A stretch of 64,000 bases of DNA from Persicimonas caeni (GTDB taxonomy: Bacteria; Myxococcota_A; Bradymonadia; Bradymonadales; Bradymonadaceae): positions 620,001-684,000 of the forward strand of contig NZ_CP041186.1 in assembly GCF_006517175.1 (NCBI RefSeq). Reading direction: 5' to 3'. The position numbers and the translations under genes were made by a program. The notes under the pieces were generated by a model. The model was not told where the DNA came from and made no database searches. It saw only the letters and a list, made by a program, of their open reading frames with translations. Of this stretch, positions 1 through 64,000 are shown piece after piece. How positions within the stretch are numbered: the stretch's first letter is position 1; each line of letters begins with the position of its first letter.

Positions 1-288
1 TCCGGCGGGGTCAACATCTACCCGGTCGAGGTGGAAAACGTCCTCGCCCAACACCCGTCCGTCGACGACGTCGCCGTCATCGGCGTGCCTGATGAGGAGT
101 GGGGAGAAACGCTCGTCGCCGTCGTCGTCCCTGCAAACGACACGCTCGACACCGATGTGCTCGAGGCGCATGCCCGCGAGCACCTGACCGGCTACAAGGT
201 GCCCAGGCGCTGGGTGACCACCGACGCTATTCCACGCAATCCGACCGGAAAGATCCTCAAAAACGAACTCGAGCGCCGATACTCCTAG
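1..288 (+). CDS. AMP-forming acyl-CoA synthetase/ligase, C-terminal fragment
   Basis: This is the last 95 codons of an ANL-superfamily adenylating enzyme, cut by the window edge. The frame is open from base 1 and begins SGGVNIYPVEVEN, the hinge motif at the start of the mobile C-terminal domain of acyl-CoA ligases. It is followed by the usual C-terminal domain (VAVIGVPDEEWGE, then GYKVPRRW). The catalytic lysine motif PTGKILKNEL lies near the end, where the Lys contacts the acyl-adenylate. Substrate cannot be told from this domain; fatty or aromatic acids are usual. The GTG at 31 is an internal Val, not the start. It ends 3 bases before the convergent YihY gene. Confidence 0.93.
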   Translation, partial: SGGVNIYPVEVENVLAQHPSVDDVAVIGVPDEEWGETLVAVVVPANDTLDTDVLEAHAREHLTGYKVPRRWVTTDAIPRNPTGKILKNELERRYS

Positions 289-291
289 CGT

Positions 292-1215
292 TCAGCTCTT
301 CGCCGCGGCGCGGTCCTGACGCGAGTTTCGCTCGACGTGAACCGCATCCGGTTCCGGCTCGATGCGATCGCCCAAGTGCCGCGCCCAGACCTGAGTGAAC
401 TCGGCGCCCCAAAAGAAAATCTGCGCCGAGAAGTACACCCAGAACAACAGCGCCACCAGCGAGCCGGCCGCGCCGAAAATCGACGTGGTGCTCGTATGCG
501 CCAGGTATAGGCCGATCAACGTGCGCCCGATGGAGAAGAGAAACGAGGTCAACGCGGCGCCAATCCAGACGTCGCGCCACTGGATGGTCACGTCAGGCAA
601 GATTTTGAAGATGGCCGCGAAGAGCCCGGTCAAGAGGGCAAACCAAACTACGAAGTTCGAAAAATCGGCCAAAATAGTGGGTACCGGAAAGAACTCGCCA
701 AAGAAGCGTCCCAGAGCCGCCAATGCGGCGGTCACAACCATGGACGCGAGTAGCAGCAAGCCGATCACGATGACCATGACGAAGGGAAGCAAGCGCATCC
801 GAATCCACCCCTTGATACCGATATTCGAGCGCGGCCGAACGTTCCAGATCATGTTGAGCGTGTCTTGTAGGGCCAAGAAGAGCCGGTAAGCTCCCCAAAA
901 CAGCGTCCCGAAGCCGATGACCGTGGCCAGCACGCCCGAAGTGGTATCTTGCCACCGCTCGACGAGGGTGAAGACGTACTCGCTGGTTTCCGGACTGACG
1001 AACCGGTCGAGATCCGCGGCAATCTCGGCCAACGCGACATCATCACCGAAGATGAACCCGGCGATCGCGGTGGCGATGATCAGAATCGGCGCCACCGAAA
1101 AGATGGCATAAAACGCAATCGAAGCTGCCAAACGGGCGGCGTTATCGCGTGTGTACGCCTCGAAGGTCTCCCGGAGGATGGTCCAGGCAGTTTTTAGCCG
1201 TTGCCGGTTCGTCAT
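292..1215 (-). CDS. YihY/BrkB family inner-membrane protein (copy 1)
   Basis: A 307-residue polytopic membrane protein of the YihY/virulence-factor BrkB family (once annotated as RNase BN). The order matches the family: an amphipathic N-terminus with AASIAFYAIFSVAPILII, a loop, then five further hydrophobic segments, with a conserved end (GAAGSLVALLFWVYFSAQIFFWGAEFTQV). The start is the ATG at 1215 because similarity to the family begins just after MTNRQ; the frame stays open further upstream, but that part is not hydrophobic and looks non-coding. No strong ribosome site is visible. The transport role is unknown in the family. A second copy lies at 55586-56491. Confidence 0.9.
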   Translation of the reverse strand: MTNRQRLKTAWTILRETFEAYTRDNAARLAASIAFYAIFSVAPILIIATAIAGFIFGDDVALAEIAADLDRFVSPETSEYVFTLVERWQDTTSGVLATVIGFGTLFWGAYRLFLALQDTLNMIWNVRPRSNIGIKGWIRMRLLPFVMVIVIGLLLLASMVVTAALAALGRFFGEFFPVPTILADFSNFVVWFALLTGLFAAIFKILPDVTIQWRDVWIGAALTSFLFSIGRTLIGLYLAHTSTTSIFGAAGSLVALLFWVYFSAQIFFWGAEFTQVWARHLGDRIEPEPDAVHVERNSRQDRAAAKS

Positions 1216-1399
1216 GAGCAAACAATGTAGTGAATTGGGGCACAGAACCGTGAATAACGTAAACGGTAGATGCTCAGTGTCCAACTCGATTCTGACCGGG
1301 TGTTCGGCATCATTTGCACCCTCTGGGTGATTGTGTAAGTTCATCGCCACCGAAGCGAGTCCAGCAGCCCTACCACCTGCGACAAAGAGGCCGGCGACG

Positions 1400-2395
1400 A
1401 TGAAGATCGAGGGTAAGACCATTGCAGTGACCGGCGCCGGCGGGTTTATCGGCGCGCGTGTGGTCGAGTGCGCCGTCGAACGCGGGTTGAAGGTTAAAGC
1501 GCTCGACATCGACCCAGCGGGAGCCCGACGTGCCGAAGGGCTCGGTGCCGAGACGGCGATTGTGGGCGGCGTCAACGACGTCCAAGCCGTTGCCGAGCTC
1601 TGCGAGAACGCCGACATTCTCATCCACACCGCCGCGCTCATGAACGAGAGTGGCGACATGCAGGAGTTTCGCCACGTCAACGTCGAGGGCTCTCGACTCG
1701 TGGCCCAAACTGCCGCCGAAGCGGGGGTCAAACGCCTGGTCCACCTGTCGTCGGTGATGGTCTATGGGTTTCACTACCCGCCGGAGGTCGCCGAAGATGG
1801 GCCCAAGCGCGGCGAGGGCAATCCGTACTGCACGACCAAATACGAGAGCGAAGGAGCGGTGCTCGACCACCACCGCGACCGTGATCTCGAGGTGACCGTC
1901 CTTCGGCCCGGCGACGTCTTCGGCCCCGGCTCCAAGCCGTGGGTGGTGCGTCCCGTCGAGTTGATGAAACAGGGTCTCTTCGTGCTGCCCGACGGCGGCA
2001 ACGGACGCATCGACCCGACCTACGTCGACAACCTCGTCGACGCCATCTTTTTGGTGCTCGAGAAGGACGCCACCGGCACCGTCTTCAACATCACCGACGG
2101 TCATAGCATGCGCACCCGGGATTTTTTCGGCTACCACGCCCGTTGGCTGGGCAAGGGGCGCATCCTGACTCTGCCCTCCAAGCTCTTGCGGCCCGTGTTC
2201 AAAGCCGTCGCCATGGGGTTCCGTATGCTCGGCTCCGAGCCACCGGCGACCCCCGACGCCATTGGCTTTTTGAATCGGCCCAACGCCTACTCGAACCGCA
2301 AGGCGCGCGAGATGCTCGGCTACGAGCCGCGAGTGAGCTTCGACGAGGGTATGAGCCGGGTGCGCGAGTGGCTCGAACGTGAGGACATGCTGTAA
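1400..2395 (+). CDS. NAD-dependent epimerase/dehydratase (extended SDR)
   Basis: A 331-residue extended short-chain dehydrogenase/reductase. The Rossmann dinucleotide motif GAGGFIG is at about residues 10-16, an Asp (LDID) follows beta-2 as expected for NAD preference, then HTAALMNE, the catalytic region LSSVMVYG, and a YCTTK active-site Tyr-x-x-x-Lys. The C-terminal part resembles 3-beta-hydroxysteroid dehydrogenase or UDP-sugar epimerase-like proteins (RPGDVFGPG, then NITDG). The start at 1400 places the Rossmann fold at the N-terminus; the frame extends to 1331 but adds 23 unconvincing residues. The stop is followed with no gap by the ModAB start, so the genes may be co-transcribed. Substrate unknown. 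Confidence 0.88.
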   Translation: MKIEGKTIAVTGAGGFIGARVVECAVERGLKVKALDIDPAGARRAEGLGAETAIVGGVNDVQAVAELCENADILIHTAALMNESGDMQEFRHVNVEGSRLVAQTAAEAGVKRLVHLSSVMVYGFHYPPEVAEDGPKRGEGNPYCTTKYESEGAVLDHHRDRDLEVTVLRPGDVFGPGSKPWVVRPVELMKQGLFVLPDGGNGRIDPTYVDNLVDAIFLVLEKDATGTVFNITDGHSMRTRDFFGYHARWLGKGRILTLPSKLLRPVFKAVAMGFRMLGSEPPATPDAIGFLNRPNAYSNRKAREMLGYEPRVSFDEGMSRVREWLEREDML

Positions 2396-3970
2396 ATGAA
2401 GTCGTCGACAAGCAGTCGCAGGGGAATGGCAAGCCGCTCGGTATGGGCGGTGACCCTCGTCTTGATGACGATCCTGCTCCTTCCGGCGGCATCCCCCCTG
2501 GAGGCCGAGCCGAGTCCGTCGAAGGTGGCCGACCAACCTTTGGTTGTGCTTGCTGCAGCGAGCATGGCCGATGTGCTTCCGGCCATCGGCGCCCAGTGGG
2601 AAGCTGAGCGTGGCCAACCGGTCAAGTTCAGCTTCGCGGGCAGCTCACGTTTGGCTCGCCAGATCATCGACGGCGCTCCAGGCGACGTCTACGTGTCGGC
2701 CAACAGCCGCTGGATGCAGCGGCTCGCCGACGAAGACGACCTCGCCGACGGCACACGACGCCAGATCATGTCGAACGACCTTGTCTGGGTGGTGCCGCGT
2801 CACACGTCGAGTCCGCCCTCCACTGCGTCCGCCGTCACCCCGTCCAAGATTCGACGACTCGCCGTCGCCGGCGAAAGCGTGCCCGCGGGAATCTACGCCG
2901 ATGCCGCCCTGGCGGCGACCGATTTGGCCCCGAAGATGTCGGACAAACTCGTGCGCGCTGACAACGTGCGCGCCGCCCTCGAGTGGGTGGCGCGCGGCGA
3001 AGTCGACGCCGGTATCGTCTATCGCACCGATGCCCGCGCCGAGCCCGAGGTAAAGGTCGCGTTCACCTTCGAGCCCGAGACTCATCCGACGATTGCCTAC
3101 GAGGCCGCCGCGCTCGCCAAGAGCGACCAAAAGCAGGCTGCGGACGCCTTTGTCGCGTACCTCGACAGCGCACCTGCACGAGACGTCTTCACCAAGGCCG
3201 GGTTCTCCCACATGCCCACGGTCGGCACCGGTGCCGACGCCGAGTTGGGCTCCGAGAGCTTCGCCAGCGACCCGCACCCGACCGTCGATGTCTGGTCGGC
3301 CATCCGCCTGAGCTTGCTGGTGGGTCTGTGGTGTGCTCTTTTGGGTCTGCTGCCGGCCATCGGTCTCGGGTGGCTGCTCGCGCGTCGCCATTTTCCCGGC
3401 AAGTCACTCGTTTCAACGCTGACGCTCGCCCCGCTCGCGCTACCGCCTGTGGTCACAGGCTTTCTGTTGCTGCGTTTGTTCGGGCGCGAGGGCTTGATCG
3501 GCGGCTTCTTAGCTTCGGTGGGCCTCGAAATCCCGTTTTCGACCGCAGGGGCGATGATCGCGGCGTTCACCGTGGGCCTTCCGATGTACGTCTTGGCGGC
3601 ACGAAATGCCTTCGAGGCGGTCGATCGAGAGTACGAAGAGGTCTCGCTGACGATGGGGCACGCGCCGCTGCAGACCTTCTGGCGGGTGACCTTGCCCCTG
3701 GCGGCTCCAGGTCTGGCCGCCGGCGCGGTGTTGATGTTCGCGCGCGCCATTGGTGAATTCGGCGCGACGACGGTGCTCGCCGGCAACCTCGAAGGGGAGA
3801 CACGCACCATCTCGCTGGCCGTCTACACCCTGCTCGAGTCCCCCAGCGGCGCCGAGTCAATCCAGGTGTTGGTGGGAGCGAGCATCGCGCTGTCGTTTTT
3901 GGCGATGCTCGGCTACGAGCGCCTCTCGCGCTGGCAGCGCCGGCGCACGGAGGTACGCAATGATGGCTGA
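2396..3970 (+). CDS. ModA-ModB fusion: molybdate-type ABC importer, binding protein fused to permease
   Basis: A 524-residue protein joining two normally separate subunits. Residues about 12-38 are a signal segment. Residues about 47-285 are a ModA-type periplasmic oxyanion-binding domain (VLAAASMADVLPAI, FSFAGSSRLARQI, GDVYVSANSRWM). Residues about 298-515 are a ModB permease of five or so membrane spans with the EAA loop (EEVSLTMGHAPLQTFWRV) that docks to ModC. The binding domain would be tethered to the outer face by the permease's first span. Molybdate or tungstate is the family substrate and is inferred here. The start directly follows the previous stop (TAAATG). An alternative Met at residue 11 would give a shorter signal segment. 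It overlaps modC by 11 bases. Confidence 0.92.
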   Translation: MKSSTSSRRGMASRSVWAVTLVLMTILLLPAASPLEAEPSPSKVADQPLVVLAAASMADVLPAIGAQWEAERGQPVKFSFAGSSRLARQIIDGAPGDVYVSANSRWMQRLADEDDLADGTRRQIMSNDLVWVVPRHTSSPPSTASAVTPSKIRRLAVAGESVPAGIYADAALAATDLAPKMSDKLVRADNVRAALEWVARGEVDAGIVYRTDARAEPEVKVAFTFEPETHPTIAYEAAALAKSDQKQAADAFVAYLDSAPARDVFTKAGFSHMPTVGTGADAELGSESFASDPHPTVDVWSAIRLSLLVGLWCALLGLLPAIGLGWLLARRHFPGKSLVSTLTLAPLALPPVVTGFLLLRLFGREGLIGGFLASVGLEIPFSTAGAMIAAFTVGLPMYVLAARNAFEAVDREYEEVSLTMGHAPLQTFWRVTLPLAAPGLAAGAVLMFARAIGEFGATTVLAGNLEGETRTISLAVYTLLESPSGAESIQVLVGASIALSFLAMLGYERLSRWQRRRTEVRNDG

Positions 3971-4610
3971 CACCTCGTTCGATACCATGCTCGATGTCGA
4001 CATCACACTGCGCCGCGGGCGCTTCGAGTTGGCCGCACAGATGCGCACCCAGGTCCACCGTGTGGCGATCGTCGGCGCCTCGGGCGCGGGCAAAACCTCG
4101 CTGCTACGCGTGCTCGCCGGCCTTGAAGATGGTGTCAGAGGCCATGTTCGGTTTGGCGAAGCCACCTGGCTGGACAGCGCCGAGGGCATCGCGCTGCCTG
4201 CATGGCAGCGCGGCATCGGGTGGGTGCCACAGCGCGCCCTGCTCTTTCCCCACAAGGATGTCCGCGCAAATTTGCTCGATGGCGCAAGCCATGATGCGCC
4301 TGAGGCGGTCGCCGGGATGCTCGGCATCTCAGACCTGCTCACACGCCGCCCTCGCAACCTTTCGGGCGGCGAGCGTCAGCGCGTGGCGCTGGGGCGTGCG
4401 CTGCTGCGTGAGCCAAAGCTCCTGCTTCTCGACGAGCCCTTCTCGGCTCTCGACCGCAGCCTGCGCGGCGACGTTGCCGACGCGGTGCTCGACTACTGCG
4501 ACGCCCGCACGATTCCTATCGTGCTGGTGAGCCACGACGAGCGCGACGTCGAGCGGGTGGCCGATGAAGTGTGGGAGCTGTCTCAAGGACAACTCGACCG
4601 CATCACTTGA
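3960..4610 (+). CDS. modC: ModC-type ATPase of the molybdate importer, short form
   Basis: A 216-residue ABC ATPase that should power the ModAB fusion upstream. Walker A is GASGAGKT at residues 39-46, the Q-loop WVPQRALLFPH follows, then the signature LSGGERQRVALGRALL, Walker B LLLLDEPFSALD and the H-loop VLVSHDERDVE. The protein ends soon after the H-loop. It therefore lacks the C-terminal TOBE/MOP oxyanion-binding domain that most ModC proteins (about 350 residues) use for feedback inhibition. The start is the ATG at 3960, with GGAGG at 3949-3953 six bases upstream inside the ModAB frame. The last codons overlap the convergent doxX gene. Confidence 0.92.
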   Translation: MMADTSFDTMLDVDITLRRGRFELAAQMRTQVHRVAIVGASGAGKTSLLRVLAGLEDGVRGHVRFGEATWLDSAEGIALPAWQRGIGWVPQRALLFPHKDVRANLLDGASHDAPEAVAGMLGISDLLTRRPRNLSGGERQRVALGRALLREPKLLLLDEPFSALDRSLRGDVADAVLDYCDARTIPIVLVSHDERDVERVADEVWELSQGQLDRIT

Positions 4611-5025
4611 GGTGCTCGTCGACGCTGTACTTGCCCGCCCCTAAAAAGAAGATCCCAAAGAACGTAAATGCCGCTTCCATCGCGTGGGAGTAGCCGCGGA
4701 ACCCATCGCCGTTGACGTAGTGCCACAGCGCGGCGACGACCATGGTGCACACGAGCAGCAGCGCGGCCGGGCGAGTGAGCAAACCGAGAATGAGCAAGAC
4801 TCCGCCACCCAGTTCGGCAAACGCAGCCATAAAGCCCCAGAACTCGGGGTAGAAGCCGATGCCGCTGACCGCCTCGAGGCGTGCGCCGAGCCCGGCCCAC
4901 TTATCGGGTCCTCCGACCATCTTGGGCCAACCATGGGCGATGAAGCTCACCCCTAGTCCGAGCCGCATCACCAGCAGGCCAAAGTCCTTGTAGTCTTCGA
5001 GAAAGTCGAGTTTGAGCGCTTTCAT
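4603..5025 (-). CDS. DoxX family membrane protein
   Basis: A 140-residue four-span membrane protein of the DoxX/MauE-like family. Typical marks are LVMRLGLGVSFIAHGWPKM in the first span, GFMAAFAELGGGVLLILGLLTRPAA in the second, and a later FFGIFFLGAGKYSVD segment. Family members are linked to oxidative stress and thiosulfate/quinone metabolism, but no reaction can be assigned here. The ATG at 5025 was chosen because the frame upstream is Arg/Pro-rich and lacks membrane character. It is convergent with modC, overlapping by 8 bases. Confidence 0.88.
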   Translation of the reverse strand: MKALKLDFLEDYKDFGLLVMRLGLGVSFIAHGWPKMVGGPDKWAGLGARLEAVSGIGFYPEFWGFMAAFAELGGGVLLILGLLTRPAALLLVCTMVVAALWHYVNGDGFRGYSHAMEAAFTFFGIFFLGAGKYSVDEHLK

Positions 5026-5105
5026 GGGGTATATTCCGTATGGTAAGCTCGCCGTTCCTGACAGGTGCAAATAACCGGTGTGCTTAGCCGTCGCAAGGAT
5101 TTTCG

Positions 5106-6167
5106 ATGATGTGGCAACGCGTTCGAGCTTCGCTTCTGATTCTCTCTCTAGTCGCCGTCGGCTGCTCCGACGACACGAGCGGTGGCGCAGGCGACGACTG
5201 TCCGGCCGGCGAAGAGCGAAACACACTGACCGGGGCGTGTGAACGCGTCGACCCAGGGTTGGATGCAGGCGACACCTCCACAGATACATCGACGCCGGAC
5301 ACATCGAGCGCGGACGTCGGGGTCGATTCGAGCACGCTCGAAGATACCACACCGGACGCCCCCTCCTCGGATACGGGCGAGGACACCTCCCAGTGCCCCG
5401 ATCGCGACGGCGACGGAGCCAAAGACCAAGCGTGCGGCGGCCAAGACTGCGACGACAACAACACCGCGGTCGGTCCCAACGCCCCCGAGCTGTGCGACGA
5501 GTACGACAACAACTGCGACGGTCAACTGAATGAGGGGCTGCAGTGTCAGTTTTATGCCCATTCGAACGACCACCTGTACGAGGTCGACCCGTTCGAGAAG
5601 ACGGCCACGCAGTTGAGCACAGTCCCCAATCTGTTCGACATGGACACCCACCCGGACGGCACGCTCTACGGGATTACCTCGAGCGCGCTGCACGAGTTCG
5701 ACACCAACACCAATTCGTGGGTGCTCATCGGCCAACTCGGCGTAAGCGGCACGCCCAACGGTCTGGCCATCAACAACGGCGGAACGGCCTATATGACGGC
5801 GAGCAACGACGTCTACACCGTCGACCTGTCCACGGGCGTGGCCACGCACCTCGGCTCGATGGGCGGGTCGTACAACTCGAGCGGCGACTGCGTGGTCAAC
5901 AAGGACAACTCGCTATACATGAGCTCGAACCACAATATCGCCGGAGACGCGCTGGTGCTCATCGACGGAACCACCGGCCAAGCACAAGATATCGGGTTGA
6001 TGGGGTTTTCGGAGGTCTACGGGCTCACCGCAGCCTGGGGAAGGATGTTCGGGTTGACCGGCTCGGGCCAGCTCATCGAGATCAACAGCGGCACCGGGCA
6101 GGCCGCGTTGGTGCACACGTTCCCGAGCATTATGTGGTACGGGGCGGCGAGCACGCCGGCGCGGTAG
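5106..6167 (+). CDS. Lipoprotein with MopE-like metal-binding motif and propeller-like repeats
   Basis: A 353-residue secreted lipoprotein. The signal peptide has a lipobox ending VAVGC, placing the lipidated Cys at residue 20. A Thr/Asp/Ser linker follows (about residues 45-95). Next is a MopE-type segment (CPDRDGDGAKDQACGGQDC, then ELCDEYDNNCDGQLNEG) typical of myxobacterial surface proteins and probably binding Ca or Cu. The rest (about 150-353) is a repetitive beta-propeller-like domain with LYEVDP, LYGIT and LIEINSGTG blades. The function is unknown. The gene ends just before a strong inverted repeat shared with the convergent Sua5 gene. Confidence 0.85.
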   Translation: MMWQRVRASLLILSLVAVGCSDDTSGGAGDDCPAGEERNTLTGACERVDPGLDAGDTSTDTSTPDTSSADVGVDSSTLEDTTPDAPSSDTGEDTSQCPDRDGDGAKDQACGGQDCDDNNTAVGPNAPELCDEYDNNCDGQLNEGLQCQFYAHSNDHLYEVDPFEKTATQLSTVPNLFDMDTHPDGTLYGITSSALHEFDTNTNSWVLIGQLGVSGTPNGLAINNGGTAYMTASNDVYTVDLSTGVATHLGSMGGSYNSSGDCVVNKDNSLYMSSNHNIAGDALVLIDGTTGQAQDIGLMGFSEVYGLTAAWGRMFGLTGSGQLIEINSGTGQAALVHTFPSIMWYGAASTPAR

Positions 6168-6175
6168 CTCCAAAG

Positions 6176-6260
6176 TCACCACGGGGGCACGGAGACCACG
6201 AAGCTTTTATTGACGCTCCTCTCCGTGCCCCCTGTGCACCCCGTGGTGAATTTCTTTTTT
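6176..6260. terminator. Long inverted repeat and probable terminator between convergent genes
   Basis: The arm TCACCACGGGGGCACGGAG (6176-6194) pairs with CTCCGTGCCCC (6221-6231) and CCCCGTGGTGA (6239-6249), leaving a bulge. It is followed by TTTCTTTTTT, so it can act as an intrinsic terminator for the upstream + strand gene. The words CACCACGG and GCACGGAG are typical of a repeat seen between genes of many environmental bacteria, so it may also be a mobile repeat remnant. Confidence 0.65.
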
Positions 6261-6263
6261 GCG

Positions 6264-6899
6264 CTAGATAAGCTCGACGTACTCCAGGTCGCCCACCGGG
6301 CCTTTACCCTTGCGGATGAGCTGGGGGTGGTCGCCCGAGAAGTCGATGACCGTCGACGGCTCCGGAAACACGTAGCCGCCGTCGATGACCAGATCGACCG
6401 CATGGCCGTACAACTCCTCGATGGTCCAGGGATCGGGAATCAAGTCGCCGTCGGAGTGCGTGGCGCTGGTGGTCGCGATCGGGTTGCCCAGCCGCTCGAC
6501 GATGCGAATCGGGATCGGGTTATCCGGCACGCGGATGCCCACCGTCTTTCGCTTGTTGAGCATGACCTTGGGCACCAGCTTGGTCGCCTGCAACACGAAG
6601 GTGTAGCCCCCAGGCAGCATGCGGCGAAGGGTGCGGTAGGCGTAGTCGCTCACGTGTGCGTACTCGGCGATATTGCTCAAGTCCCGGCAGATGAACGACA
6701 GCGGGGCGTGGTCCGGCGAACCTTTGATCTCGGCGACCAGCCGGTGGAGCTTCTCGACGGCATGCTTGTTAAAGATGTCGCAGCCGATGCCGTAGACCGT
6801 GTCGGTGGGATAAGCCACCAGACCACCATCTTTGAGCGTATCGACAACTTGGTCGATTCGGCGCGGCTGGGGATGCTCGGCGTTAATCTGCAAAATCAT
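6264..6899 (-). CDS. L-threonylcarbamoyladenylate synthase (Sua5/YciO/YrdC family)
   Basis: A 211-residue YrdC-fold protein. It would make threonylcarbamoyl-AMP from threonine, bicarbonate and ATP for the t6A modification of tRNAs. The YrdC signature is clear: GGLVAYPTDTVYGIGCD near residues 25-41, HRLVAEIKGSPDHAPLSFI, LPGGYTFVLQAT, VGIRVPDNP and NPIATTSATHSDGD. It has no C-terminal Sua5 domain, so it is the short type; the YciO subfamily of unclear activity cannot be excluded. The start ATG at 6899 lies just downstream of the YhbY-type gene (10-base gap), suggesting co-transcription. Confidence 0.9.
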   Translation of the reverse strand: MILQINAEHPQPRRIDQVVDTLKDGGLVAYPTDTVYGIGCDIFNKHAVEKLHRLVAEIKGSPDHAPLSFICRDLSNIAEYAHVSDYAYRTLRRMLPGGYTFVLQATKLVPKVMLNKRKTVGIRVPDNPIPIRIVERLGNPIATTSATHSDGDLIPDPWTIEELYGHAVDLVIDGGYVFPEPSTVIDFSGDHPQLIRKGKGPVGDLEYVELI

Positions 6900-6909
6900 G
6901 CTGGAGTCC

Positions 6910-7236
6910 TCAGGACGGCAACGAGATTTCCGGGTTCTCGGGATGCGGTTTATAAAACAGCAGCATCTTGCCGATCTTTTGAGCCAACTGGGCGCCGGTG
7001 GCGTCGTGGAGTTCTTGGGCGACCTCGTCCATCTCGTCGGCTTCGTGAACTTTGACCTTGATGAGCTCGTGGGCGAGAATCTGCGCCTCGAAGTTCTCGA
7101 TGAGATTCGAGCTGATACCGCGCTGGCCAACCATCACGACGGGATTGAGGCTGTGGCCCAGCGAGCGCAGATGGCGCCGCTGCTTGCCTGTCAGCTCGGG
7201 GCTGAGGCGTTCGACTAGACTTTTCTGCTCGTTCAT
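6910..7236 (-). CDS. YhbY-type CRM-domain RNA-binding protein
   Basis: A 108-residue single CRM-domain protein like YhbY, which binds pre-50S ribosomal particles. Key features are LTGKQRRHLRSLGHSLNPVV at the start, VMVGQRGISSNLIENFEAQILAHELIKVKV through the core, and the GxxG-type loop GQRG. The length is normal for the family. It is followed after 10 bases by the t6A-synthesis gene, forming a small translation-related pair. The 216-base region upstream separates it from the divergent pseudokinase gene. Confidence 0.9.
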   Translation of the reverse strand: MNEQKSLVERLSPELTGKQRRHLRSLGHSLNPVVMVGQRGISSNLIENFEAQILAHELIKVKVHEADEMDEVAQELHDATGAQLAQKIGKMLLFYKPHPENPEISLPS

Positions 7237-7452
7237 ATACCTTCCAATGCTGGTGGATTAACACTCTTGCACGCGTCCGCTATCGTGTCGAGCCACGTCG
7301 AGCGGCTCTTAAACGGGCGCAGAAGCGTATCGTTACCGATAGTTCGCAATATGCGGTAGGGCTGTTATCATCCCTCCGACCTTCGGTTCAAATATGAACC
7401 GCGGTCCGAGAAACCAAAGGCACAACAGATCCAACTCGTTGGAGACGAATAG

Positions 7453-10400
7453 GTGAAAGTCTGTCCAGAGTGTCAAGCGCGTTTTGATGGTGGCGAGACG
7501 TTTTGTCCGCATGACGGGTCCAAGCTCGTCGATGCTCGGGAATTGTCTCCCGGAGAAATGACCGGACTCGACTTGGCGGGCCAGGTCCACCTGGAGCGCC
7601 TCGAGTTCTCCGATGTCCTCGCCGAGCGCTACGCCGGCAAACTCATCGGCTCGGACCAACCGGTGCGTGTGACGGTGTTCAACCAGGGGTTTGTGCCGGA
7701 CCAGAGCCGAAAAGAGGCCTTCGAGGAAGCTCTCCAAGCCCTCGGCGACACGCTGCCGCCCGAGATCTCGAGCGTCCACTCCGTCAACTTCGACTCCGAC
7801 ACCCCGTTCGTGACCGAAGATGCCCCCCGGGGCCCGAGCCTCAAGACACTGCTCGACGAGCGGAAGGCGCTCGACTGGAAGGTCGCCGTGCGCCTGACGT
7901 GCTCGTTGGGCCGCGCGCTGCACTACCTTGCCGAGCGCGGAGTCATCCATGCGGGAATCCACCCGCAGGCCGTCTTCATCAGCAAACTGCAAGAGGGGCG
8001 CATCCAGCTTGGCGAGTGGGCCCACGACATCCTGTGCCACCCCGAGCGCCCGCTCGACCTGGCCGAGAAGAACCCCGACGGCTTCTTGGGTTATGCAGGG
8101 TACTTGGCCCCGGAGGTCATCCGCGACGCCTCGGATGCTGACGAGAAGAGCCTCGTCTATGCGATGGGCATGCTGTTGTACGAGATGATCGCCGGAAAAC
8201 CGCCGTTCACCTCGAAGAACCCGGCCGATGCGCTCAAGCGTCACCTGCATGAAAAGCCGCTCAAGTTGTCGATCGCTCGCGGTGGCGCCGGATTGCCCGC
8301 CGACATCGACGACATCCTCGACATGATGCTCATCAAGGCCGCCGAGCGCCGCTTCCAAAACCCGGTTGCGGCGATCAGCGCACTGAGTTCGTTGCTCGAC
8401 GAAGCCCCGAACGAGTTGGCCCCGGAGTTGTCCGCGGCCGACGCTCCCGTCTTCGAAAGTGCGCCTGTCGCCTCGAGCGAAGACGAGGCGCCCGAGGAGA
8501 AGGCGGACGAAGCCGCAGACGACAAGCAGGACACCAAAGAAGAAGCCGCCAGCGAGGCGGACAACAAGAAGACGATGATGGGCCTGCCGTCGGTCGCGAT
8601 TGCCGACGAGAGCGAGCAAGAGGACGAGCAAGAGGAAGCCGAGAGCAAAGAAGAAGAGGCATCGAGCGAAGACGAGTCCGAGTCGCCCTCGATCATCATC
8701 GACGACCCGGAGCTTCGAGACGGAGACGATGCGAGCGACGAAGCGGAAGTCGAGTCGGTCGACAGCGCCGAGAAGAAGACTCTGATGATGGGCTCGTTGG
8801 CCGACTTGGAAGAGGCCGAGAAAAAGGCGAAGGAGGCCGAAGGTTCCGACGAAGACGATGCTTCTGACGATAAGGATGCTTCCGAGGAAGAGAAGGCCGA
8901 CAAAGGTGAAGAAGCCTCCGACGAGAAGGAAGAGTCGGGCGGCACCAAGCCGATGGGCACCGTCGACGACGGCTGGGGTGAGATCGCCGACGACGTCAAA
9001 GGTAAAGAGGACGCGGAGGAGACGGATACGGCCGAGGACGACGCCGAATCGAGCGACGTGTCGGACGACGACGCCGAAGCAGAGACCGACGACGCCGAGG
9101 CAGAGACCGACGACGCCGAGGCAGAGACCGACGACGCCGAGGCAGATGGAGCCTCGGATGAAGAGGAGTCCGAGGAAGAAGCTTCCGAGGCAGATAAAGA
9201 GGACGAGAAGGAAGAAGAAGACACTCCGTCGATCATCATCGACGAATCTGTTGCGGAAGAAGCCGAGGACGCAGAGGCGTCTGATGAGTCCTCCGAGGCG
9301 GGCGACAAGTCCGACGAGAAGGACGACAAGGACGAAGAAGCCGACGATGAGGCGGAGGCGTCAGAAGATGATGCTGAAGAAGCCAAGCCGAAGACGAATA
9401 TCGGCGAGTTGGGCTTCGTCGAGACGGCCAACGACGGTGGCCAAGAGTTTGGCGACGACTGGTTTAGCGGCGGCACCGATGATGTCTGGGACGACGCGGC
9501 CATCTCGGAGCATCACGAGCGCTCCGAAAACCTGCGCAAGTACCTCACCATCGGCATCATCGGCTTTTTGGTCGTCGGCTCGATCGGATTGTACTTCTTC
9601 TTCGAGAATTACGAAGGCGAGCCTCAGGAAGGCGAAAATGTCGCCGAGACCACCGAAGAGACCGCCGAAGGGGTCGACGTCGACGCGCTTCGCGCCGGTT
9701 TCGACAAAGCCTTCGACCGTGGACAGCTCATCCGCCCCATCTCGGACAGCGCCGTGAGCTTCCTCGAGAAGCTCCAAAAGAACGCCAAGGGCGAGCCCGC
9801 CTACGAAGAGGCGCGCAAGAAGTTTGTCGAAGCAGCCGAAAAGAAAGCGCGCGAGGTGGAAGGCAGCGACCTTCGTCATGCGCGCGACCTGTCGGGCTAC
9901 GCAGCTCAGTATGACCCCGACAACAAAGAGCTCCAAACCTACAGCGACGCATTGCACAAACGCTATATTGCGGGTGAAGGCGACGCCGGCGCGAAGCAAG
10001 ACGAGGCAGCCACAGCCGACGCCGACGCCGACGCAGGGGCGACCGGCGACCAAGATGCCGCCCAGCAAGCTCGAGAAGAGCAAACGACCGAAGCATCGGC
10101 CAGCACGGCAAAGCCCGAGCCGAAGCAGCAAGCCGGCCAGCGCGACGACCAGAAGAAGCAGGAGCCCAGCCGCGGCTCCACCGCCAAACGCTCGAACGAC
10201 AGCGCCAAGAAGAAGGAGGAGCCGACGCGCTCGTTCTCGCAGATTCTTCGCGAGGCGAAAGCAGCAGCGGCCAACAATCAGGACGACAAGGCCATCAAGC
10301 TCTTCCGAGAGGCTATCTCGCGCTCGCCGTCGAACCCGGTGGTCCACGCCGAACTGGGCGACCTGCTCTTCCACAAGTCGGCCTACTCTCAGGCGCTCAA

Positions 10401-10584
10401 GCACCACAAGAAGGCCTCGAACTCGAGCCCGGGCAACGCGGGCTACGCCATCAGCCTCGGGCGCACCTACTACCGACTCGGCCGCTACCAGGAGGCGCAC
10501 GACGCTTGGGAGCGCGCGCTCAAAAACGACCCGAACAACAAAGTCGCCAAGAAGTATCTAGGCTTGGTCAAGAAGAAGCTCTGA
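7453..10584 (+). CDS. Zinc-ribbon pseudokinase with acidic linker, one membrane span and TPR domain
   Basis: A 1043-residue protein starting at GTG. Residues 1-22 form a zinc ribbon (Cys4, Cys7, Cys18). Residues about 45-310 have a Ser/Thr protein kinase fold, but the catalytic residues are gone: the VAVK Lys position reads VRVTVF, HRD is HAG at 166-168, and the DFG position reads GEW. APE and YAMGMLLYEMIAGKPPF remain. Residues about 330-680 are a highly acidic linker with recurring motifs (KKTMMG, KKTLMMG, PSIIIDD, PSIIIDE) and a tandem TDDAEAE repeat. A membrane span is at 697-718. The C-terminal part (about 730-1043) holds Gln/Ala-rich spacers and TPR-like repeats. It probably acts as a scaffold. 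Confidence 0.85.
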   Translation: MKVCPECQARFDGGETFCPHDGSKLVDARELSPGEMTGLDLAGQVHLERLEFSDVLAERYAGKLIGSDQPVRVTVFNQGFVPDQSRKEAFEEALQALGDTLPPEISSVHSVNFDSDTPFVTEDAPRGPSLKTLLDERKALDWKVAVRLTCSLGRALHYLAERGVIHAGIHPQAVFISKLQEGRIQLGEWAHDILCHPERPLDLAEKNPDGFLGYAGYLAPEVIRDASDADEKSLVYAMGMLLYEMIAGKPPFTSKNPADALKRHLHEKPLKLSIARGGAGLPADIDDILDMMLIKAAERRFQNPVAAISALSSLLDEAPNELAPELSAADAPVFESAPVASSEDEAPEEKADEAADDKQDTKEEAASEADNKKTMMGLPSVAIADESEQEDEQEEAESKEEEASSEDESESPSIIIDDPELRDGDDASDEAEVESVDSAEKKTLMMGSLADLEEAEKKAKEAEGSDEDDASDDKDASEEEKADKGEEASDEKEESGGTKPMGTVDDGWGEIADDVKGKEDAEETDTAEDDAESSDVSDDDAEAETDDAEAETDDAEAETDDAEADGASDEEESEEEASEADKEDEKEEEDTPSIIIDESVAEEAEDAEASDESSEAGDKSDEKDDKDEEADDEAEASEDDAEEAKPKTNIGELGFVETANDGGQEFGDDWFSGGTDDVWDDAAISEHHERSENLRKYLTIGIIGFLVVGSIGLYFFFENYEGEPQEGENVAETTEETAEGVDVDALRAGFDKAFDRGQLIRPISDSAVSFLEKLQKNAKGEPAYEEARKKFVEAAEKKAREVEGSDLRHARDLSGYAAQYDPDNKELQTYSDALHKRYIAGEGDAGAKQDEAATADADADAGATGDQDAAQQAREEQTTEASASTAKPEPKQQAGQRDDQKKQEPSRGSTAKRSNDSAKKKEEPTRSFSQILREAKAAAANNQDDKAIKLFREAISRSPSNPVVHAELGDLLFHKSAYSQALKHHKKASNSSPGNAGYAISLGRTYYRLGRYQEAHDAWERALKNDPNNKVAKKYLGLVKKKL
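9064..9146 (+). repeat. Tandem repeat inside the pseudokinase acidic linker
   Basis: A tandem 24-base repeat encoding TDDAEAE-type units, about three near-identical copies (GACGACGCCGAGGCAGAGAC). It lies within the acidic linker and keeps the reading frame, so copy-number change would lengthen the linker without breaking the gene. Confidence 0.8.
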
Positions 10585-10605
10585 GTCCACCAAATAAACG
10601 AGAAC

Positions 10606-10645
10606 GAAAAAAGGCGCGCTGGCATTTTTGCCGGCGCGCCTTTTT
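10606..10645. terminator. Bidirectional intrinsic terminator
   Basis: Perfect GGCGCGC-type stem: GGCGCGCTGGCA at 10613-10624 pairs with TGCCGGCGCGCC at 10629-10640 (one mismatch). It is flanked by an A-run on the left and TTTTT on the right, so it can terminate the pseudokinase transcript on + and the small frameshifted gene on -. Confidence 0.9.
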
Positions 10646-10668
10646 GGCGTCTGGATGGTCGTCGTCAC

Positions 10669-10931
10669 TCAAAGCTGATGCTCCAGTACGATGGTTTTGT
10701 CATCGTCGAGAATGCGGCAGCGTTGCTGCAGCTGGCGAAAGTCGACTCCGAGCGACTGGCGGTTCTGCTGCCAGTAGCGAAGGAGCGCGCGTTTCGACTC
10801 GACGCGAGTGCGTCCGGAGAACACGATGCCATTCGAGTAAGGGTTCTGCGTGCCGTTGCTGGCGTTGATGTACGGATTACTCGAGACGTGGTCCGAACCA
10901 AATACTTCTTGAATTAGCTTGATAACCCCAT
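10669..10931 (-). pseudogene. Small uncharacterised protein gene with a one-base frameshift after the start codon
   Basis: GAGGAGG at 10936-10942 lies five bases before the ATG at 10929-10931, but that frame stops after MGLSS. One extra G in the GGGG run after the ATG would read MGVIKLIQEVFGSDHVSS and then continue without a stop for 87 residues, ending DDDKTIVLEHQL. The length from ATG to stop is 263 bases, one short of a whole codon number. The body has normal composition with Tyr/Gln/Arg-rich helices, a promoter-like TTGACA upstream and a terminator just past the stop. I do not recognise the family. It could be a real frameshift mutation, a homopolymer sequencing error, or translational frameshifting. 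Confidence 0.6.
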
Positions 10932-10959
10932 GGGAACCTCCTCGGTTAAATGTGGCGCT

Positions 10960-10988
10960 TAACTATGAGGCGCGTTCCCAAATGTCAA
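10960..10988 (-). promoter_or_regulatory. Putative promoter for the small frameshifted gene
   Basis: Perfect -35 TTGACA (10988-10983) with TTTGGGAACGCG in the spacer and a weak -10 around TAGTTA or CATAGT near 10960-10967. The expected start point would give a leader of about 20 bases containing the GAGGAGG ribosome site. The -35 and spacer words match those upstream of rpsT. Confidence 0.45.
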
Positions 10989-11026
10989 GACGAGACGTGA
11001 CATATCAAGGACTTCGGGAGGATTCT

Positions 11027-11098
11027 CGGAGGCAGCACGTCGTGCACTGGTAGCAAAGCCAAGCCTGTGATCGACCAACGCTTGAAACGCTGCCTCCG
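11027..11098. repeat. REP-like palindromic repeat (GGAGGCAG/CTGCCTCC family)
   Basis: GGAGGCAGC at 11029-11037 pairs with GCTGCCTCC at 11088-11096. The right part (GACCAACGCTTGAAACGCTG) resembles GACCAGCGCTGGAAGCGCTG at 31881 and 32519 and the copy inside dctM at 38652-38698. It lies just downstream of the BNR lipoprotein gene. Confidence 0.55.
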
Positions 11099-11104
11099 TA
11101 GTCC

Positions 11105-13171
11105 CTACTCGAGGTGCATGACTCCATCTGTGGTCGCCGCCCACAGTGTCGAGCCGCGAAGGTGCAGGCCGCGCACGGGAGCGTCAACAAAGCCGTCGGC
11201 CAGCGGCTGCCAAGACTCGCCGCCGTCGGTCGACACGAGCACGCCCTCTTCCCATGTGCCGAGCAAGAGGTTCGGCCCGTCGGTCACGAGCGCCGACGGG
11301 GTGACCGATGCGTCCGGCGAGCGCACCACGGTGCGCCACGACTCGCCGTTGTCATCGCTCTTTCGAAGGTGCATGCCCGACGCAGTCATGGTCAGCGCGA
11401 AGAGCCCCTGCTCTCCCCTGGCGAGCCAGGCGCGCTCGGCATGCAGGTAGCTCGAGTCGAACGGCTGCTCGAGCGAGCCGCGCGCCCAACTCTCACCGCC
11501 GTCGACCGAGCGATAGAGGCCATCCTTGGCGACCACAAGGAGCAAACCGTCTTCGGCGTGCGCCGCGTAGACCGGCGGCGCTTGCCGGTAGTCGTAGTCC
11601 TCGGGCAACTCTTCGCCGATGCGATTCCAGTCGCTCCAGTGCTCGGCTCGGTTCTCGGCCAGAAAGAGACCGCCGCCAACGGGCGTCGATCCGCCGCGCC
11701 CCGACAAGATTCGTGGCGCGAACGAGACGAGCAGCGAGTCGTCGTAGCCCACGACCGACGAGGCCGTGCCCTCCGAGAGCGCGACCGGCTCGCCCATCGC
11801 CCAGCCATTGTGGCCCGGACGAAGCGCGACGAAATCGCCGGTCTGAGTGACCATGAAGACCGCGTCGTGGTGAGCCAGAATCCTGGCGCCGCGGTGCTCA
11901 CCGATAGGCTGCAGCTCCCATCGCTGCGCGTCGGTCGACCGGAAGATTCGACCAGCTTCGGTGAGTAACCAGTAGCTGTCGGCAGTGTCTGCAAAGTCGG
12001 CCACCGGACGACGTGTCGGGCTAATCTGCTCCCACGCGTCAGTCGCGAAGTTCAGCCGCTGCAGGCCGTGGTCTCGCACTGACGAGACCACCTCGCTCCC
12101 GTCCGACGCGAGCAAAAAGCTCTCGGCGTCGTTCATGCCGCCGAGATACTCGACCTCAACCCTGCCACCGGAAGCTTCGGACAAGTCGATCGACATCACG
12201 TAATTCCACGGTTCGAGTGGCCCGAAGACCAACGCATCGCCGTGGATGACGGCCTGTCGCGCCGGCTGATCAGTCATGACGTCGAACGTAGCCCCGTTGT
12301 CCGTTCGCCATACGCCTGCCTCGGAGGTCGCGTAGATGGAGTCGGCGTCGACGTGCAGTTGCTTGGCGCCAACGGCGTGTGACTCCGGGGTCTGCGCCGG
12401 TGTCCAATCGAGCGTCTGGGCATTCTTGAAGAAGAGCCGGCCCGCGTAGTGGCCTTGAGAGAGGACCATCGTCTGACCGAGCACCGCGAGATCGACGGTA
12501 CCAGCCGGCAGCGTGTCGTCGACGAGCGTCGCCTGATCCCCCGAGACGCGAAAGAGCGTCGAGGTCTGCCCGAGCGCGCCGGCCACCACGTACAATTCGC
12601 CGTCGAAGACGCGCGCGGCGGTGAGTTCGCGGGCGTCCAAAGCTTCGCCACTCTCGAGCTGAAAGTCGAAGGGCTGCCAAGATGCCCCTCCGTCACTCGA
12701 GCGCAAGGGCTTCGGCCCCACCAAGATCAGGTCGCCTTCGTGAGCGACGACATCGATGATCTGCGAGACGATGAGCTCGTCGGGCAGTTCGACACGCGCC
12801 CAGGAGTCGCCGGCATCGGATCGCCACAGAAAGCTGTCGCCGCGAGCGTCGGTCTGGGTGGCGAAGAAGTGTCCGCCGGCCGCCCACAAACCTGTGAACG
12901 TTCCGCCAGCAGGTCCCAGCACCCCACTCCACTCGGCATCAGCGGCAAGCGCCGGGTCCGACGCCGTATCGTCGGGGTCGGAGTCGGTTTGGGAATCTCG
13001 CGGGCGGGATGTCTCGTCGTCGGATTCTTGCGAGGTCGCGCCCTCCTCTTGCGAATGGGGCGCCGGGTCCGGACTTGGCGACGAGTCGGCCGCCTCCCCA
13101 CATCCGGCCAGCCAGAGGCCGGAGGCGAGGAGCATCACCAAGAGCTTGGTTGTGGTCTGTCGAGCAGTCAT
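11105..13171 (-). CDS. BNR-repeat (sialidase-like propeller) lipoprotein 1
   Basis: A 688-residue predicted outer-surface lipoprotein. The signal peptide ends LASGLWLAGC (Cys24), followed by a Ser/Asp/Pro linker to about residue 80. The rest is a beta-propeller with several Asp-box motifs (SSDGGASW, SVDGGESW, SDDNGESW, STDGGESW, RSDAGDSW). Asp boxes occur in sialidases and in photosystem-assembly-like propellers; no catalytic Arg triad is evident, so glycosidase activity is not claimed. The start at 13171 has GGAG seven bases upstream; the open frame further up lacks signal character. It is paired with the similar gene at 13286-14398, 114 bases away on the same strand. Confidence 0.85.
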   Translation of the reverse strand: MTARQTTTKLLVMLLASGLWLAGCGEAADSSPSPDPAPHSQEEGATSQESDDETSRPRDSQTDSDPDDTASDPALAADAEWSGVLGPAGGTFTGLWAAGGHFFATQTDARGDSFLWRSDAGDSWARVELPDELIVSQIIDVVAHEGDLILVGPKPLRSSDGGASWQPFDFQLESGEALDARELTAARVFDGELYVVAGALGQTSTLFRVSGDQATLVDDTLPAGTVDLAVLGQTMVLSQGHYAGRLFFKNAQTLDWTPAQTPESHAVGAKQLHVDADSIYATSEAGVWRTDNGATFDVMTDQPARQAVIHGDALVFGPLEPWNYVMSIDLSEASGGRVEVEYLGGMNDAESFLLASDGSEVVSSVRDHGLQRLNFATDAWEQISPTRRPVADFADTADSYWLLTEAGRIFRSTDAQRWELQPIGEHRGARILAHHDAVFMVTQTGDFVALRPGHNGWAMGEPVALSEGTASSVVGYDDSLLVSFAPRILSGRGGSTPVGGGLFLAENRAEHWSDWNRIGEELPEDYDYRQAPPVYAAHAEDGLLLVVAKDGLYRSVDGGESWARGSLEQPFDSSYLHAERAWLARGEQGLFALTMTASGMHLRKSDDNGESWRTVVRSPDASVTPSALVTDGPNLLLGTWEEGVLVSTDGGESWQPLADGFVDAPVRGLHLRGSTLWAATTDGVMHLE

Positions 13172-13285
13172 CCATTTCTCCATTTCGTCGGTCACATGAA
13201 CATTTCGGGACAGAGCTTCTGCCCTCCATTCAAGCGTGACGACCCGGCTGCTGAGCCACAACGAAAAGCGTCTGAAAGAACCGCG

Positions 13286-14398
13286 TCACCGGGCGAGTCG
13301 ACCTGAAATCGAGGCCTGTGGGTCGACCTTCTCCCACTGCGAGGAAGCGGCGGAGAGCTGGAGCACTCGAGAGTGACTCGTGGCGACGACCATGCGCTCG
13401 CCGACGACGCCGAGTTGCAGAGTCTGGATGATCGACGGGTCGAGGGACGGAAGCGCGTGGACCGACTGATCGGCGAGCGATACCGCCGAGACCTCGCCCG
13501 ACCGATTCGCCACGACGAGCTCGTCGCCGAGCAGCGCGCCGGCCTCGCCGCCATGAATTGACAGCTTATCCCAGTGATTGTCTTCTCCACCTGTGAGCCA
13601 GACACCCGAGGTCGTCATCACCGCGACGCTCTCGCCCCACTCGAAGAGCTGGGGAGGCAACGTGCCCTGGACCTCGGGCACAGCCTGCCAGGTCTCCCCG
13701 GCGTCGTAGGAGACCTCAATGGTGCCGTAGCGGGTCGCACGCACCGACATCTCCTCGCGCGGCATATAGTCGATAATCATGAACATATCGTTTCGGATAT
13801 ACTCCCAGTCGAGCTGACGCCGCTGCCACAACTCGATGCCGGTCGGCGAGTTCGGCTCGACCTCGTGAAAGGCATAGATTCGGTCGCGAAGCTTCTTGAG
13901 GTGGGTGATCTGACCGGAGCCGTCGAACCAATCTGGATTGAAAGCCTGCCACTGAGGATCGTCGCGCTGCCGGCGCCAGGCGCCCTGCTCCCGTGTGCTT
14001 AACAGCAAGTCGTACTCGGTGGTGACCACGCTCGTCAGAACCAGAAGGGGGTCACGACGGAGCGGCTCCGGAAGCTGCACTTCCGACCATGTACCGTCTA
14101 CATCGAGGCCGAAGAGCTGCACGCCCTCGTCCGTATGATAGGTGACGAAGAAAGCCTCCCCGTCGGCGCCGGCGAAGATGGATCGGTAAGACCCCGCGAG
14201 CGCGGCGTCCGCGTCTTGTTCGCCGATGTCTCGCATGTCTGCATCGCCAGCGTCTCGCTCGGACGACTCCGCATCAGACCGACCTGCGTCAGCCAATTCG
14301 GCCTGCGCAGACGAGCCGCCGCCACAAGCCGCCGTGGCGAGGCTGCACACGAGGCAAAGAAGGCCGACGAGCTCCCCACTCTTTCGGATCTGCAACAT
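13286..14398 (-). CDS. BNR-like propeller lipoprotein 2
   Basis: A 370-residue lipoprotein. The signal peptide ends LATAAC with the lipidated Cys at residue 25, then comes an Ala/Asp/Ser linker. The C-terminal 290 residues look like a smaller propeller (YDAGETW, VWLTGGEDNHWD, then repeated LVVANRSGEV and MVVATSHSRV blades). It shares architecture with the larger lipoprotein downstream, so both are probably co-transcribed and act at the surface together. The start at 14398 has GGAG eight bases upstream. It is divergent from the STAND regulator at 14588, with 189 bases between them; regulation by that protein is an inference from position only. Confidence 0.8.
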   Translation of the reverse strand: MLQIRKSGELVGLLCLVCSLATAACGGGSSAQAELADAGRSDAESSERDAGDADMRDIGEQDADAALAGSYRSIFAGADGEAFFVTYHTDEGVQLFGLDVDGTWSEVQLPEPLRRDPLLVLTSVVTTEYDLLLSTREQGAWRRQRDDPQWQAFNPDWFDGSGQITHLKKLRDRIYAFHEVEPNSPTGIELWQRRQLDWEYIRNDMFMIIDYMPREEMSVRATRYGTIEVSYDAGETWQAVPEVQGTLPPQLFEWGESVAVMTTSGVWLTGGEDNHWDKLSIHGGEAGALLGDELVVANRSGEVSAVSLADQSVHALPSLDPSIIQTLQLGVVGERMVVATSHSRVLQLSAASSQWEKVDPQASISGRLAR

Positions 14399-14587
14399 CG
14401 CTTCTCTCCGTATGAATTCCGTCGCGATTATATGTATCAGTTCGCCGCCCCCAGCCCCAAACAAAAGGGCCTGAAACCGTCTGAAACTTTGTGGCCGAAA
14501 GTCCATAAAACTGAGAAATTGCGCACGTCATTGCTCCACGACGTCGGCGCGTTATCATGAGCGCCAAGTATCGAGACTGGAGAGACG

Positions 14588-17422
14588 GTGAGCTACGCGA
14601 CACGCCTCAATCAAACCCGCGCACAGTTATTCGGAAGAGAGTCAGAGCTCGACGAGGTCTTGGACGCTCTGGACGAGGGCTCTGGATATGTGGGCATCTA
14701 CGGTCCACCCGGCGTCGGAAAATCCGCCCTGGCGAGGCGTGTAGCAGCCGCCTGGATCGCGCGCGATTGCGAGGTGGCCTTTGTCGACGCACGTGCGACC
14801 GGCGACTTCGACACGCTGCTCGACGCGCTCGTCCACGCCTTGTCGATGCCGCCGGTCGCCGAATTCGAGCGCGAGGAGGTCTTCGAGCAGTTGACGCGCG
14901 CGCTTCGGGAGCGTTCCGAGATCTTGGTGGTGCTCGACGACGTCGAGAGGGTGCGCCCGCAGGTCGCCGCCTTGCTCGCTCGGCTGCAAGCCGCTCCGGG
15001 GCTGCGGGCCGTGGTGACCTCGCGCGTGCCCGTCGAAGGCGTCGAGCTGCTCGCCCTGCCCCTGAGACCGCTCGAGGAGGACGCAGCCGTCGCCCTCTTC
15101 GAGGCCCGCGCACGTCGCGCTCGGCCCGAGTTTCGCGCCGCGCAACTCGAAGAAGGCGCTCTGCGCACTCTGATTCTACAGCTCGACCACCTTCCGCTCG
15201 CCATCGAACTCGCCGCCGCGCGCCTGGCGATCATGACGCCGCAGGCGCTGCTCACGCGCCTCGGTGAGCGACTCGGCAAGCGCTTGCAGTTGCTTCGGCC
15301 AGGTCACGCCGCCGGTGCGCGCGCGCCGATGGCGCTCGAAGAGGCGATCGCCATCTCCTGGGAGATGCTCGATGACGTCCAAAGGTGCGTACTCAGCCAA
15401 TGTGCCGTCTTCGAGGGCGGCTTCGAGCTCGCCGCGGCCGAGGAAGTCGTGGCGATCGACGACGAGAAGTTATGGGTGGGCGATGTATTGCAGTCTCTCG
15501 TGCTGCAATCGTTGCTCGTCACCAGCCACGACGAGCCTACCCAAGAGATGCGCTTCACACTTCTCGAGAGCATTCAAGAGTTCGCCCTCGCCCATGGCGA
15601 CGACACACAGCTCGAAGACGCGCGCCGACGGCACAGCGAGCACTTCTACGAGCGCGGTCGAGCGTGGGCGGCACAAGTGCGTGGTCAGAGTGGCGAGGCC
15701 GCCCTCGCCTGCCTTATCGGCGAGTCAGCCAATATCAACGCCGCCTGCGAGCGCCTGGCGCCTGCCAAGGCGGCCGCGTTGACGCTGACGCTCGAGCCGA
15801 CCTTCGAGGTTCGCGGCCTGCTCGGTTCCTATCTGGAGCGCATCGATGCTCGGCGCAAAAAGTGTGAGAGGAGCGACGGCGTATGGCCTCACGCCCGCGA
15901 AGCGATCACGCGAGCGCGACTCCTCAGCCTCGCCGGCCGACTTCAGGAAGCGCTCGCGGAGATAGAGCCTGCGCTAGAAAGTGCAGCACCGAGCACACCG
16001 CTCCGCCCTGAAACGCTCCTACAGCGTGGTCGAATCCTGAGAGCCCTCGGGCGTTTGCAAGAGGCTCGCGTTGATTGGAGTCGCGGCCTGGAAGAGTGCG
16101 AAGCGCCCTTCTGGCGATTTCAGTTGCAGAACGAACTCGGCCTCCTCGAGCTCAACCGCGCCCGCTTCGGTACTCCGAGAGCCGAAGACGAGGAGGACGC
16201 CCTCGCCAAGGGGGCCGAGCTTCTGGCCGAGGCGTACGAACTCGCCTGCAGACACACTCACGCCCTCTACCGCGCTCGACCGGCGGTCGGCTGGGCGCTC
16301 GCGCTCCACGAGACCGGCGAGACGGCCCGGGCCACACGTCTCCTCGCCGACGAACTCGAAAGGCAAATCGACGCCGGCTACCGAAACGGCGAGCTCCTCT
16401 GCCGCCACCACATGGCGATGCTCGAATTCTATGCCACCCACTACGACCGCGCCCTCGAATTGGCCGACGAAGTCGACCATGGGCTCGCCCAGGCAGGGCT
16501 GACTGCCAGAAGAGCGCGCAACTTGTCGTACGCAGCGATCTACGCCAACGCCGCCGGCCGCCTCGACGAAGCCGCCGACTTCATCGCCCGTGCGCTCGAC
16601 GCCGCCGCACTGAGCGGCCAAGAGGTCACCGCCCTCGTCGCCGACGTTCAGGGTCTGATGGTCGCCTGGGAGCGAGGCGACGAAGACACCATGCACGCCC
16701 ACCTCGATCGTGGCCGCAGGACGGCCGACTCGGTCGGATCGCCGGGCCACGCCGCGTTTCTCGACGCCTACGAGGCGTTTCTTCTGGCTGCCGACGGTCG
16801 CCTCGAGACAGCCCGGGAGCTCGGCGAGTCCGCCATCGAACGCCTGCGCACCGCCGCCGAGTACCGTGGCGAGCGCGGCGACCACGTCGCCCGCGCCTGG
16901 GCGGCCACGTTGGAACTCTCGGCAACTGATATCCACCTCGAGGCGGGACGCTGGAGCCGCGTCTACGAGGCACTCGGCGCCGTCGACGGCCTCGCCGACC
17001 TCCCCGAAGACGCACTCACCGCCGTGGCGCGCCGCCACGCGCAGCTAGCCGCCGAGCGCGCGCGCGCCGACTACGACCTTCCGGAGGCCCCACCGTCACA
17101 GGTACTGCGTATCGGTTCCGACGGTCACACCTTCCAGCTCGGCGACCACGACCCGGTCAATCTGTCGAGCCGCGCCCCACTTCGACGCGTGCTCGGCGAA
17201 CTCGTCGAACGCGCGTCCGCCGGACGACCCTCGGCCGACGTCGACGCCTTGGTCGCCGCAGGCTGGCCGGGCGAAGCACTCGAGCCGACCTCGGCTGCCA
17301 ACCGCGTCTACGCCACGATTCGCATGCTCCGAAAGCAGGGCCTCGACGGCATCATCGTGACCGACGATGACGGATACAGATTGGCGGAAGGCGTTTGGGT
17401 CAGGAGTGAACCGGACTCATGA
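14588..17422 (+). CDS. STAND ATPase transcriptional regulator with TPR-like repeats and C-terminal winged helix
   Basis: A 944-residue NB-ARC/AfsR-like STAND protein starting at GTG with GGAGAG just upstream. Residues 15-330 hold the NTPase: Walker A GPPGVGKS at 39-46, Walker B ILVVLDDVE near 115, sensor AVVTSRVPV, and the LPLAIELAAARL motif (GxP-like). Residues about 340-830 are helical, TPR-like repeats. Residues about 840-944 match the OmpR/PhoB-type winged helix (ANRVYATIRMLRKQG, then DDDGYRLAEGV). The DNA-binding domain is at the C-terminus, unlike SARP proteins. Ligand binding by the repeats would be expected to trigger ATP-dependent assembly and DNA binding. It is divergent from the two propeller lipoproteins and its end overlaps cvpA by 23 bases. 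Confidence 0.87.
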   Translation: MSYATRLNQTRAQLFGRESELDEVLDALDEGSGYVGIYGPPGVGKSALARRVAAAWIARDCEVAFVDARATGDFDTLLDALVHALSMPPVAEFEREEVFEQLTRALRERSEILVVLDDVERVRPQVAALLARLQAAPGLRAVVTSRVPVEGVELLALPLRPLEEDAAVALFEARARRARPEFRAAQLEEGALRTLILQLDHLPLAIELAAARLAIMTPQALLTRLGERLGKRLQLLRPGHAAGARAPMALEEAIAISWEMLDDVQRCVLSQCAVFEGGFELAAAEEVVAIDDEKLWVGDVLQSLVLQSLLVTSHDEPTQEMRFTLLESIQEFALAHGDDTQLEDARRRHSEHFYERGRAWAAQVRGQSGEAALACLIGESANINAACERLAPAKAAALTLTLEPTFEVRGLLGSYLERIDARRKKCERSDGVWPHAREAITRARLLSLAGRLQEALAEIEPALESAAPSTPLRPETLLQRGRILRALGRLQEARVDWSRGLEECEAPFWRFQLQNELGLLELNRARFGTPRAEDEEDALAKGAELLAEAYELACRHTHALYRARPAVGWALALHETGETARATRLLADELERQIDAGYRNGELLCRHHMAMLEFYATHYDRALELADEVDHGLAQAGLTARRARNLSYAAIYANAAGRLDEAADFIARALDAAALSGQEVTALVADVQGLMVAWERGDEDTMHAHLDRGRRTADSVGSPGHAAFLDAYEAFLLAADGRLETARELGESAIERLRTAAEYRGERGDHVARAWAATLELSATDIHLEAGRWSRVYEALGAVDGLADLPEDALTAVARRHAQLAAERARADYDLPEAPPSQVLRIGSDGHTFQLGDHDPVNLSSRAPLRRVLGELVERASAGRPSADVDALVAAGWPGEALEPTSAANRVYATIRMLRKQGLDGIIVTDDDGYRLAEGVWVRSEPDS

Positions 17423-18179
17423 GCTCTTTGAGAAGCGACTCCCAGTCGATCGAGCTCAACGTCTGCGTAATCTTGTCGTCGCTCAAGGCGGCGCGCACTC
17501 GCGGATCGGCGAGCGTGACTGGATAGTAGTCGTCGACGACGGCCTGCATGAGCGCGGGGTCGTCGGTGAGCATGGCGATGGCGTCCTTGCGCAAAAAATC
17601 GGCCGCGCGGGGGTGGTCGTGCAAGACGCGCTCGCGGTCGAGTTCGTCGGCGTAGTAGCGAACCTTGAGCGCGGTGTGCAGCTCGGAGAGCTCGGGGAGC
17701 TGCCAAGGGGCGAGGATATTGTGCTCGATGACGAATTCGGTGGCGTGGCCGCCGCGAAGCCCCATGGCGTTCGACGGGTCGAGCTTCTCGGCGGGTACTT
17801 GCAACAGCGCGAAGACGGTGAGCACGAAGTAGATGAGAAGTGTGCCCTTGATGGCGCCGATAGTACCGCCGCCGAGCTTGTCGAGAAGGGTCAGATGCTC
17901 GCTGGTGGCGTGCATGGCGCGCACGATCAGCCAGCCGGTCAGGGCGACCGCCACGTAGATGAGGATGCCGGCGACAAAGAGCGAGGTCGCCTCGACCACC
18001 GGGCGCGACAGTTCGGTGTCGGCGAACATGATGTCGCGCACCATCACCGCACCGTACGGAGCGCCCACGACGGCCAAGACAGCGGCCGCCACGCGGCCGA
18101 CCTGCGAGACCGCGCCGGCTCGCCACCCCAAAAAGATGGCCACGGCGAACAGGAAAATGGCGATTATATCGACGGTCAT
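17400..18179 (-). CDS. CvpA family membrane protein
   Basis: A 259-residue protein with four N-terminal membrane spans of the CvpA/colicin V production family (DIIAIFLFAVAIFLGWRAGAV, then GWLIVRAM, LLDKLGGGTIGAIKGTLLIYF). The C-terminal 110 residues are soluble and helical, longer than in the E. coli protein. Family members affect envelope robustness and toxin export, but the mechanism is unknown. It starts 43 bases after the ftsH stop on the same strand, so it is probably expressed with ftsH. Confidence 0.82.
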   Translation of the reverse strand: MTVDIIAIFLFAVAIFLGWRAGAVSQVGRVAAAVLAVVGAPYGAVMVRDIMFADTELSRPVVEATSLFVAGILIYVAVALTGWLIVRAMHATSEHLTLLDKLGGGTIGAIKGTLLIYFVLTVFALLQVPAEKLDPSNAMGLRGGHATEFVIEHNILAPWQLPELSELHTALKVRYYADELDRERVLHDHPRAADFLRKDAIAMLTDDPALMQAVVDDYYPVTLADPRVRAALSDDKITQTLSSIDWESLLKELMSPVHS

Positions 18180-18221
18180 CGACTTCTACGTCCCACCGAC
18201 TGCCCCTGGTGGGCAGCGGCC

Positions 18222-20246
18222 TTATTCAGAACCCGCGTCCTCGGCACTCTCCGGCTCGGAGGTCGGCTCTAGCTTCGACTCCGGAGCGGCGGTGCCGCGG
18301 GCGGTCGAGCGCGGCTCGACGTTGCCGTCAGCCGCCTTCTCGAAAGGAAGAACTCGGCCGAGCATCTCGCCGAGTTCGTCGCCCTCGAGGACTTCGTTCT
18401 CTTTGAGGTGTTCGGCCATCTCTTCCAAAAGATCGCGGTTCTTCTCCAGAATCGCAACCGTCTTGCCGTACAAGTCGTCGATGAGCTCGTGGACCTCGCG
18501 ATCGATAGTGATGGCAGTGTCCTCGGAGTACTCCTTGCCGGCGAAGGGGTTCATGCCGCCTTTGGAGTCGTCGCCGTAGCTGACGTTGCCGAGTGTGTCG
18601 CTCATGCCGTAGTCGCGCACCATGCGCTTGGCGATGTCGGTGACGCGTTGCAGGTCGTTGGCCGCGCCGGTGGAGATGTCACCGAAGATGATCTGCTCGG
18701 CGGCGCGACCGCCCAGAAGCCCGCAGATCTTGTCGCGAAGCTCGTTGCGGGTCATCAAATAGCGGTCCTCGAGAGGCACCTGTAGCGTGTAGCCCAGCGC
18801 GCCGATGCCGCGCGAGACGATGCTGACCTTGTGGACCGGGTCGGCCTCCTCGAGCGCGCCGGCGACGATGGCGTGGCCCGACTCGTGGTAGGCGACGATG
18901 TCCTTCTCTTTTTCGTTGAGCCGGCGACTCTTCATCTCCAAACCGGCGATGACGCGCTCGATGGCCTCTTGGAAATCGGTCATCTCGACGGCGTCTTTGC
19001 TCTTTCGGGCAGCCATGAGCGCCGCTTCGTTGACCAGGTTCGCCATATCCGCCCCCACAAAGCCCGGGGTTTGGGCAGCGACGATGCTCAAGTCGACGTC
19101 GTCGGACACGACAATCGAGCGGGCGTGCACCTTCAAGATGGCCAGGCGACCGCGCTTGTCGGGCCGGTCGACGCCGACCTGGCGGTCGAAGCGTCCGGCG
19201 CGAAGAAGCGCCGGGTCGAGGATCTCGGGCCGGTTGGTCGCCGCCAGCAAGATGACGCCGCTTCGAGAGTCGAAGCCGTCCATCTCGACCAGAAGCGCGT
19301 TGAGCGTCTGCTCGCGCTCGTCGTTGCCCTGATAGCCACCGGCGCCGCGTTGCTTGCCGATAGCGTCGAGCTCGTCGACGAAGATGATGCACGGCGCGCT
19401 GTTCTGGGCCTGCTCGAACAGGTCGCGCACACGGGCTGCGCCCACGCCGACGAACATCTCGACGAAGTCCGAGCCGCTCAGATTGTAGAAAGGAACGTCG
19501 GCTTCGCCGGCGACGGCGCGCGCCAAGAGCGTCTTACCGGTACCCGGCGGGCCCACCAGCAGCACGCCCTTGGGGACCTTGCCGCCCAGGCGGGTGAACT
19601 TTTCGGGCTCCTGCAAAAACTCGACGATCTCGGCGAGCTCGGCCTTGGCCTCCTCGCAGCCGGCCACGTCGTCGAAGGTCACCCCTGTGCCCTCTTCTTT
19701 GTAGGCCTTCGCCTTGCTCTTGCCGAACTGCATGGCCGGCGAGTTGGGCCCGCCCATGCCGCTCATGCGGCGCATGAAGAAACTCCACAACAAAAAGAGC
19801 ACGAACAGCGGCGCGATCCAGATCCAGAAAAACGACCCGTCACAACCCGGATCGTACTGAGCTTCGACCTCGACGTTGTTCTCGTCGAGCAGCGGCACCA
19901 GCGATTCGTCGTCCTCGACGCGCACGGTGCGCCAGACGTCGAACTCCTTGTCGGTGCCCTCCCTGGCTTCTTTGAGCGCCTCTTCCGTGGGCTCGGCCAG
20001 GATAATCTTTTGTTGCTCTTTGAAGGTGACCGACTCGACCTTGCCGGCGGTGACCTTCTCTTTGAGCTCGCTATAGGGGATAACCTTCCCGGCAGGCTGC
20101 TGCAGCTGGTGGATCACCAGCATGACGCCCAGCACGAGGAGCAGCAAAATCCAGGTAAGGCGGCTAGAAAAAAGCCCCTGGTTTGGCTCTTCGTCCGGAT
20201 TCGGGGGGCGGTTTTGGTTGGGCCCGCGATTTTGCAGATTGTTCAT
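18222..20246 (-). CDS. ftsH: ATP-dependent zinc metalloprotease FtsH
   Basis: A 674-residue membrane-anchored AAA+ protease that degrades misassembled membrane proteins and short-lived regulators. There are two N-terminal membrane spans (about 31-47 and 143-160) around a periplasmic domain. Walker A GPPGTGKT is near residue 232, followed by Walker [12 protein letters not shown] and the SRH region ([20 protein letters not shown]). The zinc site is HESGH at 454-458 with the third ligand in [12 protein letters not shown]. The C-terminus is a Ser/Glu/Pro-rich tail. The ATG at 20246 is chosen because GGAG lies six bases upstream; a TTG directly before it is in frame. Confidence 0.97.
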
Positions 20247-20281
20247 CAACTACTCCATTGAACTTGCCGACCGGCGAGCAC

Positions 20282-20309
20282 AACTTAAGACCTGGACACC
20301 GCGTGTCAA
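20282..20309 (-). promoter_or_regulatory. Putative ftsH promoter
   Basis: TTGACA at 20309-20304, 16-base spacer, TAAGTT at 20287-20282, 35 bases before the ftsH ATG. The -35 is perfect; the -10 is weak (3 of 6). Confidence 0.4.
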
Positions 20310-20451
20310 CGCCGCACAACACGCATCCAAGCACAGCCCCGGCTTGCCACACTGGCATATCATACTGCTGCAAAGACATTTGAAACCGGACGCCGATGCG
20401 CGCATGATGGAACAACGAAGGTCGAACCTCCACCTGAAGGCGATTCCAATC

Positions 20452-21081
20452 ATGGCGCGACTGCATTTCTGGCGGCCCAGTCTCCTGACCGCATGCACCT
20501 GCTGGCTCCTGCTGGCCGGTGCAGGCTGCGCGGCGAGCGACGACGCCGAGTTCACTATCGGCAGCGTCGAACGCTACGAAGAATGTCTGACTACTGCCTC
20601 GCCGATACGCCCGAAGATGCTCGCCGCGCGAGAGCGCGTCAACACCATCGGGGTGTTCATGCAGACCGACCACCGGCTGCCATCCGTAAGCGATCTGGTC
20701 TACCTCGAGGTCTACCAACCGAAGCTGGTGCGCTCGCGGCTGGGCGAGCCGTTCGAACTGGCTGACCCGCTCGAACTCGAGGACGACGAAGAGTTCGACG
20801 AGCCGCCGGTCATCCGCGGGGTGATCGCCTTTTCGGAGACCTGTCCCGAGCTCAAAGAGACCTTCGCCCTGCGAGGCACCGTCGTCTTCAACCAATTGGG
20901 GGCCGAGAACGGCGCTATCGTCCAGGGAGAACTCGTCGACGGGGTGATCGTAAGCACGCGCGACGAGAACGTCGTGGCGCGTGATGTCACCGGCTCGTGG
21001 GAGTTCACCGTCGATACACGCCGGCCGAATCAGTACTTCCCGAGCTACCGCGAAGAAATTCCCCGCGGGCCGCTGCCCTGA
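20452..21081 (+). CDS. Putative lipoprotein, uncharacterised
   Basis: A 209-residue secreted protein with a signal peptide ending LLLAGAGC (lipidated Cys26). No known domain is recognised. The mature part has an acidic patch (LELEDDEEFDEPP) and a C-terminal half of beta character (ALRGTVVFNQLGAENGAIV, VTGSWEFTVDTRRPNQYFP). The start at 20452 directly precedes the signal peptide; the open frame further up runs back into the ftsH region. It is divergent from ftsH and ends at a terminator shared with rpsT. A cell-envelope role is likely but not defined. Confidence 0.7.
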   Translation: MARLHFWRPSLLTACTCWLLLAGAGCAASDDAEFTIGSVERYEECLTTASPIRPKMLAARERVNTIGVFMQTDHRLPSVSDLVYLEVYQPKLVRSRLGEPFELADPLELEDDEEFDEPPVIRGVIAFSETCPELKETFALRGTVVFNQLGAENGAIVQGELVDGVIVSTRDENVVARDVTGSWEFTVDTRRPNQYFPSYREEIPRGPLP

Positions 21082-21102
21082 GCGAGCGCCTGCAGACCAG
21101 CC

Positions 21103-21140
21103 AAAAAAAATCCCGCGGTCAAAACCGCGGGATTTTCTTT
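21103..21140. terminator. Bidirectional intrinsic terminator
   Basis: AAAATCCCGCGGT pairs with ACCGCGGGATTTT around an AAA-type loop, flanked by A and T runs on both sides. It serves the lipoprotein gene on + and rpsT on -. Confidence 0.93.
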
Positions 21141-21172
21141 TCGGTGCGCCTCGAAACGAGGTCGCGCGAGCC

Positions 21173-21445
21173 TTACTCGCCCGACTGCGCTTCGCTGAGT
21201 CGCTTGGCAAGTCGCGAGACTTTGCGCGACGCGCGCTTCTGCGGGATCACGCCCTTGGACACAGCGCGGTCGTAGGTCGACTCGACGTTGCGCAGTTGGG
21301 TGGTCGCCGCTTCGAGATCGCCGTTTTCGAGCGCCTCGCGGAACTTGCGGGTCTGGGTGGTCAGGGTGCTTCGAACACCTTTGTTGCGCATCCGACGCTT
21401 GGCGTTCTGGCGCATCCGTTTTTCGGCAGACTTATGTGTCGGCAC
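21173..21445 (-). CDS. rpsT: 30S ribosomal protein S20
   Basis: A 90-residue basic helical protein, the normal S20 length, that binds 16S rRNA early in 30S assembly. It begins MPTHKSAEKRMRQNAKRRMRNKGVRS, with the conserved SAxKR and RN-x-x-x-(R/K)S region, and includes the conserved AVSKGVIPQKRASRKVSRLAKR end. The start codon is GTG with AAGGAG seven bases upstream. A weak start codon fits the known autoregulation of S20 synthesis in E. coli, though no regulatory site is shown here. Confidence 0.97.
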   Translation of the reverse strand: MPTHKSAEKRMRQNAKRRMRNKGVRSTLTTQTRKFREALENGDLEAATTQLRNVESTYDRAVSKGVIPQKRASRKVSRLAKRLSEAQSGE

Positions 21446-21567
21446 GATGAACTCCTTCTCTCAGCTCTGTGGGTTCGCTCTTTCGCTTTTTCGAACGGGC
21501 AGATGCCCGTGACAATTTCACATCTGCCCCGGCGTCCAGAACGACGAGGCCGTTTATGGAACGGAGT

Positions 21568-21596
21568 CCACTAGCACCGCCTTCCCAAAGTGTCAA
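21568..21596 (-). promoter_or_regulatory. Putative rpsT promoter
   Basis: Perfect TTGACA (21596-21591), 17-base spacer containing TTTGGGAAGGCG, then TAGTGG as a poor -10 at 21573-21568. The leader would be about 115 bases. The -35 and spacer match the putative promoter at 10960-10988. Confidence 0.45.
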
Positions 21597-21620
21597 GGTC
21601 GTGCATATCAAAGCTGGCCT

Positions 21621-23819
21621 TCAGGCCGCGCAGACGCCGGCGACGACCTCGCGGAACTCCTTGATGTCGAACGGCTTGAGGATCACCGGCCGGTCGGTGG
21701 TGCGCACGAAATCGTTGCTTCGCTGGGTGAACGTGCCCCCGGTGACAAAGACCATGCGTTGCTCGAGCGCGGGGACATGGTCGCGAATATGCTCGTAGAC
21801 CTCGACGCCACTGACGTCGGGCATGAGCAAATCGCAGATGACCACCTCGAAGGACGTGTCGCGCTCGAGCAAATCGAGCGCCTCGCGCCCGCTGTGGACG
21901 GCCACCGGCTCGAATCCCGAGCCGAGCACGCGCGCGACCGTTCGGCAAACACCGGGCTCGTCGTCGATGATGAGCGCCCGCCCCAGATAGCCCTCGGTGC
22001 TCACGGGCGTCTCGAACTCGCGAGAAGGGTCGGCCTGCCGGGTCGATGCGGGCAACAGGACCCGGAAGATGGACCCCTGCCCCGGCGTAGTCTCGAAGCC
22101 GATCTCACCGTCGTGATCGCGCACGATATTGCGGCAGATGAACAGCCCGAGACCCATGCCTTCGTCTTGCCCCTTGGTCGAAAAGAACGGGTCGAAAATC
22201 CGCGTCTTGACGGCGTCGGCGATCCCCTCGCCCGTGTCGGCCACTTCGACGACGACCTGGTCTGCGGCCTCGTCGTAGCGGATCGTCACCCGAACCTCGT
22301 TCTGGTCGACGGCGCCCTCCGGAATGGCCTGAGCCGCGTTGACCACCAGGTTGAGGAAGACCTGAGCCAGGTTCGCCTCGTTGGCCTCGACCGCCGGCAC
22401 CTCGTCGAAACGGGTCACCAACTTGGCTCGGTGGCGCAGGTGATTGTCGGCCATCTTGAGCGCCGACTGCATCAACTCGCATACGTCGAGCGGCCCGACG
22501 AGCTTGGTCTCGGGCGCAGAAAACGTCCCCAGGTCGGCCACGATGGTGCGAATGCGGTCGGTTCCCTCGCGGATGTCCTCGAGCGCCTCCACGAGATCTT
22601 TGTGACTCAGAAAGTCGGTCCTGCCTTCGCCGGCCCCATTCTTGCGGTATTTGCTGGTGCGACTGAGCAAGAACTCGGTGTTTGAGTGGACGTAAGCCAG
22701 CGGGTTGTTGATCTCGTGGGCGACCCCGGCCGCCAACGTGCCCACGGCGTTCATGCGGTCGAGGTGCATCATCTTGCCCTGCACCTCTTTGCGCTGAGTG
22801 ACGTCGCGCACCAAGCAAAAGCAGGCGTCGCGACCGTCGTAGGCACCATGCGTGCCGGTCACCTCGGCGACGACCATCTCGCCGTCGGCGCGCAAAAAGC
22901 AGTATTCTTTGTAGGGGATGTCTTCGCCGGCGCAAATCTGGTCGAGCAACTCACCGAACTCGGCGCGCTCGTTACTGGCGACCAAGCTCACGAGCATCGA
23001 GGAGAGCAGCGCCTCTTCCCCCTCGTAGCCCAACATCTTACGAAACGCCGGGTTGGTCGCCACCACCTTACCTTTGCGGAACACCACGATGCCGTCCGGT
23101 GAGTGGGCGATCAGACTCTTCAAGCCTTCCTTGCTGCGCTGCAGCGCTCGGTCTTTGGCCGCGCGAAGTTCGGCTTCGATCCGACGCTTGACCTCTTCTT
23201 CGCGGCGTACCCGTTCGACCAACCAGCGTTGCAATCCTGCGTTGAGCACGAAGAGTTGCGGCAGCAAGATCACCAAGGCCAGCAATCCGATGAGGTTGGT
23301 CAGACTCTCCTCGTCGACCTGCATTTTGGAGACGAACTCCACGCCCATCGCTTCGGCCGCGGTGTACCCGGCCACCAGCGCAAAAGACGCGGCGATCCAC
23401 CCCACGCAAGAGCGCCAACCGCCGAAGATGTAGCCAATGACCGGCACGAGCGGCAGCCACTTGAGCGTGGGAGCGTCGACCCCGCCCGTGTCGTAGGCCA
23501 CCGCCGCCAACAAGGCCATCAGAATGAAGGCGAGCGCGTTTCCGCCGAACGTCACGCTGCGATGCTTGAGGCACAAATAGAGAATGGGGCACACGAGGAC
23601 CGAAGCGCCCAGGTACATCAGCGCAAAGCTGATGTCGTCGAGCAGCCACGCGATGCCGCCGAAGATGGGTCCCCACACGCAGACGGCGAGTGCCGAAAGC
23701 ACGAGCACACGCGCACGCAACCCCTCGATACCCGTGCTGTTTCGGTGATTGGCCGGCAGAAGCCTGTCGACCCAGGGATGGAAAATCAGGGGATTGGAGG
23801 CACTACTATCGTTTCCCAC
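21621..23819 (-). CDS. Hybrid sensor histidine kinase with membrane sensor, PAS, and receiver domain
   Basis: A 732-residue protein starting at GTG. Residues about 35-205 contain six hydrophobic spans, a putative membrane sensor. Residues about 240-355 are a PAS domain (SPDGIVVFRKGKVVATNPAFRKMLGYEGEE). The HisKA helix carries the phospho-acceptor His368 in GVAHEINNPLAYV. The ATPase domain has the N-box (LVVNAAQAIP), the G1 box DTGEGIAD and GMGLGLFICRNIV. A C-terminal receiver has the acidic pair (IIDDEPG), the acceptor Asp663 (VICDLLMPD) and the conserved Lys (PVILKPFD). The signal is unknown. No output DNA-binding domain is present, so phosphate probably passes to a separate protein. No clear ribosome site was found. 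Confidence 0.92.
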   Translation of the reverse strand: MGNDSSASNPLIFHPWVDRLLPANHRNSTGIEGLRARVLVLSALAVCVWGPIFGGIAWLLDDISFALMYLGASVLVCPILYLCLKHRSVTFGGNALAFILMALLAAVAYDTGGVDAPTLKWLPLVPVIGYIFGGWRSCVGWIAASFALVAGYTAAEAMGVEFVSKMQVDEESLTNLIGLLALVILLPQLFVLNAGLQRWLVERVRREEEVKRRIEAELRAAKDRALQRSKEGLKSLIAHSPDGIVVFRKGKVVATNPAFRKMLGYEGEEALLSSMLVSLVASNERAEFGELLDQICAGEDIPYKEYCFLRADGEMVVAEVTGTHGAYDGRDACFCLVRDVTQRKEVQGKMMHLDRMNAVGTLAAGVAHEINNPLAYVHSNTEFLLSRTSKYRKNGAGEGRTDFLSHKDLVEALEDIREGTDRIRTIVADLGTFSAPETKLVGPLDVCELMQSALKMADNHLRHRAKLVTRFDEVPAVEANEANLAQVFLNLVVNAAQAIPEGAVDQNEVRVTIRYDEAADQVVVEVADTGEGIADAVKTRIFDPFFSTKGQDEGMGLGLFICRNIVRDHDGEIGFETTPGQGSIFRVLLPASTRQADPSREFETPVSTEGYLGRALIIDDEPGVCRTVARVLGSGFEPVAVHSGREALDLLERDTSFEVVICDLLMPDVSGVEVYEHIRDHVPALEQRMVFVTGGTFTQRSNDFVRTTDRPVILKPFDIKEFREVVAGVCAA

Positions 23820-24049
23820 AGCACAATCTCGAACATCAAAGAAGGGGAACGACCGCCCAATCGACTCGTTGGCGAGGCAGACGTTGCGTCCGTGCGCTAC
23901 AAGAGCGCGAAGCCCCTAGAGAATAACAGACAAATTACGTTTCAAAAAGCAGAAGCCTCGATGCTCACGTGGAGCTTTCGCCTCCTGACGCAACCTTTTG
24001 AGACGACCAAGACTCGAAGCGCCGGGGCGTCTTGTGGTAAGAGCGAGCC

Positions 24050-24616
24050 ATGAGACGGTTGACGCATAGTTTGATGAACGCACACTCTCGGGGCGCCCTA
24101 TTGAGATGGCGAAGCGCGATCCTGCTCGGGCTGCTGGTGCTCTGCGCCGGCTGCGGCCACTACGGCTTCGCCGAGGCGAAGGCCCCGGGGCACAATCGGG
24201 CCAACTCGGTTGTTTCAGACTCGGTTGTCTCGGTGTGGACGATTGCAGCGCCGGCCGACGAAGGCATCGACTCCGCCCGACTGACTCGTGCCTTGGTCGG
24301 CGCGCTCGAGAGGCGAGGCCAGGCCGCGCGGTGGCAAGCCGACGCACGAGGCGTGTCGATTCGCTGCTCCGTCTCTCAGAGCGAGGTCGAGAGCTTCAAC
24401 GAGACCCTCTTTGGTCGGGCGACAGTCCGCTGCCACGTCGCCCGGGCGGACGCGTCCGTCGACGACATCGAGGCGAACGGGCGCTACACCGCCTCGACCG
24501 GCCCGGGAGCGACGGCTCTCGTGGCGGGCCACGCCCAAATCCAAGAAGCGGCCGCGCTCGACGCGCTCGAGGCGGTCGCCGATACGATTGTGCGTCGTGG
24601 TCTTACCACCGAGTGA
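24050..24616 (+). CDS. LptE-like LPS-assembly lipoprotein (by context)
   Basis: A 188-residue lipoprotein with lipobox LVLCAGC (Cys35). The mature start GCGHYGF resembles the CGY-x-F start of LptE/RlpB proteins, and the next region (SVVSVWTIAAPADEGIDSARL, then a helix of LTRALVGALERRG) fits the LptE beta-alpha order. LptE plugs the LptD barrel that inserts LPS in the outer membrane. The gene sits directly upstream of holA, as lptE does in many Gram-negatives. The sequence match alone is weak. A start at the Met of residue 9 is also possible. Confidence 0.62.
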   Translation: MRRLTHSLMNAHSRGALLRWRSAILLGLLVLCAGCGHYGFAEAKAPGHNRANSVVSDSVVSVWTIAAPADEGIDSARLTRALVGALERRGQAARWQADARGVSIRCSVSQSEVESFNETLFGRATVRCHVARADASVDDIEANGRYTASTGPGATALVAGHAQIQEAAALDALEAVADTIVRRGLTTE

Positions 24617-24698
24617 ATCGCTCGCTCTTTTGTGCTAACTGGTAGTGCTCTCGACGCCGCCTCGCTGACGTAAACTAATGGGCTCGACGAAGTGAATC

Positions 24699-25760
24699 AT
24701 GGGAAAGAAACTCGACAGCGCACGTAACTTCTTTCGGAAGCTCAAGAAGAGCGAGCCCGCCCCCGTCTATTTTGTGTGGGGTGAAGAAACCTACATGCTC
24801 GACGAGGCGGTCGACGCGATCATCGAGCACGCCGCCCCCGGCGGAACCAACGACTTCAACTTCGACTCGTTCCACGGCCGCAACACCAGCGGCGAGTCGA
24901 TTGTGTCGGCTTGTGAGATGCTGCCGATGATGGTCGAGCGCCGGCTGGTCGTCGTTCGCGACGCCCAAGAGCTGCCGATGTCCGAGCTCGAGCAGCTCGG
25001 CTCGTATCTGGACGACCCGTCGCCCACGACCTGCCTGATCGTCCACGCGCGCACCGCGCAGAAGAAGCTCGACGGGCGCAAGTCGATCGTCAAAAAGCTC
25101 AAGAAGGCAGGCGTAAGCTGCGAGTTTGCGAGCCTCTACGAGAACGAAGTCGGCGAGATCCTGCACAAGCAGGCCGGCCGGCGCGATCTGCGGCTGACGC
25201 CGGCGGCGACCGCCTACCTCATCGAGGCGGTCGGCACCGACCTCGCCTCGCTCGACAAGGCGATGGACAAGCTCGATTTGTACGTCGGCCAGTCCGACCA
25301 ATCGCCGCGCCACGTCGACGACGACGTGGTGCGCGAGGTCGTCGCCGACACGAAGGTGCGCTCGGTCTTCGACCTGACCGACGCCTTGGGAGATCGCAAA
25401 TTCGAGGAGGCGCTCAAGATCTTGGACAGCATGCTGCTCAACGGTGAGCCGCCGCTTCGCATCCTGGCGATGATCGCCCGGCATTTCCGCATCGTCGCCA
25501 AGCTGCACGACCCGTCGGTGCGAAACGAGAGCCGCAACAACAAGGCGCGCGCCGTGGGTGTGGTCCCCTACTTTTTGAAGGACTACCAACGCCACGCGTC
25601 GAAGTTCTCCCCGCGCGACATCGAAGCGATTCGCGGCCGGCTGCTGGAGGTCGACACCGCGCTCAAGTCGAGCGGACTCGATGACCGAACGGTCATGGAG
25701 CGACTGCTGTACGATATCTGTTTTCGAGCCAACAAGTCTTCGAGTCGCGCTCACGGCTGA
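24699..25760 (+). CDS. holA: DNA polymerase III delta subunit
   Basis: A 353-residue clamp-loader subunit that opens the beta sliding clamp. It shows the family order: PVYFVWGEETYMLDEAVDAI at the N-terminus, DFNFDSFHGRNTSGESIVSACEMLPMM, RRLVVVRDAQEL, the lid region (LRLTPAATAYLIEAVGTDLASLDKAMDKL) and the collar region (VFDLTDALGDRKFEEALKILDSMLLNGEPPLRILAMIARHFR). Length is normal. The ATG at 24699 is used. It follows the LptE-like gene by 82 bases and is followed after 12 bases by an unrelated helical protein, so the chaperone-like cassette may share its transcript. Confidence 0.95.
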   Translation: MGKKLDSARNFFRKLKKSEPAPVYFVWGEETYMLDEAVDAIIEHAAPGGTNDFNFDSFHGRNTSGESIVSACEMLPMMVERRLVVVRDAQELPMSELEQLGSYLDDPSPTTCLIVHARTAQKKLDGRKSIVKKLKKAGVSCEFASLYENEVGEILHKQAGRRDLRLTPAATAYLIEAVGTDLASLDKAMDKLDLYVGQSDQSPRHVDDDVVREVVADTKVRSVFDLTDALGDRKFEEALKILDSMLLNGEPPLRILAMIARHFRIVAKLHDPSVRNESRNNKARAVGVVPYFLKDYQRHASKFSPRDIEAIRGRLLEVDTALKSSGLDDRTVMERLLYDICFRANKSSSRAHG

Positions 25761-25772
25761 CGAGGAAGATCG

Positions 25773-27077
25773 GTGGAGCACTGGACCCGACATCACCGCG
25801 CGCTGCTCAACGCGCTTCGAGCCGACGAGCTTGTCCCCAAGCTGGTCGCGCGGCTCTCTTTGGAGCGATGCGCTGCGCGCCCCGACGACGCTCGCCTGCT
25901 GCGCGACTGGATCGCCTCGCTGCGTCGAGACGCCGGCTGGGAGGTCCTCGAGCCACAACTCGACCGGCCGCGCGCCTTCCCCGACGCCTGGCGCCGCGCC
26001 GTCGAGGCGGGCTTCTCGCCGCGCACCGACCACCACCACGCCCTGCTCTTCGAGCGCTTCTGCAACGATCTGGTCGCCCAACAGGACATGGAGGTCGCAC
26101 GCTACGCCTGGGGCGAGTGCATCGATGCGTGGCTCAGGGTCTTCGCCTCCGATTATGTCGACGATCTTCTCGAGACGTTATCGGCCAAGCAGGACCACGT
26201 CCGACAGACTCTGTTGCTTCGCCTGCTCGACACACGTGAGGCCGAACTCGTCGAAGCGTTTCGACTCGACGGCGCTCGCGACGGCGACGACTTCGACCGC
26301 CGCCGCGCCATCTTTGGGTGGGAGGCGCTCGAGACCCTGCAGAAAAAGCTCGACGAGTCCTCGGCCGAGCACCCGGCGCTGTCGTGCCTGCGCGATCAGG
26401 TCGACCAAGCCTGCATCCGGCTGCGAAACAAGCTCGTCGGTCGATTCGACGCGATGATGGACGCCGTCGACCTGTCCGAGGATGACGCCGAGGCCGTCGT
26501 CTATCCGTTCCAGTGGATCCGCGAGGTGTGCACCATCGTGCCCATCGACGCGCGCATCGCCGCACGCGTCGTCGGCGCCGCGGTCGACATCGGCTGGAAG
26601 CTGCGCAAACTCGAAGTGGACGACGCCGACGACTTGATGAGCGAGTTGCTCGTGCTCGCCAGCCCCTTCAACGAGCAATTGTGCGGGTTTATCGACAGCG
26701 GCGAGGCCTTCGGCCACAACTCGACCTGCGCGGACTTCTTGGTCTTTCAAGGCGAGCAGCAAAGCTCGGGCGCGCGCCGCGAGAAACACTTCGAGCGTGC
26801 GCTCGAGATGTGCCCGGGCCACCGCAACGCCTCGATGATGCTGTCGTACGAGAAACTGCGCGAGGTCAGCGATCTGTTGCTTCGCATTCGCATGATGCCC
26901 GCGGCGCTCAAGCTGTTGCCCGGCGCCTCCGATCGCGTCGGCACGGTCTTCGAGAGCGCCACCGAGTTGCTCGACGACGCCGAGGCGCTGTTCCCGTCGA
27001 ACGAAACCATCGCCGAGTACCGCCACGAAATCGTGGCCGAAGCCGAGCGACTGGGCACCTCGCTCGAGGCCGAATAA
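25773..27077 (+). CDS. Uncharacterised helical protein, first gene of the Hsp70-like cassette
   Basis: A 434-residue protein with no signal peptide or membrane span and high helix content. No known domain is recognised. The C-terminal third (EKHFERALEMCPGHRNASMMLSYEKLREVSD, then ATELLDDAEALFPSNETIAEYRHEI) has TPR-like helix pairs. The GTG start at 25773 has GAGGA six to ten bases upstream and comes 12 bases after the holA stop. The next gene, encoding a J-like protein, starts 24 bases after its stop. The position suggests that it works with the Hsp70-like protein, perhaps as an adaptor or a substrate-holding subunit. That is inference from context only. Confidence 0.75.
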   Translation: MEHWTRHHRALLNALRADELVPKLVARLSLERCAARPDDARLLRDWIASLRRDAGWEVLEPQLDRPRAFPDAWRRAVEAGFSPRTDHHHALLFERFCNDLVAQQDMEVARYAWGECIDAWLRVFASDYVDDLLETLSAKQDHVRQTLLLRLLDTREAELVEAFRLDGARDGDDFDRRRAIFGWEALETLQKKLDESSAEHPALSCLRDQVDQACIRLRNKLVGRFDAMMDAVDLSEDDAEAVVYPFQWIREVCTIVPIDARIAARVVGAAVDIGWKLRKLEVDDADDLMSELLVLASPFNEQLCGFIDSGEAFGHNSTCADFLVFQGEQQSSGARREKHFERALEMCPGHRNASMMLSYEKLREVSDLLLRIRMMPAALKLLPGASDRVGTVFESATELLDDAEALFPSNETIAEYRHEIVAEAERLGTSLEAE

Positions 27078-27100
27078 ATGGACTGCAATGGTGACCAACC

Positions 27101-27538
27101 ATGAGCGATGAACGCGACGCACAAAACCCGTTCGACCGGCTCGGCGTCGACCCAACGATGACCCCGGAGCAGCTCACCGAGCGCCTGCGCCGGCTCGCCC
27201 AGCGCCTGCCGCCCGACGAGCGCGACGAGGTCCGCGCGCTGTGGCGAAAGCTCACCCTCAAGGACTCAGAGCGCGTCAAGTGGGCCTTCCTCGCCCACCC
27301 ACGCAGCGACGAAACGCCCGCCGAGCCCATCGACGAGTTGCGCGGGCGCGTGCCGCCGCTGGTCGACCGGCGCGACCCGCCGCCCCTCGAAGCCACCGTC
27401 TCCGACACGCTCCTGGCCTTCGGCTGCCCCTCCGCGCCCCCGGAGACCGTCCGCCCCGAGTCAGGCTTCACATCGATGGCAGAGGAAGGTCGATCGGCCC
27501 GAAACCAAGAACCAAGAACCAAGAACCAAAAACCATGA
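27101..27538 (+). CDS. Small J-domain-like protein without HPD, partner of the Hsp70-like gene
   Basis: A 145-residue protein. The first 70 residues resemble a J-domain (NPFDRLGVDPTMTPEQLTERLRRLAQRLPPDERDEV, then a helix ending RVKWAFLAHPRS), but the HPD tripeptide that stimulates Hsp70 ATPase is replaced by LPPDE. The second half is Pro/Arg-rich, and the last dozen residues (RNQEPRTKNQKP) are templated by an AACCAAG heptamer tract. Its TGA overlaps the ATG of the Hsp70-like gene (ATGA), so translation is probably coupled. As a degenerate J protein it could bind the Hsp70 without driving hydrolysis. The assignment rests on weak similarity and on neighbourhood. Confidence 0.68.
   Translation: MSDERDAQNPFDRLGVDPTMTPEQLTERLRRLAQRLPPDERDEVRALWRKLTLKDSERVKWAFLAHPRSDETPAEPIDELRGRVPPLVDRRDPPPLEATVSDTLLAFGCPSAPPETVRPESGFTSMAEEGRSARNQEPRTKNQKP
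27503..27534 (+). repeat. Heptanucleotide tandem repeat abutting an Hsp70-like start codon
   Basis: Four copies of AACCAAG (the fourth is AACCAAA) plus AACC, directly followed by the ATG at 27535. The period of seven is not a multiple of three, so copy-number change would shift the frame of the upstream J-like gene. The tract also takes the place of a ribosome site for the Hsp70-like gene. Related words occur at about 37400 and 37450. Confidence 0.85.
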
Positions 27539-30168
27539 TAGACCGACCCGTCGGCATCGATCTCGGCACCACCAACAGCGCCATCGCCCTGCTTCGGCCC
27601 GAAGGCGACGACCTGCTCTTGTATCAGGATCGGCTCCGTCGAAAGACCTTTCCGTCGATGGTCGGCTGGGAGCCTCAAAAGGAGGATTTCATCACCGGCT
27701 ACGAGGCGTGGAATCGGCGGGTCATGGAGCCGCAGCCGGTGGCTTCGATCAAGCGCAAGATGGGTACCCAGCAGCGCGTCGCGCTCGGCCCCCACGAGAT
27801 GCTCCCCGAGGAGGTCTCCTCGAAGATCTTGGAGAGCCTCGTGGGCGACATGCGCGCGTTTCTCGGCGATAAGGTCGACGCCTACCAAGACACGCACAAG
27901 CTGGAGGTCAGCCGCGCGGTGGTCACCGTGCCCGCCTACTTCGACGCCCCGCAGATCGAGGCGACCAAGCGCGCAGGCGAGCTCGCCGGGCTCGAAGTGC
28001 TCGGCCTGCTCCAGGAGCCGACCGCCGCGGCGATGTACTACGCCTGGAAGCACGGCATCGGCGACGGCAACTTCTTGGTGTACGACCTGGGCGGCGGCAC
28101 CTTCGACGTCTCCATTATCCGCTCGCTGATGGGCGAGTATCAGGTGCTCGCCATCGACGGCGACAACTACCTGGGCGGCGACGACTTCGACCGCCGGCTC
28201 GCCGAGATGTTTCGAAAGCACCTGGTCGACCAGGGCTACGAGCTCGACCTCGACGTGGCCAACAACGACGACGACCGCGTGCGGTTTACGCTGCTCGAGC
28301 GCGTGGCCCGCGAGGTCAAAGAGGCGCTGACCACCAGCGAGTTCCAGTACGTCGGCCGCCGCGACCTGTTCGAAGACCAGGCCGGCCAGCCGGTCACCCT
28401 CGACATGGAGGTGGGCCGCGAGGAGTTCGAGGAGCTCATCGAAGACCTCATCGACCAGTCGATCGAGGCGTGCGAACGCGCGCTCGACCAATCCCGTGAG
28501 CAGGCCGAAATCGGCCTGTCTGACATCGACTACGTGCTGCTGGTGGGCGGCTCGACGCACGTCCCGCTCGTGCAGCGCAAGGTGTCTGAGGCTCTGTGTG
28601 GCGGCAAGGACGGCGAGGACGGCGCGCGCGCCGAACGCCCGCTCATCGACGAGCCCGACACCTGCGTGGGGCTGGGCGCGGCCATCCACGCCGCCAACCT
28701 GTCGGGCGTGACCTGGATCGAACGCGAAGACGACGCGACGCGACGGCTGACGCTCACCTCACCGCTGTCGACCCGCCAGAGCTCGACCCACGTCGTCGGC
28801 CGCCTCGAAGGCGACCTACCGAACGGCATTCACTCCGCCGCGCTCATCGGACCGGGCGGTACGGTGAGCGCCGTTACCCGAGTGCGCGAGCGCACGGACG
28901 AGGACGACCAGACAAGCCTCGACTTCGAATTCGACGCCGTCGAGCTGGGTGATCCCAGCCGCCACGACTTCACCCTCGACTTCTGCGACGACAACGGCGA
29001 CGACCTCGTCTCCTTCGAGATCTTCTTGAAGCGACTCGACGCCGAGGCGCCCTACCGGCCCACCGGCAGCGCGCTGTCGAACCCGACGGTGCTCGCCAAG
29101 GACATCTACTTGGAGGTCGCCAGCGACGGCGCCGCCGAGCGCTTCAAGCTCCTCGAGCGCGGCACGAGCTTGCCCGCCGAGCGAAGCTTCCAGTTCTACA
29201 CCGCCGACAAGTCCGGCGCGGTCTTGTTGAGGCTGTTCCAGAACCGCTACCCGATTCGCACGATTCACTTGGACGTGCCCCACGACACCGAGGTGGGCAC
29301 GCCGGTCGACCTGACGGTCAAAGTCGACGAGTCGATGACGATGGTCGCCACCGGCGAAATCCGCGGGCAGACCTTTTGGGCGCAGATCGAGCCGCCGCCC
29401 GAGCGAAAGATGCGCGACTGGGCCGAGATCGAGGATCTCCTCGATGCGGCCGAAGAAGTGCGCGAAAAGCTGTGGGGCCTCGAGGCAAAGCTGTACGCCA
29501 AGAAGGTCGACTCGCTCCTGGCCGGCATCCGCGAGACCGCGCGCACCGACCCCGACAAGCTGCAGGTGCTCGTGCGCCGGCTCGAGGGCGAGCTCGAGGA
29601 TTATCGCACCCGCGACGTCGAGCTGACGCCGGCCTACTCGCGCTTCCAGACGCTGCTCAACGCCATCAAGCGCGTGGTCTACCGCGGCGACGACAGCCAG
29701 CCCCTGGGCCGCACGCTCGACGACTGGCGCGCCCACCTGAGCGAGGTCGAGGCCAACGCCGACGCCGCCTGGCGCGCCAAAGATCAAAAGGCGTGGAGTC
29801 AGGTCTTCGATCAGGTCCAGGCGACCTGGGAGAGCCTTGCCCAGGAGGAGTATCGCTTCACCGCCACGAACACGCCCGAGTACGTCCAACGGCTGTATCT
29901 GGGGCTGAGCCGACGCATCGAGGAACTCAAAGAGACGCTCGACGAGTTCGCGCTCGCCGGCAACCCCGAGACCGCCAAGCTGCAGCGCCGCGAGATCATG
30001 CATATCCAGGCCGAGCTCGAGGACAACGTCGAAGAGCCCCTGTACGAGCTCGACCCGCAAGACAACCCCGGCGAGCTCAAGCCCAAGCTCGCCCGCTTGG
30101 CCGAAATCTTGGCGCGCCTCGAAAAGCGCGTCGACGAACTGCCCACTCTGGGACTGGTGCGCCGATGA
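27535..30168 (+). CDS. Enlarged Hsp70-like ATPase
   Basis: An 877-residue Hsp70-family protein, about 240 residues longer than DnaK. The ATPase core has GIDLGTTNSAIAL at residues 7-19, the PAYFDAPQIEATKRAGELAG segment, LQEPTAAAMYY, the phosphate-2 loop LVYDLGGGTFDVSII and the adenosine motif VLLVGGSTHVPLVQ. After about residue 400 a beta-type region (about 400-620) replaces the standard substrate domain. A long helical C-terminus follows (WAEIEDLLDAAEEVREKLWG onward). Start at 27535 overlaps the J-like stop as ATGA with no ribosome site, so it depends on coupling. Stop overlaps the next start as ATGA. Clients are unknown; the extension may bind the helical partners. Confidence 0.9.
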   Translation: MIDRPVGIDLGTTNSAIALLRPEGDDLLLYQDRLRRKTFPSMVGWEPQKEDFITGYEAWNRRVMEPQPVASIKRKMGTQQRVALGPHEMLPEEVSSKILESLVGDMRAFLGDKVDAYQDTHKLEVSRAVVTVPAYFDAPQIEATKRAGELAGLEVLGLLQEPTAAAMYYAWKHGIGDGNFLVYDLGGGTFDVSIIRSLMGEYQVLAIDGDNYLGGDDFDRRLAEMFRKHLVDQGYELDLDVANNDDDRVRFTLLERVAREVKEALTTSEFQYVGRRDLFEDQAGQPVTLDMEVGREEFEELIEDLIDQSIEACERALDQSREQAEIGLSDIDYVLLVGGSTHVPLVQRKVSEALCGGKDGEDGARAERPLIDEPDTCVGLGAAIHAANLSGVTWIEREDDATRRLTLTSPLSTRQSSTHVVGRLEGDLPNGIHSAALIGPGGTVSAVTRVRERTDEDDQTSLDFEFDAVELGDPSRHDFTLDFCDDNGDDLVSFEIFLKRLDAEAPYRPTGSALSNPTVLAKDIYLEVASDGAAERFKLLERGTSLPAERSFQFYTADKSGAVLLRLFQNRYPIRTIHLDVPHDTEVGTPVDLTVKVDESMTMVATGEIRGQTFWAQIEPPPERKMRDWAEIEDLLDAAEEVREKLWGLEAKLYAKKVDSLLAGIRETARTDPDKLQVLVRRLEGELEDYRTRDVELTPAYSRFQTLLNAIKRVVYRGDDSQPLGRTLDDWRAHLSEVEANADAAWRAKDQKAWSQVFDQVQATWESLAQEEYRFTATNTPEYVQRLYLGLSRRIEELKETLDEFALAGNPETAKLQRREIMHIQAELEDNVEEPLYELDPQDNPGELKPKLARLAEILARLEKRVDELPTLGLVRR

Positions 30169-31814
30169 GCCCGATTGCCGACACAGACACTTCGATGGCG
30201 ACGACGCCCACATTTGCCACCCTCGAGAACGAGATCGACGGGGTCGTGGCCAACGCGCGCATCTCGTTCGCGCTGACCACCGCCCAACGCGCCGCCGAGC
30301 ACGGCGAGTGGTCGCGCGCGGTGGAGTCGCTCGAGAAGCTCGCCGAGAAGTTGAGCACCTGGGACGTCCCCCGCGAGGCGTGGTGTGAGTTGCTCGTCGC
30401 GGCCGCCTGGTACGCCGTGCGCGGCTCGAACGTCGCCGCGCTCACGCCGCTCTTCGAAGGCTTCGCCGAGCGCGCCTGGCCCGGTCCCAAACACGCGAAA
30501 GACCGCCAGTCGATGCCCTGGGAGTTGCAGGAGGCCTTCGACGAAGCCGATCGACGCGGCCGCTACGACGCCGGCCACAGGCTCGGCCGCCTGGTCACCG
30601 CCCTCTACCCGAGCTGCCCCCTGGGGAGCTACGCCACGGCGCATTTCGCCGAGCGCAACGCCCAGATCCACGGCCACAACGTCGACACCGCCGAGGTCGC
30701 CGCCGACTTCGAGCAGGCCGCCCAACTCGCCGACGCCCTCGACATGCCGGCGACGAAGGAGCGCGCCCTGCTTCGGGCCGGCGCCCTGAGGCTTCGCACG
30801 GGGACGGGACGCGAGCGCGGCCGGGAGCTGATGCGCGAGGTCGACCCGGCCCACTTCGACCGACCCGACCGCCTCTGGTACGCCGTCGGCATGGCCCACA
30901 GCCCCTTTTGGCTCGACCGCGTGCGTGCCGCCGACGCCGTGCTCGCCGTCGCCGAGCAAGACGCCGATCCCGACCAAAAACCCGCGCGCGACACGACCGA
31001 CACCGCCGCATACCTACTCGACTGCGCCCCCATCGAGCTCCAACCCCTCGAAATCGACCGCTTCGAGGCCCTCGCCGACGCACTCGGCGGCCAGGCCAAG
31101 GAGCTCAAGCTTCGCTCCCACCTCGAAGGCATCGCCTCGGCGCCGGCCACCCAGGCCGGCGAGGCGGCCGATATCTTGGCGCAATCCTACGGCGACGACG
31201 CCACCGACGCCGAGCGCGCCCAGATCGCGTTTTGCCGGGCCGCGAGCGATCTGGTGGCCGACGGCGAGCACACCGGCCTCGACGAAGGCACGGTCGAGCG
31301 CGTCCGCAACGCGTTCCCCGTGGCGGCCAAGGTCCTCGAGGTCCTCGAGCCCGCCGTCCGAGCGGACGCCCCCAAGCTGGCCACCGCGTTGGGTGAGCTC
31401 GAGGGACTCTTCCGCAAACGCGGGCCTGCGAAACGCAATCTGGGCGCGCTCGGCCCCATCGCCCTGCTCTGGCCGCACGTCCTCCCCTTGCTGCGCGAGC
31501 TTCGCGACGACGAAGACGTCGACCCGACGACGGTGCGACGCATCGAAGCCTCCACCAAGGAAATCCTCACCCGCTGGCTCCCCAAGGCCGCCACCCCGGG
31601 CTACGGATGGTGGGCCCTCGCCGCCAACCTACTCACCCACGACCTCCCCGACGCCGCCGCCCAGGCCGCACGCCGCGCCCTCGACCACGGCGAATCGGTC
31701 GGCGACGACCTCGAACGCCGCGTCATCGCCGCCATACTCGACCGCGCCGTGCGCGGCGGTGAGCCCGAGGCGATGCTGGAGTGGTTGGAGGTGGCGGAGG
31801 CGTTGAGGCCGTGA
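30165..31814 (+). CDS. Uncharacterised TPR-like protein, last gene of the Hsp70-like cassette
   Basis: A 549-residue all-helical protein without signal peptide. Its N-terminal part (TLENEIDGVVANARISFAL, then AEHGEWSRAVESLEKLAEKL) and several later helix pairs resemble TPR repeats, but no catalytic motif is visible. The ATG at 30165 overlaps the stop of the Hsp70-like gene (ATGA), so the two are translated as a unit. The frame upstream of 30165 is an out-of-frame reading of the Hsp70-like gene. It is the fourth gene of the cassette, and a repeat-rich non-coding island follows it. A role as an Hsp70 co-chaperone or assembly factor is an inference. Confidence 0.75.
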   Translation: MSPIADTDTSMATTPTFATLENEIDGVVANARISFALTTAQRAAEHGEWSRAVESLEKLAEKLSTWDVPREAWCELLVAAAWYAVRGSNVAALTPLFEGFAERAWPGPKHAKDRQSMPWELQEAFDEADRRGRYDAGHRLGRLVTALYPSCPLGSYATAHFAERNAQIHGHNVDTAEVAADFEQAAQLADALDMPATKERALLRAGALRLRTGTGRERGRELMREVDPAHFDRPDRLWYAVGMAHSPFWLDRVRAADAVLAVAEQDADPDQKPARDTTDTAAYLLDCAPIELQPLEIDRFEALADALGGQAKELKLRSHLEGIASAPATQAGEAADILAQSYGDDATDAERAQIAFCRAASDLVADGEHTGLDEGTVERVRNAFPVAAKVLEVLEPAVRADAPKLATALGELEGLFRKRGPAKRNLGALGPIALLWPHVLPLLRELRDDEDVDPTTVRRIEASTKEILTRWLPKAATPGYGWWALAANLLTHDLPDAAAQAARRALDHGESVGDDLERRVIAAILDRAVRGGEPEAMLEWLEVAEALRP

Positions 31815-31863
31815 GGCCGCTGAGGGCACGGAACCACGTTCCCCGACGAAGCCCATTCCATGC

Positions 31864-32104
31864 GGCTCTGCGCTGGCCTCGACCAGCGCTGGAAGCGCTG
31901 CCTCCGAACTCGACGCGATCGGCAGTTCGGCTCCAGAACCACGCTCGTTAACACGACCCCCAAATCGTAGTTTGTCCGCTCAAATAGACGTTCGGGCTCT
32001 GCAGAATGTTCGATACGAACACCTTGCAAGGCCGCGGCGCTATTTGGGCAGACAAACGACAATTTGGGGGTCGTTTTGTTGGGGCGTTTGGGTGGTTGAA
32101 GCGA
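31864..32104. repeat. Composite palindromic repeat, long copy
   Basis: Part of the 31815-32651 non-coding island. It starts GGCTCTGCGCTGGCCTCGAC and contains the inverted arms 31954-31987 (CGACCCCCAAATC end outward) and 32040-32073, the same 34-base arm family found around the transposase at 47994, but with the opposite outward orientation. It ends GGTGGTTGAAGCG. A second, shortened copy is at 32502-32651. Confidence 0.85.
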
Positions 32105-32177
32105 GGAAACGGGGTCAGCCCCCGTGTTTCTGGGCTGGGGCTCCTCGTTCAGTCGGGCTCTTTCGCTCGAAGGTGAG

Positions 32178-32220
32178 TCGACCACGTTCGGGGGCCGAGA
32201 CGGCCCCCGAACGTGGTCGA
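32178..32220. repeat. Perfect 19-bp hairpin with five-base loop
   Basis: TCGACCACGTTCGGGGGCC (32178-32196) and its exact reverse complement (32202-32220) around GAGAC. No T-run follows, so it is not a classical terminator. The ACGTGGTC words also occur inside the palindromic repeats at 46000-48900. Confidence 0.9.
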
Positions 32221-32271
32221 GCCGCGAACGGTTTCAGACATCGTACTTCTCGGTCAACTGCCCCCGTAATC

Positions 32272-32403
<132 letters not shown>

Positions 32404-32501
32404 GGCTGTTGCAGTTGTCAGCGGTCACACAGCCGATCACGATCACGGACGGAGCGTACTGCGCTCCGAGCCCCGAAATGGTGGCAGACACCGTGCTTCT
32501 C

Positions 32502-32651
32502 GGCTCTGCGCTGGCCTCGACCAGCGCTGGAAGCGCTGCCTCCGAACTCGACGCGAGCGGCAATTCGGTTCCAAAACCACGCACCATAACACGACCCCCA
32601 AATCGCAGATTTGGGGGTCGTTTTGTTGGGGGCGTCTGGGTGGTTGAAGCG
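32502..32651. repeat. Composite palindromic repeat, collapsed copy
   Basis: Matches 31864-31966 and the 32074-32104 end of the long copy, but the central part is lost, leaving CGACCCCCAAATC GCA GATTTGGGGGTCG (32592-32620), a perfect 13-bp stem with a three-base loop. It ends one base before the stop codon of the gene at 32652. Confidence 0.88.
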
Positions 32652-33758
32652 CTAAAATCCCTTCGGCAGGTGCTTTAGCGCCGCCTCGAGCCCCTCGACG
32701 GCGCTCTCCTCGGCCGCGCACGCCTTCGTATAGGTGCGCCACAACTCCTGCAAATCGTCGCGCGTAAGCGCCCCGCCCTCTTGCCGGCCCTCTCGCCAGC
32801 TCACCAGGTGCTCGGCGACCTCCTCGTAAGCATCGGCGGCCTGGCCGAGCGCCTCTTCGACGGCCTGGCGGGCGTCGAGGTCGAGGTCCGAGCCCGACAG
32901 GAAGTCGGCCGACCAGACCGGCAGGCGGCGAGCGGCGGCGTGGCGGGCGCGCACCAGCCCATCGATGTGGGCGAGGACCCAGCGGCGGAAGGGGTCGCCC
33001 TCCCGCCAGTCGGTGTCCTTCTCGCCGAAGCTGTCGAGGAGTCCCAAGAAGGACTCGAAGCCGCGCAGGCCGGGGGCGTAATTGTCGCGGGTCTCCTGGC
33101 TGAACTCTTTGTGCTGGCGAGCGTGCTTGGCGACCCAGCGCAACACGCGTTGGCGCTGGCGGGTGTGCGACGAGGCCCACTCGGGCGCCTCGCCCGGCCG
33201 GGCGATGAGCATCCAGTTGTTGAAGGAGGGGTCGTCGCCCTGGAAGTCCTGCAGCCCGGTCACGTCGACCGTGGCGATCTCGCGGCTGCCCGCGCGGATG
33301 ACCTCGAGGGTCTGCTCGCGGGGCTCGAAGCGGTAGCCGACGACGAGCACCGGCCCCAGCGGCCCGCCGGCGCCCAGGGTCACCACCGGGCGTCCGCTGG
33401 CGATCTCGAATTGCAAGAGCTTCCAGAAGTCGTTGCGGCCGATGCCGTTGAACTCTTTGACGTCCCAGCCCGAGTAGTAGCTGAGCGACTCGAAGGGCCC
33501 GTAGTTGCAGATGAGCTCGCCGAGCGCCGAGAAGGCTTTGGGGTCTTCGAGCTGATTGTACTCGGGCTCGTAGACGTAGTTTTTGAAGGCGACCGCCGAC
33601 ACGGCCAGCAGCTCGTCGAGGGCGAGCGCGTCGGGCATTTCGTCGGCGAGCACGTAGGACATGATGGCGTGGACGCCTTCGACGAGGCCGACGAGGCCTT
33701 CGGAGAGTTCGAACGGGGTGATGTCGACGCGGGCTTGCGTCGGAAGTGTGGTGTGCAT
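32652..33758 (-). CDS. Uncharacterised protein downstream of mgtE
   Basis: A 368-residue cytoplasmic-looking protein with no family I can name with certainty. The middle (GELICNYGPFESLSYYSGWD, GRPVVTLGAGGPLGPVLVVGYRF, then EVIRAGSREIATVDVTGLQDFQGDDPSFNNWMLI) recalls the C39-peptidase-like fold of BtrH_N proteins, where a conserved Gly-Tyr strand follows a His or Gly. No Cys-His pair is obvious, so catalysis is doubtful. The C-terminal 120 residues are helical. It starts two bases after the mgtE stop, so it is almost surely co-transcribed with it. The stop codon directly abuts the palindromic repeat. Confidence 0.72.
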   Translation of the reverse strand: MHTTLPTQARVDITPFELSEGLVGLVEGVHAIMSYVLADEMPDALALDELLAVSAVAFKNYVYEPEYNQLEDPKAFSALGELICNYGPFESLSYYSGWDVKEFNGIGRNDFWKLLQFEIASGRPVVTLGAGGPLGPVLVVGYRFEPREQTLEVIRAGSREIATVDVTGLQDFQGDDPSFNNWMLIARPGEAPEWASSHTRQRQRVLRWVAKHARQHKEFSQETRDNYAPGLRGFESFLGLLDSFGEKDTDWREGDPFRRWVLAHIDGLVRARHAAARRLPVWSADFLSGSDLDLDARQAVEEALGQAADAYEEVAEHLVSWREGRQEGGALTRDDLQELWRTYTKACAAEESAVEGLEAALKHLPKGF

Positions 33759-33760
33759 AG

Positions 33761-35113
33761 TCAGACCAGATATTCGATGAAGACGGTTGCCAGCCCCAAA
33801 AAGGCCAGAAACCCGGAGACGTCAGTAAAGGTGGTCACGAGCACTCCGCTTCCCATGGCCGGGTCCATGCGGAGCGCCTTGAGCATCAACGGGACGGCTG
33901 CGCCGGCCAGGCCCGCAATCGACATGTTGACGAGCATCGACAGGAACAAGACGAGCCCCAAAAAGGGCATGCCCTTCCACGCCCAGGCGACCAGCCCGGT
34001 GAGCAGGCCGATGCCTGCGCCCACGATGATGCCGATGCCCACCTGCTTGAGCACCGCCGACATCCCGTCGTTATAGTCGAGCTCGCCCAGCGCGATGCCG
34101 CGCGTGACGACGGTGAGCGTCTGGGTACCGCCGTTTCCGCCCATGCCGGCGACCACCGGCATGAAGGTGGCCAGGACGACGACCTCCGAGATCGACTTTT
34201 CGAAGAGCCCGACGACATAGGCCGCCAAAAAGGCGGTCAACAGGTTGAGGATCATCCACGGGAAGCGCTTTTTGACCGAGTGGGTCACCGGCGCGTAGAC
34301 GCGGTCTTCCTCGGAGAGGCCCTGCATCAGGTACATGTCCTCGGTCGCCTCCTCTTGGAGGACGTCGAGGATATCGTCAACGGTGACCACGCCCAACAGC
34401 TTGAAGTTGTCGTCGACCACCGGCACGGCCAGCAGGTCGTAGCGCGCGGTGATGTCGGCCACGTCTTCCTGGTCGTCGGTGGCGTACACGGCGATGGGGT
34501 CGGGCACCATCAGGTCTTTGACCGGGCAATCGGGGCTGGCGACGATGAGCCGGCGAAGCGGCACCACGCCCAAGAACGTGCCCGTCTCGTTGACCACGTA
34601 GATGTAGAAGATGAACTCGCTGGTCGACCCCAGGCTGCGGATGATGTCGATGGCCTCGTCGGCGCACACATCCTCCTGGATGCGAATCATCTCGCTGGTC
34701 ATCAACTGACCGGCCGACTCGGCGGGGTAAGCGCGCAGGTGCTCGATGCGCTCGCGCTGCAGGGGCGTGAGGCCGTTTAGAATTTTTTCGACTCGCTCGT
34801 CGTCCAGCTTGGAGACGACGAAGACAGCATCATCGGGCGCCAGGCGGTTGATAATCTGGCTGATGCGCCCATCGCCCAGGTTGCTCAGCAGCTCGACCAG
34901 GATGTGCTCGGGCAGCTCGCTGAGCGTCTCGGCGGCGAGCTGGCGCTCGAAGAGCACCGTGGTGAGCTGCTTTTGCTCGGCCGGGCTCAGATAGCCGTAC
35001 AAATCGGCGATCTCGGCGGGGCGAAACCGCTCGAGGATGCGCACCACGCGCTCGGTCGCCCCGTGGCGGAGCAACTTGCGCAGCATCTCGATTTGGGTCT
35101 GATTGACGGACAT
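33761..35113 (-). CDS. mgtE: MgtE-type magnesium transporter
   Basis: A 450-residue Mg2+ channel of the MgtE/SLC41 family. Residues about 1-125 are the helical N domain (MLRKLLRHGATERVVRILERFRPAEIADLYGYLSPAEQ). Residues about 130-255 are a CBS pair (LMTSEMIRIQEDVCADEAIDII; LMVPDPIAVYATDDQEDVADI) that closes the pore when Mg2+ is high. The rest is the five-span channel domain with MPVVAGMGGNGGTQTLTVVTR and the conserved Asp-bearing end. The ATG at 35113 is used; the GTG at 35122 is in frame and possible. The unknown gene at 32652-33758 follows with a two-base gap. Confidence 0.95.
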   Translation of the reverse strand: MSVNQTQIEMLRKLLRHGATERVVRILERFRPAEIADLYGYLSPAEQKQLTTVLFERQLAAETLSELPEHILVELLSNLGDGRISQIINRLAPDDAVFVVSKLDDERVEKILNGLTPLQRERIEHLRAYPAESAGQLMTSEMIRIQEDVCADEAIDIIRSLGSTSEFIFYIYVVNETGTFLGVVPLRRLIVASPDCPVKDLMVPDPIAVYATDDQEDVADITARYDLLAVPVVDDNFKLLGVVTVDDILDVLQEEATEDMYLMQGLSEEDRVYAPVTHSVKKRFPWMILNLLTAFLAAYVVGLFEKSISEVVVLATFMPVVAGMGGNGGTQTLTVVTRGIALGELDYNDGMSAVLKQVGIGIIVGAGIGLLTGLVAWAWKGMPFLGLVLFLSMLVNMSIAGLAGAAVPLMLKALRMDPAMGSGVLVTTFTDVSGFLAFLGLATVFIEYLV

Positions 35114-35308
35114 CTCGGTCACTCACGACGGCAGTTGGCGTGACCATAAGGCAGCCAATGGTTCGCGTCTACATCACTTCGGTGCGCGCTCGTGGCGCCC
35201 GCTTCTCCTATAAACGCGAGTCTTTACCGTGACAAACGAATGGACTATGGTTTCAAACATCATTTTGAAACAAGAAACCCCAACTCCCCCACGGCTTAGG
35301 AGTGGTAG

Positions 35309-36265
35309 ATGAGTATTGTGAACCGTGCCTCTGGCATCGTTACGTCGATGGTCGTTTGTCTTGTAGCGCTGTCGCTTGCCAGCGGTTGCGCCGCCGACCG
35401 CAAGTCGGCCTTCAAAGATGGTGACCAGGGCAAGCAAACCAAGGTCCAGGGCGATTTCCTCCAGACGCTCGAGAAAGCCGAGTCCCACTGGCAGAACCGC
35501 AAAGACCGCAAGGAGCTCGAGAAGGCCATCTCCCTGTGGGAGAAAGCGGTCAACATGGATGCGGCCGGGCTGAGCGAGCAGGAAAAGACCGACAAAAAGG
35601 CCGAAGCGTACGAGCGATTGGCACGCGCCTACTACTTCCTGGCCGACTCGCACATCCGCCTCGAGGGCGACGACGAGAGCGCCAACGAAGAAAAGATGAT
35701 GAACACCTTCGAGAAAGGTGTGACCGCAGCCGAGAACGCCATCAAACTGCGCGACCCGGACTTCGCCAAAAAGGTCGCTCAGGGCGACGCGTGGATGAAC
35801 CACGTCAAAAAGGCCGACGAGGCCGCCATCCCCGGCCTGTACTGGTACGCCACCAACCTGGGCAAGTGGGCGCTGCTCGAGGGCATCGCCACCATCCTGG
35901 CCCGCAAAGACGACATCAAGGCGACCATGGAGTTCATCTGCGAGAAGGATGAAGACTTCTACTACGGCGCCTGCCACCGCTACTTCGCGGTCTACTGGAC
36001 CAAAGTCCCGTTCAGCAAGGACGCCGCCAAGGCCAAAAAGCACTTCGACAAGACCCTCGAGATCGCGCCCAACTACCTGGCCACCAAAGTGCTGATGGCC
36101 GAGAACTACGCGGTGCTCACCGAGGACAAGGAGCTCTACAACAAGCTCGTCAAAGAGATCATGGCGACTCCCGACGATGCCGTGCCGGCCATCTCGGCGG
36201 AGAACCACTACGAGAAGATGAAGGCCGAGCGACTCGAGAAGACGGTCGACGATCGCTTCAAATAA
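35309..36265 (+). CDS. TRAP transporter T-component lipoprotein (TatT family)
   Basis: A 318-residue lipoprotein with lipobox LASGC (Cys27). The mature protein is all-helical, with TPR-like pairs (LEKAISLWEKAVNMD, AYERLARAYYFLADSHI) and the family-typical YWYATNLGKWALLEG followed by a helix over the next 15 residues. In Treponema pallidum, TatT forms a ring-like trimer that binds the TRAP binding protein TatP, and it is thought to deliver hydrophobic ligands. Here it is the first gene of a T-P-Q-M array, with the DctP-type gene 62 bases downstream. Ligand unknown. Confidence 0.9.
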   Translation: MSIVNRASGIVTSMVVCLVALSLASGCAADRKSAFKDGDQGKQTKVQGDFLQTLEKAESHWQNRKDRKELEKAISLWEKAVNMDAAGLSEQEKTDKKAEAYERLARAYYFLADSHIRLEGDDESANEEKMMNTFEKGVTAAENAIKLRDPDFAKKVAQGDAWMNHVKKADEAAIPGLYWYATNLGKWALLEGIATILARKDDIKATMEFICEKDEDFYYGACHRYFAVYWTKVPFSKDAAKAKKHFDKTLEIAPNYLATKVLMAENYAVLTEDKELYNKLVKEIMATPDDAVPAISAENHYEKMKAERLEKTVDDRFK

Positions 36266-36327
36266 ACACACGCAGAACGGCCGCGGATTTGCGGATGCGC
36301 TGACTATCGACGTTACGGAGATTTAAA

Positions 36328-37326
36328 ATGATGAAACGAGTCTTGCAGCTATTCGTCCTGCTCTTGGTGCTCGGCGTGGGCTTTTCGGCCGCCGCGGAGG
36401 ACAACAAGAAATACACGCTCAACCTCGGCACGGTCGCCCCTCCGGGCACCCCGTGGTCGAAGCAGCTCAAGTCGGTCAAAAAGCGCATCGAAAAGGCGTC
36501 GAAGGGCCGCATTAAGGTCAAACTCTTTTTGGGCACCGCCGGCGGCGAGAAGAGTATCGTGCGCCAGACAAAACGCGGCGAGCTGCAGGGCATGGGCGTG
36601 TCGGCCGGCGCCATGGCCACCCTGGTCCCTGAGATGAACGTCTTCGAGCTTCCCTACCTGTTCAGCAGCGCCAAGGAAGCCGACAAGATCATCGACAACC
36701 ACCTCTACACCCCGGTCCAAGAGCTGCTGCGCCAGTACGGCTTCGAGTTGTACCTGTTCGGCGAGAACGGCTACCGCAACTTTGCGGCCAAAGGAAAGTG
36801 CATCGAGAAGCCCCAGGACCTCGCCGACCTGAAGATGCGCTCGCAGGAGTCGTGGGTCCACGAAGAGATGTACCGCGCGCTCGGCGGCAACCCCGTGCGC
36901 ATCGCGGTGCCCGAGACGCTGCCCGCCCTGCAGACCGGCAACGTGCAGGGCTTCGACAACACCCCGCTCTTTGCGTTCGCGGCGAGCTGGTACCAGGCGG
37001 TCGATCACTGGACGGTGAGCAACCACATCTATCAGCCGGCTCTGGTCGTCTACAACAAGGCCTGGTTCGACAAGCTGCCCGACGACTTGCAGAAGGTCCT
37101 GCTGGCCGAACGGAAGAAGGAGACCGAATACGGCCGCAAGCTCGTGCGTGCGCTGCAGCCCAAGCTGGTCAAAAACCTCAAGGCCGCCGGCATGACCGTG
37201 TGCGAGCTGGACTCGAAGCAGAAAAAAGCGTTCGCCAAGGACGCCAAGAAGGTCCACGAGCTCTTCCGCAAACGCGCCGGCAAGAAGGGCGCCAAGCTCC
37301 TCGATATCGTGCAGAAGCACAACTGA
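36328..37326 (+). CDS. TRAP transporter substrate-binding protein (DctP/TatP type)
   Basis: A 332-residue periplasmic binding protein. The signal peptide ends FSAAAED. The mature protein has the DctP pattern (LNLGTVAPPGTPWSKQLKSVKKRIEKAS, FLGTAGGEKSIVRQTKRGELQG), the long alpha helix with DLKMRSQESWVHEEMYRALGGNPV and the ligand-anchor region with Arg in KMRSQES. It binds an organic anion or, with TatT, possibly a hydrophobic ligand. It is likely translated from the same mRNA as TatT and as the membrane subunits downstream. The ligand cannot be told from sequence. Confidence 0.92.
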   Translation: MMKRVLQLFVLLLVLGVGFSAAAEDNKKYTLNLGTVAPPGTPWSKQLKSVKKRIEKASKGRIKVKLFLGTAGGEKSIVRQTKRGELQGMGVSAGAMATLVPEMNVFELPYLFSSAKEADKIIDNHLYTPVQELLRQYGFELYLFGENGYRNFAAKGKCIEKPQDLADLKMRSQESWVHEEMYRALGGNPVRIAVPETLPALQTGNVQGFDNTPLFAFAASWYQAVDHWTVSNHIYQPALVVYNKAWFDKLPDDLQKVLLAERKKETEYGRKLVRALQPKLVKNLKAAGMTVCELDSKQKKAFAKDAKKVHELFRKRAGKKGAKLLDIVQKHN

Positions 37327-37389
37327 GTGGCTGATTGGCAGGGATGTGAACGAATGTCGACCATCGGCTCTTTGCATATCCCTGCTTCT

Positions 37390-37470
37390 ACGACCTGTTT
37401 TTAGTTCTTGGTTTTTGGGAAAAACCGGCAACTTGCCCAAGTCCGAAGAAACAAGAACCAAGAACACGCC
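37390..37470. repeat. Inverted GAACCAAG repeats in the TRAP operon gap
   Basis: AGTTCTTGGTTTTTGG near 37393-37408 faces ACAAGAACCAAGAAC near 37451-37466, giving a hairpin-capable pair between dctP and dctQ. The words match the heptamer tract at 27503-27534. The rest of the 209-base gap shows no gene. Confidence 0.7.
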
Positions 37471-37535
37471 AACTAGCAAGACAGTCAATCAGGCAGAAGC
37501 TCGACAACTGCCCCGCACTTCACAGACGTAGAGCA

Positions 37536-38627
37536 ATGACAAGCGAAGAGTCCTCCCTCCAGCCGGAGCATCCCGAGCTGGCAACCGAGGCGTTTGAAGG
37601 CGACGACCGACCCTTGTCGGAGTCACTCGGTTGGTTCGGCAAACTCGACTTGGCCGTCTTTCAAGTCGAGGTCGTCGTGGTCGTGTTGGCGCTGATCATC
37701 ATGAGCGTCATCGTGTTCACCGATGTCGTCTACCAGTTGACGCTGGGCGTCGTGCAGGGCCTCGAGTCCGACCCCGGAAAAGCCTGGGGCACCATCGCCG
37801 GCGTAGGAGCGTTCATCTGGGCGATGGCCTTCGCGACGACCTCACGCAAGACCGGACACTCGCGCGAGGCCGCCAAGAATATCACCCAGCGCCCCTTCTG
37901 GGTGCGCGTGGGGCTGGCCAGCGCGTTCTTAGCCGCCTCGTTCGGCGTGGCGCTCAGCTTGGTCAAGTTCGACTCGTCGACGGTCTACCGCATCGTCACG
38001 CTGCTGCTGGCCATCCCGGTGATTCGCCACTTCTGGAAAGAAGGCTACAAAGTCCGCACCGGCGTCTTTATCGGCGCGGTGGTGCTCGCCGTAGGCATGA
38101 TGGGGAGCCTCCCCGAAGGCTACTCGTGGGCGCAATCTTACGGGCTCTTCTTGCTGCTGTGGGTCGGCTTTCTGGGCGCGAGCATCGCCGCGCGCGACCG
38201 GCGCCACCTTCGTATCGACTTGATGCGCAAGTTGTTGCCGCCCAAATGGCTGCCTCACTTCAACGCACTCTCGTATCTGGTCGCCGCCGGCTTCACGGCG
38301 GTCGTGTGCTACCTTGGCTTCATCTATCTGTTCGGCGCCGACAGCTCCTACATGGTGCCCATCTGGGACGTCCCGGAGTGGCTGCCAGCCTCGATGGCCG
38401 AAGAGGTCAAGACCTTCCCTATCCCCGATGACGCCCCCATCACCACGCGCGTGCTGCACGTCGTCTTCTCGCCGAGCCCTCCCGGCACCGTGCCCGACTG
38501 GCTCAAAGTCTTGTCGATTCCGGTCTCCATGGCGTTGATCGTCATCCGTTTTGTCGGCCACAGCGTGGCCTTCGGGATGATGGCGATTCGCGGTGAAGAG
38601 TACGAAGAAGCCACGGAGGCGCACTGA
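37536..38627 (+). CDS. TRAP transporter small permease (DctQ-like, enlarged)
   Basis: A 363-residue membrane protein, about twice the usual DctQ length. The first span (VEVVVVVLALIIMSVIVFTDVVYQL) and the region AIAARDRRHLRIDLMRKLLPP, with the conserved Arg/Lys-rich ends, mark it as DctQ-like. About six more spans are present (for example ASAFLAASFGVALSLVKF and YLVAAGFTAVVCYLGFIYLFG). The C-terminus ends with an acidic tail. DctQ couples the binding protein to the large subunit. Its stop overlaps the next start by one base (TGATG), so the two are translationally coupled. Confidence 0.87.
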   Translation: MTSEESSLQPEHPELATEAFEGDDRPLSESLGWFGKLDLAVFQVEVVVVVLALIIMSVIVFTDVVYQLTLGVVQGLESDPGKAWGTIAGVGAFIWAMAFATTSRKTGHSREAAKNITQRPFWVRVGLASAFLAASFGVALSLVKFDSSTVYRIVTLLLAIPVIRHFWKEGYKVRTGVFIGAVVLAVGMMGSLPEGYSWAQSYGLFLLLWVGFLGASIAARDRRHLRIDLMRKLLPPKWLPHFNALSYLVAAGFTAVVCYLGFIYLFGADSSYMVPIWDVPEWLPASMAEEVKTFPIPDDAPITTRVLHVVFSPSPPGTVPDWLKVLSIPVSMALIVIRFVGHSVAFGMMAIRGEEYEEATEAH

Positions 38628-40696
38628 TGAAGCGCGACGCGACGAATACTCGGAGGCAGACCTTCCAGGTCTGGTCCAGCGCTGGAAGCGCTGCCTCCTA
38701 TTTTGTGACCTCTCTGCTCTGCTTGCTCTTTGCTACGTCGGCGTTCGCCCAAGAGGGCAACGTCCAATCGCTCGAAGAGATGATGGGCGAGGTCGAAGCC
38801 GAAGGCACCGTCGGCGAGCCGCCGTCCGAGCAAGCTGCCGACGAACAAGCTGCTGACGAACAAGCAGGTCCCGGCAACGTCCAATCGCTCGAAGAGATGA
38901 TGGGCGAGGTCGAAGAGGAAGGCGCGGTCGAAGTGCGCGACGTCGACGACGTCGAGACAGCCGAACAAGCCGAAGGCGACCCCGAGCAGGCCAACGCGCC
39001 GCCGGAAACCGCCGACGACGAAGCGCCCAAAGACGAAGGCATGTCCATCTGGTTCTACCTGGGCATCCTCGGCATCATCGTGGGCATGATCGTGCTGGGC
39101 GCGCCGCTGTACGTGCTCATCGGCAGCCTGACGATATATTTGCTCTTCGTGGGCGGCATCTTCGACGACTTCGCGCTGCTCACCTCCATCATCGAGCAGA
39201 CCCGCGGTCTGTCCGACCAGACGGTGCTCCTGGCGATCCCGTTCTTCGTCATCTCCGGCGCGATCATGACCGAGGGCGACATCGCCCAGCGGCTCATCGA
39301 CGTGGCCGAAGCCGCGTTTGGCAAGCTGCCCGGTGGCCTGGCCATCTCGGCGGTCTTCGCCTGCGCGTTCTTCGCGGCCATCTCCGGCTCCTCGCCGGTC
39401 ACCGTCATCGCCATCGGCTCGATCATGTACCCGGCGCTCGTCGAGAAGGGTTACCCGTCGAAGTTCTCGATGGGCATCGTCACCTCCGGCGGCAGCCTGG
39501 GCATCCTGATCCCGCCGTCCATCCCGATGATCGTCTACGCCATCGTCGACCCCACGGGACTCAAAGATCCGGTGGGCTACGCCCTGTCGACCACCGGCGG
39601 CGGCGACGCCAGCGTCAAAGACCTGTTCATCGCCGGCATCGGGCCGGGCTTGCTCATCGCCGGCATCATGGGCGGCTTTGCGCTCGTCGTGGGCATGAAA
39701 GACCGCGTCGAGACCACTGACTTCGACTGGAAAAAGCTCGGCCATGCGCTGCAAGACGGCGTCTGGGCGCTCTTCTTGCCGGTGCTCATCTTGGGCGGCA
39801 TCTACACGGGCATCTTCACGCCCACCCAGGCCGCCGCCGTGGCGGTCATCTACGCCATCATCGTCGAGTTCTTCATCCACCGAAGCCTCGAAATCAAAGA
39901 CGTACCGCGCATCTTCACCGACTCGGCGCTCTTGATGGGCAGCCTTCTCATCATCATGGCGCTGGCGCTGGGCTTTAACCTGTATCTAGACCGCGCCAAG
40001 ATCCCCGAGATGGCCGTCGAGATGATCCTCGATATGGAGCTGACCATCTGGCAGTTCCTCATCATCGTCAACGTGCTGCTGCTCATCGCCGGCTTCTTTA
40101 TGGAGATTCTGTCGGCGATCATGATCCTCGTGCCGCTCCTGGCTCCGGTGGCCTACGGCTTGGGCATCCACCCGCTGCACATGGCGATCATCTTCATCGT
40201 CAACTTGGAAATCGGCTACCTCACCCCGCCCATTGGTCTGAACCTGTTTGTGGCCGGCACGCTCTTCAAGAAGGGCATCGGCGAGGTCGTCAAATCGGTC
40301 TTGCCGTTCATGGCGCTTATGCTCGGCGCGCTGATGCTCATCACCTACGTGCCGACCATCAGCCTCGGACTGGTCAGCCTGTCGAAGGGCGGCAGCTTCT
40401 TCGTCCCCTTCCCCGAGGACCGCAAAGAGGCGCCCGAAGAGCCCGGCGCATCGCCTGAAGAAACGCCGGCCGACACCGCGGCCGAAGGCGAGCAAGCCGC
40501 CGAGGCAGAGCAAGAGCAACCCGAGGGCGTCAAATCGCTCGAAGAGCTCATGGGCGAGGTCGAAGACGAAGGCGCCGTCGACACCCCGCCCTCCGAGGAC
40601 TCGGAGGAGGACGGCGGTGGCGTCAAGAGCCTCGAGGAGATGATGAACGAGGTCGAAGAGGAAGGCGCGGTGGGCAAGCCACCGTCGGAGGAGTGA
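38627..40696 (+). CDS. TRAP transporter large permease (DctM) with N- and C-terminal SLEEMM repeats
   Basis: A 689-residue protein. Residues about 25-41 are a signal-like segment ending AFAQ. Two copies of an acidic motif ([14 protein letters not shown]) follow at about residues 44 and 83. The membrane domain (about 140-600) has about 12 spans and typical DctM signatures ([46 protein letters not shown]). Two more copies ([12 protein letters not shown] at 634, [12 protein letters not shown] at 664) close the protein. The transporter is driven by an ion gradient. The extra motifs are not part of known DctM. Codons 9-24 overlap the REP-like hairpin at 38652-38698. Confidence 0.9.
38652..38698. 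repeat. REP-like hairpin inside the dctM signal region
   Basis: GGAGGCAGACCTTCCAG pairs with CTGGAAGCGCTGCCTCC (two mismatches) around a 13-base loop. It encodes [16 protein letters not shown] of the DctM N-terminus. Its right half recurs at 31881-31906 and 32519-32544, and a related form is at 11027-11098. Confidence 0.8.
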
Positions 40697-40862
40697 GGCT
40701 CCGGGGCGTGGAGCAACGTCAAAAAGATGTCACTTCTTGCTCGTAGCCTATCGGTTACAATACGGTGACGCTTGGCGCGGCCAGAATCCGTCAGAACCTG
40801 CGTCACAGATTCGAACACGCCTCACCAGTGGAAAGAGACTGCTCGAGCAAGAAGTCACCTTC

Positions 40863-43800
40863 ATGACCCCTCTAGTGCGCCCGTTTTTGAGCTCCAAGCT
40901 CCATCGCCCCTCCTTCTTGGCCCTTTTGATGCTGGTCGGCCTCACCGGTTGTTCGTCGGGCATCGAGCAAGGTCACGAAGGCCCTGATACAGGGACTGCT
41001 CACCTCGACTCCGGCAAACTACCTCGGGCGACGCCCATCGAGCGTAGCCCAGCGGAGTCAGGCGCTCCCGTAGCCTCTGGCACGGCCCCCACCACCGAGA
41101 TCATCGCGGCACAGAGCAGCCTGTTATTCGGCTCCGAACAAACCGTGATGCAGGAACACGGCTTTCGCCGTGTGATCGCTGCGGATATCGACGGCGACGG
41201 CGATGAAGACGCGCTCGCTGCATCCGGCGAAGACGATACGGTGGGGTGGTACGAGAACACCGACGGGGCCGGAACCTTCGGCCCGCGGCGCGTGATCTCG
41301 CAGGCGACCGACAACGCGTTCGATGTAAGCGCCGCCGACATCGACGGCGATGGCGACCTCGACGTCGTCTCGGCCTCGAAGAACGACCACAAGGTCGCCT
41401 GGTACGAGAATACCGACGGGGCGGGCACGTTCGGGGCGCAGCAAGTCTTGTCGACGCGCGAGTACGGGGTCGAGGACATCGACGTGGCCGATATCGACGG
41501 TGATGGTGATCTGGACGTCGTCTCGGCGGCGACCACGGACAGCGAGATCCATTGGTTCGAGAACACCGACGGCCAAGGCACGTTCGGACCGGCGCAGATG
41601 GTCCGGATTATTGCCGAGAACGTCAAATCGGTGGACGCCGCGGACCTCGATGGCGATGGCGACCTCGACGTCGTAGCCGCCTGCGATGCCTACGTCATCT
41701 GGATGCCCAACGACGGCTCGGGCGGATTCGGCAGCCCGACGACGCTGTCGTCCAGCGTCACCAACGCTACGGGGGTGCGGGCGGCCGATCTCGACGGCGA
41801 CGCCGACTTGGACGTGGTGGTGTCCGTCTTTAACGACGACACGGTCATCTGGTTCGAGAATAACGCCGGCACCTTCGGCACCGAGCAGGTCATTTCGTCG
41901 GTCGCCGACGCGCCCACCTCGGTCGCGGTCGACGACATCGACGGCGACGGCGACCTCGACGTACTCTCCTCGTCGTATTACGACGACACGATCGCGTGGT
42001 ACCCGAACAACGGCAGCGGAACGTTCGGCCCCCAGCAGGTGATCACGACCGCCGCCGATACCGCCTGGGCCGTTGCCACGGGCGACGTCGACGGCGATGG
42101 CGACCGCGACGTGTTGTCAGCCTCCCCGGCCGACAGCAAAGCCGCCTGGTACGCCAATTCCGGCGCGGGCGCATTCGGCGCGCAGCAACTCATCTCGGCG
42201 CCTGTCTCCATCGAGCCGACTTCGGTGCAGGGCGCCGATATCGACACCGACGGCGACGTCGACCTGCTGGCCGTGTCGCCGCGGGCCAACGAAATCATCT
42301 GGTTCGAGAATACCGACGGCAGTGGCACTTACGGCGACCGGCGCGTGATCACGACATCCGTCGACGAGAGCTACTCGGTGCACGCCGCCGATCTCGACGG
42401 CGACAGTGACCTCGACATCGTGGCGGCATCGGAGAACTCGAACTCCGTCGCCTGGTTCGAAAATACCGACGGCCAAGGCACCTTCGGCGCCGCGCAGACC
42501 ATCACGACCTCGCTATTTCAGGCGAGCCGGGTCCACGCTGCCGACCTCGACGGCGACGGTGACCTCGACGTGTTCGCCGGCTCGGGAGCGAGTCGCGACA
42601 TCGTGTGGTTCGCCAATACCGACGGCGCCGGCACGTTCTCCTCGGCCGCCCAGGTCTCGCGCGACCCGTGGGGCGTGACCGGTCTCGACGCCGCTGATCT
42701 CGACGGCGACGGCGACCTCGACATCGTCTCCGCCTCGGACAAGGACGACACCATCGCCTGGTACCCGAATATCGACGGCACCGGCACCTTCGGGACCCAG
42801 CAGGTCATCTCGTCGACTGCCGACCGCGCAACCGCGGTCGACACGGCTGATATCGACGGCGACGGCGACCTGGATGTCGTCTGGAGCGCCGATGTGCTCG
42901 CCTGGCACGTCAACACCGACGGTGCGGGCACCTTCGGCCCCCAGCAGACCATCTCCTCGGCCCACAGCCGCGCCTCATCGGTCCGCGCGGCCGACTTCGA
43001 CAACGACAACGACATCGACGTGCTCGCCGCCTGGGAGTACGCCGACAACGTCGTTTGGCACGAGAATACCGACGGCGCGGGCGCATTCGATACGCAGCGA
43101 GAGTTGACCGCGTCGGTGGACGGAGTCACGTCCGTGGCCGCCGCAGATATTGACGGCGACGGCGATCTCGATGCGATCTCGGCGTCGGCCAACGACGACC
43201 GCGTCGCCTGGTTCCCCAACCTGACGATTTGCGCCGACGCCGACGCCGACGGCACCTGCGACGGCCTCGACGGCTGCCCCAACGACGCCAACAAAACGGC
43301 GCCCGGCACGTGCGGCTGCGGTGTCACCGACACCGACTCGGACGGCGACGGCACCGCCGATTGCAATGACGACTGCCCCAACGACGCCAACAAAATCGAC
43401 GCGGGCATCTGTGGCTGTGGCACCGCCGACACCGACTCCGACGGCGACGGCACCCTCGACTGCAACGATGGTTGCCCGAGCGACGCCACCAAGACCGCGG
43501 CTGGTGTGTGCGGCTGCGGTGTCGCCGACACCGACTCGGACAACGACGGCACCCCCGACTGCAACGACAACTGCCCCAACGATGCCAACAAAATCGACGC
43601 GGGCATCTGTGGCTGTGGCACCGCCGAAACCGACTCGGATAGCGACGGCACCCCCGACTGCAACGACAACTGCCCCAACGATGCCAACAAAATCGACGCG
43701 GGCATCTGTGGCTGTGGCACCGCCGAAACCGACTCGGATAGCGACGGCACCCCCGACTGCAACGACGTTTGCCCCAACGATGCCAACAAAATCAACGCGG

Positions 43801-45221
43801 GCATCTGTGGCTGTGGCACCGCCGACACCGACTCCGATGGCGACGGCACTGCCGACTGCAACGACGCCTGCCCGACTGACGCCAACAAGACCGCCGCCGG
43901 TATCTGTGGCTGCGGCACTGCCGACACCGACTCGGATGGCGACGGCACGCTCGATTGCAACGACAGCTGCCCCTCAGACTCCAATAAGACCGACGCCGGC
44001 GTGTGCGGCTGCGGCGTTGCTGATACCGACACGGACGGCGACGGCACCCCCGATTGCAACGACAGCTGCGTCAACGACGCTAACAAGACCGACGCCGGCG
44101 TGTGCGGTTGCGGCGTGGCTGACACCGATTCGGACAACGACGGCACCCCCGACTGCAACGACGCCTGCTCGAGTGACCCCAACAAGACTGACGCCGGCGT
44201 ATGCGGCTGTGGCACCGCCGACGTTGACTCCGACAGCGACGGCACGCTCGACTGCGACGAGACGTGTATCAACGACCCGAGTAAGACCGAGCCTGGCATC
44301 TGTGGCTGCGGCGTGGCCGACGACGATACCGACAGCGACGGGCTGGCCGACTGCGAAGAGACGAGCCTGGGAACCGACCCGAACGTGGCCGACACCGACG
44401 GCGACGGCCTCGACGACGGCACCGAGCAGACCAACGGCACCGATCCCACCGCCGCGGACACCGACGGTGACGGCCTCGACGACGGCCTTGAAGCTCAGCT
44501 GGGCACCGACGCCACGCTGACCGACACCGACGACGACGGCATCGCCGACGGCGACGAAGACACCGACCAGGACGGCGTGACCAACCTCGACGAGCTCGCC
44601 ATGGGCACCGACCTGTTGGTGGCGGACACCGACCAGGACGGCGCCGACGACGGCGCCGACAACTGCCCGACGGTGGCCAACGGCGACCAGACGGATTCAG
44701 ACGGCGACGGCGTGGGCGACGCTTGCGCCGAAGACAGCGACGGTGACGGCTTTGCCGACGCCCTCGACAACTGCCCCGCCGACGCCAACCCCGCGCAGGT
44801 CGACACCGACGCCGACGGCTCCGGCGATGTATGCGACGACGACGATGACGACGACGGCGTGCTCGACGCCGACGACGATTGCCCGCTCGAGGAAGGCGCG
44901 GACGTCGACAACGGATGTCCGGTCGAGGGCGACGCAGGCGCCGATGTGGGGCCGGATGTCGGCCCTGATGCGGGCATGGACGTCGGCACCGATACCGGCG
45001 CGGATGCAGGCAGCGATGTGGGCGCTGATGTCGGCGCGGACACCGGCAGCGACGCCGGCGCGGATAGCGGCACGGTCGTGGTCATCGAGAACCCGACCGA
45101 CGACGAGCCTGAAGGCTGCGGATGTGCCAGCACCTCGGGTGCTGACCAGCTCCCCGGCAATTTGCTGTACGTGTTGTTGGTCTTCGGGTTTATCTGGAGA
45201 GGACGCGCCTCGCGGCGCTGA
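40863..45221 (+). CDS. Giant FG-GAP/VCBS and thrombospondin-type-3-like surface protein with MYXO-CTERM-like tail
   Basis: A 1452-residue secreted protein. Lipobox LTGC puts a lipid Cys at residue 30. Residues about 90-800 hold fourteen VCBS/FG-GAP repeats ([16 protein letters not shown], then [11 protein letters not shown]), a beta-propeller probably binding Ca. Next come eleven 33-residue Cys-rich repeats ([19 protein letters not shown]) with Asp-rich calcium loops. Residues about 1170-1390 are type-3-like repeats and a Gly/Asp/Val low-complexity spacer. The C-terminus, [14 protein letters not shown] followed by a hydrophobic span and RGRASRR, resembles a MYXO-CTERM sorting signal. Having both a lipobox and a sorting tail is unusual. 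Role probably adhesion or prey contact. The start at 40863 begins the signal peptide. Confidence 0.85.
43270..44358 (+). repeat. Eleven 99-bp tandem repeats in the surface-protein gene
   Basis: A 99-bp period coding the Cys-rich 33-residue unit. Copies 4 and 5 (about 43567-43764) are nearly identical in DNA, suggesting recent duplication; the others differ mainly at third positions. Confidence 0.9.
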
Positions 45222-45229
45222 GGTGCTGC

Positions 45230-45811
45230 TCAAGCACCGTACATCTGGCGCCAATCGTAGCTGAAGTGCGCGTCGAGGCGCTTCGAGTAGCGCACGCACT
45301 GAGCGAGGTAGTCGAAGAACGAGAACGCCTTGAAGCTGTGCTCGACCCAGCGGAACCCGCGGGCCTCGTAGAAGCGGCGCGCCAGGGCGTTCTCTCGTAC
45401 GACCCACAACGTGGCGGTGTCGTAATTGGGCGCAAGCCACGGCAACACGACGTCGAGCAGCGCGGTGCCCACGCCCTCGCCCCAATGCTCCGGATCGACA
45501 TAGAGAGTGTAGATCTCGGCGGCATCTTCCATCCGGCTGCGGTCCGGTCCTGCCTGGCAGAACCCGACGATTTCTCCGTCGAGTTCGCCGACCACGGCGA
45601 GTTGGCTGCCAAAGTTGCGCGCGATGATGCGCTTCCAGCACGAACGGCGCTCGTCGACCGACAGCTTCTCGAGTTCGGAGGCGGGAAAGATGTCGCTATA
45701 CGCCGCACGCCACGAGCGCACGTCGAGCTCGGCGATCTCTTGGGCATCGGATGCGCGCGCAGTGCGTACAATGATCCCGTCACGTCGATTGGCGTCGAAT
45801 GCTCGGCTCAT
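45230..45811 (-). CDS. GNAT family N-acetyltransferase
   Basis: A 193-residue acetyltransferase. The GNAT core is visible: VRTARASDAQEIAELDVRSWRAAYSDIF, VGELDGEIVGFCQAG, the acetyl-CoA loop region IYTLYVDPEHWGEGVGTALLDVVLPWL (Q/RxxGxG/A as EGVGTA), then ENALARRFYEARGFRWVE. Substrate unknown; proteins, antibiotics or small amines are all used in the family. It is convergent with the large surface-protein gene, with eight bases between stops. Confidence 0.88.
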   Translation of the reverse strand: MSRAFDANRRDGIIVRTARASDAQEIAELDVRSWRAAYSDIFPASELEKLSVDERRSCWKRIIARNFGSQLAVVGELDGEIVGFCQAGPDRSRMEDAAEIYTLYVDPEHWGEGVGTALLDVVLPWLAPNYDTATLWVVRENALARRFYEARGFRWVEHSFKAFSFFDYLAQCVRYSKRLDAHFSYDWRQMYGA

Positions 45812-45908
45812 AGCTACCTAACTGCTCGCAAAAAGTAGCGGAATCGCAGGAGTTTGTGCGTTTGACATTTTGTTAACACGTTTGTTCGAAGGTTCCTTCC
45901 CAAAAGTA

Positions 45909-45972
45909 CTATTTAGGCGGACAAACTACGATTTGGGGGTCGTTGTTTTGGAACGTGATCGGTCTTTGAGGG
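45909..45972 (+). repeat. Palindromic repeat, half copy
   Basis: A 34-base arm (CTATTTAGGCGGACAAAC start) plus 30 bases of inner sequence (TTGTTTTGGAACG). It lies exactly 64 bases upstream of the full copy at 45973, in the same arrangement as 48691 and 48755. With the full copy it occupies most of the 410-base gap 45812-46221. Confidence 0.9.
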
Positions 45973-46097
45973 CTATTTAAGCGAACAAACTACGATTTGG
46001 GGGTCGTTCCTCTGAACCGTGGTCGGTCTTTGAAGGTTCGAGAACCGACCACCGTCGATATCTCGACCCTCAAATTGTTGTTTGTCCGCCCCAATAG
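45973..46097. repeat. Palindromic repeat, full 125-bp copy
   Basis: Two 34-base inverted arms (CTATTTAAGCGAACAAAC ... and ... TTGTCCGCCCCAATAG) enclose an inner pair GTGGTCGGTCTTTG and AGAACCGACCAC. It can fold into one long hairpin. The 19 bases after it (CTCTCAGCAACCCTCCACT) also follow the copy at 47822. Confidence 0.92.
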
Positions 46098-46221
46098 CTC
46101 TCAGCAACCCTCCACTTCCGGAAGAGCCCTCCCCGATAAACCGTTCCCTCCTTGCCATTCCGACTGACGAGTCACATACTCGCCCTGTCGCTCATACAAT
46201 CCGCAGCCGAGGTCACCTCTC

Positions 46222-47787
46222 ATGTCCGCATCTGCCGAATCGTATCCCACTCCGGGGACCTTTTCGCCCGCCACTGGTGCCGAGCTCGAGCCGGTCGAGC
46301 AGACCCACGTCGACGAGGTCAAAGACACCGTCGAGCGCGCTCGCGCCGCCCAGAAAGAATGGCGGCTCACCACGCTCCACGAGCGGGAGGAGGCGATGCA
46401 AGCCATCGCCAGGCGTGTACTCGAGCGGGCTGACGAAATCGTCGAGATTATCTCGCAGGAGACAGGTAAAAACCCCTCCGAGATTCTGGTCAACGAGGTC
46501 TCCGGCATCGCCGAGTATGCAAAGATAGCCGCCAAAGAAGCGAAGGCGGCGCTGTCGCCGGTGAAAGTGTCGATTTCGAAGATCGCATACCCGGGTAAGA
46601 GCGCGACGGTCGAGCCGGTGCCCCGCGGAGTCATCGGCATCATCGCCCCGTGGAATTATCCCCTGTCGATTTTCTACAAGCCGCTCTTCCCTGCTCTTTT
46701 GTCGGGGAACGGCGTCGTCTTAAAACCCTCCGAGTTTACGCCCAGAACGGGCGCGTGGCTCGTCGAGCAGTGCCAGGCGGTGCTCCCCGAGGGGCTCGTT
46801 CGAGTTGTCCAAGGTGGCGGCGAGGTGGGCGAGGCGCTCATCGAGTCGGGGATCGACGGGCTGACGTTCACCGGTTCGGTGGCGACCGGAAAGAAGATCG
46901 CCGCGCGCTGCGGCGAGTTGTTGATCCCGTGCTCGGTCGAGCTCGGCGGCAAAGACGCCGCCATCGTACTTGCCGACTGCGACCTCGACCGCACGGCAAT
47001 AGGCATCGCGCAGTGGGCGCTGCACAACTGCGGGCAGAACTGCGCGGCCATCGAGCGGGTCTACGTCGAAGACGCCATCGCGGACCGATTCGTCGAAAAG
47101 CTCGGCCAGATTGTCGAGAAGGTGCGCGTCGCGGGCGAAGGCGAGCTTTGCGAGATTGGACCCCTTCAAAACCACCAGCAACTCGACATCGTCGAAGCCC
47201 ACGTGCGCGACGCCCTCGACAAGGGCGCCGAGCTCGTGACCGGCGGCGAGCGCACCGGAAGCGGGTTGGGTTACCGGCCAACCGTGCTCGATCGCTGCAC
47301 CGCCGAGATGGAGGTCGTCACCGACGAGACCTTCGGGCCGGTCATCGCGGTGGTGCGCGTCCAAGACGCCGACGAGGCGGTCGACAAGGCCAATGCGGCG
47401 CGCTATGGGCTCAACGGTTCGGTATGGACGAAGAACCTCGCCCGCGGCGAGGAGATCGCACGCCGGCTCGAAGTGGGCGTGGCGCTCGTAAATAACCACG
47501 CCATCGTCGGCTCGATGGCCAACGTGCCGTGGACCGGCGTCAAAGACACCGGCACGGGCGTAGCCGCCAGCCGCTTTTCGTACCACACCTTCGTGCGCCC
47601 GCGGACGGTCTTCATCGACAAGTCGAGCAAGCCCGACCCGTGGTGGTTCCCAGCCAACGAAGATCTGCAAGAACTCGGCGAGACGCTCGTCGACTTCTCG
47701 CTCGGCTCACTCACCTCGGTCCTTCGCCTGGCGAAGGTGGCAGGCCGGCGGGTGAAGGCGATTCAAAAGCTCGCGAGAGGTGACTGA
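46222..47787 (+). CDS. NAD(P)-dependent aldehyde dehydrogenase
   Basis: A 521-residue aldehyde dehydrogenase. The catalytic general base Glu240 is in VELGGKDA and the nucleophile Cys274 in NCGQNCAAIERV. Asn in PWNYPL (about residue 153) and the Rossmann GSVATGKKIAARC segment bind the cofactor. The C-terminal about 50 residues after FVRPRTVF extend beyond the usual end and are hydrophobic and basic (SLGSLTSVLRLAKVAGRRVK), possibly a membrane contact. The family oxidises aldehydes to acids; the substrate is not clear. The ATG at 46222 has GAGG nine bases upstream. Confidence 0.93.
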   Translation: MSASAESYPTPGTFSPATGAELEPVEQTHVDEVKDTVERARAAQKEWRLTTLHEREEAMQAIARRVLERADEIVEIISQETGKNPSEILVNEVSGIAEYAKIAAKEAKAALSPVKVSISKIAYPGKSATVEPVPRGVIGIIAPWNYPLSIFYKPLFPALLSGNGVVLKPSEFTPRTGAWLVEQCQAVLPEGLVRVVQGGGEVGEALIESGIDGLTFTGSVATGKKIAARCGELLIPCSVELGGKDAAIVLADCDLDRTAIGIAQWALHNCGQNCAAIERVYVEDAIADRFVEKLGQIVEKVRVAGEGELCEIGPLQNHQQLDIVEAHVRDALDKGAELVTGGERTGSGLGYRPTVLDRCTAEMEVVTDETFGPVIAVVRVQDADEAVDKANAARYGLNGSVWTKNLARGEEIARRLEVGVALVNNHAIVGSMANVPWTGVKDTGTGVAASRFSYHTFVRPRTVFIDKSSKPDPWWFPANEDLQELGETLVDFSLGSLTSVLRLAKVAGRRVKAIQKLARGD

Positions 47788-47821
47788 GCCATCAAGAACC
47801 GACCACCTTCGATATTTCGGT

Positions 47822-47946
47822 CTATTTGAACGGACAAACTACGATTTGGGGGTCGTTGTTTTGGAACGTGGTCGGTTTTTGAAACTACAAGAACCGACCA
47901 CCGTCGATATCTCGACCCTCAAATTGTTGTTTGTCCGCTCTAATAG
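47822..47946. repeat. Palindromic repeat, full 125-bp copy
   Basis: Arms at 47822-47855 and 47913-47946 (CTATTTGAACGGACAAACTA and its near-complement ending CCGCTCTAATAG), with the inner inverted pair GTGGTCGGTTTTTG and AAGAACCGACCAC. It is the same length as the copies at 45973 and 48755. Confidence 0.93.
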
Positions 47947-47976
47947 CTCTCAGCAACCCTCCACTGCTATCGACGG

Positions 47977-48040
47977 CTATTTGAGCGGACAAACTACGAT
48001 TTGGGGGGCGTCGTTTTGGAACGTGGTCGGTTCTCAGGGG
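47977..48040 (+). repeat. Palindromic repeat, half copy overlapping the transposase 3' end
   Basis: A 34-base arm with GGGGGGCG, then 30 bases ending GGTTCTCAGGGG. The transposase stop codon (47994-47996) and its last 15 or so codons lie inside this copy. Confidence 0.9.
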
Positions 48041-48503
48041 TCTCCTCTTTGGTTGTTGGCGGCTTCTTGTGGCACTCGCCCTTGAGGCTTTCGAGATGAT
48101 CGACGGTCTTGCCCGAACGATGGTTATCTTTCTGATGGACCACGTATTTCTTGACGAAGCCTACCTGGCGCGGACCGACGCTGAACGCTGACCAACCATC
48201 TTGCCACTCGAGCTCGGCTGTCTCGTAAGGCAAATTTGCCCGCGCGTCATTCCAAGCCTCGACGGCAGCAGCCTTCAACTTCTCGGCGGCGTCGTCGACG
48301 GATACAGACGGGTTCCAACTGAAAAATGAATGAGTATGATTCCACGCAGAGTTCACGCAAATCGGCACAAGCCCTAGCTCTCTAGCAGCGTCGCGAATTG
48401 CACGATGCGCAGTCTTCTCAAGGTCGCCCTTGAGAATGTTTTTGCGGTTCTTCGTACTCCAAACAAGGTGGATAAATATCTGCCAAAAACTATGTGTAGC
48501 CAT
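47994..48503 (-). CDS. REP-associated/IS200-like HUH transposase (Y1)
   Basis: A 169-residue single-strand transposase of the IS200/RAYT kind. The HUH motif is His56-Thr57-His58 in SAWNHTHSFFSW. The nucleophile is Tyr120 in VKKYVVHQKDNHR, which fits the YxxxQxxHH pattern of the family. The N-terminus has the family strand IFIHLVWSTKNRKNIL. Such enzymes cut and join single-stranded hairpin ends. The start is the ATG at 48503; the open frame above lacks family similarity. The C-terminal tail (ENRPRSKTTPPKS) is encoded by the half palindrome. All catalytic residues are present, so it may be active. Confidence 0.85.
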   Translation of the reverse strand: MATHSFWQIFIHLVWSTKNRKNILKGDLEKTAHRAIRDAARELGLVPICVNSAWNHTHSFFSWNPSVSVDDAAEKLKAAAVEAWNDARANLPYETAELEWQDGWSAFSVGPRQVGFVKKYVVHQKDNHRSGKTVDHLESLKGECHKKPPTTKEETPENRPRSKTTPPKS

Positions 48504-48690
48504 CTCGTTCTCGCTATTCGTAGGTAAATGTTCAGGGCACATCTCCGGTGCCCGCCTACTACTGTTTTCGACAAAATCGGCGAGTTTGTTGCGTATTTGC
48601 CTCAAGAAAATGAGCGGTACGACGCTCAGAGGCGCACGACGTGCGCACGATCGCGAAGTTCCCTCAAACGGAGTCTCTGTTCATCGTCGG

Positions 48691-48754
48691 CCATTTAAGC
48701 GGACAAACTTCGATTTTGGGGGCGTCGTTTTGGAAGGCGGTCGGTTTTTGAGAT
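48691..48754 (+). repeat. Palindromic repeat, half copy
   Basis: Arm CCATTTAAGCGGACAAACTT with GGGGGCG and 30 inner bases (TCGTTTTGGAAGGCGGTCGG). It starts exactly 64 bases before the full copy at 48755. The 460-base gap 48504-48964 otherwise shows no gene. Confidence 0.9.
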
Positions 48755-48879
48755 CTATTTGGGCAGACAAACTACGATTTGGGGGTCGTCGACTTGGAAC
48801 GTGGTCGGTTTTTGAAACTACAAGCACCGACCACCGTCGATATCTCGACCCTCAAATTGTTGTTTGTCCGCTCTAATAG
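48755..48879. repeat. Palindromic repeat, full 125-bp copy
   Basis: Arms at 48755-48788 and 48846-48879 (CTATTTGGGCAGACAAACTA and the reverse ending CGCTCTAATAG) around the inner inverted pair GTGGTCGGTTTTTG and CACCGACCACC. Confidence 0.93.
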
Positions 48880-48964
48880 ACGTTGAATCGCGGCAGCGGT
48901 TGTCTACGTCTATAAAAGAGATATCCTACAAGGACACCGACTCCGCTCACCTCGAGAGAGACCG

Positions 48965-50428
48965 ATGCACAACCGTCGCGCCACACTCATCGCGGTCTCA
49001 CTGCTGCTCTCGTGCTGGACGTTCGGCTGCCAGACACCGCCGCAGCCCGTCAAAGAATCGGGGTGGGAAGCCAACGCCGCCAGCGCGGCTAACGCCGAGC
49101 CGACGCCCGAGGTGCGTACGGCGCAGCGCGGCCACCAGACGGGGAATGCCGTCGTCGCCAGCGCCATGGAGACGCTCGTAGCCGCCAAGGAAAACGCAGG
49201 GGGCGGACCGCTCGAAAAGACGCCGGCTCCGGTGGTCGCGGTCGCCAATGTGGAGGCTAACGCCGACTTGACCGAGGTACCGGGCCCCGAGGCCAGCGCC
49301 GCCGATGTCGCCCGTTGGTTGTCGACGGCGCACCGCCAGGGCAAGTCGGGCAAGTGGATCCAGCGCAAGCTCAACCGCTCGAAGCCAGACGAGCTCGACA
49401 AGAGCCGCATCTACTGGACCACCGGCGACTATGATGGCGACGGCCAGGGCGACCTCGCCGCGGCGTTTTATGCCGAGTGCAAGGACATCGACTGCCACGG
49501 CCCCGGCCGTTGGAGTGTGGGCGTTGTGTGGGGAAGTGGCGGCTGGAGCCAACTGGCCAAGTCGGAGCGCTTTGCCCCCGAATTCATCGGTCCGGCCGAT
49601 ATGACCGGAGACGAACACCCCGAGCTCATCTTCACGTTCGAGAAGTGCGGCGCGCATACCTGCTACGAGAATCTGCAGGTCTTGAGCGCCCACGGCCAAA
49701 AACAGTTCCGCCAAGTCTTTCGGCTTGGAGACGAGGTCAAAGCAGGAGGCGCGAGAGGGCTGCCCCAGAAGGTCGAGTTGGTGCGCTCTAACGACGACCA
49801 GTTGCCTCAATTGAAGGTATCCGGCGGGCTGGTTGGCTCGGCCGGGGCGGGCAACTTCCAGCGGGTCGCCCACACGATGTGGGCGTGGGACGCGAAGAGC
49901 CAGCAGTTCGAGCACGCGGCCACGCGCTGGGCCCCCTCCGATCTTCGCCTGCACCGTTTTCACGATGCGGTCGTGGCGCTCGAACGTGGTAACCTGAAGT
50001 CCGCCAAAGAAGACCTCGACGAAGTGATTCGCAGCGATGCGCTGCGCGAGCTCCCCGTCGACGCCAAGCCCGACCCGAACTTTGCAAAGACCCTGCGCAC
50101 CCAGCTTGGGTTCACGGCGCGCTTCATGCTCGCGCGCATCGCGCTCCAAGAGGGCGACAGCGCTCGCGCCGACCGCATTGTCGAGGAGCTCGAGGCGACG
50201 GCGCCGAAGAGTCCTGCGACCGAGGCCGCCCGGACTCTGCAATCAACCTGGGTCGAGACGCGCTCGGTGCCTCGCGCCTGCCAGGCCGCGGCACAACTCT
50301 TTCCCGCGACCGCTGCCGACGATTGGGTGCTCGATGCTGTGGCGCTCGGCTACAACGCGCCGGTGAAGTTCACCGACGACTTCGATCGGGGGTTATGTGC
50401 CGGCCTCGTAGCCCCCGAGGGTGTCTGA
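48965..50428 (+). CDS. Lipoprotein, uncharacterised, with FG-GAP-like repeat region
   Basis: A 487-residue lipoprotein (signal ending WTFGC, Cys22) with an Ala/Pro/Glu-rich linker to about 110. The middle has one FG-GAP-like segment (YWTTGDYDGDGQGDLAAAF) and another near residue 215 (GPADMTGDEHPELIFTF), both typical of beta-propeller loops with calcium sites. The C-terminal third (about 340-470) is helical with TPR-like pairs (SAKEDLDEVIRSD, GDSARADRIVEELEATAPKSP). I cannot name a family. It lies just downstream of the transposase unit and upstream of the DUF442-like gene on the same strand. Confidence 0.75.
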   Translation: MHNRRATLIAVSLLLSCWTFGCQTPPQPVKESGWEANAASAANAEPTPEVRTAQRGHQTGNAVVASAMETLVAAKENAGGGPLEKTPAPVVAVANVEANADLTEVPGPEASAADVARWLSTAHRQGKSGKWIQRKLNRSKPDELDKSRIYWTTGDYDGDGQGDLAAAFYAECKDIDCHGPGRWSVGVVWGSGGWSQLAKSERFAPEFIGPADMTGDEHPELIFTFEKCGAHTCYENLQVLSAHGQKQFRQVFRLGDEVKAGGARGLPQKVELVRSNDDQLPQLKVSGGLVGSAGAGNFQRVAHTMWAWDAKSQQFEHAATRWAPSDLRLHRFHDAVVALERGNLKSAKEDLDEVIRSDALRELPVDAKPDPNFAKTLRTQLGFTARFMLARIALQEGDSARADRIVEELEATAPKSPATEAARTLQSTWVETRSVPRACQAAAQLFPATAADDWVLDAVALGYNAPVKFTDDFDRGLCAGLVAPEGV

Positions 50429-50543
50429 GGGCTGTTCTTCGATTGTTCGTTCCCGTCTCGAACGTACCTTTCGGATGGACCAAACGCCTACGCGACACCA
50501 GCGCGTGGGCTTCATCGATACATCGCACTATCGGGAGGACGTC

Positions 50544-51041
50544 ATGGAAGAGCGCATCGAGATCAACGACCAGATCACTGTCGGCAGCCAACCCTCCAAA
50601 GACGACATCGAGAAGCTTGCCCAGCAGGGATTCAAATCGGTCTTTAACCTGCGCGCCTTTGGCGAAGACGAACAACCCATGCAGCCCGACGAGGAGGGCA
50701 AGGAAGTCAAAGGCTGCGGCATGGAGTACCACCACATGTCGGTGGTGCCCGACGAGATGGACGAAGAAATGGTCGACCAGTTTCGCGAGGAGATGGACCG
50801 CGCGCCCAAGCCGGCTTTCGTCCACTGCAAAAGCGGCAAGCGCTCCGGCGCGTTCACGATGATGAAGATCGCCTCCGAGCGCGGCATGAGCGGCGAGCAG
50901 ACCCTGGAGGAAGCGGAGCGGATGGGCTTCGAGTGTGATACCGAGCGACTCGAGAGCTTTGTCCGCGACTACGTCAACAGCCACACCTCCAGGGGCGGCT
51001 CGGGATGGGCCACCGGCGAAGAGGTCGGCCCGCGAGTCTAG
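50544..51041 (+). CDS. DUF442/BLH-type phosphatase-like protein
   Basis: A 165-residue protein of the dual-specificity-phosphatase-like DUF442 family. It begins EINDQITVGSQPSKDDIEKLAQQGFKSVFNLR, the usual family start, and has the phosphate loop FVHCKSGKRSGA with nucleophile Cys and Arg four residues apart, as in the family pattern HCRSGTRS. The family includes beta-lactamase-hydrolase-like and sulfur-metabolism phosphatases; the substrate is not known. The ATG at 50544 follows GGGAGG by five bases, so the longer frame starting at 50421 is rejected. DUF58 starts 39 bases after its stop. Confidence 0.82.
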   Translation: MEERIEINDQITVGSQPSKDDIEKLAQQGFKSVFNLRAFGEDEQPMQPDEEGKEVKGCGMEYHHMSVVPDEMDEEMVDQFREEMDRAPKPAFVHCKSGKRSGAFTMMKIASERGMSGEQTLEEAERMGFECDTERLESFVRDYVNSHTSRGGSGWATGEEVGPRV

Positions 51042-51080
51042 CTTTCTGCAAGGCGTGGTCTTCTGCTAAGCTGGCGGGCG

Positions 51081-52349
51081 ATGAAGTCCCACGCCAACAA
51101 GCAGTCTCTGAACGAAACTTGGCGCGAGCGCCTGCGCCGCTGGATGCGCCCTCCCCGACGGCTCACCTTTACGACGTCGGGCAAGTACTTTGTCGCACTG
51201 ACCATCGGCATCGGCTTTGGCGCCATCAACACCGGCAACAACTTGCTCTTCTTGCTGCTGGGGATGATGCTCTCGCTCATCATCGCCAGCGGCATTTTGA
51301 GCGAGGCGGTCATCCGCAGGCTTCGCGCCACGCGCTCGGCGCCCAAGCGCCTCTTCGCCGACACCCCCGCCCCGGGCAACTTCACCCTCGAAAACCCCTC
51401 GAAATTTCCCTCGCTCAGCGTCGAGGTGTGCGAGCGAAACGCCACCGGTGAAGTCGGCCCGCTGGCCGGCCAAGAACTGGGCCCCAAGCGGATACCGTGG
51501 TGGAAGTTTTGGCGGCTTCGCAACCGCGAGGAGACCGATTACGGCGAGCCGGTCGCCAAAGCCTACACGCTGCGCATCGACGGCGACGATCGCCACAACC
51601 TCGAGGCGCGCTACCTGCTGCCCAGACGCGGGCGTTACCGGCTGCCGGGCCTCGATATCGTCACGCGCTTTCCGTTCGGACTCTTCGAGAAGCGCCGCGA
51701 GCTCGACCAGCCCGACGAGGTGATCGTCTATCCGGCGCCAGTCCGCGTCGAAGACTGGATCACGAGCGTTCACGCGCGCTTCGGCGACGTGCCACAGAAC
51801 AAGCGCGGGTCGGGCGAAGAGTATTTTGGGCTTCGTGACTATCGGCCAGGCGAGGACCAGCGGCTCATTCACTGGAAGAGCTCGGCAAGCCGCGGCGAGG
51901 TCGTCGTGCGCGAAACCGAGCGCCAAGAACAACGAAGCGTCGAGGTTTGCTTGCTCAACTGCACCGGCGAGCCCGCCCAACGGCGCCACCTCCTCGAGCC
52001 CGACTTCGAGGTGGGGCTCCGCCGCGTGGCAGGCCTGCTCATGGAGCTCCTCCGACACGGCTATCGCGTCGGATTGCGCACGCTCGATACGGCCCACCCG
52101 CCCACCGAGGAGGCGAGCCACCTCGATCGGATGTTGTCGACCCTGGCGGTGACCGAATTGCGCGACCGTATGCACCCGATGGAGCTGCCCAAGCGGCAGT
52201 CCGAGAGCGTCGGTCGCATCCTCGTCGGACTCGCCTCGGCCGTGGAGCGCAGCGGTGGCGGCTTCGATCTGGCGCTCGACTTCGACGGCATCGAGTTGCC
52301 CGCCGAAACTAACGAGACCATTCCTGGCGAGACAGGCGAGGCGGCATGA
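51081..52349 (+). CDS. DUF58 domain protein of the MoxR-DUF58-transglutaminase group
   Basis: A 422-residue protein with two N-terminal spans (TTSGKYFVALTIGIGFGAINTGNNLLFLLLGMMLSLIIASGIL) and a cytoplasmic DUF58 region. The DUF58 core is at about 240-290 (SGEEYFGLRDYRPGEDQRLIHWKSSASRGEVVVRE). It has a vWA-like fold without a clear MIDAS in family members. DUF58 proteins work with MoxR ATPases and TgpA-type membrane transglutaminases in many bacteria. Its stop overlaps the TgpA-like start by four bases (ATGA), so translation is coupled. Confidence 0.9.
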   Translation: MKSHANKQSLNETWRERLRRWMRPPRRLTFTTSGKYFVALTIGIGFGAINTGNNLLFLLLGMMLSLIIASGILSEAVIRRLRATRSAPKRLFADTPAPGNFTLENPSKFPSLSVEVCERNATGEVGPLAGQELGPKRIPWWKFWRLRNREETDYGEPVAKAYTLRIDGDDRHNLEARYLLPRRGRYRLPGLDIVTRFPFGLFEKRRELDQPDEVIVYPAPVRVEDWITSVHARFGDVPQNKRGSGEEYFGLRDYRPGEDQRLIHWKSSASRGEVVVRETERQEQRSVEVCLLNCTGEPAQRRHLLEPDFEVGLRRVAGLLMELLRHGYRVGLRTLDTAHPPTEEASHLDRMLSTLAVTELRDRMHPMELPKRQSESVGRILVGLASAVERSGGGFDLALDFDGIELPAETNETIPGETGEAA

Positions 52350-54481
52350 ACCTGGCACTTCGAAAGCGCCTGGCGGGGCTCCACAAGCTGAGCATCTACG
52401 CGGTGATCGCGATCGCCTTTTTGTGTGTCCTGGCCGGCGGTGGCGTCGGACCGCTGATGGCTGTGGTCTTTGCGGCAGGCCTTCTGGTCAGCTGGTTTGT
52501 CGACAAGGCCGGCCTCATCGACCAGTCCTTCGGCAAGTGGTGGAACCTTCTGATTCTGGGGTTTGTCGGCGTCACCGCCCTCCAACTCGTGGCCACCGAC
52601 GAGAGCATCATCTCGGCGGCGATCCGCTTCGTCCTCCTGCTGACACTGGTCAAGTTCTTCGGGCGCTTCTCACACCGCGACGACCTGCAGATCTACGCGC
52701 TGAGCTTTCTCATCTTCGCCTCGGCGACTGCGGTCAACGAGGGCGTCACCTACGGGATTTTGTTCGGCTTTTACGTGCTCGCCGGCACCTTCAGCCTGGC
52801 GCTATTCCACCTCAACGTCGAACTCGACGACAAGCCGAGCGTGCGAGGCTCTGGGCGAACCCCCTTCGACCGCACTTACGTCATGGTTCTGGGCGCGATC
52901 AGCGTGCTGATCTTTGTGTCGAGCCTGATGATTTTCTTTGTCTTTCCGCGCGTCGGCCTGGGCTTCTTCGTCACCCAGTCCCGTGAGCAGACCTCGGTGA
53001 CCGGTTTCTCCGAGTCGGTCGACCTCGGCTCTCACGGAAAGATTCGGGACAACCCTGAAGTCGTCATGCGCGTCGAGTTCCCGGAGGGCCGCCCCAACGA
53101 CTACCAGACGCTGCACTGGCGCACGATGACCTTCGACCGTTACGACGGCACGAGCTGGTCGCGCACCCTCAAAGAGACCGAGAAGTCACTGCCGCGAAGG
53201 CAGAACGGCTATCAATTCAACAAGGTCTTGGGCGAGTGGCGCGCCGGGTTCAGCGCCAAGGCACAGCCGCAGGTCCTGCAGATTTACCTCGAGCCGATCG
53301 GCACGAACCTGCTGCCGCGGCTGTGGCCGACCGGCACGGTGTCTTTTGGCAACGGCGACCTTCGCATGCCCTGGAACCCCAACTCGGGCAGCCTCACCGT
53401 GGACGCTTACGGTGACCTTCGCCACACCGTCGAAAGCGAGGTGGGCGTGCCCTATTCGCAGACCGTGCTCGGAAAGCCCGACCCGGTGAAGCTTCGCGAG
53501 CAGACCTTCGCTTCGCGGCGCCGCGGCCCCGATCCGCGCTACCTACAGCTCCCCGAGCTCTCCGAAGAGTTCTACGCGCTGGTCGACGAGGCGACCGCCG
53601 GCGCCCGCACGCCCTACGAAAAAGCCGAAGCTGTGATGGAGCATCTGGGGGAGAACTTCCAGTACACCACCGACCTGCCACCGGTCGACCAGGGGCGGCC
53701 CATCGAGAGTTTCGTCTTCGAGACCCAGCGCGGCCACTGCGAGTATTTCGCGACCACCGGCGTGCTCATGCTTCGCGCAGCCGGCGTCCCCGCGCGGCTG
53801 GTCAACGGGTTTTTGGGCGGACGCTGGAACGGCGTGGGCGGGTATCTGAGCGTGCGCCAAGGAGACGCGCATTCGTGGGTCGAAATCTACGTGCCCAATT
53901 TTGGCTGGACGCCCATCGATCCGACGCCGGCGGCCGACGTGTTGCCGATGCAACCCGACCCCTTCACTCAATGGTACCGCGACAGCTACGATGCGCTTCG
54001 GCTCAACTGGATGAAGTGGGTCATCGAGTACGATCTCGAATCTCAAATCGAGCTGTTCAAGAAGGCCGGCCAGTTCTTCGCGCCCAAGCCCGAGAACCTC
54101 GACAGAGGCGACAAGGAGGCGAGCAAAGATCGCTCCTTCGACCTCGATGGGGCGTACGTTTTGTACTTGTTGGGGCTGTTCGTCTTGGCAGCGCTCTTTT
54201 GGTGGCTGATAAGGCGCTGGTTTGGCCGCGAGAGCGGCGTGCACGCCCTATTCGAGCGCATCGAGCGCGCCGGCAAGGCCGCCGGTGTCGCTCGAGCGCC
54301 CGATGAGGGGCCTGGGGCCTATCTCGAGCGGCTCGGGCGTGCATTTCCGCCCGCGGCGCGCGAACTGGCGGCGTTTCGCCAGCGGTACCTGGCTGCGCGC
54401 TTCGGTGGGCGCTCCCCGGGCGCCCGGCAAATGCAGGGGCTCGGGGAGCTAGTCGCCAAGATTCGCAAAAAGCTCAAGTAG
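52346..54481 (+). CDS. TgpA-like membrane transglutaminase
   Basis: A 711-residue protein. The N-terminal about 230 residues hold six or so spans (DUF3488-like region: LTLVKFFGRFSHRDDLQIYALSFLIFASATAVNEG). The periplasmic part has the WRTMTFDRYDGTSWSR strand, then a transglutaminase core with the triad Cys465 (RGHCEYFA), His509 (GDAHSWVE) and Asp525 (PIDPTP). A further span near 598-618 is followed by a DUF4129-like tail. In Pseudomonas TgpA is essential and acts at the cell surface. Substrate unknown. The gene overlaps DUF58 by four bases. Confidence 0.92.
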   Translation: MNLALRKRLAGLHKLSIYAVIAIAFLCVLAGGGVGPLMAVVFAAGLLVSWFVDKAGLIDQSFGKWWNLLILGFVGVTALQLVATDESIISAAIRFVLLLTLVKFFGRFSHRDDLQIYALSFLIFASATAVNEGVTYGILFGFYVLAGTFSLALFHLNVELDDKPSVRGSGRTPFDRTYVMVLGAISVLIFVSSLMIFFVFPRVGLGFFVTQSREQTSVTGFSESVDLGSHGKIRDNPEVVMRVEFPEGRPNDYQTLHWRTMTFDRYDGTSWSRTLKETEKSLPRRQNGYQFNKVLGEWRAGFSAKAQPQVLQIYLEPIGTNLLPRLWPTGTVSFGNGDLRMPWNPNSGSLTVDAYGDLRHTVESEVGVPYSQTVLGKPDPVKLREQTFASRRRGPDPRYLQLPELSEEFYALVDEATAGARTPYEKAEAVMEHLGENFQYTTDLPPVDQGRPIESFVFETQRGHCEYFATTGVLMLRAAGVPARLVNGFLGGRWNGVGGYLSVRQGDAHSWVEIYVPNFGWTPIDPTPAADVLPMQPDPFTQWYRDSYDALRLNWMKWVIEYDLESQIELFKKAGQFFAPKPENLDRGDKEASKDRSFDLDGAYVLYLLGLFVLAALFWWLIRRWFGRESGVHALFERIERAGKAAGVARAPDEGPGAYLERLGRAFPPAARELAAFRQRYLAARFGGRSPGARQMQGLGELVAKIRKKLK

Positions 54482-54489
54482 GGGGTTCG

Positions 54490-55389
54490 TCAAGCGGGCG
54501 GACCGGCCGGCTGGCAGGTCAACTCCTCGCCGAGTTCCTCATCCTGAACCAAGAAGTCGTCGTTCTCGTCGGTGAACGAGTAGCAGCCACGGCAATCAGC
54601 ATTGGCGTTGACGTCCCAGTCTCCCTGTACGCCGATATTGACCAGTGTGGCGCCGTTGCCGGTCACCTGGACCTTGCCGAACACCTCGCAGTTCGTGGCG
54701 GTAAACTCGTTTGACTTGACGTTCAGATCGCCTTGGATGCGACAGAACGAGATCGCCGAATTGTTCGAGTTGATGCCAAACTCGACGTTGCCCGTCACGG
54801 TCATGCCACGGATGCGCGCGTGGTTCGACTGAATGGTGATCTTGCCGTCGATGATCGTCTTGTCGGGACCGTTTCCGTACAAGGTAGTCCGCTCGGCGTC
54901 GACGTTGACGTCGCCGACGATTGGCTCGCCGTCGGTCTTCTCGTTGAACGTGACGACCGAGCCGCTCTCGGTCTGGGGCACCTCGGCGTTACCCTCCTCG
55001 TCGGTGTCGGCCTCGCGAATATCGGTGCCGTCTTCTTTGGGCGGGTAGCAAATCACGTCGACGACCTCGCCGTCGGCGACGATGACGTCGGCCTGGGCAT
55101 CAGGGTCGTCGCAATACTGCCCGCCCTGCTCCTTCGCCTCCTCGAGATCGACGCAGGTCGTGTCGACGTCGACGCACTCGTCTGGATCACCGGTGACGAT
55201 AATATTGCTATCAGTGGTCCCGGGAGTGGTTACCGTCGTGGTGTCACTTCCGTATTCTGTCTGAGAACCATCTCCCTCTTCGACCGTCCAACCTCCGTTG
55301 GTCGTCTCATCAGCGCCACATCCCGCCGAAAGCAACGCGATCGCCCCGATAGCCGCGCACAACAGCGCACTATTCGCCTGTTTAAGCAT
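54490..55389 (-). CDS. Lipoprotein with right-handed beta-helix-like repeats
   Basis: A 299-residue lipoprotein (signal ending LLSAGC, Cys24) with a Thr/Asp/Gly linker to about residue 130. The C-terminal half has short repeats with regular spacing (TTLYGNGPDKTIIDGKITIQSNHARIRGMTVTGNVEFGINSNNSAISFCRIQG, then GDLNVKSNEFTATNCEVFGKVQV), typical of a beta-helix. The Cys pair near the end (CRGCYSF, LTCQP) may be oxidised. No catalytic residues are recognised. TAGGAGATG lies four bases before the ATG. It is convergent with the TgpA-like gene. Confidence 0.8.
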   Translation of the reverse strand: MLKQANSALLCAAIGAIALLSAGCGADETTNGGWTVEEGDGSQTEYGSDTTTVTTPGTTDSNIIVTGDPDECVDVDTTCVDLEEAKEQGGQYCDDPDAQADVIVADGEVVDVICYPPKEDGTDIREADTDEEGNAEVPQTESGSVVTFNEKTDGEPIVGDVNVDAERTTLYGNGPDKTIIDGKITIQSNHARIRGMTVTGNVEFGINSNNSAISFCRIQGDLNVKSNEFTATNCEVFGKVQVTGNGATLVNIGVQGDWDVNANADCRGCYSFTDENDDFLVQDEELGEELTCQPAGPPA

Positions 55390-55585
55390 GATTCATCTCC
55401 TAGCCCGATCAATTAAATCAGGCCACTTTTTGTATACGAAAGACTCGTAAAGTCAGTATGACCGAACGGTTCACAGGATGCAAACAAAGGTCACAACTCG
55501 CCTCATGGGCTGAGAGTTTGTATTTGCGCCTTATATTCTGCAGCGTAGCTGTATTCCGTCACTAACGCTTTGCAGGAGAGTGACC

Positions 55586-56491
55586 ATGGGCCGAGCCAAA
55601 AAAGGATTCGAGACGCTCAAGAAGACGTTCCAAGAATGGAAGGAAGACGACGCTCAAACTTGGGCGGCGTCGGTCGCTTTCTACACGATGTTCTCGCTGG
55701 CGCCCCTGCTCGTCCTGGCGGTGGCGCTCGCCAGCTTCATCTTCGGCGAGCGGGCTGCGCGAGGGGAGCTCGTCACCCAGATGGAGACGATGGTCGGCCC
55801 GGGTGGAGCGGAGACGATTCAGACGATCTTGGCCAACGCCAGCGGCCCGGGCGGGGGCGGCGTCATCGCCACGATCATCAGCGTCGCTTTGTTGCTGCTC
55901 GGCGCCAGCAAGGTCTTCGGCGAACTCCAAAAAGCGATGAACCGCATCTGGGATGTGCGCAGCGACCCCAATGAGGGCTGGCGAGGTGCGGCGCGAAAGA
56001 GGCTGACCGGCTTTGCGATGGTGCTAGGCATCGGCCTGTTCCTGTTGGCAGCCATCGCCGCGAGCACCTTCTTGTCCAATATCCAACAATTCGTCGGCGA
56101 GGTTCCAGGTGGGCCGGTGGTGTGGACGGCGCTCAACTTCGTGGTGTCGCTGCTCATCATCGGATTTCTGTTCGCCGCACTCTTCAAATACGTGCCCGAC
56201 GTCGAGATCGAGTGGTCCGACGTCTGGTTCGGCGCAGGCATCACAGCCGCGCTTTTTGCGCTGGGGAAGTTGGCGCTGGGGATTTATCTATCGCACGCAA
56301 GCGTGGGCTCGGCCTACGGCGCGGCCGGCTCGCTGGTGGTCCTGTTGGCGTGGATCTTCTACTCGGCCCAGATCTTCTTTTTCGGCGCCGAGTACACGCA
56401 GGTGCACGCCAAACAGCGCGGACGGAGCATCCAGCCCAACGAACACGCGATTCATGAATCCGAATTCGAGGCGGCCCAGCCGAGTATGTAA
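55586..56491 (+). CDS. YihY/BrkB family inner-membrane protein (copy 2)
   Basis: A 301-residue polytopic membrane protein, a paralogue of the gene at 292-1215. It shares TWAASVAFYTMFSLAPLLVLAVALASFIFGE near the start, LLLLGASKVFGELQKAMNRIWDV in the middle and SAYGAAGSLVVLLAWIFYSAQIFFFGAEYTQVHA near the end. The ATG at 55586 is preferred over the GTG at 55580 because AGGAG lies seven bases upstream of it. Function unknown; some family members affect transport or virulence. Confidence 0.9.
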   Translation: MGRAKKGFETLKKTFQEWKEDDAQTWAASVAFYTMFSLAPLLVLAVALASFIFGERAARGELVTQMETMVGPGGAETIQTILANASGPGGGGVIATIISVALLLLGASKVFGELQKAMNRIWDVRSDPNEGWRGAARKRLTGFAMVLGIGLFLLAAIAASTFLSNIQQFVGEVPGGPVVWTALNFVVSLLIIGFLFAALFKYVPDVEIEWSDVWFGAGITAALFALGKLALGIYLSHASVGSAYGAAGSLVVLLAWIFYSAQIFFFGAEYTQVHAKQRGRSIQPNEHAIHESEFEAAQPSM

Positions 56492-56502
56492 ACCGGCTCA
56501 CC

Positions 56503-57477
56503 TCAGGTCGGGGTGGGCACCTCGGAGACGAGCTCTTCCATGACCATCTCGGCCTGGTCCTTGTCGCCGTCGCCCGCCGACCCTGCGAGCGCGAGTCGGT
56601 GGGCAAAGCACGGCACGAAGAGCTCTCGCAGGTCGTCGGGAATGCAGAAATCACGGCCTTGAACGAGCGCCCAAGCACGCGCGACGCGTGCCATCGCCAG
56701 CGCACCACGAGTACTCACGCCGATGCGAACGCGCGTGTCGCGGCGCGTCTTATCGACCACCTCCATCAGATAATCGACTAGCGTCTCGTCGAGGCGCACT
56801 CGCGCGGCTTTTTGCTGCAACGCGCGGAACTCACTGACGTCGAGCGCCGCCTCGAGTTCGTGCACCGGCTCGGCCAGCCGACGCTCCAACAGGATTTGGC
56901 GCTCGATCCGACGCGACGGATATCCGATCGACAACCGCATCAAGAACCGGTCGAGTTGGCTCTCGGGCAGTGGGTAGGTCCCGTGATGCTCGAGCGGGTT
57001 CTGGGTCGCGATCACCAAGAAGGGATCGGGCAACTGGTGTGTGACGTTGTCGACGCTGACTTTGCCCTCGCTCATCGCCTCGAGCAGTGCAGACTGTGTG
57101 CGAGGTGTGGTGCGGTTGATCTCGTCGGCGAGGATGACGCCGGCAAAGAGCGGCCCCGGCTTGAAGTCGAAGTCGCCCGTCTCCGGCCGATAAACCGACA
57201 CGCCGATGATGTCGCTGGGCAAAAGATCACTGGTGAACTGAATGCGCTGGAAGCTCAGCCCCATGCTCCTGGCCAGCGCCAGCGCCAACGTCGTCTTGCC
57301 GACACCGGGCACGTCTTCGAGCAGCACGTGCCCGCCTGCGAGCAGACAAGCCAGCGTGTAGCGCACCACTCGGGTCTTGCCTTGGAAGACGCTCTCTACG
57401 TTTGCTTGCAAATCGGTCAAGCGATCGAGCGAGACTGTTTCGACGGGAGGACTCTGCGACTTTGTAGAGCTTTGCAC
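56503..57477 (-). CDS. MoxR family AAA+ ATPase
   Basis: A 324-residue AAA+ ATPase starting at GTG. Motifs include Walker A EDVPGVGKTT, the DIIGV element (FTSDLLPSDIIGVSVYRPETGDFDFKPGPLFAGVILADEINRTTPRTQSALLEAMSE), the sensor-1 region VIATQNPLEHHGTYPLPESQLDRFLMRL and a sensor-2 Arg (GVSTRGALAMARVARAW). MoxR proteins are chaperones for vWA/DUF58 partners. Normally moxR leads DUF58 and TgpA in one operon; here it lies about 2 kb downstream of them on the opposite strand. The two genes between are unrelated. Confidence 0.92.
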   Translation of the reverse strand: MQSSTKSQSPPVETVSLDRLTDLQANVESVFQGKTRVVRYTLACLLAGGHVLLEDVPGVGKTTLALALARSMGLSFQRIQFTSDLLPSDIIGVSVYRPETGDFDFKPGPLFAGVILADEINRTTPRTQSALLEAMSEGKVSVDNVTHQLPDPFLVIATQNPLEHHGTYPLPESQLDRFLMRLSIGYPSRRIERQILLERRLAEPVHELEAALDVSEFRALQQKAARVRLDETLVDYLMEVVDKTRRDTRVRIGVSTRGALAMARVARAWALVQGRDFCIPDDLRELFVPCFAHRLALAGSAGDGDKDQAEMVMEELVSEVPTPT

Positions 57478-57693
57478 GATGGACCGCGATCTGGTTCTTG
57501 AAACGACGACAACCGGAGTATAGGCGCTGCAAGCCGACGACTAAAGGCCAATCGGCCACAAGACCTCGACAACCCGAACCATCCGTGTTCAAATCCCCCC
57601 GCGAAGTGCAGCACTCGGAATGTCTCCGACATTCATAGGGTTGCACCCAACCAGTGCTCCAAACATGCCTCACCAGACTAGCGGTAGTGCAAC

Positions 57694-60150
57694 ATGGCCC
57701 GAAACCGACGTAGTTCAGGGAAGAAGCGCGGTAAGAAGAAAAAGGGCGGCTTGCTCGGAAAGCTTTTCAAGTGGCTGATCCTGCTTGGCATCATCGGCGC
57801 CATTTTGGGCGGCGGTGGCGTGGCCGGCCTCTTTTACTACTACGGGCGAGATCTGCCCGAGCTGCTCAAACGCGAAGATTACCAGCCCAAGCAGCTGTCG
57901 CGGGTCTACGCCTCCGATGGCGAGCTCATCGGCGAGTTTATCGCCCAGGACGGTCGGCGCACCGTGTTGGCGATGGACGAGATTCCCGATTACGTGCGCT
58001 ACTCGTTCATGGCGGCCGAAGACGCCGACTTCATGACCCACGAGGGGATCGACTACTTCGGCATGGCGCGCGCTTTCTACTACGCGGTGCGCTACGACGC
58101 CGGCCTCAAAGGCACCTCCACGATCACCCAGCAGGTCATCAAAAACCTCGTGCTCACTCCCGAGCGCAAGATCGAGCGAAAGATCAAAGAGATCATCCTT
58201 GCGCGTGAGCTCGAGAAGAACCTCACCAAAGAGGATATCCTCTACCTGTACTTGAACACGATTTACCTGGGCCACGGCAACTACGGGGTCGAGGAAGCCT
58301 CACGCTTCTACTTCGGCAAGTCCGCGCGCGACCTCGACATTCACGAGGCTGCCGTGCTCGCCGGGATCACCCAGTCGCCCGAGCGGCTGTCGCCCAAAAA
58401 GCATCCCGAAGAAGCCAAGAAACGTCGTGCCTATGTGCTCGAGCAGCTGTGGAAAAAGGGCTTTATCGAGGAAGCGACCTACCGCGAGGCCGACAAGAAG
58501 CCCATCGAAACGGTCCCGTACCACAAGAGCTACCCGCACGTGGGCAAGGCGCCCTACTTCGTCGAGCACGTCCGCAAACTCCTCGTCGACAAGTACGGCC
58601 CCGAGAAGGTCTACACGGGCGGCCTGCGCGTGCACACCACGCTCGATTTGGACAAGCAGACTGCCGCAAAAGGCTCGCTTCGCGAGGGGCTTCGGGTCTA
58701 CGACGCTCGCCGGGAGTATTACGAGCCGGTGCGAAAGCTGAGTGGCAACAAAGTCGACGCGTTTATCGCCAAACAGGCCAAGGCGCTCGCCAAGAAGGGT
58801 CTGAGCAAGGGCAAGGTCTACGAAGCCGTCGTCGTCTCGGTCGACCCCAAAACAGAACTCGTCAAGCTGAACCTCGGCGACGTCCCTGCGCGGCTATTGC
58901 TGCGGCCGAAGTCGCGGATCTTGGGTGAAGGCAAAGATCGCAAGACCGTCGACGAGAAGTTCGAGCGCGGGCACGTGCTCGAGGTCATGCCGTTGGCTGT
59001 CGAGCCCGACGACGAGGGTAGCGTGCCGGTCGAATTCAAGCGCGGGCCCGACTCCGCGCTCGTCTCCATCGACCCGAAGACACGCGACGTCGTGGCGATG
59101 GTCGGCGGCTATTCGTTCGAGTACAACGAGTACAACCACGCCACCCAGGCCAAACGCCAGACCGGCTCGACCTTCAAACCGTTCGTCTACGGGGCGGCGC
59201 TCGCCTCGAAAGGCGTCACTCCGGCGACGATTTACTTGGACAGCCCGGCTGTCTTCAAGCTCGACGGCGGCAAGAGTTGGTCGCCGAAGAACTCCGACGG
59301 GCGCTGGCGCGGGCCGATCCGAGTGCGCGAGGGGTTGGGCGCGAGCCGTAACGTCGTCGCCGTGCGCATCCTGCGCGACATCGGCCTCGAGAAAGCGACC
59401 GAGTTCGCCAAGAAGATCGGCATCAAGAGCCCGATCGTTCAAAACTTCACGATGGTCATGGGCTCCAGTGAGATCACCCCGCTCGAGATGACCAACGCCT
59501 ACGCCACCTTCGCCAGCGGCGGCTTGTACGGCGAGCCGCGCTTCATCACCCGCGTCGAGACGGCCAACGGTGAGACCGACACGTTCGAGACGCGCATCGA
59601 GCGCGTGCTCGCTCCCGAAGTCGCCTACATCATTTCCGACCTGATGACGGCAGTGACGATGGGCTACGTCGACAGCAGCGGAACCCGCCGCGGCGGCACC
59701 GCCGGTGCGCTGCGCAAGGGCTTCGACCGTCCGTTTGCAGGCAAGACCGGCACCACCAACGAGAGCCGCGACGCCTGGTTCATCGGCTTTACGCCGCAGT
59801 ATGTCGCCGGCGCCTGGGTCGGCTTCGGCGACAACAGCCCGCTGGGCCCCAAAGAGTATGGCGGGCGCGTCGCCGGTCCCATCTGGCGCGACTACATGAA
59901 GATCATCCACGAGAAGCTCGAGGTGAAGAAGTTCGAGCCGCCCTCTTCTGGCATCTCTACGGCCACCATCGACCCGGCCACGGGTAAACTCGCCCGCCAA
60001 GACGGCGTCGAGGAGGTCTTCTTGTCGGGCACCGCGCCGACCACCTATGCCCCCGTCAATCAGGGCGGCGAAGAGGACGACTTTCTGATGAATCAATTTG
60101 GCACGTCGGCCAACCCCGAACAGGAAGGCGAGCAAGAAGCCGCTAACTAG
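57694..60150 (+). CDS. Penicillin-binding protein 1A, bifunctional class A PBP
   Basis: An 818-residue murein synthase. After a Lys/Arg-rich cytoplasmic start and a membrane span (about residues 26-50), the glycosyltransferase (GT51) has the catalytic Glu109 in AAEDADFMTHEGID, and the family loops GTSTITQQVIKNL and EKNLTKEDILYLYLNTIYLG. The transpeptidase domain has Ser492-x-x-Lys495 (GSTFKPF), the SxN motif in GASRNV, and KTG in FAGKTGTTNE. It joins glycan strands and crosslinks peptides. The C-terminus is a short acidic tail. It may be regulated by the kinase gene 45 bases downstream; this is a guess. Confidence 0.95.
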   Translation: MARNRRSSGKKRGKKKKGGLLGKLFKWLILLGIIGAILGGGGVAGLFYYYGRDLPELLKREDYQPKQLSRVYASDGELIGEFIAQDGRRTVLAMDEIPDYVRYSFMAAEDADFMTHEGIDYFGMARAFYYAVRYDAGLKGTSTITQQVIKNLVLTPERKIERKIKEIILARELEKNLTKEDILYLYLNTIYLGHGNYGVEEASRFYFGKSARDLDIHEAAVLAGITQSPERLSPKKHPEEAKKRRAYVLEQLWKKGFIEEATYREADKKPIETVPYHKSYPHVGKAPYFVEHVRKLLVDKYGPEKVYTGGLRVHTTLDLDKQTAAKGSLREGLRVYDARREYYEPVRKLSGNKVDAFIAKQAKALAKKGLSKGKVYEAVVVSVDPKTELVKLNLGDVPARLLLRPKSRILGEGKDRKTVDEKFERGHVLEVMPLAVEPDDEGSVPVEFKRGPDSALVSIDPKTRDVVAMVGGYSFEYNEYNHATQAKRQTGSTFKPFVYGAALASKGVTPATIYLDSPAVFKLDGGKSWSPKNSDGRWRGPIRVREGLGASRNVVAVRILRDIGLEKATEFAKKIGIKSPIVQNFTMVMGSSEITPLEMTNAYATFASGGLYGEPRFITRVETANGETDTFETRIERVLAPEVAYIISDLMTAVTMGYVDSSGTRRGGTAGALRKGFDRPFAGKTGTTNESRDAWFIGFTPQYVAGAWVGFGDNSPLGPKEYGGRVAGPIWRDYMKIIHEKLEVKKFEPPSSGISTATIDPATGKLARQDGVEEVFLSGTAPTTYAPVNQGGEEDDFLMNQFGTSANPEQEGEQEAAN

Positions 60151-60195
60151 CATCATCCGCTCCACCGCGACTGAGCGCCCCGTTTCGAGCAGCAC

Positions 60196-63100
60196 ATGAG
60201 CAGTCCCCCCAAACTCGGCCCGTTCGATCTGCAGCATCCCCTAGGCAGGGGCGGCATGGGGGAGGTCTGGCTCGCCCGGCGCCAGCCGTACGGCGAGGAA
60301 GTCGCTGTCAAAGTACTGACCAGCGAGGCCGCCCGAAACGAGCGGTACCGACGCGCTTTTCGCCGTGAAGTCCAGGCGATGGCGCGCCTCGACCACCCTC
60401 ATATCGCGTTGATCATCGACAGGGGCGTCATCGACGAGCAGGCAAGCCGGGCTTCCAAAGGTCATTTCGTGGCCGGCTCGCCGTTTCTGGCCATGGAGTA
60501 CGTCGCCGGGCCGACATTGAGCGGCCTGACCGGCAAGCTCGATTGGACTCAACTGCGCCAGATTCTGCTCCAACTACTCGACGCTCTCGCCCACGCCCAC
60601 GCGCTCGACGTGGTCCACCGCGATCTCAAGCCGAGCAACGTGCTCGTCGACACCAGCGCCAAAGGCCTATCGGTTCGACTGGTCGATTTCGGCATCTCCG
60701 CCGGGTTCACCGACGAGCTTCCCGAGTCGACCGGTGAGCAGACGACGGGGACGCCCAAGTACATGGCGCCCGAGCAGATTCTGGCCAAGCGACGCGACCA
60801 GGGCCCCTGGACCGACCTGTACGCGCTCGGCTGCCTGGCTTGGAAGCTATGCTGCGGCGAGGCGCCCTACCCCGGCGAGCCCGAGGAGATTCTGCGCGCT
60901 CACCTGAGCGATCCGCTGCCCAACTTTGCGCCCGAAATGACCCTGCCCGATGGCTTCGGTGCGTGGCTGACACGTCTCCTCGCCAAGCATCCCGGCGAGC
61001 GCTACCGCCGAGCGGCCGACGCCGCCCACGCCCTGCTGGCCCTGGGCGAGGTGGCCGCTGCCGATGGGACGTCTACCCCCCAGAACATGTTTGCCGGGCC
61101 CGACGACCCCACCGTCACGATGCACACACTGGCAGCGGTGTCGGCGACGCTTCGCTTCGACGTCGACCGCAAGCGGTTGGCCGATGCGAAGGCCTCCGAG
61201 GCGATCATGGAACGGCCGCCTTTGCCCGAGAGTTGGCGCGTGGCCGAGCCCCTTCGCCGCGCGTCTCGCGCGGGGGCGGCCAGCCTGGGCATGTACGGGC
61301 TGCGCATCATACCGGTCGTCGACCGTGACGAGGTGCGCGACACCCTTTGGGAGCACCTGACGCAGGTGGTCAACGAGGGCCGCACACGCGTGACGCTGCT
61401 TCGCGGCACAACCGGCAGCGGCAAGACTCGCCTGGCGCGCTGGTTGGCGCGCCGCGCCCATGAAGTCGGCGCCGCCGATGTCCTGGAGGCGACCCACAGC
61501 CCCACGGGCAGCCCCACCGACGGCTTGCCGGCGATGCTCGCGCGCCGGTTGCAGTGTGTCGGGTTGGCGCCCATGGAGACCTTCAAGCGTGTGCGCAAGC
61601 TGTATCAACTGCTCGGTGCTGAAGGGCGAGCTGCTATCGTCGAGCCGGCGGCGGTCTCCGAACTCATCAACGAGCACTCCGAAGGCTTGCTCGAAGAGGA
61701 CTCGGCGGCCTACCAGTTCAGCAGCGTTCGCGAGCGCTACGCCATCATCTCGCAGCTGCTGCGTCGCCTGGCCGAGCGCCGACCGCTCGTGATTGTGCTC
61801 GACGATCTGCAGTGGGGTCGCGAAGCGCTCGGGTTTGTGCGCCACGTGCTCGATTTGGCTGCCGAAGAGGCGATCCAAGCGCACGTGATCGCCACCGTGC
61901 AAGATGAAGCCATCGAGGGCGATGCCGCGCTGCAGGACAACCTGAAGAACCTCGAACAGAACGACCGCGTCGCCTCGTGTCGGCTCGGCCCGCTTGCCGA
62001 AGCCGATCAAGCCGAGCTCGTGGGACGTTTGCTGCGCCTCGATCCTGCGCTGGCTACCGAAGTGGTCGTGCGCAGCGGGGGCAACCCGATGTTTGCCGTC
62101 GAGACCGTCGGCGACTGGATCATGCAGGATCTGCTCGAGCCCGGGGCCGAAGGCTTTCGACGCCGTGAGGCGCAGAAGGCGAGCCTCCCGCAGAACCTCG
62201 AGCAGGTCTGGGAGCAGCGCCTGGCCCACTTCTTGGACCGGTTTTTCGCCCAGAGCCGCGGAGCCGCGCGCACGCGACTCGAGATCGCAGCCGTATTGGG
62301 CGGCGACGTTTCAATGGATGAGTGGCAGGCGATCTGCCGCCTCGAGGCCGTGCCCACTGTCGACCGGCTGCTCGATGCCCTCTTCGAGCACGGCCTCGCG
62401 CGCCGCACCGACGAGGGCTGGTCGCTGGCGAGTCAGGTGCTCGTCAAAGTCCTGCAGGACACGCCCCGATTGCGCGAACATCACCTCCGTTGCGCCGAGG
62501 CGCTCGAGGCGATGTACCCTGCGCGAACGCGTGGGCTGCAGCGCCGGCTGGGCGAACATTTCGCCGCCGCCGGCGAGGTCGACCGCGCCCTCGAGGCGTT
62601 GAAGTTGGCGGTCACCGACGCGATCGACTTTGGCGACCTCGACAATGCACGCACCGTCTTGGAAATGCGAGAGCACCTCACCGAGGCCGCCGGACTCGCC
62701 GACGATGACCGCCGCCGGGTCCAAAACTGGCTGCTCCGCGAAAAGCTCGAACTCAAAGAGGGGAACTTCGAGGCAGCCTCAAAACTCGCCCAAGAGGCGC
62801 TAGAAGTCGCCACACGATGCGGATATGTCTACGAGCGCGGGTTCGCGCTGACCGAGCGCGGGGTGCTCTTGTCGCATACCGGCGAGCGCGCCGAGAGCCT
62901 CGAGTGCTACCAAAAAGCCGCTGCCATCTTCGAGCAACTCGGCGAGCGCAATCGCCTCGCCCGCGCGTTGGGCGAGCTGGCGGTGGGCTATCAGGCCAAC
63001 GGCGACATCGATGAAGCCATCGCCTCGATGCTCCGCGCCGCCAAACTCTTCGAAGAAGACGGCAACCTGTCCATGCTCGCCCAGTGCCAGGTGCATCTGG

Positions 63101-63675
63101 GCGGATTCTTTGCAGGGATCGATGACTTCGACCGCGCCGAAGAATCCCTCGAGCGCGCCCAGCAGCTCACCGAGCAGCTCGGCAATCAGCGCCTGCTCGG
63201 CGAGTGCTATTTCTACCGCGGCGAGGTCCACCGAGTACGCGGCGAATTGCAGGAAGCGCGACGCTGCTTCTTGAACAGCGTGGCCGCCTACCAGCCCATC
63301 GACCGCTACAACCCGATGCTCGCTCGCCTCGGGGTGGCCGTCGCCGAACTCCAACTCGAAAATTACGCCCGCGCCGAAGCTCTGTACGAGCGGCTGCTGC
63401 GCCAATTCCGAGACGCCGGCGTCACGCACTACGAGTGCTTCGCCCTACTCGGCCTCGCGTGCTGCGCCGCCCACCGCCACGATTGGCAGACGTGGGACAA
63501 GCTGACCCAAAAGCTCGAAGAAAGGCTCAGCTCGGCGCGCATCGTCGACCACGCCCTCTACTCGCTGGCCGAGGTCGCCGCGCGGTTGACCACCGAGGCT
63601 GGCCAAGACGAACGCGCCGCCTTCGCAGTCGCGCTCGTCGAGGAGCAGCGCGACGCGCTCGGCCTCGACGACTAG
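60196..63675 (+). CDS. Ser/Thr protein kinase fused to AAA-type ATPase and TPR domains
   Basis: A 1159-residue protein without membrane span. Kinase domain (about 8-290): Gly loop GRGGMGEV at 17-24, Lys39, HRD at 141-143, DFG at 164-166 and APEQ. All catalytic residues are present. Residues about 375-660 are an ORC/AAA-like ATPase: Walker A GTTGSGKT at 404-411, Walker B LVIVLDDLQWG and NPMFAVETVG. From about 800 it is TPR-like (AESLECYQKAAAIFEQLGERNRLARALGELAVGYQ). The architecture is common in myxobacterial regulatory kinases. It starts 45 bases after the penicillin-binding-protein gene. Confidence 0.92.
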   Translation: MSSPPKLGPFDLQHPLGRGGMGEVWLARRQPYGEEVAVKVLTSEAARNERYRRAFRREVQAMARLDHPHIALIIDRGVIDEQASRASKGHFVAGSPFLAMEYVAGPTLSGLTGKLDWTQLRQILLQLLDALAHAHALDVVHRDLKPSNVLVDTSAKGLSVRLVDFGISAGFTDELPESTGEQTTGTPKYMAPEQILAKRRDQGPWTDLYALGCLAWKLCCGEAPYPGEPEEILRAHLSDPLPNFAPEMTLPDGFGAWLTRLLAKHPGERYRRAADAAHALLALGEVAAADGTSTPQNMFAGPDDPTVTMHTLAAVSATLRFDVDRKRLADAKASEAIMERPPLPESWRVAEPLRRASRAGAASLGMYGLRIIPVVDRDEVRDTLWEHLTQVVNEGRTRVTLLRGTTGSGKTRLARWLARRAHEVGAADVLEATHSPTGSPTDGLPAMLARRLQCVGLAPMETFKRVRKLYQLLGAEGRAAIVEPAAVSELINEHSEGLLEEDSAAYQFSSVRERYAIISQLLRRLAERRPLVIVLDDLQWGREALGFVRHVLDLAAEEAIQAHVIATVQDEAIEGDAALQDNLKNLEQNDRVASCRLGPLAEADQAELVGRLLRLDPALATEVVVRSGGNPMFAVETVGDWIMQDLLEPGAEGFRRREAQKASLPQNLEQVWEQRLAHFLDRFFAQSRGAARTRLEIAAVLGGDVSMDEWQAICRLEAVPTVDRLLDALFEHGLARRTDEGWSLASQVLVKVLQDTPRLREHHLRCAEALEAMYPARTRGLQRRLGEHFAAAGEVDRALEALKLAVTDAIDFGDLDNARTVLEMREHLTEAAGLADDDRRRVQNWLLREKLELKEGNFEAASKLAQEALEVATRCGYVYERGFALTERGVLLSHTGERAESLECYQKAAAIFEQLGERNRLARALGELAVGYQANGDIDEAIASMLRAAKLFEEDGNLSMLAQCQVHLGGFFAGIDDFDRAEESLERAQQLTEQLGNQRLLGECYFYRGEVHRVRGELQEARRCFLNSVAAYQPIDRYNPMLARLGVAVAELQLENYARAEALYERLLRQFRDAGVTHYECFALLGLACCAAHRHDWQTWDKLTQKLEERLSSARIVDHALYSLAEVAARLTTEAGQDERAAFAVALVEEQRDALGLDD

Positions 63676-63692
63676 TGGCCCCAAAGGCGCTC

Positions 63693-64000
63693 CTAAAGCC
63701 GCATCCCCACAAAAAAGCCCGGCCACGTCCACACATCCGCGGTCCCGCCGCTGTCGACCTTCGTGGCAAACCCGCTGTCGGCGAACGAGAGCACTTGGCC
63801 CGAGCCGTCGATCGGCTCGCTGGCCAACATGTTGGCCGAGACGCCGCCATAAAGGGCGAAGCGGTCGCCGACGGGGAGCCCCAACGTCAGGCGAAATTGG
63901 CTGAGCACGCCGGCACTCGTGCGGCTTAACGAACTGACGCCATGGACCATCGCGTCGACCTCCAGGTAGAGCGAGCCCACCGGAAAGTGTCCGCCAAGGC
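63693..64000 (-). CDS. C-terminal fragment of a probable outer-membrane beta-barrel protein
   Basis: The last 101 codons of a gene that runs off the window on the + side; the frame is open to base 64000. Alternating hydrophobic strands (GSLYLEVDAMVHGVSSL, VLSQFRLTLGLPVG, RFALYGGVSANMLAS) and the final WPGFFVGMRL, ending in a hydrophobic residue after alternating positions, fit an outer-membrane barrel. The family cannot be named. It is convergent with the kinase gene. Confidence 0.65.
   Translation of the reverse strand, partial: LGGHFPVGSLYLEVDAMVHGVSSLSRTSAGVLSQFRLTLGLPVGDRFALYGGVSANMLASEPIDGSGQVLSFADSGFATKVDSGGTADVWTWPGFFVGMRL

Follow-up and report, generated by a model that had tools for sequence, protein, structure and literature searches.

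The locus raises the question of whether an intact Y1 (HUH) transposase gene and the palindromic repeats around it form a REPtron-like unit, and to which branch of single-strand transposases the enzyme belongs. The window, meaning the whole analysed stretch of 64,000 nucleotides (G000:C1:620001-684000), lies in a single-contig genome of 8.05 Mb.

Repeat copies around the transposase gene

The initial annotation described three 125-bp copies, three 64-bp half copies and an arm pair at 31954-32073. All were confirmed at their positions and are given below together with the transposase gene, tnp.

31954..31987, minus strand: A arm matching the consensus perfectly; forms an outward-facing pair with the arm at 32040
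32040..32073, plus strand: A arm, with CTGCAG and CCTTGCAAGG boxes between 31987 and this arm
45909..45972, plus strand: half copy, 64 bp, A arm and inner half
45973..46097, plus strand: full palindromic element, 125 bp, with A arm, inner GTGGTCGG/CCGACCAC pair and inverted A arm
47822..47946, plus strand: full palindromic element, 125 bp
47977..48040, plus strand: half copy, 64 bp, directly 3' of tnp and holding its last 12 codons and stop
47994..48503, minus strand: tnp, Y1 (HUH) transposase of the IS200 class, 169 aa, with H56-T-H58, Y120 and the motif YVVHQKDNH (Pfam Y1_Tnp, 1.3e-17)
48691..48754, plus strand: half copy, 64 bp, 5' of tnp, in the orientation of the 47977 copy
48755..48879, plus strand: full palindromic element, 125 bp

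Pairwise identity among the three full copies was 106-118 of 125 positions, and the two half copies around tnp were 89% identical (48683-48746 compared with 47969-48032). The chance expectation for the 34-base arm, allowing up to five mismatches in 64 kb, is approximately 3e-8. The arm pair at 31954-32073 faces outward with the minus-strand arm first, which is the reverse of the order in the full copies. The tnp reading frame is intact, running from an ATG at 48503 to a stop at 47994, and is flanked on both sides by half copies (47977 and 48691) of an abundant palindromic family. The earlier description of an intact Y1 transposase with Tyr120 among the copies was thus borne out by the 169-aa frame. 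The "HTH" ascribed to it is present as His56-Thr57-His58, the HUH motif, and is not a helix-turn-helix.

Class of the resident enzyme

The resident enzyme had been viewed as the RAYT of a REPtron-like system. The REPtron-like unit was upheld by the analyses reported here, but the RAYT identity was not: signature, REP model and tree all spoke against it and for the IS200 branch. The tnp product scored 63.5 bits with NF033573 (transpos_IS200, cut-off 55) and gave no match to NF047646 (REP_Tyr_transpos). The RAYT motif Y---NP following the catalytic tyrosine, NP(L/V)(R/K)xG, is absent; the 11-member clade to which the enzyme belongs has Y---QK--H at this place, read as YVVHQKDNH in the window. 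The clade consensus is YIxxQKxHHR together with WQ, the window enzyme itself having N at the first H, and residues H56, H58, Y120, Q124, K125 and H128 are invariant across the clade alignment. Compared with solved structures, the clade profile matched the IS608 and ISDra2 TnpA proteins at about 1e-14 and did not match any TnpAREP structure even at E 10. In a tree of 90 proteins, which contained no class 3 sequence, the clade formed one group (support 100/96) among IS200-type enzymes, and the outgroup, E. coli RayT, lay far outside it on a very long branch. The TnpA-Y1 class 3 motif YV[VI][AENY]EQ and longer core were also absent, the glutamine standing 4 rather than 5 residues after the tyrosine in every clade member. 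Nearly all wider relatives have Y---Q--HH, the subclass 1.2 signature. RAYT membership was therefore rejected on motif, model and tree position and, as judged from its sequence, the enzyme is an IS200-class TnpA that groups with the IS608 and ISDra2 TnpA proteins and subclass 1.2.

Dispersal of the repeats and their pairing with transposases

The repeat census was based on pattern searches of the genome and on individually retrieved stretches, with reversed patterns as controls. The pattern CGGACAAACTACGATTTGGGG, at up to three mismatches, gave 82 matches genome-wide (reversed control 0), and the shorter tail pattern AACTACRATTTGRGGGTCG gave 160 (reversed control 3), demonstrating that arms also occur outside the window. 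The arm family is dispersed approximately 157 times across the genome, mostly between genes; 147 units were listed, a few of them chance matches without a foot. Clusters were intergenic in 49 of 54 cases compared with 87% coding in the surrounding sequence (p 3e-37, an approximate value obtained with our own crude ORF caller).

Each arm consists of a foot (CTATT), a middle and a conserved tail (AACTAC-N-ATTTGNGGG); most units have both foot and tail, and the middles vary. On the opposite strand the arm reads GTAG-TT-hairpin-AATAG, in which the middle is a hairpin of variable stem in type B and a short linker in types A and D. Type A, the type of the window, has a foot-to-tail distance of 15 nt, and 89 units have exactly that spacing. 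Type B1 spans 27-30 nt with the hairpin GCGCC-TGAACTGC-GGCGC, and type B2 spans 33-35 nt with the hairpin GCGAGGGC-loop-GCCCTCGC. Mean stems were 7.4 bp for B2, far longer than shuffled stems, and 5.1 bp for B1, compared with 4.3-4.4 bp after shuffling, and the B stems show compensatory changes (for example GCGAGGGC/GCCCTCGC, GTGAGGGC/GCCCTCAC and GCGAGGTC/GACCTCGC). The window A arm is without the strong self-hairpin of a classical REP, its best being the 4-bp TTTG/CAAA, and keeps the GTAG; type B arms, which share its foot and tail, do carry a strong hairpin and read GTAG-TT-hairpin on the reverse strand.

Neighbouring arms were convergent in 53 cases, same-direction in 22 and divergent in 5, so that the intergenic inverted doublets typical of REPINs, which can fold into a single hairpin, are present, and the GTAG side faces inward in most elements of this genome. 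B-B elements joined one B1 end to one B2 end in 16 of 16. Half units of 62-65 nt form tandem arrays whose interiors are near-identical within a locus and different between loci. B elements do not adjoin the window tnp. A within-genome search by shared flanks found no empty site, and no excision intermediate was found either.

Three paralogues of tnp are present in the genome, at 6666k (58% identity), 4646k (50%) and 1381k (40%); there is no near-identical second copy, the closest being the 58% paralogue. The 6666k paralogue lies inside family D (CTATTGACGTGGAACTACCATTGACGGGCGGACG; 25 arms, control 0) and the 4646k paralogue inside family C (CTACATAGGCAATTAAGGACATAGGGGCTGCG; 129 arms, control 0), both families being dispersed and mainly two-armed. 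The repeat flanking the 1381k paralogue is another one, 195 bp long, and a single B element lies some 900 bp off. The idea that families C and D are A arms that have diverged was weighed and not adopted; family D has CTATT..AACTAC in common with them, and family C no more than CTA[CT].T, plus the loop of the B1 hairpin in two copies. The two family C elements concerned (L259:1356-1600 and L260) have the B1 hairpin with the TGAACTGC loop, which suggests module exchange between families. Altogether 26 Y1 transposase matches were observed in the genome (G000:C1), about 20 of which are longer proteins (open frames of about 260-520 aa) with weak Y1 profile scores; no A or B arms were found at these longer proteins in the stretches examined.

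An insertion sequence (IS) lying in two arms (L047/L066) surfaced as a shared flank during the empty-site search. This IS encodes a 501-aa transposase and is present six times in the genome (L047:797-2493, L066:712-2408, L254, L255, L256 and L257). All six copies lie inside the ATTWGG/CCWAAT-like (CTATTWGG-like) foot of elements that are palindromic or related to them (types A, B2 and C included), five with a 6-bp target duplication; it is an IS that targets these elements. Since the IS sits in the foot in every case, the foot is a shared, recognisable feature across families. Insertion of an IS into REPs is already known for ISPpu9 (PMC8450116). A GCCTTGCAG box was also observed, in which TTGCA starts exactly 20 nt outside the foot (7 AB, 7 C and 8 D cases) and which could be a cleavage or target site. 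The CCTTGCAG box was initially read as a host terminator sequence; this reading was dropped because the exact 20-nt distance to the foot in three families makes an element part or target more likely.

Among 58 relatives, the arm core was enriched in only five genomes, with 135, 38, 32, 30 and 25 matches, and the remaining relatives had 0-3 matches, like the control. The five enriched genomes are G000, G002, G014, G019 and G020. Close orthologues of tnp (at least 47% identity) were found in three of the five arm-rich genomes (G000, G014 and G019) and in none of the 53 others, a co-occurrence with an unadjusted chance of 3e-4, ignoring shared ancestry. The arms are thus not equally common in genomes lacking the transposase, the outcome named in advance as fatal to the pairing, and the enriched genomes include all three with a close orthologue. 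The expectation that arms would lie beside related transposases in sister genomes held in G014 and G019, which are of a different genus in the same family and whose orthologues (57% and 47%) are flanked by diverged CTATT..AACTA arms. It did not hold in G002 and G020, fragmented MAGs (93% and 87% complete) in which no close orthologue was found; G002 has 38 arms, clear A-type arms among them, no clade member and only one weak Y1 match. The repeats can therefore exist where the gene is not found, which may be due to loss, incomplete binning or the activity of another enzyme. In sister genus g3 (L244, L246, L318 and L323; G020 and G002), the two arms of a pair often point outward and have their CTATT feet on the inner side, different from the window genome, where most pairs are convergent. 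Since two paralogues lie in families of their own and the sister-genome orthologues are flanked by diverged arms, the enzyme-repeat pairing is not accidental.

Flanking repeats were also sought at 77 further homologues with enough flanking sequence, mostly from other phyla. In 31 of the 77, a repeat common to both sides of the gene (at least 40 bits) was found, compared with 3 of 96 shifted controls, and in the 20 examined, units with several hairpins made up most of the repeats (mean folding z -3.3, control 0.0). The cyanobacterial linker CGCGGCTACACAAACAAARCC had 106-405 copies in 5 of 10 genomes tested (control 0-1). In filamentous cyanobacteria (L172, L174 and L192; G058-G061 and G067), a CGCGGCTACACAAACAAARCC-linked double-hairpin repeat was also seen to flank a subclass 1.2 Y1 gene. 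The flanking repeat of Anaerolineae (L152 type) was not abundant: two genomes had 9 and 2 copies, and five others had none. The case for the wider group is therefore strong in cyanobacteria alone. A repeat association across the wider enzyme group is a plausible generalisation and not an established one.

Proposed mechanism, rival explanations and significance

The elements are best read as REPtron-like, as palindromes that are not autonomous and that an IS200-class TnpA processes in trans in single-stranded form, a reading to which a probability of about 0.78 is assigned. The arm would be the recognition unit, and a short non-autonomous element would be made up of two arms, usually inverted, and a spacer. 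The Y1 enzyme, whose gene lies amid elements of its own family, would bind single-stranded, folded DNA, probably at the replication fork, and Tyr120 would cut beside the arm with the tetranucleotide next to the hairpin as guide. Re-joining of the cut element elsewhere would lead to spread between genes and growth into tandem arrays. Counting against this reading are the negative search for empty sites and excision intermediates, the arms of G002 and G020 where no clade member was found, the weak hairpin of the A arm, the B elements that do not adjoin the window gene and the outward-facing arms of sister genus g3. The sequence evidence establishes the dispersal of the arms, their structure, a repeat family specific to each transposase, the class of the enzyme and its intact catalytic residues. 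Arm binding and the tetranucleotide-guided choice of cut are proposed by analogy with TnpAREP (PMC8266576) and IS608, and a RAYT-like function of the enzyme by analogy with the E. coli and Marinomonas TnpAREP proteins (PMC8266576); binding, cleavage, the guide role and mobilisation in trans are in this sense what we infer.

The IS200 class of the enzyme, the distinct B1 and B2 ends of B elements, which resemble LE and RE, and the position of tnp between two equally oriented half copies would also fit an ordinary IS200/IS605 element accompanied by decayed, transposase-free, PATE-like copies, the arms being the ends of a still autonomous IS. This is unlikely, as the genome has no second near-identical tnp, the dispersed elements that were read are too short to hold one, and single arms, half copies in tandem and two-arm units make up the majority. 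Somewhat less likely still is that the repeats are structured RNA or DNA elements kept by the host (terminators, mRNA 3' stabilisers or nucleoid binding sites) and that the transposase is a hitchhiker that landed in an array. The elements are indeed intergenic, their long hairpins would make strong RNA structures, and the gene pairs flanking them are more often convergent than divergent (15 versus 6, with 28 tandem). Such a reading is opposed by the three paralogues and the orthologues in two other genomes, each in its own family, by the tandem arrays with locus-specific identical interiors and by the repeats on both gene sides in the wider relatives (31/77, control 3/96), although host use and mobility of the elements are compatible. 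A classical RAYT/REPIN system with a diverged enzyme is very improbable: the lack of Y---NP, of an NF047646 match and of a TnpAREP structure match at E 10 and the placement in the tree with IS200 enzymes outweigh a layout that is otherwise alike, with repeats on both sides of the gene, inverted doublets in intergenic positions, GTAG beside the hairpin and, as described for rayt (PMC2817692), the 3' end of the gene inside a repeat.

RAYT/TnpAREP enzymes cut the single-stranded REP at CT. The tag lies at the outer ends of the doublet in the REPINs of SBW25, unlike the inward GTAG of most window-genome elements; outward-facing pairs do occur in sister genus g3. The preferred reading of REPtron-like elements shares with the REPtrons and REPINs of E. 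coli, Stenotrophomonas and Pseudomonas (PMC2817692, PMC3116915, PMC8266576) a Y1 gene amid its own palindromic family, one family per enzyme, intergenic inverted doublets and tandem arrays. On one strand GTAG stands 2 nt from the hairpin, as in Marinomonas REPs, where it is two bases from a 5-bp palindrome (PMC8266576). The system differs from RAYT systems in that the enzyme is IS200-class and not class 2, the CTATT foot is conserved beyond the hairpin, some arms are short and without a strong hairpin, and GTAG is mostly inward in the window genome. IS200-type TnpA is common to these elements and to IS200/IS605 insertion sequences (class 1.1), but a set of near-identical tnpA copies is not. 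Like PATEs, the transposase-free IS605 relatives of Haloquadratum (PMC3119063), the elements are short, non-autonomous, tied to IS200-type enzymes, with near-terminal palindromes, and favoured targets of other elements. PATEs, however, have no inverted terminal repeats, some having arisen by deletion of an IS605 core (PMC3119063), whereas here a spacer lies between two inverted arms and no enzyme gene has more than one copy. TIRtrons (PMC3733652) likewise have a Y1 gene flanked by moderately abundant repeats that are not classical REPs, but their TIRYT enzymes belong among the relatives of class 2, and most of them have HTH-like domains at the C terminus (PMC6006769); the enzymes here are not of that kind.

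TnpA-Y1 subclass 1.2 was listed without REPs by Quentin et al. 2018 (PMC6006769), with hosts mainly in Cyanobacteria and Bacteroidetes. The enzymes described here resemble that subclass in their WQ and Y---Q--HH motifs, length near 150 aa and low copy number. In contrast to the survey, they are REP-associated and found in Bradymonadales, and the wider group also has flanking repeats. The conflict is with how the survey describes the subclass, and not with the class assignment of the enzyme. Short mobile palindromes thus seem to be run by a transposase branch said to have none. It is an evenly balanced matter whether subclass 1.2 as a whole (in Cyanobacteria, Chloroflexota, Armatimonadota, Gemmatimonadota and Bradymonadales) amounts to a second extensive group of single-strand transposases, each running its own palindromic family; such systems would have escaped notice because searches relied on a GTAG-at-foot form that their repeats do not have. 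No description of a REP-transposase partnership in the IS200/subclass 1.2 branch, and no paper on repeats in Bradymonadales, was found among the open-access papers searched.

The finding extends the REP-transposase partnership from the RAYT branch to IS200-class enzymes, its suspected ancestors. An enzyme can now be named for abundant palindromes of the Bradymonadales and probably also for the repeats that reach high copy numbers in filamentous cyanobacteria. One genome now provides three or more enzyme-repeat pairs for a comparison of specificities, and the origin of a REP family from an IS and the determinants of enzyme-repeat specificity become testable questions.
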